Positions 1 through 40,310 of a DNA stretch of 40,310 nt are shown piece after piece. The notes under the pieces were generated by a model. It was not told the origin of the DNA, did no database searches, and worked only from the letters and a program-made list of their open reading frames with translations. This DNA is from Acidobacteriaceae bacterium. Lineage in GTDB: Bacteria > Acidobacteriota > Terriglobia > Terriglobales > Acidobacteriaceae. The position numbers were made by a program, and so were the translations under genes. Location of the stretch: NCBI GenBank assembly GCA_030039675.1, contig JASHVE010000274.1:1-40310 (forward strand). Direction: 5' to 3'. Numbering within the stretch: the first letter of the stretch is position 1; each line of letters opens with the position of its first letter.

Positions 1-1029
1 CAGCTTGAACTGCGTGCGGCAGCGGTCGAGATTCTGGCTCGCGCGATGCACCTTGTAATAGTGGTCGCCCGCGAGGTAATCGGTGAGAAAACGCATGCCC
101 TGTTCGAAGCAGATGAGCTTGCCGGAGAAGACCAGAAGCTCCCTTTCCAACTCAATCAGAAATGCGCCCGCCGTGCTCAAATAGCCGTGTGTGACGGCTT
201 CAAAAAGCGCGAAATGCATGTTCACCTTGGCGAGATCCTGCTCGTCTTCTTTGACAGGGCAGGTCATGGTGCGCACCATGTCGCCGAAATCATACGGCGC
301 CAGGCCCGGCATCGCGGTATCGAGATCGATGACACAGAGAGCTTCGCCAGTTGCATCGTCGAGCAGCACGTTGTTGAACTTGGTGTCATTGTGTGTCACG
401 CGCTCCGGAAGGCCAGCGCTGAGCAATGCGGTGGTCATCGCTTTGCGCGCGAGGGCGAAGGCGATCTCCGGTTCTGCACTCTGCACGCGGCCGGCAGTGT
501 CCTGCGCGATTGCATCTTCCAAGGCACGGAACCGCTTCGGCGTGTGATGGAAGTCGGGAATCGTGTGCTGAAGGCGCGGCGCGGGCAGGTCGATCAACAT
601 TTGTTGGAACCGGCCAAAAGCGCGCGCCGCTTCAAAGGCCTGTCGCTCCGATTCGATTTCGTTGCACGTGTGCGCGTTTTCGATAAAACGAAAGGCGCGC
701 CAGTAGCTTCCCTCCTCATCCACAAGCCATACGCGGCCGCTCTGTTCCGGAATCAGAGTGAGCACACGGCGATCAAGGCCCGGCTCTCCGGCCATCCGCG
801 CGGCCAGATGCGCCGTGATCCGCCGCAGATTCTCCATCACTGCGGCGGGATTGCGAAAGACCCTACCATTGATCCGCTGCAGGATGCAGCGTTCCGCGGA
901 ACCTGAGCGGTCGAAAAGCGCGCAGTAGGTGTCGTTGATGTGGCCGCTTCCGTAGGGTGCGGCGCGAACGAACTCGCCCTCGATCTGAAATCGACGCACG
1001 ATAGCGCCAAGATCAAGCGCCTCGCTCAC
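1..1029 (-). CDS. Aminoglycoside-phosphotransferase-fold kinase, N-acetylhexosamine 1-kinase-like (C-terminus runs off window start)
   Basis: Reverse-strand reading from GTG at 1029 is open to base 1: VSEALDLGAIVRRFQIEGEFVRAAPYGSGHINDTYCALFD...ILQRINGRVFRNPAAVMENLRRIT...RVTHNDTKFNNVLLDDATGEALCVIDLDTAMPGLAPYDFGDMVRT (HNDxKxxN and IDxD kinase motifs). Not in the ORF track because it is truncated; the + strand ORFs here are antisense shadows. Confidence 0.85.
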   Translation of the reverse strand, partial: MSEALDLGAIVRRFQIEGEFVRAAPYGSGHINDTYCALFDRSGSAERCILQRINGRVFRNPAAVMENLRRITAHLAARMAGEPGLDRRVLTLIPEQSGRVWLVDEEGSYWRAFRFIENAHTCNEIESERQAFEAARAFGRFQQMLIDLPAPRLQHTIPDFHHTPKRFRALEDAIAQDTAGRVQSAEPEIAFALARKAMTTALLSAGLPERVTHNDTKFNNVLLDDATGEALCVIDLDTAMPGLAPYDFGDMVRTMTCPVKEDEQDLAKVNMHFALFEAVTHGYLSTAGAFLIELERELLVFSGKLICFEQGMRFLTDYLAGDHYYKVHRASQNLDRCRTQFKL

Positions 1030-1934
1030 GACCAGAGTCTCTCCGGATACATACCTTGCGCGATGAGGCGGCGAATGTTTTCGACCACGCGCGGATGGTC
1101 TTCGCGGTAGGTGACGCCAAACCATGCATCGCCGGTACGCAGCACCTTCACGCGCGCTTGCCCCTCGGCAACCAGCTCGCCCACTGTGTTCGGAATGTAG
1201 CACTCGCGCTTGAGGTCCGCACCGTTGTGCCGGAGAAATTCCTCGAATCGGGTGCGCAGCCGGCCGAAGACGAGCGGCGTAAATCCCCACATGTTCATTG
1301 AGACAGGCTCATCGCCGGCGAGCACGGTCACGCGGCCATCCGCATCAGTGTTCTTCACCTGGGCGCCGTCGCGGCCTACGCCCGTTAACTCGACGATGTT
1401 GGCGAGGTAGCCTTCTGCATTGATCCGACAGACGGCGCGGGCCACTGTCCCGAATTCGGAGAGCGTGTTGCTTAGCGTGAATCCCACCATCGCGTAGTCG
1501 TCAGTCCCGGATTGGAGATGCTGCGCCAGCAGACGATAACTCTCCGCGCCGTAGAAGTCGTCGGCGTTGATCGCGGCGAAAGGCTCGCGGATGGCGTCGG
1601 CGGCCATCAGGATCGCGTGCGTGGTGCCCCAGGGCTTGGTGCGTCCAGCGGGCACCGCGAATCCGGCGGGAATCTTGTCCAGTTCCTGGAAGACATATTC
1701 GACGGCGATCCGGTTTTCAAACCGCGCACCGACGGTCTTTTTGAACAGATCCTCGATCTCCCTGCGCAGCACGAAAACCAGCTTGCCGAAGCCGGCGCGC
1801 AGCGCGTCGTAAACCGAATAGTCAAGAATGGCTTCTCCGGCGGGGCCGACGGGATCAATCTGCTTGAGGCCGCCGTAGCGGCTGCCCATGCCCGCGGCCA
1901 GAACCAGCAAAGTGGGTGTCTTGGTCGAATTCAT
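1026..1934 (-). CDS. Nucleotidyltransferase family protein (NDP-sugar pyrophosphorylase type)
   Basis: N-terminal LLVLAAGMGSRYGGLKQIDPVGPAGEAILDYSVYDA signature; stop overlaps the GTG of the downstream kinase (GTGA). Confidence 0.88.
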   Translation of the reverse strand: MNSTKTPTLLVLAAGMGSRYGGLKQIDPVGPAGEAILDYSVYDALRAGFGKLVFVLRREIEDLFKKTVGARFENRIAVEYVFQELDKIPAGFAVPAGRTKPWGTTHAILMAADAIREPFAAINADDFYGAESYRLLAQHLQSGTDDYAMVGFTLSNTLSEFGTVARAVCRINAEGYLANIVELTGVGRDGAQVKNTDADGRVTVLAGDEPVSMNMWGFTPLVFGRLRTRFEEFLRHNGADLKRECYIPNTVGELVAEGQARVKVLRTGDAWFGVTYREDHPRVVENIRRLIAQGMYPERLWS

Positions 1935-1966
1935 TGGGTAGCTTGCAACTATGTTGTCGGCGATTG

Positions 1967-2344
1967 TTATGCAATGACCGGCAGCGTGGGAATGGAACCC
2001 TGCTGCTTGGCTTCGGCAACGACGGCGTCCAGGTGCTCGAGCACTTCTTCCACCGTCATCGTGTAGACCTCGCGCTGGGCGTCGTAGCCTTCTTCAATGA
2101 GTTGTTTCAGGTAGCGGCCGGCGATCTGCGCGGCGAGATAGTCGGTAATGACTTTGCCGCTGCGCTTCTTCTGTTCCACCCACGCTGTGCAGGGCAAGGC
2201 GATCCACATGGGGCGCCCGTTTACGTCGAAGCGAATATCGACGGCGTCGGCGTGGCGGGTGGCGATGGCCACCATGGTGCCCTTCCAGTGGATGTGCAGG
2301 TCCTCTCCGGTCCAGCGGTCGGCGACGTGGAAATCCTCGTACAT
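1967..2344 (-). CDS. Conserved hypothetical protein, 125 aa
   Basis: Intact ORF (MYEDFHVADRWTGEDLHIHWKGTMV...) with no better overlapping alternative. Confidence 0.65.
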   Translation of the reverse strand: MYEDFHVADRWTGEDLHIHWKGTMVAIATRHADAVDIRFDVNGRPMWIALPCTAWVEQKKRSGKVITDYLAAQIAGRYLKQLIEEGYDAQREVYTMTVEEVLEHLDAVVAEAKQQGSIPTLPVIA

Positions 2345-2362
2345 AGACTTAGGTTACCGCTC

Positions 2363-2408
2363 CGGAGTGCCCACGGCAAGCGGGACGGAGTGCCCACGGC
2401 AAGTGGGA
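2363..2408. repeat. 23-bp tandem repeat, two copies (CGGAGTGCCCACGGCAAGYGGGA)
   Basis: 2363-2385 and 2386-2408 are identical except one C/T; each contains CCCAC-GGCAA-GTGGG-type mini-hairpin. Confidence 0.85.
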
Positions 2409-2437
2409 CGGAACGGGAACGGCGAATCGAAGGTTTG

Positions 2438-2488
2438 TGCTCTCCCACCCTTGGCGCCAAAAAGCCGCGCCCAGGATGGGGCACCCGT
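2438..2488. repeat. Short intergenic hairpin repeat, ends GTGCTCTCCCA...TGGGGCACCC
   Basis: gtgctctcccacccttggcgccaaaaagccgcgcccaggatggggcaccc; same termini as the element near 19192-19230. Confidence 0.6.
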
Positions 2489-2606
2489 TTGCCCTCTGGT
2501 GGACGCTCCTCTTGGCCCGCTGATAGACTAATTGGGTTGCAGTCGCAGTGATTCAGCCGTCTGGCCCCCGCCTGCAAGTCAATCAGCGAAGGATTAGAGA
2601 GAACCC

Positions 2607-3314
2607 GTGGATACGCAAACCCGTCACGCCCTGAAGCAAGACAAGTTCGCCCAGGCCGCCGCCAGCGGCGCCAGCTGGCTCAGCGACCACAGCGCCAGCG
2701 TTCTGCGTTGGGGGGTCAGTGTCGGCGTGGTTGTTGTGGTGGGCATTGCCGCCTCAATTTATTGGAACGTGCGGACATCGGCTGCGGATCTGGCGCTGGG
2801 CGCAGCCATCGATGTGTACAACTCTCCGTTGGCGCAACCCGGCGAGCCTCCCATGCCCGGCATCTACACTTCGGCGGCTGCGCGCGCCAAGGAAGCCAAT
2901 CGCCAGTTTGTCGCCGTAGCGCACGACTTTAGCTGGCTGCCGGAGGCGGCCAGGGCTCATTATTTCGCCGGAGTGACGTATGAAGATCTCGGTCAGAATG
3001 GCCCGGCCGAGAGCGAACTGAAGGCCGCTTCCGGCTCATCGAACCGCAATCTCTCCAACCTGGCCAAACTGGCGCTTGCCGGGCTCTATCATCAAATGGG
3101 CCGCGACGGTGAGGCGATCGCTCTTTACAATGAGCTGGTTGCCAAACCGTCGGAAACCGTCTCTGCGGCTGTGGCGCAGCTCGGTCTTGCCGATCTCTAC
3201 GTCGCGGAGGGCAAGCAGGAAGAGGCCCGGATGCTCTGGGCGAAGGTCAAGGACGCCGACAAGGACGGCGCAGCCGGCAACATCGCGTCGGAAAAGCTTT
3301 CCGCCAAACAGTAG
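2607..3314 (+). CDS. YfgM-like tetratricopeptide repeat membrane protein
   Basis: Single N-terminal TM segment (WGVSVGVVVVVGIAASIYW) followed by TPR-like repeats. Confidence 0.75.
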   Translation: MDTQTRHALKQDKFAQAAASGASWLSDHSASVLRWGVSVGVVVVVGIAASIYWNVRTSAADLALGAAIDVYNSPLAQPGEPPMPGIYTSAAARAKEANRQFVAVAHDFSWLPEAARAHYFAGVTYEDLGQNGPAESELKAASGSSNRNLSNLAKLALAGLYHQMGRDGEAIALYNELVAKPSETVSAAVAQLGLADLYVAEGKQEEARMLWAKVKDADKDGAAGNIASEKLSAKQ

Positions 3315-3442
3315 ACGGCTGCATTGGTATCATCTCCTCTCCCGTTTGACGCCTCCCGCGGGGTGGGCGTGCGTCTGAGCATTTTCCAATGTGCCTGCGT
3401 CTATTGTGCATGAGCACCGGCCAGGCAATTTTTGCAGGTTGG

Positions 3443-4003
3443 ATGGAGATTTCAAACAGCGCCGCGGCCGAAGATGCCCGCACCCGGGCGGAGGAAGCGG
3501 CCCTTGCGGCGCTGGTAGATCAGTACGCCAGCGCGCTCTATCGCGTGGCTTTTTCTGTCCTCCGCAATCCCGCCGATGCCGAAGACGCCGTGCAGGAAAC
3601 CTTTCTGCGCGTACTGCGGCATCGCGATACGCTGGATGAGGTCCGCGATCACCGCGTCTGGCTGATCCGTATCGTCTGGAACATCGTGCTGGACCGCAAG
3701 CGCCGCGCCAAAACCCGGCCTGAGACCGACGACGTGGCCGAACTGGTGCGCGTGCTACCCGCCAACGGGCTCTCAGCCGAAGAACGCGCCGCCGCCGCGC
3801 AGCATCACGCGCATGTGCTGGCCTGCGTCGAACAGCTTCCGCCGAAGGAGCGCGAAGTGTTGCAGCTCTCCGCCTTCGAGGAACTGTCGAGCGTGGAGAT
3901 CGCCGCGGTTCTCGGCATCACGGAATCCAGCGTTCGTTCGCGGCTTTTTCGCGCGCGCAATCTGATGGCAGGCCTGCTCAATCACGCGAGGAGTCTGCGA
4001 TGA
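3443..4003 (+). CDS. RNA polymerase sigma-70 family (ECF) sigma factor
   Basis: Region 2 (ALYRVAFSVLRNPADAEDAVQETFLRVLRH) and region 4 (CVEQLPPKEREVLQLSAFEELSSVEIAAVLGITESSVRSRLFRARN); ORF open from 3389, start at 3443 or upstream. Confidence 0.9.
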   Translation: MEISNSAAAEDARTRAEEAALAALVDQYASALYRVAFSVLRNPADAEDAVQETFLRVLRHRDTLDEVRDHRVWLIRIVWNIVLDRKRRAKTRPETDDVAELVRVLPANGLSAEERAAAAQHHAHVLACVEQLPPKEREVLQLSAFEELSSVEIAAVLGITESSVRSRLFRARNLMAGLLNHARSLR

Positions 4004-4494
4004 GCTCCAACTCTCACAATCCGCTTGCTGCGGGCCCCGCATCGTCTACGGAAGAGACGCTGCGGCTGGTGGCTAGTCTTCCCGCTCCCGAGGGGCTCGA
4101 AGACCGGATCCACAAGGTTCTGCGATCGGCCCCGCGCCGCAGCGTGGTTCTGTCTTGGCCTGCGAAGAACCTGCTGCGTCGTGACTGGATGCGCGCCGCA
4201 GCCGCAGCTGCGATTGCCTTTGTGGTTGCCGGCGGCGGATGGGGCGTGTACTCGCGCGTTCAGCACGGGCAACCGGCGATGCCGGCGCATGTTACGGCTC
4301 CCGGCGGCTTTTCTGGTGCGGGCGCCATTCGCACGCCGCAGACGCTCGACGGTCCCATTGTGAGCCATCCTGCGAAGATGCAGCCTGCGCAACCTAAGAC
4401 GTCGAAGAAGAAGACCTCAGCACACGCGAGCCCACCTCAGGGCGCCGCAAGCAAAACGGCTGCTGCGCAATCCAGCGCGCCCCCTGCCCAGTAA
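4000..4494 (+). CDS. Putative anti-sigma factor / membrane protein coupled to the ECF sigma factor
   Basis: ATGA overlap with the sigma gene; one TM helix (AAAAAAIAFVVAGGGWGVY) and Pro/Ala/Lys-rich tail. Confidence 0.65.
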   Translation: MSSNSHNPLAAGPASSTEETLRLVASLPAPEGLEDRIHKVLRSAPRRSVVLSWPAKNLLRRDWMRAAAAAAIAFVVAGGGWGVYSRVQHGQPAMPAHVTAPGGFSGAGAIRTPQTLDGPIVSHPAKMQPAQPKTSKKKTSAHASPPQGAASKTAAAQSSAPPAQ

Positions 4495-4522
4495 CTCTAA
4501 GTTCGCGCAGAGCTGCCGGGCT

Positions 4523-4867
4523 CTAGGCTTCTTTGGTCAATGCACGAATCAGGACTCCCAGCAGCGCCAGCACAACAGCACCCCAGAACGCCGGACCGAA
4601 GCCCTGCACGCGGAAGCCGCGAACAACGCTCGATGCAAGCAGGATCATCAGACCGTTGATCACTAATAAGAAAATTCCCAGGGTAAGAATGCTCAACGGA
4701 AAGGTGATGATCTTCAGGAAGAAGCCGAGTGTGGCGTTGAGCAGGCCGATCACCAGCGAGGCGATCATCGCCGGCCACAGGCCGTGCACATAAAAGCCTG
4801 GCACGATGTGCGCAACAATCAGAAGAGCAATCGCGCTCAATATCCAGTGAAGTAACAGTCCTAACAT
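4523..4867 (-). CDS. Phage holin family IV-type 4-TM membrane protein
   Basis: MLGLLLHWILSAIALLIVAHIVPGFYVHGLWPAMIASLVIGLLNATLGFFLKIITFPLSILTLGIFLLVINGLMI, characteristic of the PF04020-type family. Confidence 0.85.
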   Translation of the reverse strand: MLGLLLHWILSAIALLIVAHIVPGFYVHGLWPAMIASLVIGLLNATLGFFLKIITFPLSILTLGIFLLVINGLMILLASSVVRGFRVQGFGPAFWGAVVLALLGVLIRALTKEA

Positions 4868-5009
4868 GGATCGTTCTCCTTCGAGCGGTCGCTGCAGAGT
4901 TCAGTTTGCGCCGGAGCCGTGTGCGACCGTTCTCGTCAGTCTGCAGGCTATTCTTTTTATGATGCTAAAGCCTGCGCGCGCGACAAGAACAGGATTCTTT
5001 TACCGCTTT

Positions 5010-5126
5010 TAGAGCAGTTCCCGAATTACGTCGACTTTATGAGCGCCGTGCAAGGAGGCCTTTTCTTGAGGAAACGGCCACTTAGACATCTTCCTTCGGT
5101 CTACACAAATTCGGGAACTGCTATAG
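5010..5126 (+). repeat. Long-palindrome repeat element, copy A (subfamily 1)
   Basis: 15-bp perfect outer arms agcagttcccgaatt (5013-5027) / aattcgggaactgct (5108-5122); inner hairpin ggcctttt...aaacggcc. Confidence 0.85.
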
Positions 5127-5210
5127 CGTCCATCGAAGGTCCGGCCGCACACCCCCGCTTTTTCTGCCCGTCCTCAGCCTTTGCTCTTTCAATTACCATC
5201 GCAGTTAGTG

Positions 5211-6266
5211 ATGGCTTGTCTACGGTTTCTTTCTTTCCTGCTGCTGCCGGCGCTGTTTTCAGCCGGAGTGGCCGCGAAGCCGCGGCCCATTCCGGTGAAG
5301 GTAGTGGTGATCACCATGTTTGAGGTTGGCTCCGACACCGGCGACGCGCCCGGCGAACTGCAGTACTGGGTGGAACGCGATCATCTCGACCGTGTTTACC
5401 AACTGCCCGCCGGTTACCATGCCGTGCGCATGAATGGGGAGGGAGAGATGGCCGTGCTCACCGGACCGGGAACGGCGCACGCGGCGTCGACGGTTATGGC
5501 CGTGGGGCTGGATCCGCGTTTCGATTTCAGCCACGCTTATTGGATCGTTGCCGGAATCGCCGGCGGGTGTCCGGATCGCATCTCGCTGGGCTCGGCTGCG
5601 TGGGCGCGCTGGGTAGTGGATGGCGATCTGGCCTACGAGATCGATGCGCGCGAGATTCCGTCCGATTGGAGCACCGGTTATCTACCCTGGCATAAGCAAA
5701 AGCCTTTCGAGCAGCCGGTGCAACCGCCGGACGGCCAGGTCTACGCGCTCAACGCCGGCCTTACGCAGTGGGCCTTCGACCTGACGCGCGGCATCCAGCT
5801 CGAAGACTCAGACAAATTGAAAGAAATTCGCAGTCATTTCGACGGCGCGGCGGCGCAGCGCCCACCCTTCGTGACCCTCGGTGACGAGATATCGTCTTCG
5901 ACTTTCTGGCATGGCAAACTTCTGGATGCCTGGGCCTCGGAGTGGGTGTCTTACTTCACCGGCGGCAAGGGGCAATTTGCGACCACGGCAATGGAAGACA
6001 CGGGGACATTGCAATCGCTTACGTATCTCGCCCAAGCCGGCCGCGTGGATGCGAATCGCGTCCTGGTGCTGCGCGCGGTGAGCAACTACGACCGGCAGGC
6101 GCAGGGCCTTACAGCGGCAGAGAACCTTGCCCGGCAGCGCATTGGCACGTATGGGGCCTATCTGCCCGCGCTTGAAGGCGCGTACAAAGTTGGCCACACC
6201 GTGGTGAACGAGTTGCTCACGCACTGGCAGCAGTACGCACAGGCGCCCCCGCAAGCCAAGGAATAA
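5211..6266 (+). CDS. Purine nucleoside permease family protein
   Basis: Signal peptide then VKVVVITMFEVGSDTGDAPGELQYWVERD...GTAHAASTVMAVGLDPRFDFSHAYWIVAGIAGG; ORF open from 5181. Confidence 0.85.
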   Translation: MACLRFLSFLLLPALFSAGVAAKPRPIPVKVVVITMFEVGSDTGDAPGELQYWVERDHLDRVYQLPAGYHAVRMNGEGEMAVLTGPGTAHAASTVMAVGLDPRFDFSHAYWIVAGIAGGCPDRISLGSAAWARWVVDGDLAYEIDAREIPSDWSTGYLPWHKQKPFEQPVQPPDGQVYALNAGLTQWAFDLTRGIQLEDSDKLKEIRSHFDGAAAQRPPFVTLGDEISSSTFWHGKLLDAWASEWVSYFTGGKGQFATTAMEDTGTLQSLTYLAQAGRVDANRVLVLRAVSNYDRQAQGLTAAENLARQRIGTYGAYLPALEGAYKVGHTVVNELLTHWQQYAQAPPQAKE

Positions 6267-6450
6267 CCGCAGCCGCTTACCGCAGCTTAGCGTTGAGGGG
6301 TTCGATGCGTTGCAGCAGAGTGCGATACCTGCGGCGCGTCTTCCACCGGATTGGTGCGCGACTCGGCAGCGCCGTGGGTCAGGTGCCCTGGATGGGGGCG
6401 ATCCTGCACTCCCTTCGGTTTGCTCTTAGTAAACGCCGGAGCGGGAAGGC

Positions 6451-6568
6451 TAGAGCGGTTCCACAGTTGATGTGCCCTTGCCGAAGCCGCGGAAGGTGGC
6501 ATTTTCTTTGGGAAAATGCCACTTTGCAGCAGTGGCTTCGGAATATAGCAACTGTGAAACCGCTGTAG
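6451..6568 (+). repeat. Long-palindrome repeat element, copy B (subfamily 2)
   Basis: Outer arms agcggttccacagttg / caactgtgaaaccgct (15/16), inner 11-bp perfect stem gtggcattttc-tttgg-gaaaatgccac. Confidence 0.88.
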
Positions 6569-7023
6569 TGGCGACCATTTCACTTTCGCGAACTCTGTGC
6601 TGAGAGTGCATATCGGATTGTTTCTTCATCGTAAGCATCTCCTCGCCGGTCCCGGCCAACAGCGAAGCGCAGCATGCCGGGGGCGGTCTGCTTTTCCTCC
6701 ACCCTGGGATGCGAGGTGGGCGGAGGAGGTTAGCCGCAACAGCAGGCTCCCCATGGGGCCGATGCTGCGGATCGATTGGATGGAACTGGATGGAACGCAA
6801 CTGCCTTGAAAGTTTTTTGAAGTGAACACAGCGATCGACCACTTCCAATCGAAGCGCGCGGTGCATGTCGCTTCTCGAATGCTGCTCTCCTCAACGCCCT
6901 GCTTGGCGAGATACGGGCAGACAGTGGAGAATGCTTAGGTTCCGCAAATCAGGTTCTCGATTGCACTCTGCGTGCGGCCCAAGCGGCTGGTGCGGCGGGT
7001 GTCAACGAAGGCAGGGGAGGCAG

Positions 7024-7764
7024 ATGCATTCTTTGTTGCATTCCGTGTGGTTAGGTGAGTTCATGGGCACGCTGATCCTCGTGCTGCTGGGCACCGGGGT
7101 AAACGCCGGCGTTACGCTGCGCAAATCCTACGCAGCCGATTCCGGATGGATCGTGATCACCACGGGCTGGGCAATTGCCGTGCTCTGCGGTGTGGTCGTA
7201 GCGCAAGCCTTCGGCAGCCCCGGCGCGTATTTGAATCCTGCAATTACGCTGGCTGCGGCAGTGGTGAATGGGGATTTCTCCCAGGTGGTGCTCTACTGGT
7301 CGGCGCAGATGCTGGGTGCTGTCACCGGCGCGACGCTGATGGCTCTCCACTACGCCCCACACTGGCGTCTCACGCCCGATCCGGCGGCGAAGCTGGGTGT
7401 TTTCTGCACGAATGCCGCGGTGCGCAGTCCGCTGGCGAATATCTTCAGCGAGATCGTGGGCACCATGGTGCTGGTCATCGTGGCCAGCGCCATAGGCTCG
7501 CACGGCGTTGCGGCCAGCGGATTGGCTGGAGGAGTAGGACCATGGCTCGTGGGCAGCCTGGTGTGGGGGATCGGCCTTTCGCTGGGCGGTACCACGGGCT
7601 ATGCGATCAATCCTGCGCGCGACCTGGGGCCGCGCCTGGCGCACGCGCTGTTGCCGATTCCCGGCAAAGGCAGCTCCAACTGGAGCTACGCGCCGATGCC
7701 GCTCATCGGCGACCTCGCGGGCGGTGCGCTCGCTGGTCTGTTGCTGCATTACGCGCGGTTGTGA
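7024..7764 (+). CDS. MIP-family channel (aquaporin/glycerol facilitator)
   Basis: Two NPA boxes (GAYLNPAITLAAAV and GYAINPARDLGPRLAH), six hydrophobic segments; Asp after NPAR suggests the glycerol-facilitator type. Start at 7024 is more plausible than the ORF-track start 6865. Confidence 0.88.
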   Translation: MHSLLHSVWLGEFMGTLILVLLGTGVNAGVTLRKSYAADSGWIVITTGWAIAVLCGVVVAQAFGSPGAYLNPAITLAAAVVNGDFSQVVLYWSAQMLGAVTGATLMALHYAPHWRLTPDPAAKLGVFCTNAAVRSPLANIFSEIVGTMVLVIVASAIGSHGVAASGLAGGVGPWLVGSLVWGIGLSLGGTTGYAINPARDLGPRLAHALLPIPGKGSSNWSYAPMPLIGDLAGGALAGLLLHYARL

Positions 7765-7778
7765 GAAAGGAGCGTTGG

Positions 7779-8144
7779 ATGAAGCTCGTGGATCGCATCT
7801 TCGGCTGGATTCTCATCGCCGGCTCCCTCCTGCACGGTATCGGCTCGTATCTGGGTTACAGGAATGAGCCGATGATGCTGTTATGGGCACTTTGCGCCTC
7901 GCTGGCCGCGCTGCTGGTCGGGGTCATCAACCTGTTGCGAGCGAGCAGACCCTCCGACCGGCCTGTCGCGTGGATTGCGCTGCTCGGAAGCCTTGCCTGG
8001 GCCATCGCTGCATTCGTGTTCGGAGCGCTCATTGGCAACGTCTTTGATGTGAGAGCGCTGATTCATGGAATCGCCGCCCTCGCGCTTGCGGCGTTCAGCG
8101 TGAAGACGTTGTTGACACCCGCGGAAGTTGTATCCTCAGTTTGA
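7779..8144 (+). CDS. Small four-TM membrane protein, hypothetical
   Basis: ATG at 7779: MKLVDRIFGWILIAGSLLHGIGSYLGYRNEPMMLLWALCASLAALLVGVINLLRAS...; preceded by an AAAGGAG ribosome-binding site; same frame as the longer 7146 ORF. Confidence 0.75.
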   Translation: MKLVDRIFGWILIAGSLLHGIGSYLGYRNEPMMLLWALCASLAALLVGVINLLRASRPSDRPVAWIALLGSLAWAIAAFVFGALIGNVFDVRALIHGIAALALAAFSVKTLLTPAEVVSSV

Positions 8145-8155
8145 AGAAGTGACCT

Positions 8156-9799
8156 ATGACCGAATCTTTTCTGTTGCTTGATTCCCGCGATAACGTGGTG
8201 GTGGCGCTCGCAACGCTGGAGCCGGGTACGCTCGTACGCTATGGAAACGGCGCCTCGCCCGCATCCTGCAGCGCTGCAGAGACGATTCCCGCCAAGCAGA
8301 AGATGGCGCTCGCGGATCTGCAGGCGGGCGACCTGATCTTCATGTATGGCATGGTGGTGGGCGAAGCGGTGAAGCCGATTGCGCGCGGCGGTCTGCTGAC
8401 GACAAACAACATCCGGCATCGGACTGGCGACTACTCGGCGGTGCGTCATCCGGCTGCGGTCGCGCCGCCGGATGCATCTGCCTGGGCCGGCGGCTCCTTT
8501 CTCGGTTATCGCCGCGCTGACGGTCAGGTGGGCACACGCAATTACTGGATCGTGGTGCCGCTGGTGTTTTGCGAGAACCGCAACGTGGAGCAGATGCGTG
8601 AGGCGCTCGAAGAAGAGCTTGGGTATGGGCGCGCCAACAATCGCTATCGCCAGCACGTCCGGGATCTGGTTCATGCGCGCTCGAATCTTAGCGGGCCTTC
8701 CGATGAGAACGCGCAGTTGCACTCGGAGCGGATTTTCCCCAATCTCGATGGCATCCGCTTTCTCACGCACCAGCTAGGCTGCGGCGGCACGCGGCAGGAC
8801 GCACAGGCGCTCTGCGGCCTGCTTGCCGGCTACATTCATCATCCCAACGTGGCCGGAGCCACGGTGCTGAGCCTGGGCTGCCAGAATGCGCAGGCGAGCC
8901 TGCTGATGGAAGAGCTCCGCGCCCGCGATCCCGAGTTGCGCAAGCCGGTGCTGATCTTCGAGCAGCAGAAGTCGGGTCATGAGGCTGCGCTGATGAAGCA
9001 GGCCCTGGACCAGACCTTCGCGGCCCTCGCCGAAGCGAATCGCGTCCGGCGGGAACCGGCACCGCTCGCGGCGCTGACAGTTGGCTTGCAATGCGGCGGG
9101 TCAGACGGCTTCAGCGGCATCTCGGCGAATCCGGCGGTAGGCTACGTCTCGGATCTGGTTGTGGGTGTCGGCGGCAAAACCATGCTCTCGGAGTTTCCTG
9201 AGCTTCACGGAGTTGAACAGGAGCTGATCAACCGCTGCGCTACCGATGAGCTTGCGGCACGCTTTTCGAATCTCATGCAGACCTACGCGGCGCGGGCCAG
9301 GGCTGTGCAGTCGGATTTCGCATTCAATCCGTCGCCCGGTAACATCCGCGATGGCCTGATCACCGACGCAATCAAATCGGCCGGCGCGGCGCGCAAGGGT
9401 GGCGTCTCGCGGGTGAGCGACGTGATTGACTATCCAGAGTACGTTGCCAAGCCGGGGCTTACGCTGCAATGCACGCCGGGCAACGACGTGGAAAGCGTGA
9501 CCGCGCAGGTGGGTGCGGGCTGCAACATCGTCCTCTTCACTACCGGGCTGGGCACACCGACCGGAAATCCGATTGCGCCGGTGCTAAAGATCTCCACCAA
9601 CTCAAAGCTGGCCGAACGGATGGGCGACATCATCGACTTCGATGCCGGCGGCATCGTGACGGGCGAGACCACGGTCGCAGAGTGCGCGGAGAAGCTGCTC
9701 GAACGATCCATCGACGTCGCGAGCGGCAATCGCCTTACCAAAGCCGAAGAGCGCGGCCAGATCGATTTCATTCCGTGGAAGCGCGGCGTCTCGCTCTAA
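8156..9799 (+). CDS. uxaA: Altronate dehydratase (UxaA family)
   Basis: N-terminal SAF-like domain, GYRRADGQVGTRNYWIVVPLVFC, GLQCGGSDGFSGISANPAVGYVSDLVV, C-terminal DFIPWKRGVSL. Confidence 0.9.
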   Translation: MTESFLLLDSRDNVVVALATLEPGTLVRYGNGASPASCSAAETIPAKQKMALADLQAGDLIFMYGMVVGEAVKPIARGGLLTTNNIRHRTGDYSAVRHPAAVAPPDASAWAGGSFLGYRRADGQVGTRNYWIVVPLVFCENRNVEQMREALEEELGYGRANNRYRQHVRDLVHARSNLSGPSDENAQLHSERIFPNLDGIRFLTHQLGCGGTRQDAQALCGLLAGYIHHPNVAGATVLSLGCQNAQASLLMEELRARDPELRKPVLIFEQQKSGHEAALMKQALDQTFAALAEANRVRREPAPLAALTVGLQCGGSDGFSGISANPAVGYVSDLVVGVGGKTMLSEFPELHGVEQELINRCATDELAARFSNLMQTYAARARAVQSDFAFNPSPGNIRDGLITDAIKSAGAARKGGVSRVSDVIDYPEYVAKPGLTLQCTPGNDVESVTAQVGAGCNIVLFTTGLGTPTGNPIAPVLKISTNSKLAERMGDIIDFDAGGIVTGETTVAECAEKLLERSIDVASGNRLTKAEERGQIDFIPWKRGVSL

Positions 9800-9815
9800 C
9801 GCGAGTTAACGCGAT

Positions 9816-10559
9816 TCATTCAAGATACGAAGCCACCACGGCCAGCGCGGCAATCGCCGCCGTTTCTGCGCGCAGAATGCGCGGCCCCAGTGTGACGGCC
9901 CGCCAACCGCTGGAATCGAAGAGCGCTTCCTCTGCGGGTGCCCATCCACCTTCAGGGCCGATGGCGATCTCGATGGATGGCATTTCAGTTCCCGCGGCAG
10001 CGTCAATCTCGTCGAGCGCATGACGCAGCGTGGTGGTGCGCTCCTGCTCGGCCAGCACGATGCGGGTTGCATCGGACGCTGCTTTCACGCGCGCTGCAAG
10101 CGGCACGGGATCATGGATTACCGGCACATCAGAACGCCGCGCCTGCTTCGCCGCCTCGTACGCTATGCGCCGCCAGCGCTCAACGCGCTTTTCCGCGGCC
10201 TGGGCAAGATGCTTGTCGGTGCGCCGCGCGATCGTCGGCGCAATGGCCGCAACGCCCAGTTCTGTGGCTTTCTCCATCGCCCATTCGATGTGGTCGAATT
10301 TATAAATCGCAAGGGCGAGCGTGATAGGCATCGCCGGATCGGCTTCGAGCTCCGCGATCAGGTTAAAGCGCACTTCGCTCTGCTCACCGGCCAGCGATAC
10401 CGCCACAACCTCGGCATGGAAGACGTGTCCGCCGGCGACCACGTCCGCTTCCATGCCCTTCTGCGCCCGCAGGACGCGTGCCATGTGCTCGGCCTGCGCT
10501 CCCACTAAAGTGGCAGTCGCTTCATCCCAGTGTTCGGCGATCCAACGGCGGCGCGTCAT
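9816..10559 (-). CDS. rsmE: 16S rRNA (uracil1498-N3)-methyltransferase
   Basis: MTRRRWIAEHWDEATATLVGAQAEHMARVLRAQKG...IEIAIGPEGGWAPAEEALFDSSGWRAVTLGPRILRAETAAIAALAVV. Confidence 0.92.
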   Translation of the reverse strand: MTRRRWIAEHWDEATATLVGAQAEHMARVLRAQKGMEADVVAGGHVFHAEVVAVSLAGEQSEVRFNLIAELEADPAMPITLALAIYKFDHIEWAMEKATELGVAAIAPTIARRTDKHLAQAAEKRVERWRRIAYEAAKQARRSDVPVIHDPVPLAARVKAASDATRIVLAEQERTTTLRHALDEIDAAAGTEMPSIEIAIGPEGGWAPAEEALFDSSGWRAVTLGPRILRAETAAIAALAVVASYLE

Positions 10560-10606
10560 GCTGCGTTCTCCTCGAATGCTCCTTCCGAAGTGTAAATCAC
10601 CGCATA

Positions 10607-10646
10607 AACACTGAGGGGAACGCTTTGAAGCGTTCCCCTCAGTGTT
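10607..10646 (-). terminator. 19-bp perfect hairpin (terminator candidate)
   Basis: aacactgaggggaacgctt-tg-aagcgttcccctcagtgtt; lies between the 27-aa H1-like ORF and rsmE. A T-tract is present on the + side (CCTTTTTGG) and only a short GTGTTTA on the - side. Confidence 0.65.
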
Positions 10647-10668
10647 GCCTTTTTGGTTGGTCGATCCG

Positions 10669-10752
10669 CTACTTTTTCTTGGCTGCCTTCTTCGCGGCCT
10701 TCTTAGCGGGTGCCTTTTTCGCTGCCTTCTTGGCTGCTTTCTTTGTTGCCAT
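10669..10752 (-). CDS. 27-aa Lys/Ala-rich histone H1-like microprotein
   Basis: Reverse strand ATGGCAACAAAGAAAGCAGCC...AAAAAGTAG = MATKKAAKKAAKKAPAKKAAKKAAKKK; GGGAGAA ribosome-binding site upstream; too short for the ORF track. Confidence 0.75.
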   Translation of the reverse strand: MATKKAAKKAAKKAPAKKAAKKAAKKK

Positions 10753-10816
10753 TTGCCTATTCTCCCTTTTCGATGGGTTGCATCGAGTCTGCAATCCGTA
10801 GATTGCAGTTGAAGAA

Positions 10817-10845
10817 TGTATAGAATCGCGCCGCATCGATGTCAA
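10817..10845 (-). promoter_or_regulatory. Consensus-like sigma70 promoter for the H1-like microprotein
   Basis: Reverse strand TTGACA (10845-10840), 17-bp spacer, TATACA (10822-10817); an 8-bp hairpin ctgcaatc-cgta-gattgcag follows at 10789-10808 at the predicted mRNA 5' end. Confidence 0.7.
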
Positions 10846-11013
10846 GAAAAAAACGTCATGAGAGTGGAAAAAAGAGCAACAATTTTTTCGGCGCGGACTT
10901 TTTGCGATGCTTCGATGAGAGATTAGAAGGTATCGAATCGCTCTTCATCGAGAAGATGGAAGCAGAAATTGCGTGATGCGTGAGAGACACATCGCCTTCT
11001 TTCCTCGCCAGCC

Positions 11014-12432
11014 TCAACACTCGATTACATTCAGCGCAAGCCCGGCCAGACTGGTCTCTTTATAGCGCGATTGCATATCGAGGCCGGTCAGATACATGGT
11101 GCGGATGACCTGATCGAGCGACACTTTGTGCGCTTCGGACTCGTTCATCGCAATGCGCGCGGCATGTACGGCCTTCACCGCGCCCATCGCATTGCGCTCG
11201 ATGCATGGAATCTGGACAAGTCCGCCAATGGGATCGCAGGTCATGCCCAGATTGTGCTCCATCGCGATCTCGGCTGCGTGTTCGATCTGCCCGTTGGTGC
11301 CGCCGAGAGCGGCCGTCAGTCCGCCAGCGGCCATCGAACAGGCCACACCCACCTCACCCTGGCAGCCCACCTCGGCGCCGCTGATGGACGCGTTCTCTTT
11401 GTAGAGGCTTCCGATAGCCGCCGATGTGAGAAAGAAGCGCAGGATGCCCTCATGATCAGCATCGGGAATAAAGCGCTCATAGTAACGCGCAACCGCGGGC
11501 ACCACCCCGGCCGCGCCATTCGTCGGCGCAGTCACCACGCGTCCACCCGCGGCGTTCTCTTCATTCACCGCCATCGCATAAACCGTGACCCAGTCGAGCG
11601 GAGCGAGCGGATCGCCGATTTTTCCATCGACTTCTTTCTCGCGCAGGCGGTCGGCGAGCCGATGCGCGCGCCGTCTTACATGCAAGCCGCCAGGCAGAAT
11701 GCCCTCCGCCGTCATGCCGCGATCGATACACGCACACATCGTCTGCCAGATGCTGTCAATGCCATCACGCACGACCGCCACCGGCGCGCGGTCATCGCTT
11801 CCATCGACCCGGGCGCACTCGTTCTCCAGCATGAGCTGGCTGATAGAGAGCTCATGAGTGTGGCACTTCTCCAGCAGTTCCGCCGCGCTATGAAATGGAA
11901 ACGGAATTTTTTTCTCGTTTTGGACCGACGCCGTGCCCGGCCCGCTGCCGTCTTCCACGATGAATCCGCCGCCGATGGAAAAGAACGTCCGTTCATCGAG
12001 GGCCGCACCCTGCGAATCGAATGCCATGAACCGCAAGCCATTGGGATGCTGCATCCGCGCACCGGGAGGAAACATGCTGTCGCGGCGGAAGAGCAGGTCG
12101 CGCGCTTCGTCGAAGGGAATGGCCTTCGATCGGGCGAGAGTGATCCGATACTCGGTGCGGATGGCGGCGACAGTCGAATCAATGGTCACGGGATCGATCG
12201 TCGCCGGCTCGTTGCCGGCCAAACCAAGAAGAACCGCGCGATCCGTCGCGTGACCAAGACCGGTCAGTGCAAGCGAGCCAAACAATTCAACCTGCACCCG
12301 TGCAACACGATCGAGCAGACCGCGGGATGCAAGTTCGCAGGCGAAGCGGCACGAGGCGCGCATGGGACCCATCGTGTGGGAACTCGAGGGCCCGACGCCG
12401 ATCTTGTACAGCTCAAAGAGACTCGCGGTCAC
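11014..12432 (-). CDS. sdaA: L-serine ammonia-lyase (single-chain, Fe-S type)
   Basis: [81 protein letters not shown]. Confidence 0.95.
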
Positions 12433-12483
12433 GCTTAAGATTGTAGCCGGGTTCGATGTTTGGCGCGCAGAGGACGATGGCAG

Positions 12484-12996
12484 TCATGGCCTCTCAGGCC
12501 AGTCTTTATCGGGACTCACGGGAAGCGGCTGATTCGCGCTGAGATTTTCTGGAGTGATGGCAGCGAAGATGAAGTCTTCCGGCGGAACCGGACTTCCGGC
12601 GAGCCGGCGCAGCATCGCCAACTGACCGGCATGCGTCATTGCATCGGAAAATGGGCCCTGCAGCAAAATCTCGGGAGTGATCTCTCGCAATTCCGTGCCA
12701 TTTTCAAGATGCCGCGCCAGATCTTCTATTACTTCGTGAAAATGCGCCACTGCATCCTTGAAAGCAGGAAGGTCAGGCGGGCGATAGCTGCCTCCGATGA
12801 AGTGAGTGCGCGCGTAACCGAGCACGCTGTCCATGTGGCGGATCAGCTCATGGGGAGTTCTGACTTTTAGCGCCGCGCGAAAGGATGAAAACTCCGACGG
12901 GGCATCGCGCAGCGCCTTCTGCGTTCTATAAGCGAGCGCCGCCAGAAAATGCCGCAACATCTTTCTCCTGTCGTCCATCTCTACTTCCTTCGCCAT
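12484..12996 (-). CDS. DinB-like four-helix protein, hypothetical
   Basis: [25 protein letters not shown]...[25 protein letters not shown], DinB/YfiT-like arrangement of His residues. Confidence 0.6.
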
Positions 12997-13101
12997 CGAG
13001 ATGAGCTCATCATAGTCTGGATTCCGGGCCCCGATTCCAGGCGAATCATTCTCTTACTCCCTGCTCCTTGCTTCTGGTACACTCGCTGCAATCCTCCCAA
13101 C

Positions 13102-14658
13102 ATGCTCTTCAAGGCACTCAGCGCGGCTGTCTATGGCATCGACGCCAACCTCATCGACGTGGAGGTGGACTATAGCGGTGTCGTCAGCGACCAGGATCAC
13201 TTTCATACCGTCGGACTTCCGGACGCGGCCGTGCGCGAGAGCCGCGACCGCGTGCGCGCGGCGATCAAAAACTCCGGCTATCTGATTCCGCCCACGCACA
13301 TCACCATCAATCTCGCGCCGGCCGATCTCAAGAAGGAAGGTTCGGGATTCGATCTGCCCATCGCGGTCGGCATTCTCGGCGCATACGGCGCTTTGCGCAT
13401 CAACGATCTCAGCCAGTTCCTGCTTGTGGGCGAGCTGGGTCTCGACGGCAGCGTGCGCCCGATTCCAGGCATTCTGCCCATCGCCATCCTTGCACGCGAG
13501 AAGGGCATTCCCAATCTGATCCTTCCCGCCGCAGATGCCGCTGAAGCTGCGGTTGTCGAAGGCGTGCGTGTTTTTCCGGTCGCGTCGCTGCTCGATGTAT
13601 TGGATCTGCTGAACAGCGCAGTCCTCGGCGCCATCCAGCGTGAGCCATTCCGCATTGCGACAGAAAAGCTGCTCGGCGAACTGCAGCTTTTCAATGTGGA
13701 CTTCTGCGATGTGCGCGGCCAGCAGACGGCCAAGCGCGCGCTTGAAGTGGCCGCCGCGGGCAGTCACAACATTCTCATGATCGGTCCGCCGGGCTCGGGC
13801 AAGACGATGCTGGCCAAGCGGCTGCCGTCAATCCTTGCTCCGCTCACCTTCGACGAAGCATTAGAGACCACGAAGATTCACTCCGTCGCCGGCGTGCTCA
13901 ACGGCGCAGGACTGGTCACGCAGCGGCCCTTCCGCTCGCCGCATCACACCATCTCCGATGCGGGGCTGATTGGCGGCGGTATCGTCCCGCGTCCGGGCGA
14001 GGTGTCGCTGGCGCACAACGGCCTCTTGTTTCTGGATGAGCTGCCGGAGTTTCCGCGCAACGTGCTCGAAGTCATGCGCCAGCCGCTCGAAGATCACACG
14101 GTGACCATTGCCCGCGCCTCCATGTCGCTGAGTTTTCCGGCGCGGTTCATGTTGGCGGCGGCGATGAATCCCTGCCCGTGCGGCTACTTCAACGACAAAT
14201 CGCGCGAGTGCCTGTGTACGCCGCCCATGATCCAGCGCTACGTCGCCAAAATCTCCGGCCCGCTGCTCGACCGCATCGACATCCACATCGAGGTGCCGGC
14301 CGTTCAATATAAGGAGCTGCGCGGCGGTGCGGCGGCCGAAGGCTCGGCGCAGATCCGCGACCGCGTTATGGCCGCGCGCGATCGCCAGCGGCAACGCTTC
14401 TCCAAAACCAGAGAAAATATTTACTCGAATGCACAAATGACGACCCGACAGATTCGCGCCCACTGCGAGCTGAGCCCGGAGGCGGAAAAGCTGCTGGAAC
14501 GTGCTATGCAGCAGCAGGGCCTCACAGCGCGCGCCCATGACCGTATCCTCAAGGTCGCGCGCACCATTGCCGACCTCGAAGGCGTCGACCGCCTGGCCGT
14601 GGCGCATCTCGCCGAGGCTATCCAATATAGAACGCTGGACCGCAGCTACTGGGCCTAG
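13102..14658 (+). CDS. comM: YifB/ComM family Mg-chelatase-like AAA ATPase
   Basis: [83 protein letters not shown]. Confidence 0.93.
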
Positions 14659-14836
14659 TTCTGAGGATTCCGGCAGGAGGGTCTGAGCGCACTTCGACTG
14701 TATTTTACTTCCTGGTTAACATTACCTTGGGTACCGATGATTCTTGAGCCCGGAGGCCGATAATTGAATCAAGCCGTTTAAGAAAAGTCTCATCGACGTT
14801 CTTCACGGTGTTCCCCGGGGGTCCTGGAGGCTGTCG

Positions 14837-15061
14837 ATGCGCGAGGTGGTTTTGGTAGCCGGCTGGGACGTGCTGTTTTGTGCGATTCCGTGTTTAGGGA
14901 TACTTTTGTTTAGCTTTTATCGTCTGGACCGGCTGATTTCTGCAGTCAGGAATGAGGAGCAGGCGGCGGATACTGGTTCTGAGCGGCCAGCTTGGGACGT
15001 CGAGCAAGAGAACGTTCCCATTGAAGTCAGGTCAGGATACGCCGGGGTTGGCCACCCGTAA
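14837..15061 (+). CDS. Small membrane protein, hypothetical (74 aa)
   Basis: MREVVLVAGWDVLFCAIPCLGILLFSFYRLDRLISAV; GGAGG ribosome-binding site about 8 nt upstream. Confidence 0.55.
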   Translation: MREVVLVAGWDVLFCAIPCLGILLFSFYRLDRLISAVRNEEQAADTGSERPAWDVEQENVPIEVRSGYAGVGHP

Positions 15062-15613
15062 TCAGCTGGATGCCGGCCCCGGAGCTCTCAGGCGCCGTTA
15101 TAGGTCCACAGAGCCCGGTGCTTGTTGCCGTGGGTACTTCCGGAGGATATTATCTGTATTAATTACAATAGTTTATGCCGAGCTTGCGAAGAGAGAAGAC
15201 GGCGCGGATTCTGCCACGGGAACGCCGAAAAAACAGTTGACCTCAATCTCCTTCCGGTATAATCTCAATAGTGCCATCCAGGGCGGGCTGCGCACTACAC
15301 TCTGCGCGCCGATGAGCGAATTCCTGCATCCAATTTGAGCAAGGGCTCAGGAGATGAACTGGTGGGTCGCAGATCCTGCCAGCAATGGGAATAACGGAAT
15401 ATGGTTCCCACGCGGGAAGACGTGCCCCTGCTTCGAGATGGCTTGTATCGCAACGTGCAATTTTTCGTCAGCAATAATCTGAGCTTCAGGCGCACGCTGT
15501 GCGTCTAAAGGATTGAGTGGAAGAAATTCAGGAAGCGTAGTTTGTACAGCTTTGCTGCACCGGCGGCGCCAAGAAGCTCCAGCCGGGCAGGTGACAGAAG
15601 AAGGAGATTAGCA

Positions 15614-15835
15614 ATGCGTTCCGATTTGGTTTTTGGGGCACTTTCTCATGTGTCCAATCGCTATCAGCTGTGCCAATTGGCGAGCAAGGCGACTCGCAAG
15701 CTGCATAAGCCGAACACGCGGCTGCAGGACACGACGAATGAAGTTCTGTGCCGTTTCCATACAACGAATCCGGGCCTGACCGCGACTCAACAGGCGCAGG
15801 CATCGCAACCCGTGGAGAGGCGCAGGGCGGCTTGA
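15614..15835 (+). CDS. rpoZ: DNA-directed RNA polymerase omega subunit (RpoZ-like)
   Basis: MRSDLVFGALSHVSNRYQLCQLASKATRKLHKPNTRLQDTTNEVL; NRYxLxxxAxKAxRxL resembles the omega core; AAGGAG ribosome-binding site; upstream of rho. The ORF track starts it at 15542. Confidence 0.65.
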   Translation: MRSDLVFGALSHVSNRYQLCQLASKATRKLHKPNTRLQDTTNEVLCRFHTTNPGLTATQQAQASQPVERRRAA

Positions 15836-16059
15836 CTGCGCCTCAAGCTTCCTCCACATTGAGCCAGGCTAAGGTTCACAGTATTTTCCCGTTGCAGGCG
15901 GATTTTCTCTCGCAGTATTTCGATACTCCAGTTGAATTCGGGTGATCCTTGCTGACTGGTTTGTCCCCCGATGCCCGCCCACTGATCCCTGTTTATTGAT
16001 CCTGGAGCCCATTCCTTCCGTACCCTACCCCTATATCCCGCCCTTTCGCAGGTGAACTA

Positions 16060-17310
16060 ATGACCATCGCCGAACTCAAAGAGAAAAACATCACCGAACT
16101 GAGCCGCATCGCTCGGACCCTGGAAATACCGGGGACGAGCGGCCTGCGCAAGCAGGATCTGATCTTCAAGATCCTGCAAGCGCAAAGCGAAAAGGAAGGC
16201 CACATCTTCGCCGAAGGCGTGCTGGAGATCTTGCCCGACGGCTACGGTTTTCTGCGCTCGCCCGATTACAACTATCTGCCCGGCCCCGACGACATCTATG
16301 TTTCCCCGTCGCAGATCCGCAAGTTCGACCTGAAGACGGGCGACTCGATCAGCGGCAACGTGCGGCCTCCGCATGAGGGCGAAAAGTACTTCGCGCTGGT
16401 GAAGATCGAAGCCATCAACTTCGAGTCGCCGGAAGAGACGCGCAACAAGATCCTCTTCGACAATCTCACGCCGCTCTATCCGCAGGAACGCATCAAGATG
16501 GAGACGGTGCGCGAGGCCACCAGCGGCCGCGTGATGGACCTGCTGACGCCCGTGGGTAAAGGGCAGCGCGGGCTGATCGTGGCGCCGCCGCGTACCGGCA
16601 AAACGATGCTGCTGCAGTCGATCGCCAACTCGATCACCGCAAACCACCCCGAGGTGGTGCTGATCGTGCTGCTCATCGACGAACGGCCTGAAGAAGTCAC
16701 CGACATGCAGCGCTCGGTGAAGGGCGAAGTCATCAGCTCCACCTTCGATGAGCCCGCCGCGCGCCACGTACAGGTGGCCGAGATGGTCATCGAGAAGGCC
16801 AAGCGCCTGGTGGAGCACAAGCGCGACGTCGTGATCCTGCTCGATTCGATCACGCGCCTGGCGCGCGCCTACAACACCATCGTGCCGCCGTCGGGCAAGG
16901 TGCTCTCGGGCGGCGTGGATTCGAATGCATTGCAGCGGCCGAAGCGTTTCTTCGGCGCGGCCCGCAACATTGAGGAAGGCGGATCGCTCACCATCATCGC
17001 CACTGCGCTCGTTGACACCGGCTCGCGCATGGACGAAGTGATCTTCGAAGAGTTCAAGGGCACAGGCAACATGGAGATCATTCTCGACCGCAAGCTGGTC
17101 GACAAGCGCGTTTTCCCGGCCATCGACATTCAGCGCTCCGGCACGCGTAAGGAAGAGCTGCTCATTCCCAAGGACGATCTGCAGCGCATCTTTGTGCTCC
17201 GCCGGGTGCTGAACCCGCTGTCGCCCGTGGAAGCCATGGAGTTGCTGATCACGCGCCTGGAAAAGGTGCGCAACAACGCCGAGTTCCTGCAGAACATGAA
17301 CCAGCTTTAA
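16060..17310 (+). CDS. rho: Transcription termination factor Rho
   Basis: Rho N-terminal domain, cold-shock-like RNA-binding domain, [53 protein letters not shown]. Confidence 0.97.
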
Positions 17311-17411
17311 GACAGGCGGCCCCGCACCCGGGTTTTGAGCTCTGTCGCAACACGGCGCGCAAAGCCGCTCTTCCGGGAATGCGCGCCCGCTGGTAAAATA
17401 GATAAGGTTGT

Positions 17412-17487
17412 GGGGCTGTAGCTCAGCTGGGAGAGCGCCTCGTTCGCAACGAGGAGGCCAGCGGTTCGATCCCGCTCAGCTCCACCA
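17412..17487 (+). tRNA. tRNA-Ala (anticodon CGC), CCA encoded
   Basis: ggggctgtagctcagctgggagagcgcctcgttcgcaacgaggaggccagcggttcgatcccgctcagctccacca folds as a cloverleaf; anticodon loop TTCGCAA. Confidence 0.95.
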
Positions 17488-17575
17488 ATTCTCCCTCTAC
17501 ACATCTTCAGCGCTTCGGTCCTTCGCTCTGCTCAGGATTTCGCCTGCGGGCTCAGACGCCCGCAAAACGGCTCAA

Positions 17576-17600
17576 GTTCGATCCCGCTCAGCTCCACCAA
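17576..17600 (+). repeat. 25-bp exact duplicate of the tRNA-Ala 3' end (att-like)
   Basis: gttcgatcccgctcagctccaccaa at 17464-17488 and again at 17576-17600. Confidence 0.92.
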
Positions 17601-17688
17601 ATCCCTCCCCATCGCCCTTGTGATCCCACGGCGGTAACCACCTTCGAAACAAGCGCGCTTATATACTGGGTCCAATCGAGGTGAACGT

Positions 17689-19143
17689 TTGCCCCAGACC
17701 CTCTCTCTACCGGAATCGACGGCCGCGGAGCTTCGACCGCTCTGCGTCGATCTGGATGGAACGCTGGTCAAATCCGATACGCTGATCGATTCGCTGCTGG
17801 TGCTGGTGCGCACGCATCCGGAGCGCATTCTCCGCTTGCCGGGCCGGCTGGTCCGCGGCAAGGCGGCCTTCAAGGCCTACGTGACGGAGCAAGTGTCTCT
17901 CGACGTCGCCCATCTGCCTTACAACCGCAAGCTGCTGCAGTTTCTTTTGGAGGAGCACCGGCGCGGGCGTGCCCTTTATTTGGCCACAGGCGCGGATGAA
18001 CGCCTGGCCCAGCGCGTTGCAGACCATCTGGGCATCTTCCGCGGGGTCCTGGGCAGCGACGGCGCCACCAATCTCACCGGCAATAAAAAGCTCGATAGCC
18101 TGCGCAGCCGTTTGGGCGCGGGCGAGTTCGACTATGTAGGGAACGACGCGCCGGACCTGCCATTGCTGGCGCGGGCTGCCGAGCCACTGGTCGCCAATCC
18201 CAGCCTGCGCCTGCGCAGGAAGCTGCGCCTGCGCGGCATTCAGCCGCAGCGCGCCTTTGAGGAGCGCAGCCGGCAACTCGACTCGGGAGTAAAAGCGCTG
18301 CGCCCGCACCAGTGGGCCAAGAATCTGCTCATCTTTCTGCCGTTGCTTCTGGCGCATGTCATCGCGGTTGACCGGCTGCTGACGGCACTTCTGGCCTTTT
18401 GCTGTTTCTGCCTCACCGCTTCGGCTACATACATCGTCAACGACCTGCTCGATATCGAGGCCGACCGCCGTCACCCTACGAAGCGGTTGCGGCCGTTTGC
18501 CTCAGGCGACCTCTCGGCCTTTGCAGGGCTCACTGTTGTCGTGGCGTTTTTGTCGCTTGCGTTCTGCGGTGCGCGGCTGCTGCCGATGGCGTTCCTGGGC
18601 TGGCTGCTGCTCTATCTGGTCGCCACACTCACGTACTCGCTGTACCTGAAGCGGATCGCGCTGGTGGACGTGCTGGTGCTTTCAGGCCTCTACACGCTGC
18701 GCCTGCTGGCCGGCAGCGCAGCCACTGGCTCGCATATTTCCCCATGGCTGGCCGGATTCTCAGTCTTCCTGTTTTTCTCGCTGGCGATTGTGAAGCGCTT
18801 CGCGGAGCTTGAGAATCTGCGCTCCAGCGGATCGCCACCGCGCAACGGACGTGGCTATCTTGTGGCCGACATCGAACAACTCCGCAGCTTCGGCACCTCG
18901 AGCGCGTTTGCCGCGGTGATGGTCTTCGCCATTTACATCAGCAGCAGGGAAGTGATGATGCTCTACCGGCATCCGGAGACCCTGTGGCTGATCATGCCGT
19001 TAATGATCCTGTGGCTTTGCCGAGTGTGGCTGCGAGCCTCGCGCGGAAGTCTGGATGAAGACCCGCTCGTCTTTGCGCTGACCGACAAGATGAGTCTCGT
19101 CATCGGCGCCGCGGTGGCCGCGATCGTGGTGCTGGCGATTTAG
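17689..19143 (+). CDS. HAD-like hydrolase fused to UbiA-family prenyltransferase
   Basis: N-terminal PLCVDLDGTLVKSDTLIDSL (HAD motif I) and GNDAPDLPLL (motif IV); C-terminal RPHQWAKNLLIFLPLLLAH...YIVNDLLDIEADRRHPTKRLRPFASG (UbiA NDxxDxxxD). Confidence 0.9.
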   Translation: MPQTLSLPESTAAELRPLCVDLDGTLVKSDTLIDSLLVLVRTHPERILRLPGRLVRGKAAFKAYVTEQVSLDVAHLPYNRKLLQFLLEEHRRGRALYLATGADERLAQRVADHLGIFRGVLGSDGATNLTGNKKLDSLRSRLGAGEFDYVGNDAPDLPLLARAAEPLVANPSLRLRRKLRLRGIQPQRAFEERSRQLDSGVKALRPHQWAKNLLIFLPLLLAHVIAVDRLLTALLAFCCFCLTASATYIVNDLLDIEADRRHPTKRLRPFASGDLSAFAGLTVVVAFLSLAFCGARLLPMAFLGWLLLYLVATLTYSLYLKRIALVDVLVLSGLYTLRLLAGSAATGSHISPWLAGFSVFLFFSLAIVKRFAELENLRSSGSPPRNGRGYLVADIEQLRSFGTSSAFAAVMVFAIYISSREVMMLYRHPETLWLIMPLMILWLCRVWLRASRGSLDEDPLVFALTDKMSLVIGAAVAAIVVLAI

Positions 19144-19191
19144 TTCGACGGATCTAGATCTATGACCGCGTGGATTCGTATCTTTGGCATC

Positions 19192-19230
19192 GTGCTCTCC
19201 CAGGTCTCAAAATCGAGACCTGGGGCACCC
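19192..19230. repeat. Short intergenic hairpin repeat, ends GTGCTCTCCCA...TGGGGCACCC
   Basis: cccaggtctc (19199-19208) - aaaatc - gagacctggg (19215-19224), perfect 10-bp arms, with the same termini as 2438-2488. Confidence 0.75.
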
Positions 19231-19261
19231 AGATTTAGTACTTAATCCAACAGTTACAGGC

Positions 19262-20392
19262 CTAGCTGAAAAGGTCCTTCATTTTGTCCATCAGCCCGGG
19301 AGAGGAGGGCTTGTTGTCCACGGTCAGCGACTCGGCCAGCTTGGCGACCATCTCCCGCTGGGCGCGACTCAGCTTCTTCGGAATCTGCACCACAACCTTC
19401 ACTACCAGGTCGCCGTGTCCCTTCTCATTGAGATAAGGAACGCCGCGTCCGCGGATGCGCAACTCCTTGCCGCTCTGCGTGCCTTCTGAAATCTTGATGC
19501 TTACGGGGCCGTCGATGCCGGGAATCTCGAACTCCGCGCCCAGCGCTGCCTGCGGAAAGCTGATGGGAATCACGCAGTGCAGATCTTGGCCGTGGCGCTC
19601 GAAGAAGTCGTGCGGCCGGATGGAGAGAACAATGTACAGATCGCCTTTCGGGCCCGCCACGCGGCCGGCATCGCCTTCGCCGGTGTAGCGGATGCGCGTG
19701 CCCTCTTCCACACCTGCCGGAACTTTGACATGGAGCTTCACTTCGGCGGCGGCGCGTCCTTCGCCGCGGCACACGGTGCAGGGATCACTGATCACGGAAC
19801 CCGCGCCTCCGCAGGCGCTGCAGGTGCGCGCTACGGAGAAGAAGCCTTGCTGATAGCGGATCTGTCCGCGGCCCTGGCAGTGCGCGCAGACCGAGGGACC
19901 GCGGCCGGAGGTGCTGCCGCGGCCATGGCAGGTGGAGCAGATCTCGAGGCGGCGGATCTTCACTTCGGTTTCGGTGCCGAAGATCGCGTCTTCAAAATCG
20001 ATGGTCAGGTCGAAGCGCAGGTCGTCGCCGCGCTGCTGGCGCGATGCGCGATGCGCGCCGCCCATGTTAAACATCTCGCCAAAGATGTCGCCGAAGATAT
20101 CGCCGATGTCGACGCCGCCGAATGGGCTGCCGGCGAAACCTGCGCCGCCGCCCAGGCCCGCGTGGCCATAGCGGTCATATGCGGCGCGTTTGTCGGCGTC
20201 GCTCAACACCTGATAGGCCTCGCTGGCCTCTTTGAACTTTTCCTCGGCCGTGCGATCGCCGGGATTGCGATCCGGGTGGTATTTGAGAGCCTGCTTCCGA
20301 TAAGCGCTCTTCAACTCCTGTTCTGAGGCGTCGCGGGAAACGCCCAGAACCTCGTAGTAATCAGCTTTGCTCACACCTGTATTAGAACTCAT
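19262..20392 (-). CDS. dnaJ: Chaperone DnaJ
   Basis: [37 protein letters not shown] domain, G/F region, CxxCxGxG zinc repeats. Confidence 0.97.
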
Positions 20393-20433
20393 TCCCTTTG
20401 TTCTTCAAACTCCTTTGCACTCCCCAAAAAGAG

Positions 20434-21024
20434 TCAGTCGTTCTTCTGTTTGGAGTTATGGACGACGCGCACCAGCGCCGGACGCAGCAAGCGTTCGCGG
20501 AGCTTGTAACCGCGGCGCACCTCTTCGGCTACATGCTGGTCGGGCAGGTCGTCGCGCTCCACCGAGCCCAGCGCCTCGTGGACGCGGGGATCGAAGGCCT
20601 CGCCGACCGCCGGCACAGGCACTACCTGCATCTGACGCAAAATCTCTTCCATTTGCTTCACAATCAGCGCGACACCCGAGCGCAACTGCTCGGCCGAGCC
20701 CGTGGATTTGAGCGCCAGATTGAAGTTGTCCAGCACGGGCAGAAACTGCTCCACTACGTTGCCTGTGGCATAGTCGCGAAACTCGACCCGCTCGCGGTCG
20801 GAGCGCTTCCGTGCATTGTCAAACTCCGCCTGCAGACGGGCCACGCGCTCGATCAACTGGTCACGCTCAGCTTTCAACCGCTCCAGCTCCGAAGGGACGG
20901 CGGCTTCCGGCTGCCTCTCGTCAACAGGTTCTGAGACGGCGCTCGCCGTGGTCTCTTCACCGGATTCGCCCGAGGGGATCTCCAGGGGGTCTAATACATT
21001 CAAATCTGTCTTCTGTTTCGACAT
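20434..21024 (-). CDS. grpE: Nucleotide exchange factor GrpE
   Basis: AEFDNARKRSDRERVEFRDYATGNVVEQFLPVLDNFNLAL; between hrcA and dnaJ. Confidence 0.93.
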   Translation of the reverse strand: MSKQKTDLNVLDPLEIPSGESGEETTASAVSEPVDERQPEAAVPSELERLKAERDQLIERVARLQAEFDNARKRSDRERVEFRDYATGNVVEQFLPVLDNFNLALKSTGSAEQLRSGVALIVKQMEEILRQMQVVPVPAVGEAFDPRVHEALGSVERDDLPDQHVAEEVRRGYKLRERLLRPALVRVVHNSKQKND

Positions 21025-21161
21025 AACTTTCAGCCCTTCTCCTCCAACTCAACCTTGCCCGATTCCCTCGCTCCATTCCATGACGCAATGCAGGAGGTTT
21101 CTGTCTCTCCGCAGCTTGGAAAATATGCTCTGGAATCGGCGGCGGTCATCACCCGCCCAGC

Positions 21162-22298
21162 CTATTGAGCCGGCACATCCAGGATCCGCTCTGAGAGGCG
21201 TGCAATATAGCTCACGGCCTGGATCATCTCCTGGTATTGGATGCGCGTCGGCGCAATCAGCGCCACCGTTCCCAGGCTCGCGCCGCCCAGCCGTGCCGGG
21301 GCGCCGATCAGCACCAGATCCTGCATCGCCGGCGAAGCTTCGTCAAGGCCCACTACGACACGCACTTCCTGTTGGCGTCCATCCACATAGGCGTTCAGCA
21401 GCTCGATCAACCGCTGTTTGGCTTCGAGAGCCAGCAGCATCTGCCGCAACCGCTCACGATCCGTTTCCGCATTGATCAGGTTCGCGATTCCTTCTATAAA
21501 GATGGCCGGCGCCGCTTCAATGCCGGCCAGAGCGCCTTTGCGGCACAGTTCTTCCACCGAGGCCACCAACTGCCGGTAGGCCTCACGCTCGACATCCACG
21601 CGCCGCGCCACCTCCGCGCGAATGCGCTCGATGGGCCAGCCGCGGAAGTTCTCGTTGAGATAGCGGGCCGCCGTTTCGAGCTCGATATGCGTCATCTCAC
21701 GGTCGAGCGCCAGCACCCGGTCCTGCACAACCCCTGCCTGGGTCACCAGCACCGCCAGCACCCTGCCGTTGGCGAGCCGCGAAAAGTGAATGTGCTCCAG
21801 CACTTGCCCCGCAGTGGAGCTGGCCAGCGCCACTCCAAGCCCTTGCGAAATCAGCGCCAGCACATGCGATGTGCGCTCCAGATACTCGTGGGAACTGGCA
21901 ACGCCGGAGAAGCTGTCCTCGATCTGGCCGCGGCGCGTTTCGCTCAGCGGGGCAGTGTTGCCGGCTGGCGTCACGGCCACACCGCGGCCGGACTGCGTGA
22001 GCTGCTCCACGTAAAAGCGGAATGCGGAAGCCGTTGGAACCCGGCCGGAGGAGGTGTGGGGCTGCTCCAGAAAGCCTATCTCACCCAGGCTCGCCATCAC
22101 GTTCCGCAGCGTGGCCGAGCTCAACCCCTCACGATTGGCGAAGAACCCCGCAACCGCCTGCGAAGCTACCGGCTCGCCGGTCGCAATGTACAGGTCGATA
22201 ATAGCGATAAGCACCAGCCGTTCCCGCGGGCTGAGGTGTGCTTCGGGCATTTCTGCAGTCTCCGTCGCCAACGATTGAACGCCGCGCCTTGGTTCCAT
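21162..22298 (-). CDS. hrcA: Heat-inducible transcription repressor HrcA
   Basis: LSPRERLVLIAIIDLYIATGEPVASQAVAGFFANREGLSSATLRNVMASLGEIGFLEQPHTSSGRVPTASAFRFYVEQL; ORF open to 22436, likely start near 22298. Confidence 0.93.
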   Translation of the reverse strand: MEPRRGVQSLATETAEMPEAHLSPRERLVLIAIIDLYIATGEPVASQAVAGFFANREGLSSATLRNVMASLGEIGFLEQPHTSSGRVPTASAFRFYVEQLTQSGRGVAVTPAGNTAPLSETRRGQIEDSFSGVASSHEYLERTSHVLALISQGLGVALASSTAGQVLEHIHFSRLANGRVLAVLVTQAGVVQDRVLALDREMTHIELETAARYLNENFRGWPIERIRAEVARRVDVEREAYRQLVASVEELCRKGALAGIEAAPAIFIEGIANLINAETDRERLRQMLLALEAKQRLIELLNAYVDGRQQEVRVVVGLDEASPAMQDLVLIGAPARLGGASLGTVALIAPTRIQYQEMIQAVSYIARLSERILDVPAQ

Positions 22299-22351
22299 AA
22301 CCTCTTCTGTTTGAAATGGATAGAGGCGGACGGCGGCTCTGCGCTTATTCA

Positions 22352-22381
22352 ATTTTAGAAATCTTATACGGCCACTGTCAA
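22352..22381 (-). promoter_or_regulatory. Candidate sigma70 promoter for the hrcA operon
   Basis: Reverse strand TTGACA (22381-22376), 18-bp spacer, TAAAAT (22357-22352). Confidence 0.5.
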
Positions 22382-23509
22382 GGTACGGGGGCCTGCTGTG
22401 GCTGGTCGTAGTAGCCGGTATTCGTACGGGCTGCAAGCCCTGGTTTGCCGATGCGCACCTTCACGTCGTGATACTGGTCGGGGCTATCCACTGGAGCAGG
22501 AGCGAAAGACAAAGCATAGAACGGGCCGGCGTCCTGCACGCACCGCCTGATCGAGCTGGCCACGTCATTGGTGGGAGGCAGTGCCAATCCGCCGCTTTGC
22601 ACGGCGAGTACCTTCAGGCTTAGATCGGGAATGCCCGCCTGGTTGACCTTCTTCACCGGTTTCAGGAACGACTGATAGAGAAATGTGTCCGGCCCGGAGA
22701 ATCCCTGGGAGATGCTGTAGAGATCGATATGCGCCAGCCGCATCAGCGTGGAGAGCTGGATGATTTCGCCGAACAGCGCCTGCTGGGCTTTGCCGGAAAG
22801 GTTGATATTCGGCCCATCGAGCAACGGCCAGCCGGGTCCAGCCCAGATGAGCAGCTTGCGGCCGGGCTGGTTCACTTTGCTGCGGGCGAAGTGATCGAGC
22901 ACATTGGTCGAGAATTGGAAGCGTTCGATGGCTCCCCAGGCCCCCGCGGAACGTCCAATGCTGCGCAACCGCGACTCAGAGGCTTCGAGTTGCGCGGCCA
23001 GTGCATTGCCGTCGAGCGACGGTTCGCCCGAGGTATCGAGGCCGTCGTTCGTCAGCCAGACCACTGAAACGGGAACGGGCAGATGCCCGCCATTCATGCG
23101 CAGGAAGTCTTCGATTTGCTGGCGCGTGTAGGAGACGGTGTCGAAAGTCGTGTTCACGGTATCGAAGAGGACGATCGCTTCCACCGGAAGGTCAGGCGGT
23201 TGCGATGCGCCGTCATACGCGTGAAACGAGAGAATCCTGCTGGGCTGATTGTTATCGAGCAGCGTGAAGTCCTCGGCGCTGAGCCCTCCAACCGGCTTGC
23301 CCGACTTATCGGTTACCACCACGACCAGATCAATGGTGCCCGGACCGGTATTCTGCGGCGCGGGACGAGCCTTGAGCACCGTACCGTTCTGCGCAGAGGC
23401 TGGGGTAACTTGCGATGGAGCAACGGGGCTCGCAGGCGCAGCTTGTGCGGCAAACGCGAGCGGCGACCAACAGAAAAGGAGTGCGGCGCAGATCGGGAGC
23501 GATGGCTGC
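22378..23509 (-). CDS. VWFA-domain protein, acidobacterial TIGR03436-like
   Basis: Signal peptide MQPSLPICAALLFCWSPLAFAAQA; TIDLVVVVTDKSGKPVGGLSAEDFTLLDNNQPSRILSFHAY; VEAIVLFDTVNTTFDTVSYTRQQIEDFLR. ORF open to 23637; start inferred. Confidence 0.8.
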
Positions 23510-23724
23510 ATCGGCTCAACCTCCGATGCGGAGAGGTCTAGATAATCCGCAGAGACACCATCATACTCTCGCGCCCGCCCGGGGGCGTCTTGCGGTGGCG
23601 CTGCTGCGCCCATACACGCGATGGCCTGAATCGGCAAGGTTACTTTTTGGGACCTGATAACTTGTCCCGGGCTGTACTCCGCCGTTGATAAGCCGACATC
23701 TAATGGTATTGTGGAAGCCGGTCA

Positions 23725-23842
23725 CGGAGCGGTTTCTCAGTTTATATGCCCTCGCTGAAACTGCGGAGGGCGGCATTTTCTTGATGAAAATGGCGCTCTG
23801 TGGCAGCGGCTTCAGGGTATAGCAACTGTGAAATCGCTGTAG
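23725..23842 (+). repeat. Long-palindrome repeat element, copy C (subfamily 2)
   Basis: Outer arms cggagcggtttctcagtt.../...caactgtgaaatcgctgtag; inner gcggcattttc-ttgat-gaaaatggcgc. Confidence 0.87.
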
Positions 23843-23912
23843 CCCTCAGATGACCACTCCGGTAACACGATTCCAATCCCCGGTTCCTGCGAATTTCTAC
23901 TTGGAGAACTCC

Positions 23913-24326
23913 ATGAGAAACCTCTTCGGCGGGAAATCAATCGTGCATTTGGCGCTTGCCTGGACATTGCTGGTAATGGTCCCGGCCTGTCAGGCGCAAT
24001 CCGGTCCCAACCTCGACAAGCACGCCCGCAAGATTCACAAGCGGCTTGTCAAGTATCCAACTGGAACCTACGTGAACCTCGCCTTCCGCGACGGTACGGC
24101 GAGCACCGGTATGCTGGGCAAAGTCGCGGAGACCTCCTTCACTATGACCAACGCCGAAAACAACGTTCCGGAGACGCACTACTACAGCGAAGTCGCCAGC
24201 GTGGACAGCGGCAAGGAGTATATCGGCGAAGGCTCAGGTTCCGGGCATCACTTCCGCCACTGGGTCCCGGTTGCCGTGGGCGTGGTTGCTGCCGGAGCAG
24301 CAGTGACTGCGTTTGAAGTTCGTTGA
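23913..24326 (+). CDS. Secreted hypothetical protein with C-terminal hydrophobic/glycine segment
   Basis: MRNLFGGKSIVHLALAWTLLVMVPACQAQSG signal/lipoprotein-like start; ...HHFRHWVPVAVGVVAAGAAVTAFEVR. Confidence 0.6.
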   Translation: MRNLFGGKSIVHLALAWTLLVMVPACQAQSGPNLDKHARKIHKRLVKYPTGTYVNLAFRDGTASTGMLGKVAETSFTMTNAENNVPETHYYSEVASVDSGKEYIGEGSGSGHHFRHWVPVAVGVVAAGAAVTAFEVR

Positions 24327-24344
24327 GGAGCGATCTCTTCTGGT

Positions 24345-24360
24345 GCCCGCGCTCGCGGGC
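24345..24360. terminator. Possible hairpin terminator gcccgcg-ct-cgcgggc
   Basis: 7-bp GC-rich arms just after the 24326 stop, weak T-rich tail. Confidence 0.35.
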
Positions 24361-24427
24361 GAGACTCTTTGTGTGCCCCGGCTGATAGATTTTATTTAGG
24401 TACCGATTGACGCCACAGGCCGGATCG

Positions 24428-24460
24428 GGCTCTGCGCAGAGATACATGGTGCGCAGAGCC
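24428..24460 (+). promoter_or_regulatory. Perfect 11-bp hairpin directly upstream of DAHP synthase
   Basis: ggctctgcgca-gagatacatgg-tgcgcagagcc, 21 bp before the ATG at 24482. Confidence 0.5.
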
Positions 24461-24481
24461 GCGCCACCCTAGAAAGAGCCA

Positions 24482-25540
24482 ATGTTCCATCCAACAGAAG
24501 ATATTCGCATTCAGTGGACGAAGGTCGCGCTCCCTCCCGTTTTTCTCGAGGAGGAGTTTCCGGTTACCGAGGCGGCATCCGAGACGATTTTCAACGGCCG
24601 CCAGGAGATTACCGATATCCTCAATGGCCGCGACGACCGGCTGCTGGTTCTCGCCGGACCGTGTTCGATTCACGACCCCAAGGCGGCGCGCGAATACGCC
24701 GGACTGCTCAAGGGTGCGATCGCGGAATTTTCTCAAGATCTGCGCATCGCAATGCGCGTGTACTTCGAAAAGCCGCGCACGACCATCGGGTGGAAGGGGC
24801 TGATCAACGATCCGTATCTTGACCAGTCCTACAAGATCAACGACGGGCTGCGGCTGGCGCGGCATCTGCTGCTTGACCTGGCTGAGATGGGCGTGCCCAG
24901 CGGGACCGAGTTCCTGGACATGATCTCGCCGCAGTACATTGCGGGCCTGGTGAGCTGGGGCGCGATCGGCGCGCGGACCACTGAAAGCCAGGTGCACCGG
25001 CAACTGGTTTCGGGGATTTCGTGCCCGGTGGGCTTCAAGAATGCAACCTCGGGCGACGTGCAGGTGGCCATCGACGCGATCCTCTCGGCGGCCTATTCGC
25101 ACACATTTCTCGGTCACACCAAGCATGGACAGTCTGCGATCTTTGTGACAAAGGGCAATCCGGACTGCCACATCATCCTGCGCGGCGGGCGCAACACGGT
25201 GAACTACACTGCCGAGTGCGTGGCGGATACCGCCGCCCGCATGGAGAAGACCGGTGTTGCGCCGCGCATCATGATCGACCTCAGCCACGCGAACAGCGGC
25301 AAGGACTACCGCCGGCAGGCCGTGGTGTGCCATGACGTGGCTGCGCAGATTGCCGGGGGTGATCGACGCATTATGGGCGTGATGATCGAGAGCAACCTGG
25401 TGGCCGGTGCGCAGAAACTGGTTGAAGGAAAGACGCTCGTCTACGGGCAGAGCATCACCGACGGGTGCATCGATTGGAAGGAGACGCACCTGTTGCTGGG
25501 CGAGTTAGCCGCTGCGGTGCGGGCGCGGCGCGCTCGATAG
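24482..25540 (+). CDS. aroG: 3-deoxy-7-phosphoheptulonate synthase (class I, AroF/G/H type)
   Basis: LLVLAGPCSIHDPKAAREYAG; MRVYFEKPRTTIGWKGLINDPYLDQSYKINDGLRLAR; ISCPVGFKNATSGDVQVAIDA; MIDLSHANSGKDYRRQ. Confidence 0.93.
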   Translation: MFHPTEDIRIQWTKVALPPVFLEEEFPVTEAASETIFNGRQEITDILNGRDDRLLVLAGPCSIHDPKAAREYAGLLKGAIAEFSQDLRIAMRVYFEKPRTTIGWKGLINDPYLDQSYKINDGLRLARHLLLDLAEMGVPSGTEFLDMISPQYIAGLVSWGAIGARTTESQVHRQLVSGISCPVGFKNATSGDVQVAIDAILSAAYSHTFLGHTKHGQSAIFVTKGNPDCHIILRGGRNTVNYTAECVADTAARMEKTGVAPRIMIDLSHANSGKDYRRQAVVCHDVAAQIAGGDRRIMGVMIESNLVAGAQKLVEGKTLVYGQSITDGCIDWKETHLLLGELAAAVRARRAR

Positions 25541-25613
25541 TCCTTATGTGACAACGAGGCGAAAGTCTTATAATCCTGCCCATCAATTCTTCGCAAGGAA
25601 AAAGGCGGTGAAA

Positions 25614-26096
25614 ATGGAGCAGACACCACCGGAAGTAGGCGAGCGGCCCCTCCCATTCGCCACTTATCCAACAGACGATACAGAGTTACAGAAGACAATT
25701 TGGAAAGGAAGCAACTGTAGGCGTGGATACGGACGTGAGTACATTCGGAAAACTCACCAGAATTGCTGCGCGTATTGCAATAAACCGCTCATAGAATACT
25801 ACGACGCTTGGGTAACAATGGCTCTTGACCATGTAGTCCCGGTAAGCGTCTGCAAGGATTGGTCGATCCCACCAGAGTTTTGCCGTTCTCTTGCCAATGC
25901 GGTTCTCACGTGTGCGGCGTGCAACGGTTTCGACAACCGTTACAAGCCGTCCTTTGACAAACGCCAAATTACGACGTTTCAGGAATTCTTGACCCTACGA
26001 GGTGAGATATTCATCGAACGGAGAGAGAGAATTTTGAAAAAGCACGAAGAAGAAAAAGAGTTCTTCAAGGAGAAGGTTGCCCAGGCTGACGTTTGA
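25614..26096 (+). CDS. HNH endonuclease family protein
   Basis: CAYCNKPLIEYYDAWVTMALDHVVPVSVCKD...LANAVLTCAACNGFDNRYKP; TATAAT at 25569-25574. ORF can extend upstream to 25548. Confidence 0.8.
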   Translation: MEQTPPEVGERPLPFATYPTDDTELQKTIWKGSNCRRGYGREYIRKTHQNCCAYCNKPLIEYYDAWVTMALDHVVPVSVCKDWSIPPEFCRSLANAVLTCAACNGFDNRYKPSFDKRQITTFQEFLTLRGEIFIERRERILKKHEEEKEFFKEKVAQADV

Positions 26097-26126
26097 GATC
26101 AGGAAGAGACCTGCTTCTTTTCGTCT

Positions 26127-26450
26127 TTACCGCGCGCTCTCAATCTGCTCGGAGATCCAGCGGCTCAGGCTCACGCCTTCAGCCGCGGCACGCAGAGCTG
26201 CCTTGCGATGCAGTTCCGGCTCGGTACGCACCAGGATCTTGCCATTGAAGGGACGATCGGGCCTCTGGCCGTTCTCGGCGCAAAGCTCCAGATAGCTATC
26301 GATGCTTTCCCGAAAGGCCCGCGACAACTCTCTCGCTGTTGATCCTTCGAAGTGAATGACGTCCCTAAGCCCGGCAACGGTTCCGGAGAAAGTATTTTCT
26401 TCCGGATCGAAGTCGATTGGTCCGGCGGTATACCCCTTGTATTCCATCAT
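26127..26450 (-). CDS. hicB: HicB-family antitoxin
   Basis: MMEYKGYTAGPIDFDPEENTFSGTVAGLRDVIHFEGSTARELSRAFRESIDSYLELC + RHH-like C-terminus (ALRAAAEGVSLSRWISEQIE). Confidence 0.88.
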   Translation of the reverse strand: MMEYKGYTAGPIDFDPEENTFSGTVAGLRDVIHFEGSTARELSRAFRESIDSYLELCAENGQRPDRPFNGKILVRTEPELHRKAALRAAAEGVSLSRWISEQIESAR

Positions 26451-26707
26451 GGTTTTACCCCCGCATTGGTGAGAAACTGGCGTACCGCCTCGACCGCACC
26501 CTTCTTCATTTCGGGCCTCGGGTGAGGACGGTGAAAGATTGCGGTTACCCCGTTAAGCCGCGCAGCAACCCGGCTTCCTTCACGCTCGCTTACTTTGCCA
26601 CCCAAAGCCCTAATCAACGATTGGACGGCGGACCAGCGGATATTCGCCTTCGTCGGATGCGCAAAAATCTCGTTCAGCGTGTCTTGCTGCTTTTTATTCA
26701 TGGGCAA
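26447..26707 (-). CDS. hicA: HicA-family toxin
   Basis: NIRWSAVQSLIRALGGKVSEREGSRVAARLNGVTAIFHRPHPRPEMKKGAVEAVRQFLTNAGV; 4-bp overlap with hicB. Confidence 0.87.
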   Translation of the reverse strand: MPMNKKQQDTLNEIFAHPTKANIRWSAVQSLIRALGGKVSEREGSRVAARLNGVTAIFHRPHPRPEMKKGAVEAVRQFLTNAGVKP

Positions 26708-26882
26708 AGGAAATCCTAGCCGCTTAATCCCCTGCTGGCAACGATGATATCATTTTTCGCTATCGTGAAATAGTGACTCATAGGAATCGTGCGGCATCTA
26801 TCGTCAGCTAGAGGGGCGTGGGCCTGCACCGACCCAACCGCTATGATCGTAGGCAGCGCGAGCATCTGCGGCCAACGGATAC

Positions 26883-28100
26883 ATGCCTCCCACTCTCTTC
26901 ATCTCGGCCGGCGAAGCCAGCGGCGAGCACTACGGCGCCCTGCTCATCGCCGCTCTCCGCCGCAAGCTCGGAGAAAACGCCCAATTCTTCGGAATGGGTG
27001 GCCCGCGAATGGAGGCCGCCGGTCTCGAACGCGTGGTGCGCGCCGAAGACATGGCGGTGATGGGTCTGACTGAAGTGTTGCTCCATCTGCCGCGCATCTA
27101 CCGGGAGTTCCGCAAGCTGAAGCGGGCCATCCGCGAGCGCAGGCCGGATGTCGCCGTACTCATCGACTTTCCGGAGATTCACCTCCGGCTGGCCAGGGAG
27201 TTCCACCGGCTGGGCATTCCTGTGATCTACTTTGTGAGCCCGCAGTTGTGGGCCTGGAAGAAGCATCGCATCAAGCTGGTGCAGCGATACGTCAGCCGGA
27301 TGTTGGTGATCTTTCCTTTCGAAGAGCTGTTTTACCGGGAGCGTCGCGTGCAGGCTGAGTTCGTGGGCCATCCATTGGCAGAGCTGCCGCCGCCCGCAGT
27401 CGGCGCCGCCCAGTTTGCGGCGGAAAATGGGCTCGATCCAGCCAAAATCTGGATCGGTTTGCTTCCCGGCAGCCGTGCCGGGGAGATCGGCGATCATCTG
27501 CCGGAGATATTGAAAGCCGCCCGTCTGCTCGCATCGCACCCGGGGGTGGCATTGGAGTTCATCGTGCCGCTGGCGCCTACGCTTCACCCTGCGCAGCGGG
27601 AGGATGTTGCACGCCTTGTTGCTCGGCACGGAACCGGCCTGGCGGTACGGCTGGTGAACGACGCACGCGCAACGCTTGCCCATGCCCGAGCATCCGTCGT
27701 AGCAAGCGGCACTGCAACGGTCGAGGCGGCGCTCATTGGTAATCCCTTTGTGGTCGTGTATCGGGTTTCGCCGCTAACCTATGCCATCGCCAAGCTCTTG
27801 GTGAAGGTGCCGCACGTGGCTATGGCCAACCTGATTGCCGGCAGAAGGGTGGTTCCGGAACTGATTCAGCGTGACTTCACGGCGGCAAATATCGTCCAAC
27901 AGATTGACCTTCTGCTACCCGACGGGGTGCCCCGACAGTCCATGATAGAGGGATTGGGGTCCATTCGTGACGCATTGGGAGTCCGGTCGCCCGGAGGCAG
28001 GAAGGAGCTTCCGGGCGCAATCGAGCGCGTAGCTGCCATTACACTTGAACAACTTGGGGTATCTCTGCGGGCGGCTGCAAACGAGGTTGCGCAGTCTTGA
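26883..28100 (+). CDS. lpxB: Lipid-A-disaccharide synthase
   Basis: PTLFISAGEASGEHYGALLIAAL; FFGMGGPRMEAAGLERV; VLIDFPEIHLRLAREFHRLGIPVIYFVSPQLWAWKKHRI; PSRAGEI-type motif LLPGSRAGEI. Confidence 0.96.
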   Translation: MPPTLFISAGEASGEHYGALLIAALRRKLGENAQFFGMGGPRMEAAGLERVVRAEDMAVMGLTEVLLHLPRIYREFRKLKRAIRERRPDVAVLIDFPEIHLRLAREFHRLGIPVIYFVSPQLWAWKKHRIKLVQRYVSRMLVIFPFEELFYRERRVQAEFVGHPLAELPPPAVGAAQFAAENGLDPAKIWIGLLPGSRAGEIGDHLPEILKAARLLASHPGVALEFIVPLAPTLHPAQREDVARLVARHGTGLAVRLVNDARATLAHARASVVASGTATVEAALIGNPFVVVYRVSPLTYAIAKLLVKVPHVAMANLIAGRRVVPELIQRDFTAANIVQQIDLLLPDGVPRQSMIEGLGSIRDALGVRSPGGRKELPGAIERVAAITLEQLGVSLRAAANEVAQS

Positions 28101-28155
28101 ACCGGAACGAGAAGCAAATCCACGGAATCACAGTCATTGAAACGGTGGTAATGCG

Positions 28156-30174
28156 ATGATGATCTGGTTGCGTACACGAGAAGCGGGTTCGCGAGTTCGA
28201 AGCTTTCGGCCGATTCTTTTGGCCGTGCTGGGATTGCTGGCGGTCACAGCGCCGGTGCTTGCCCAGAGAGAGCGGGCGGCACTGAATATTACCGGCTATG
28301 TGATCGATGCCGAGCTGGACCCGGCCACGCATCACCTTGCAGCGACCACGACGGTGAGCTTCACCGCTCCGCCGAACCTGGACGTGGTCAACTTCGGCTT
28401 TCATCCGGCACTGAAGATCAGCAAGATCACCGACGCGAGCGGCAAGGTCCTGGACGGAGAACGCACCGCCGACGGATCGATCCGGGTCACCGCTTCATCG
28501 GCTTTCGCCGAGGGCCAGACCACTCGCTGGACCTTCGTCTACGACGGGACTATCACCGGCAATGAGGACGGTCCCATTGAAGGGCTCAAGCTGGCAGCCA
28601 TCCAGGAGCCGATCAGCTATCTGCTATATCCGTCGCGCTGGTTCCCCACCACCGGCTTTATGACCGACCGGTTCACCGCCGAGATGCATATCCGCGTTCC
28701 GCAGGGTGTGCGGGTGTTTGCGAGCGGCAGCACCGGGCCATCGCACTCCGTAACGCTTTCAGATGGCAAACCAGGCGATGAGTACGACTTCAGCTGGAAG
28801 AAGCCTGGGTTCCCGGGAACGGTGATCGCGGGACGGTACGTGGGGCCGGTCTCGGTGGGCCCCGGCAACGTGAAAGTGTATCTCACGGTCAGCCATCAGC
28901 AGTCGGGCAATCAAGTGGCGCAGACAGCGACCCGGGAGTACGACTTCTTTACTGACAGCTTCGGCGAGCTCGAAACCAGCCACCTGAATGTGGTGGAAAT
29001 GCCCGACGACGTGCTCTTTGCCGCATGGGCGCCAGAGCTGGCCGGCATTCCCGGCAATCGTACTGGCGACAAATCTTCAGTGCGCTGGCTGGCCAACACC
29101 ATCGCGCATCAGTGGTGGGGATGCGAAGTGAGCCCGCGCACGTTGAATGACGCTTGGATTACGAATGGCATGTCGCGCTATGGAGAGCTGATGTACGTGG
29201 AAGACGAGAGCGGCCGTAACGCGTTGAAGGCGGCGCTCGAAGACGTGTCGGCCGGCGCGTTGGCTTACGACACCATCCCGCTTTCAAGCGTCGGGCGGAT
29301 GGACCCGTTTTCGCCCCAGTTCCAGTCGATGACACTCGAGAAGGGCGCGATGATCTTTCACATGTTGCGCGGCGAAGTGGGCGACAAGACCTTTCTTCAG
29401 ATTCTCAAGGGAGCGTTGAGCCAGTATACCGATAGCTCGATCCGCACCGCGGACCTGGAAAAGGTGGCCGAAGCGCAGAGCCAGGAGCAGCTTACTCCGT
29501 TCTTTGCGCAGTGGATCGACGGCACGGGCGCGCCGAAGTTCACTGACAAGTATGCAGTCTACCGGCTGGGCAACAACAAAGGGTTCCGCACGATCGGTGA
29601 GATCAACCAGGACCTTGATCTTTTCCGCATGCCCGTTGACCTCCGCATCGAGACGGACGGCAAGACGGTGGACCAGAAGGTTGACGTGGTGGGAACCGAC
29701 ACGCAATACGTAGTGGACACCTTCGGCCGGCCGCGCCGGATCAGCATCGATCCCCAGGACTGGGTGCTCAAGACCACCCCGGATCTGCAGGTGCGGATCT
29801 CGATCCTGAAGGGGCAGCAACTGGTGGCGCAGGGTGACCTGGTGGGGGCGCTCGCCGAGTACCAGAAGGCGCTCACGGCCAATCCGCAGAGTTCGCTGGC
29901 CAGTTACCGCATCGGCGAGGTGCTGTTTACGCAGCGCAACTATCAGGCCAGCGTCAACGCCTTTCGCGACGCGCTGCGCGGGGACGATGAGCCGGCGTGG
30001 ACCGAGGTCTGGAGCCACATCGCCATCGGCAAGATCTTCGATATCACCGGGCAGCGGGACCGCGCGGTAAACGAGTACCGGCTTGCCGTGCAGACCAACG
30101 ACAATACGCAGGGCGCCGTAAACGAAGCTCGACTCTACCTGCAGAAACCTTACACACGGCCCGACAACGAGTGA
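28156..30174 (+). CDS. M1-aminopeptidase-like secreted protein with C-terminal TPRs; catalytic motif degenerate
   Basis: M1-like architecture with TIAHQWWG...DAWITNGMSRYGELMY in place of HEIAHQWWG...DxWLNEGFAxY; C-terminal TPR pattern (GDLVGALAEYQKALTANPQSSLASYRIGEVLF). Confidence 0.82.
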   Translation: MMIWLRTREAGSRVRSFRPILLAVLGLLAVTAPVLAQRERAALNITGYVIDAELDPATHHLAATTTVSFTAPPNLDVVNFGFHPALKISKITDASGKVLDGERTADGSIRVTASSAFAEGQTTRWTFVYDGTITGNEDGPIEGLKLAAIQEPISYLLYPSRWFPTTGFMTDRFTAEMHIRVPQGVRVFASGSTGPSHSVTLSDGKPGDEYDFSWKKPGFPGTVIAGRYVGPVSVGPGNVKVYLTVSHQQSGNQVAQTATREYDFFTDSFGELETSHLNVVEMPDDVLFAAWAPELAGIPGNRTGDKSSVRWLANTIAHQWWGCEVSPRTLNDAWITNGMSRYGELMYVEDESGRNALKAALEDVSAGALAYDTIPLSSVGRMDPFSPQFQSMTLEKGAMIFHMLRGEVGDKTFLQILKGALSQYTDSSIRTADLEKVAEAQSQEQLTPFFAQWIDGTGAPKFTDKYAVYRLGNNKGFRTIGEINQDLDLFRMPVDLRIETDGKTVDQKVDVVGTDTQYVVDTFGRPRRISIDPQDWVLKTTPDLQVRISILKGQQLVAQGDLVGALAEYQKALTANPQSSLASYRIGEVLFTQRNYQASVNAFRDALRGDDEPAWTEVWSHIAIGKIFDITGQRDRAVNEYRLAVQTNDNTQGAVNEARLYLQKPYTRPDNE

Positions 30175-30204
30175 CGGGTGTACCGCTGAACATTTGAACG
30201 GCCC

Positions 30205-31074
30205 CTACCGGTGCGCCGCCGGAACGACCTGAGCCTGGCGTGATTCCTGGGTCTGCACCTGGAACTGCGCGAAACCGAAGTCCCGCTCGGTCAAGTGCTG
30301 GCGCATGTTCTTGAACAACAGCAGCCGCGCCTGCATGTTCGCCTCGCCGCCGGTCGGAAGCCACAACCCGCCTTCCACCGGGGCCTGATCGAAGTGAAGG
30401 TTCGAGCCCTTCTGCACGGTGGCAAACAGGCCGCCGGCAATCCGGAAGTTGTCGTTGAAACTCACTTCGAGATGAGCCACCTGCAGGTCGGCTTCATCGA
30501 TCCAGATCGTTCCCTGGAGCTTCTTCGAGGCGTCTTGGACGAGACCATGGGTCTTCGCGTTTTTCCGGCCGATGAAGTCGAAGATGAAGGTCGGCCGGCC
30601 GCGATAGATCTCGCGCCGCGGGTTGCGCACGTCCATCAGGTCGAGCAGCTGGCTGATGCTGAGGCTCTGGTCTTCAAGAAACTGGCCGGGCGGCGTCTTC
30701 TGCGCCTTTTCAATCAGCTTGGTCACACGTTCCTGTTCTTTCTCTTCGTCATGTCCGGTCAGCGGCTGGCCATCCTTCTTCACGAGCCGCTCGATCAGAT
30801 GGCTATTTACAAAGAAGTTGTTGCGCTCTTCGGTTTCAGTCTTTTTCACCCGGCCGGAGGCGTCGATATCCTGGACGGTCTCGACGGAGTTGTAGGTATA
30901 GTTTTCGCGCACCTTCTCGAGCTGCTTCTGGTGTTCGACCACTTCGCGCATAAGTTGGCGGATATCGGGTAGTCGTGAATTCGCGGCTTGTGCGGCCGCG
31001 GTGCAGGGCACCACCAGAGCGGCGAGGACGGCTGCGACGCTGAATCGATGTCGGGCTGGCATAGGCATTCGCAA
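30205..31074 (-). CDS. Secreted hypothetical protein (outer-membrane lipoprotein-sorting-like)
   Basis: Signal peptide; QLEKVRENYTYNSVETVQDIDASGRVKKTETEERNNFFVNSHLIERLVKKDGQPLTG; GTIWIDEADLQVAHLEV. Confidence 0.65.
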   Translation of the reverse strand: MRMPMPARHRFSVAAVLAALVVPCTAAAQAANSRLPDIRQLMREVVEHQKQLEKVRENYTYNSVETVQDIDASGRVKKTETEERNNFFVNSHLIERLVKKDGQPLTGHDEEKEQERVTKLIEKAQKTPPGQFLEDQSLSISQLLDLMDVRNPRREIYRGRPTFIFDFIGRKNAKTHGLVQDASKKLQGTIWIDEADLQVAHLEVSFNDNFRIAGGLFATVQKGSNLHFDQAPVEGGLWLPTGGEANMQARLLLFKNMRQHLTERDFGFAQFQVQTQESRQAQVVPAAHR

Positions 31075-31121
31075 TGCGCCTGCTAAGTAAGATGCAAGCT
31101 CTCCGATTCGACGCGCAAGAT

Positions 31122-31258
31122 TACAGCGGTTTCACAGTTGCTATAGCATTTTCGGAATTACTGTAGACCGAAAGCATGAACTCAAGTGGCTTTTTCATCA
31201 AGAAAATGTCACCTTCCGCGGCTTCGGCAAGGGCACATCAACTGTGGAACCGCTCTAG
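31122..31258 (-). repeat. Long-palindrome repeat element, copy D (inverted, chimeric, 137 bp)
   Basis: tacagcggtttcacagttg...caactgtggaaccgctctag; inner ctttttc-atcaa-gaaaatg; left half carries subfamily-1 sequence ctgtagaccgaa. Confidence 0.85.
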
Positions 31259-31392
31259 CTTTCCGCTGCCCGAATCTTCGGGTTACGCCGTATGGTGCCA
31301 AAAGTGACCTAAAATGAACGCTATAGTGCGAGAACTTGTGAATTGACTGGACTGATTAGGGCAAGTCGAGGCTCGATCCAACAGGTGTGAAA

Positions 31393-31428
31393 AGCAGAAA
31401 GGCCATCCCGCGGGATGGCCTTTCTGCT
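31393..31428 (-). terminator. Rho-independent terminator downstream of the S41 peptidase
   Basis: 36-bp perfect palindrome agcagaaaggccatcccg/cgggatggcctttctgct; followed by TTTT on the - strand, 16 bp after the stop. Confidence 0.88.
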
Positions 31429-31443
31429 CCGTTGGGAACGAAG

Positions 31444-33066
31444 CTATTGCGAACTGCTGTTCGACGCGCTGTTCCGCGCCATGGCTTTTTCCTGCTCGAT
31501 CTTGTGCGCGTTGTCTTCGAGCGCCTGCGCCTCGGGCAAAAACGTCAAGGCCTTCTGGATCATCGGGTCCCAGTCGGCCAGCGTGCGCAATCCCTGCAGC
31601 TGCCCGAACTGGATGGTGAAGATCTTGTCCTTGATGTGCACGGCCAGCCAGTCTTTTGTGCCGTTGATGTCATTGTCGGTGTAATCGATGCCCTGGGTGG
31701 TGAGGAACTTCTTGAAGTCCGCGATCACCGCATCGTCCACCTGGAAGTTCTTGTCAACGGTGTGGTCAGAGACGTACACCGGCGCGAATTGGAAGAAGAC
31801 CTCACGATTGAGCAGCGTATCCTGGAAGGGCGTCGGCTTAGGGCTGTCAATCTTCTCGTCCGGCGTAATGCCGCCGCCGCCATAGACGGTGCGGCCGGAA
31901 TCGGTGAGCTTCACTTCGCGGTTCGTCGAATCCGCCGGCAGAGCGCCCGCGTGGTTGTAGTAGTCGTAGAGCGATAAGCCGGCATAGTTGCGCTGAATCA
32001 GCCGGCCCGACGGCGTGTAGTAGTGATACGTGGTCAGCGCAAGGCCGCTGTTTTCACTCAGGTTGTAGACGGTCTGCACCAGCCCCTTGCCGAAGGTGGT
32101 TTCGCCCACGATCAGGGCCCGGTCGTGATCCTGAAGCGCCCCGGAGACGATCTCCGCCGCGGAGGCCGTGTCGCGGTTTACCAGTACCACGATGGGGAAG
32201 GTCTTGCCGCCATTGCCGTGAGTGGCCGTGTAGTTCTGGTCGGGATACGCGCGGCCGCGCTGAGAGACGATGGTCTGCCCCTTCGCTAATAGGTGGTCGC
32301 ACACATCGACAGCCTGGCTCAACAGGCCACCGGGATTCTCGCGCAGGTCGAGAATCAGTCCCTTTAGGTTGCCAAAGCCGTTGATGGCTTCTTCCATCTC
32401 GTCGCCCGTCGTTTCCTGGAACTGGGTGAGATGAATGTAGCCGACGCCGGGGCGGATCTCGTATTTCAGGTCGATGGAGGGGTGGGGAATCTCATCGCGC
32501 GTGAGGTCGAAGACCAGCGGCTTGGGCTGGCCATAGCGGACGGTCGTGACCTGCACATGGGTGCCTTTGGGTCCTTTCAGAGCCTTGGCTACCTGATCAG
32601 ACGACCAGCCGTCGGTGCTCTTGCCGTCCACCGCCGAGATGATGTCGCCGGGGTGAATGCCCGCGCGATAGGAAGGCGTATCTTCGTAAGGCGTCACCAC
32701 ATAGACCTTGTTGTTCTGCTGCTGGATGACCATGCCCACGCCGTAGTAGTGGCCGCGCTGGTCTTCGCGCAGCCGCGCGTAGGCCTTGGGATCGTAGAAG
32801 TGCGAGTGCGGATCGAGCACCTGCAGCATGCCGGGAATGGCGCCATCGTAGATAGCGGCGTCGGCCCGGTCGCCGGTGATCGGTTCGGCGTAGTTCTGCT
32901 CCACCAGCGCGTAGACGTTGGTGAACGTCTTCAGGCTGTCGCGAAGCTGGCTCTCGTCCTCAGAGGTTTGAGCGCCAACCCTGCGCTGCAGCAGCGTGCC
33001 CGCCACGGCGCAGATAGAGAAAAACAGAATGATGGCAAAGAATGCGCGGCGCGCGCGAGGAGTCAT
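31444..33066 (-). CDS. S41 family carboxy-terminal processing peptidase (CtpA-like)
   Basis: PDZ domain (YGVGMVIQQQNNKVYVVTPYEDTPSYRAGIHPGDIISAVDGKS); GLILDLRENPGGLLSQAVDV; VLVNRDTASAAEIVSGALQDHDRALIVGETTFGKGLVQ. ORF open to 33279; start inferred near MTPRARRAFF. Confidence 0.92.
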   Translation of the reverse strand: MTPRARRAFFAIILFFSICAVAGTLLQRRVGAQTSEDESQLRDSLKTFTNVYALVEQNYAEPITGDRADAAIYDGAIPGMLQVLDPHSHFYDPKAYARLREDQRGHYYGVGMVIQQQNNKVYVVTPYEDTPSYRAGIHPGDIISAVDGKSTDGWSSDQVAKALKGPKGTHVQVTTVRYGQPKPLVFDLTRDEIPHPSIDLKYEIRPGVGYIHLTQFQETTGDEMEEAINGFGNLKGLILDLRENPGGLLSQAVDVCDHLLAKGQTIVSQRGRAYPDQNYTATHGNGGKTFPIVVLVNRDTASAAEIVSGALQDHDRALIVGETTFGKGLVQTVYNLSENSGLALTTYHYYTPSGRLIQRNYAGLSLYDYYNHAGALPADSTNREVKLTDSGRTVYGGGGITPDEKIDSPKPTPFQDTLLNREVFFQFAPVYVSDHTVDKNFQVDDAVIADFKKFLTTQGIDYTDNDINGTKDWLAVHIKDKIFTIQFGQLQGLRTLADWDPMIQKALTFLPEAQALEDNAHKIEQEKAMARNSASNSSSQ

Positions 33067-33562
33067 AAGCAGACCAAACCTCCGACTGGCGGCTGCACCC
33101 GGCATCTTGCTGCGGTTGCCCGTTCCCTTCGTTCGAACCGGTTCCGGAGAGGCCGGAAGGACGCACGATAAAAATTCGCCTTGCCCGGACTCTCTCCGGC
33201 AAGGCTTGGGAAGTGAAAAAAACCGCTTATAGAGCCCGTAAAGCCGTCTTGGGCTAAGAAAAGTATAGCACCCTCGCATTTAGACGCCGGCAGGCAGGTT
33301 TCGGCTACCCAAAACCACAGGCACCTCCGAGGGCTGCTCGGACCAGAGGGGAAACGAGCAGCAGGCCCGGAATGACGCAGCGGCAGGTCGATGCCGGCAG
33401 CCGCGCCTGCCGTGAGGATGCGGCGAAAGATTTGGCGGACGACCGATCATCCGCCCATCGGTGGCTCAACCAAGGTAGGAGTTGGCCTTCCTGCTTTCCC
33501 GGCGTTTACAATGGCGTCTATGCACTAAGCGGCTGCGGATGGCCGCTTCGCGCGCTGAACCT

Positions 33563-35290
33563 ATGACTTTCAGACTTTTCCTCGCTCCTGCTGCGTTCGG
33601 CACCTTGCTTGCCGTTGCGACTCTTCCGGCGCAAGCCCAGAACAACGCGCCGGCCAGCCCTTACGGCGGCTCGATAGTCGAAGACATCATCGCCCGCGTC
33701 AACGACCAAATCATCACCCAGTCCGACTATGACCGCGCGATGAGCGAGATGGACCAGGAAGCGCGTCAGCACGACGAGACAATGCAGCAGATGGCCGCCG
33801 AGCACAAGGACCTGCTGCGCAGCCTGATCGATCAGCAGCTTTGGCTCTCTAAGGGTAAGGAGCTTGGCATCACCGGTGATACGGAGCTCGTAAAGCGGCT
33901 CGATGAGATCCGCAAGCAGTACAATCTCGACTCGCTGGAGGACCTGGAAAAGGCCGCGAAAGAGCAGGGCGTCTCATTCGAGGACTTCAAGGCCAACATC
34001 CGCAATGGCATCATCACGCAGGAGGTGATGCGCCAGGAGGTAGGTGAGCACATTCAGTTCACACCCGGCGAGGCGATGCGCTACTACGACGCGCACAAGC
34101 AGGACTACACGCAGCCGGAAAGCGAAAGGTTAAGCGAGATTCTCATCGCCGCCAATGCAGACGATTCCGCGAAGCAGGCTGCGGCCAAGACGAAGGCCGA
34201 CGATATCGAGGCCCGCCTGCACGCCGGCGGCGACTTTGCCCAGTTGGCGCGCAGCTTCAGCGAAGGGCCAACCGCCGGCGAGGGAGGCGACTTGGGCCAG
34301 TACAAGCACGGCCAGTTGCCCAAGGCGCTCGAAGACAAAACATTCTCGCTCAATACAGGGCAATACACCGATCCGATCCTGACTCGCCAGGGCTATATCA
34401 TCCTCAAGGTCGTGCAGCACAACGCCGGCGGTCCGGCCCCCTACAAGGACGTGGAGCAGCAGGTCGAAGAATCTCTCTACGAGAGCCGCATGGAGCCTGC
34501 GATTCGTGCATATCTGAACAAGATGCGTGACGAGGCCGCGATCTTCATCAAACCGGGCTACGTGGACACCGGCGCAACCTACGCCGAGCTGCATCCGAGC
34601 GTCTCGTTCAGCGCCTACGTTCCACCCGCTCCCAAGAAGAAGGCCAAGGTAGAGCGCACGCGTTTCCGCGAAAGCACGCACACCTTCCGGCAGAAGTCCC
34701 CGCAGGAGGCAGCGCCCGAGGAGGCTGCAGCTCCAGCCTCGCAGCAAGCTGCTCCCGCGAAGGGAAAGAAGAACAAGAAGGATAAGAACACCGAGGTAGC
34801 CACCGAGAAGCCCGGCAAGAAGGAAAAAATTCGTTTTGGCCAGGCTCCACGTGAGACTTTGCCCGCGGCAGCCAATAACTCGGCAACCGAAAATGCAGGC
34901 GCCTTGCCGGAGACGGCCGATAACTCGCAGCAGCCGGTGAATCCGCTGGAACCGACGCGGTCAGCGGAGAAGACCCGGTTCAGCGATCGCGCCCGTACAG
35001 CGAAGAAGGGCAAGTCGAAGCAGGCGTCACTGATGGATGCGGATGCGCCCGCGCCACCTGACGCCGCGGAAGTGGCCGACCAGGAGACGCAGTCAGCTCC
35101 GCTGGGACTGGGCGGTGACACGTCCGCCAAGAAGAAGAAAAAGGCCCAAACGACCAGCGAGAAGACCCGCCTGGCCGATAAGAAAAAGACAGCGTCCGAT
35201 TCGACCGCTACTCCGCCGCCACAGCCAACGCCGATCGCTCCGGTGCCGGGAGCTCCCGCTCCGGCGGACGCGCCGAAGCCGCAACAGTAA
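33563..35290 (+). CDS. Periplasmic peptidyl-prolyl isomerase, SurA/PpiC (parvulin) type, with Lys/Pro/Ala-rich tail
   Basis: SurA-like N-terminal chaperone domain (VEDIIARVNDQIITQSDYDRAM), parvulin domain (FAQLARSFSEGPTAGEGGDLGQYKHGQLPKALEDKTFSLNTGQYTDPILTRQGYIILKV). Confidence 0.9.
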   Translation: MTFRLFLAPAAFGTLLAVATLPAQAQNNAPASPYGGSIVEDIIARVNDQIITQSDYDRAMSEMDQEARQHDETMQQMAAEHKDLLRSLIDQQLWLSKGKELGITGDTELVKRLDEIRKQYNLDSLEDLEKAAKEQGVSFEDFKANIRNGIITQEVMRQEVGEHIQFTPGEAMRYYDAHKQDYTQPESERLSEILIAANADDSAKQAAAKTKADDIEARLHAGGDFAQLARSFSEGPTAGEGGDLGQYKHGQLPKALEDKTFSLNTGQYTDPILTRQGYIILKVVQHNAGGPAPYKDVEQQVEESLYESRMEPAIRAYLNKMRDEAAIFIKPGYVDTGATYAELHPSVSFSAYVPPAPKKKAKVERTRFRESTHTFRQKSPQEAAPEEAAAPASQQAAPAKGKKNKKDKNTEVATEKPGKKEKIRFGQAPRETLPAAANNSATENAGALPETADNSQQPVNPLEPTRSAEKTRFSDRARTAKKGKSKQASLMDADAPAPPDAAEVADQETQSAPLGLGGDTSAKKKKKAQTTSEKTRLADKKKTASDSTATPPPQPTPIAPVPGAPAPADAPKPQQ

Positions 35291-35421
35291 AGCAGCGCCA
35301 TCTTCTGCGGGCGTGGGTCACGCGAGCCGCGCCGGTTTTGCTTTCAATCGACTGTCAGCCTGCGTGCGGCCCAGATCGTCTTTGGGAGTTCCGAGCCAAC
35401 TGCGTTAATCTTCTCGCAAGA

Positions 35422-36423
35422 ATGAAAGACATTTATATCGCCGATCTGGCTTCGATCGAAGAGGGAAAGCTCTTCGACGGCTTTTTTCTGATTCTGGCCA
35501 AGCAGCAGCGCACCACCAGAACGAACAAACCCTACCTGAACCTGATGCTCGGCGACAAAACCGGCCAGATGGAGGCCCGCATCTGGGAGCCGGGCGATCC
35601 CCGGATCGCCAAGAGCTTCGACCGCGGCGACATCGTAAAAGTGCGCGGCTGCACGGCCCGCTTCGATGACCGCTGCCAGATCAAGGTCGACCAGCTCCGG
35701 CTCGCGCTGCCGCTTGAAGTGGACAAGACCGATCTTCTGCCCGCGACTTCGTTCGATGTGGATGCTCTTTGGAGCCAACTTCAGGCCAGCGTGGAAAGCG
35801 TTGCGAATCCGCACCTGGAGCGGCTGCTGACGGCACTGCTTTCCGATCCGGTGATCGCAGGCGCCTATCGCGAGGCGCCCGCGGCGCGGGGCCTGCATCA
35901 CGCATGGCTCGGTGGTTTGCTCGAGCATGTGGTAAGTCTGCTGGGGATGGCCGAACGCGTAGCTGCGCACTATCCGTTTCTCGACCGCGATCTGCTCCTC
36001 ACCGGCGTCATTCTGCACGACATCGGCAAGATCCGCGAGTTGAGCTGGACGATCGGCTTCGAGTACACCATCGAAGGCGTTCTGCTCGGGCATATCCAGA
36101 TGGGCGTCGACATGGTGGGAAAAGCCATCGCCGCGCTGCCTGACTTTCCCGACAAGCTGCGCACGCTCGTTCTGCACATCATCCTTTCGCACCACGGCAA
36201 ATTGGAGTTCGGCTCGCCCAAGCTGCCCATGATTCCCGAAGCGCTGGCGCTCAACTTCATCGACGACTTCGACGCCAAAATGCGGGCGGTCATGAGCGAG
36301 TTCGAAAAATCCCTGCGCGAGGGCAAAGCTCCCGATGAGCTTACCGGCAAGGTCTGGTCGCTGGATAACCGGCAGTTGCTGAATACGAAGAGGTGGCTCG
36401 ATTCAGAGTCGCAGAGTTCGTAA
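35422..36423 (+). CDS. OB-fold + HD-domain 3'-5' exoribonuclease, YhaM-like
   Basis: MKDIYIADLASIEEGKLFDGFFLILAKQQRTTRTNKPYLNLMLGDKTGQMEARIW; GLLEHVVSLLGMAERVAAHYPFLDRDLLLTGVILHDIGKIRELS; HIILSHHGKLEFGSPKLPMIPEALAL. Confidence 0.9.
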   Translation: MKDIYIADLASIEEGKLFDGFFLILAKQQRTTRTNKPYLNLMLGDKTGQMEARIWEPGDPRIAKSFDRGDIVKVRGCTARFDDRCQIKVDQLRLALPLEVDKTDLLPATSFDVDALWSQLQASVESVANPHLERLLTALLSDPVIAGAYREAPAARGLHHAWLGGLLEHVVSLLGMAERVAAHYPFLDRDLLLTGVILHDIGKIRELSWTIGFEYTIEGVLLGHIQMGVDMVGKAIAALPDFPDKLRTLVLHIILSHHGKLEFGSPKLPMIPEALALNFIDDFDAKMRAVMSEFEKSLREGKAPDELTGKVWSLDNRQLLNTKRWLDSESQSS

Positions 36424-36448
36424 AGTGCGGTAGAATCGCGGTACTCCA

Positions 36449-38284
36449 ATGGGCCGCCGGATTTTTTACCTTGTTCTCCTCGCCATCGTTGTTCGCGCGA
36501 GCGCCGCGGTTGCAGACGATCCGTGGGTTGAAGTCACCAGCGCGCACTTCGCTCTGCTCACCGATGCCGGCGAAAAAGAAGGCCGCCGCACTTTGGATCA
36601 GTTCGAGCGCATGCGGTGGGTCTTTCATACCTTGTTTCCGATGGCGAAGGTCGATCCGGCTGAGCCGATCGTCGTGCTGGCGGCAAAGAATCAGAAGACG
36701 TTCAGCGCTCTGGAACCGGCGTCCTATCTAGCCAAGGGGCAATTAAAGATTGGCGGCTACTTCCTGCACTCCTCCGACAAGAACTACATCCTTCTGCGGC
36801 TTGACGAAGAGTACGAACATCCATTCGCTAGCGTGTATCACGAGTACACGCACGTGCAGTTTGCCTCGGCAGATGGATGGCTGCCGCTGTGGCTGAACGA
36901 GGGCATCGCCGAGTTCATGCAGAACACCGATATCAACGGCAAAGATGTGCGTCTCGGCCAGCCAAGCATGGATGACATTCTCTATCTGCGGCAGAACCGC
37001 ATTATTCCGCTGCCTGTGCTTTTTCAGGTAGATTCCAATTCGCCGTATTATCACGAAGAGCAGAAGGGGTCAGTGTTCTACGCGGAGTCCTGGGCTCTTA
37101 CCCACTACCTGCTGGTAACCGATCATCAGAACCGTACGCATCGCGTGGACGATTACACCGCCCTGCTGAGTCAGAACGTCGATCCGGTGACCGCAGCGGA
37201 AAAAGCGTTTGGCGATCTGAAACAACTCGAAGCAGCGCTCCACTCATATATTCAAGCCGCGCAGTACAAAGAGTTTGTGATGTCGAGCGCGGCTGCTCCG
37301 ATTGACGAGTCTTCGTATAAGACCGAAGCACTTGCAAAGACGCAATCGGATGCCGTGAGAGCGGATGTGCTGGCCAGCGTAGGGCGCACCGATGATGCCC
37401 GGGCTCTGCTCGATGCGGTTTTGAAACAGGACCCGAATAACGTACAGGCCCGCGAGACGATGGGATTCCTCGCATCCCATTCGGGAAAGTTCGATGAGGC
37501 GCGAAGGTGGTATGGCGAAGCGGTCAAACTCGGTTCGCAGAATTTTCTTGCCTACTACTATTTCGCCATCTTCTCCATGTACGGCAACGATCAGGAGCCG
37601 GACCCGGAAATCGAGAGCAGCCTGCGCACAGCGATGCGTCTCAATCCGCGCTTTGCTCCGGCTTACGACCGGCTTGCCTCTTACTACGGAATGAGGCACG
37701 AGAATCTCGAAGACGCGCACAGATTGAACGTGCGCGCCGTTGAGCTCGACCCCGCGAATATTGTTTTTCGAGTCAATTCGGCGAGCCTGCTCATGGAGAT
37801 GGATCGCTACTCCGATGCAATGGCGGTTCTTGAAACGGCGGCAAAGATGGCGAAAAAGCCGGAAGACCTCTCCCTGGTGCAGAACAGAATTGAGGAGCTC
37901 AACCGGGTGCAGGCGGCGCGCACGCAACCCGCAGCCGATGCTTCCGCACAGGTCGTCTCCACGCCTGTGGTGGTCTCTGCCGGGCCAAAATACCCCACGA
38001 TGCCGGTTAGCGCGGCGAAGCTCACAGCGGATGGCGTGATCCGCGACGTAAAGTGTAACTATCCAACCGAGATTGAATTTCGGGTGGAGGGCGCGCCGGG
38101 GAAAAATGTCTCCCTTTACGACAACGACTTCACAAATATTGAACTGACTGCGGTTGGATTGACATTTACAGGCTCGGTAAATCCCTGCTCCGATTTCGAA
38201 GGCAAAAAAGCGCGCGTCAAGTATGTTGCCAGCTCTGACAAATCGGTTGACGGGCAGGTGGTTGCAATCGAACTCAGGAAATGA
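36449..38284 (+). CDS. Secreted gluzincin-type metallopeptidase-like protein with TPRs
   Basis: SVYHEYTHVQFASADGWLPLWLNEGIAEFMQ (intact HExxH and NEG), then TPR repeats and a C-terminal beta-rich domain. Confidence 0.78.
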   Translation: MGRRIFYLVLLAIVVRASAAVADDPWVEVTSAHFALLTDAGEKEGRRTLDQFERMRWVFHTLFPMAKVDPAEPIVVLAAKNQKTFSALEPASYLAKGQLKIGGYFLHSSDKNYILLRLDEEYEHPFASVYHEYTHVQFASADGWLPLWLNEGIAEFMQNTDINGKDVRLGQPSMDDILYLRQNRIIPLPVLFQVDSNSPYYHEEQKGSVFYAESWALTHYLLVTDHQNRTHRVDDYTALLSQNVDPVTAAEKAFGDLKQLEAALHSYIQAAQYKEFVMSSAAAPIDESSYKTEALAKTQSDAVRADVLASVGRTDDARALLDAVLKQDPNNVQARETMGFLASHSGKFDEARRWYGEAVKLGSQNFLAYYYFAIFSMYGNDQEPDPEIESSLRTAMRLNPRFAPAYDRLASYYGMRHENLEDAHRLNVRAVELDPANIVFRVNSASLLMEMDRYSDAMAVLETAAKMAKKPEDLSLVQNRIEELNRVQAARTQPAADASAQVVSTPVVVSAGPKYPTMPVSAAKLTADGVIRDVKCNYPTEIEFRVEGAPGKNVSLYDNDFTNIELTAVGLTFTGSVNPCSDFEGKKARVKYVASSDKSVDGQVVAIELRK

Positions 38285-38285
38285 G

Positions 38286-38738
38286 CTACTCTGCTGATTT
38301 CATCGGATTGAGAACGTTGAGGCCAGTGAAACGATCTTCGTTGTCGGTCACCAGGGTACAGCCGTTGGCCTCGGCGATGGCCGCGTAGATCATCTCGACC
38401 GGCGCGCAGGGCAGCCCGGCGTGTTCGCGTTCGGCCACCAGGCGCGCCCAGACCATCGCAGCCCTGTCATCGAAGTTGAGAACCCGGTTGCCAAAGACCA
38501 CCCGCGGTCCGCGCGGGCCGGTAAACCAGCCCTCCTCCTCGGTGCGCTTTTCTCCCGCGGCCAACTCGAGGATTCCATTCCAGACTTCGGCAAGGTTCAT
38601 TGAGCAAATGTAGAGGTTTTCGTCGGGCTGCTGATCGAGCCATGCGGCAAGCGACTCGGGAGGAGCGGGTGCGAGAATCTTGTTGAGGATACCGGTGTCG
38701 AGCAGATAGCGAGTCACGGGCCGATCCTGCTCCCCCAT
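38286..38738 (-). CDS. PIN-domain ribonuclease (VapC-like), no adjacent VapB seen
   Basis: TRYLLDTGILNKIL; SMNLAEVWNGILEL; DDRAAMVWARLVAERE; MIYAAIAEANGCTLVTDNEDRFTGLNVLNP. The GTG at 38717 is an alternative start. Confidence 0.87.
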   Translation of the reverse strand: MGEQDRPVTRYLLDTGILNKILAPAPPESLAAWLDQQPDENLYICSMNLAEVWNGILELAAGEKRTEEEGWFTGPRGPRVVFGNRVLNFDDRAAMVWARLVAEREHAGLPCAPVEMIYAAIAEANGCTLVTDNEDRFTGLNVLNPMKSAE

Positions 38739-38753
38739 TTCAAGTTGCTGCTT

Positions 38754-39134
38754 CTAGTTCACAAACCAGTCCCACTGCTCCTGGGTCAGCGGTACCACAG
38801 AAAGCCGGCCGATCAGCACCAGGGGTGAGTCGGCGAAGAGCTTTTCGGCCTTGACGGCGGCCAGCGTCTTGGGGTGCTTGAGCCGCTGCCCGGCCTTGAC
38901 CTTCACAATGGGCACCTTCGGGTCGGTCGGGTCCACACTGGTCACCGTGCCGGTGCCGACGGCCGCTTTTTCGTCGCCGGTGTGGTAGAAGATCCACTTC
39001 GTGCCGGCCTTCATCTCGCGGAGGTGCTTGACGGCCGTAGGGTTGGTCACTCCATCCCAGACGGTCTCCTTGTCGCGCAGCAGGTTGTCGAAGGAGTAGA
39101 CATCGGGCTCGCTCTTGAAGAGGAAGTAGCTCAT
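38754..39134 (-). CDS. EVE domain-containing protein
   Basis: MSYFLFKSEPDVYSFDNLLRDKETVWDGVTNPTAVKHLREMKAGTKWIFYHTGDEKAAVGTGTV. Confidence 0.92.
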   Translation of the reverse strand: MSYFLFKSEPDVYSFDNLLRDKETVWDGVTNPTAVKHLREMKAGTKWIFYHTGDEKAAVGTGTVTSVDPTDPKVPIVKVKAGQRLKHPKTLAAVKAEKLFADSPLVLIGRLSVVPLTQEQWDWFVN

Positions 39135-39138
39135 AGGC

Positions 39139-39272
39139 AGTTCACAGTTCGCAGTGCACAGTTGTCAGGGATCAATACCCCTGCAGGATACACCACGTTT
39201 CGCCGGCAGCGGCTTTCGTGCCCAGGTCGCGCCAAAACTGAGAACCTAGAACTGCGAACTGAGAACTGACCA
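39139..39272. repeat. Inverted pair of degenerate GAACTG-unit arrays
   Basis: cagttcacagttcgcagtgcacagttgtcag (about 39139-39170) is approximately the reverse complement of ctgagaacctagaactgcgaactgagaactgac (about 39238-39270). Confidence 0.6.
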
Positions 39273-39294
39273 CTGCCTTTACAATGAAATCAAT

Positions 39295-40310
39295 ATGATC
39301 CGTTTTTCTACCGCCGGCGAATCCCACGGCGAGGCGTTGATTGCGCTTATCTCCGGGCTGCCGGCCGGCGTTCCAGTCGATCTCGAATTCATCAATCGCG
39401 AGCTCTGGCGCCGTCAGCAAGGCTACGGCCGCGGCGGGCGCATGAAGATCGAGACCGACAAGGCGCACATTCTTTCCGGCGTGCGCCACGGCAAGACCAT
39501 CGGCTCGCCGATCGCCATCGAGATCGTGAACCGCGACTGGAAAAACTGGGAGGAGAAGCTACCGGTCGAGGCCGGCGACCCCGCCAAGCATCAGGCCGTC
39601 GCGTCGCCGCGACCCGGCCATGCCGACCTCGCCGGCGCACTCAAGTACAACTTTCCCGACGCCCGCTACGTGCTGGAGCGCGCCTCGGCTCGCGAGTCCA
39701 CTTCGCGCGTGGCCGCCGGAGCCTTTGCCAAGCTGTTTCTCCGCGCATTGGGGATCGAGGTGCTGAGCCACGTGATCCGCGTGGGCCACGCGGAGCTCAG
39801 TCGCCCGGCCACGTGGGACGAGATTGCCGCCGCTGCCGCCAAAGGCGAGGTGACGCTCGCCTGCGTCGATCCCACGACCGAAGAGCACATGAAAGAGCAG
39901 GTGGAGGAGGCCGCGCGCACCGGCGACACGGTGAACGGCGTCTTTGAGGTGGTTGCGCACAATGTACCTGCCGGCCTTGGCACCTACGCCAACTGGGACG
40001 AGCGGCTCGATGGCCTGCTGGCCTGGTCGGTGATGAGCCTGCAGGCGGTCAAAGCTGTCGAGATCGGCCGCGGCGTCACCGCTGCTGAATCCTTCGGCTC
40101 GCAGGTGCACGATCCGATTCACTACGCAACAGAAGACAACGGTAAGCCCACGCGGTTTACCCGTCCGCACAACAACGCCGGCGGCATCGAGGGTGGCGTT
40201 TCGAACGGCGAAGATGTGGTGGTGCGCGGCTACCTGAAGCCGATCTCCACGCTGCGCCGCCCGCTTGAATCGGTGCGCTTCGACACCCGCGAGGCCACCA
40301 GCGCCAGCTA
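39295..40310 (+). CDS. aroC: Chorismate synthase (3' end runs off window)
   Basis: MIRFSTAGESHGEALIALISGLPAGVPVDLEFINRELWRRQQGYGRGGRMKIE...SPRPGHADLAGALKYNFPDARYVLERASARESTSRVAAGA...RPHNNAGGIEGGVSNGEDV. Confidence 0.96.
   Translation, partial: MIRFSTAGESHGEALIALISGLPAGVPVDLEFINRELWRRQQGYGRGGRMKIETDKAHILSGVRHGKTIGSPIAIEIVNRDWKNWEEKLPVEAGDPAKHQAVASPRPGHADLAGALKYNFPDARYVLERASARESTSRVAAGAFAKLFLRALGIEVLSHVIRVGHAELSRPATWDEIAAAAAKGEVTLACVDPTTEEHMKEQVEEAARTGDTVNGVFEVVAHNVPAGLGTYANWDERLDGLLAWSVMSLQAVKAVEIGRGVTAAESFGSQVHDPIHYATEDNGKPTRFTRPHNNAGGIEGGVSNGEDVVVRGYLKPISTLRRPLESVRFDTREATSAS

Follow-up and report, generated by a model that had tools for sequence, protein, structure and literature searches.

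Four long palindromes lie in gaps between genes in the window, the 40,310-nucleotide stretch analysed here (contig C487), and raise the question of what kind of repeat they represent and what dispersed them. A first-pass annotation had considered them a MITE- or REPIN-like family of mobile hairpins. From comparisons across the host MAG (4.67 Mb in 623 contigs, 75.8% complete) and related genomes, the first of these readings was retained and the second was discarded. We conclude with high confidence that the elements are non-autonomous, RUP-like MITEs for which IS630-type transposases would act in trans, and the repeats of the window itself were very probably moved in this manner. The sequence-based support comprises dispersed copies, TA duplication, a target preference, similarity to the ends of IS630 elements from the same genus, and a host IS630 relic with an A-type end. 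Although elements of this kind are known, an IS630-type MITE family is new for Acidobacteria as far as the searched literature shows, in which no description of one was found.

Window copies and their folds

The four elements are related and share terminal and central sequence (Table 1). Their limits had been placed nearly correctly, each including one extra flanking base, whereas copy D, taken at first for a simple fourth copy, proved to be a composite of B and E sequence. We infer that an E element inserted at a TA of the right arm of a B element (ATATAGC) and that the segment between the two cores was subsequently lost. Self-folding was far beyond chance, with z-scores (DNA) of -5.5 for copy A, -8.9 for B, -6.6 for C, and -4.1 for D, and none of 200 shuffles folded as well as the real copies. 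The interior of copy D no longer folds as a good palindrome. The same composite is also nested in an A element on contig C524 (L124) with a clean TA duplication, indicating that it moved as a unit despite its poor interior palindrome.

Table 1. Palindromic elements of the window and their parts
Feature	Position	Strand	Remarks
Copy A, A-type MITE	5010..5125	+	116 bp with both TA counted; target T-TA-G on restoration
Copy A, core hairpin	5052..5083	+	
Copy B, B-type MITE	6451..6567	+	117 bp with both TA counted; target C-TA-G on restoration
Copy B, core hairpin	6493..6524	+	
Copy C, diverged B-type MITE	23725..23841	+	80% to copy B; left TA changed to CG
Copy C, core hairpin	23767..23798	+	
Copy D, composite	31122..31257	-	136 bp; left half from B, then right half from subfamily E and right end from B
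Copy D, core hairpin	31184..31215	-	Junction of B half with E half
Copy D, E-derived right half	31140..31183	-	Includes former E terminus GCTATA

No Rfam match falls at the elements, and the sole known RNA of the window is a tRNA. The last 28 nt of tRNA-Ala(CGC) at 17412-17487 are repeated at 17576-17603, 112 bp downstream, with 96% identity, resembling a partial duplication or an att-like remnant. The window also contains a 23-bp unit repeated in a short tandem stretch at 2351-2425 and an inverted pair of ACAGTTC-type low-complexity repeats at 39138-39168 and 39238-39268; a similar TTCACGGTTCGC run was found upstream of NUP in a relative (L283).

Copy number and subfamilies

A genome-wide count showed that the family is not confined to the window: well over 100 copies were present in the host MAG, belonging to at least three subfamilies (A, B, and E). 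With up to two mismatches allowed, 245 B-like and 90 A-like termini were detected in the host, and the reversed control returned zero for both. The 40 scored B-type copies matched at 95-100% and the 40 scored A-type copies mostly at 82-95%, while about 26 of the 40 copies scored for E were full-length or E-like. Median within-subfamily identity was 0.966 for B (17 identical pairs), 0.966 for E, and 0.906 for A, so the spread of A is older than that of B or E; identity between subfamilies was 0.66-0.73. In G000, contigs C87, C163, C245, C313, C336, and C339 start 33-76 bp from a B terminus, that is, inside elements, showing that the assembly breaks at the centres of the MITE. A single insertion is seen twice at the contig ends L014 and L015, and L128:161-248 is an 88-bp B-type deletion derivative without the core.

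Whole-element BLAST against 249 genomes of the order gave matches in 22 genomes of six genera, all from the window's own family. The core pattern was found in at least 70 stretches of GTDB genomes, all of which, among the matches listed, came from Acidobacteriaceae, Acidobacteriales, Granulicella, or Terracidiphilus MAGs. As these stretches were selected by the core, they were left out of the evidence on its conservation, for which the whole-element BLAST and L283, which was reached through a neighbouring gene, are less biased. Viral contigs, searched for phage carriage, contained no exact core match.

Insertion signature

Element length was 116-117 bp in 146 of 168 unique elements, which carried TA at the left end in 153 cases and at the right end in 152. 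The base outside the TA was mostly Y on the left and mostly R on the right. When restored, the target was YTAR in 122 of 138 copies, compared with a background share of 12-17% among the TA sites of these loci, and the flanks beyond YTAR held almost no information. Empty sites came from three nested insertions, in which an A element is interrupted by a B (L123), a D-type (L124), or an E element (L125): in all three, the A sequence was best restored by keeping exactly one TA, the interrupted element itself being the empty site.

Empty sites were also found among relatives. At the orthologous locus of 29 same-genus genomes, no element was detected by its ends at sites A and B, with some loci running to contig ends. 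MIP was kept beside NUP in 24 of these 29 genomes, and L281, L282, and L288 also kept the holin-like gene, so relatives with ordered flanking genes lack copies A and B. In L283, another family member with different ends and the same core lies upstream of NUP. The elements are short (<500 bp) and non-coding, with inverted ends that pair across 25 divergent elements and with dispersed copies in unrelated flanks, as expected of MITEs. The proposal of a mobile family was upheld, and neither copies restricted to the window nor the same loci occupied in relatives were observed.

IS630 elements as candidate drivers

As had been noted, the window encodes no transposase or RAYT; its contig yielded zero DDE_3 or Y1_Tnp matches. 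The DDE_3 elements of the same genus, 1016-1069 bp long, belong to the IS630 family (DDE_3, 5e-32; NCBIfam transpos_IS630, 1e-38), and the copy in L117 has two overlapping ORFs. Their ends are TA-bounded and of GAGC type (TA-GAGC), and the MITE ends share with them a subterminal box at about +18 to +28 (e.g., CTGTAGACCG and GCTATATCCCG). Mean identity between MITE and IS630 ends was 14.6-16.5 of 30 positions. Other TA sites gave a background of 7.1-7.6 (sd 2.5), with maxima of up to 27/30 that may stem from MITE copies lying in the loci compared. The best match, between the E right end and an IS of G060, reached 24/30 (19/23 past the first seven bases), while A and B ends matched their closest IS630s partially, at 17-20/30. 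Moreover, all 14 of the same-genus IS630 copies sit in YTAR (background 16.6%).

Within the host, a decayed IS630 (C422; L062:1002-1966) has an A-type left end, beginning GAGCAGTTCCCG with its first 12 bases identical to the A end, but its right end has been lost. In the host MAG, with its completeness of 76% and its contig breaks at repeats, no intact IS630 with exact A, B, or E ends was found; the host IS630s seen were relics and one intact copy with other ends. That intact copy, on C225 (L061), was rejected as the driver owing to its differing ends. When A-type ends were screened by their spacing for the partner IS, paired ends lay at most 251 bp apart, and those of the larger pairs that were inspected proved to be nested or chimeric MITEs. 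An intact IS630 bearing GAGCGGTTYCACAG ends would count as the driver. The approximately 32-bp core was not found in the 14 IS630 copies, even with eight mismatches allowed, so the MITEs did not originate by simple internal deletion of one of those ISs.

By analogy with ISY100, an IS630-family transposase encoded elsewhere would recognise the terminal 20-30 bp or so of the element and cut at the TA, and the element would insert at a YTAR site, whereby the TA would be duplicated. Mobilisation in trans and this chemistry are inferred from the analogy. Alternatively, another TA-duplicating DDE family, such as some of the IS5 group, could drive the MITEs, with their likeness to IS630 being convergent. 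Neither GAGC-type ends nor TA or YTAR targets are restricted to IS630, and the 76%-complete host MAG revealed no exact IS630 partner, both of which would suit this explanation. However, it leaves unaccounted for the subterminal box in common with IS630 ends, most evident at the E right end, the identical YTAR preference of the IS630 copies, and the host relic with its A-type end, and we therefore consider it improbable.

Core hairpin and origin of subfamilies

Across genera, the core of about 32 bp is the most conserved part of the element. It differs at only 2-3 of 32 positions among the A, B, and E consensuses (counted by eye), and whole-element BLAST matches in distant genera were limited to the core and the right arm. 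The core occurred in 100 of 104 elements found by their ends alone, many of which lie in loci first fetched by the core or element, and in two of three non-seed elements of the scanned contigs.

The arms behave differently between and within subfamilies. In the outer stem, 11 of 18 pairs had changed on both sides across the 25 divergent elements. Whole-structure covariation was 0.309, compared with 0.112 in the shuffled control and no more than 0.085 in slid alignments; G-U intermediates between subfamilies were rare. Within subfamilies, one-sided changes at paired positions outnumbered compensated ones by 69 to 1 in B, 30 to 0 in E, and 72 to 8 in A, and they mostly broke pairs or gave G-U, with the A subfamily being mixed. 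We read this as a need for matched ends at transposition, followed by mostly neutral decay. The outer arms would thus be inverted because both ends must suit one transposase, rather than through selection for an RNA hairpin, a view drawn from the mostly uncompensated decay after insertion and from the movement of the poorly self-complementary composite of copy D.

Chimeras joined at the core were common, including A/B (L127 and L135), A/E (L126 and L265), E/A (L266), B/E (L262 and L263), and E/B (L264) combinations. In a 121-bp B-type element (L130:109-229), the right inner arm appears to have been copied onto the left to create a perfect inner palindrome, an outcome that template switching across a hairpin would be expected to give; the fold value of this element is -86.1, compared with -65.9 in the B consensus. 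These chimeras and the arm-copied element suggest that new subfamilies probably arise through recombination of half-elements at the shared core together with hairpin-templated arm copying. More tentatively, the elements may form an end-swapping superfamily, in which a core not derived from known IS630s persists in at least six genera of one family while both arms are repeatedly replaced together, tracking IS630 transposases through core recombination and template switching; we regard this joint reading as possible rather than probable. If true, the core would be a functional recombination or replication module and not filler. The fixed length, conserved core, covarying ends, chimeras, and arm-copied element make testable the general question of how non-autonomous elements gain new matching ends upon a change of transposase, and the combination of a conserved core and exchangeable ends deserves to be followed up.

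Genomic placement and host function

The elements had been described as lying only between genes, which is true of the four window copies and fails in general. With empty sites restored, 103 of 129 copies (about 80%) fell between ORFs, whereas the corresponding shares in these loci were 55% for YTAR sites and 20% for random positions; the remaining 26 in-gene copies are probably an upper estimate, as ORFs were picked mechanically. Convergent gaps held 45 of 102 copies, versus 119 of 427 (28%) random between-gene positions, and divergent gaps held 11 of the 102. This placement fits selection against insertion in genes and promoters.

Very stable folds, a core conserved across genera, and the convergent-gap excess could also be expected of host-functional RNA or regulatory hairpins, such as terminators or mRNA processing sites, selected in place. 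Nevertheless, changes at paired positions in B and E are nearly always pair-breaking or G-U (mixed in A), leaving RNA-level selection on each copy unsupported. The window copies are missing from relatives, Rfam recognises none of the elements, and the pneumococcal MITE RUP has the same convergent bias (PMC3049150), making a host function of this sort a poor explanation of the family. The least credible alternative is a REPIN-like element, in which a RAYT (Y1 tyrosine transposase) would move paired extragenic palindromes. Despite the hairpin form, intergenic location, high copy number, and eight Y1_Tnp matches in the host genome, none of these eight loci is bounded on both sides by MITE termini (one has a single copy nearby). 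Moreover, a DDE transposase is what the TA duplication and the TA-bounded inverted ends point to, and the ends match those of IS630.

Comparison with known systems

Their probable mobilisation in trans by IS630-type transposases places the acidobacterial elements beside several known systems. With REPIN/RAYT, they have in common the form of abundant extragenic palindromes, and they differ in lacking a linked RAYT, in their TA duplication, and in a much longer TIR-bounded unit. ISY100, of the IS630 family in the Tc1-mariner superfamily, moves by cut-and-paste into TA, which is duplicated, and its DDE transposase binds the terminal inverted repeats (PMC2170065). The TA target duplication is shared; however, ISY100 and other IS630 elements are autonomous, whereas the MITEs have no coding capacity and rely on a transposase supplied in trans.

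Correia/NEMIS and ERIC/IRU elements, as described in excerpts of PMC2229807, are 100-200 bp long and mostly intergenic, with terminal TA, inverted repeats, and stable hairpins. The acidobacterial MITEs resemble them in all these respects but have other hosts, and covarying ends and a conserved core are not mentioned for these families in those excerpts. The closest likeness is to RUP (repeat unit of pneumococcus), which, according to PMC3049150 and PMC2229807, is about 107 bp long, has about 110 copies and TA-bounded inverted ends, and carries TIRs resembling a same-species IS630, with IS630-Spn1 as the proposed mobiliser; RUP is also in excess between convergent genes (PMC3049150). By these descriptions, the two families agree in size, copy number, TA-bounded ends, IS630-like TIRs, and convergent excess. 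They differ in host phylum, and the exact partner IS of the acidobacterial family is not in the assembly. A further difference is that the acidobacterial MITEs comprise many subfamilies with different ends built around one core.
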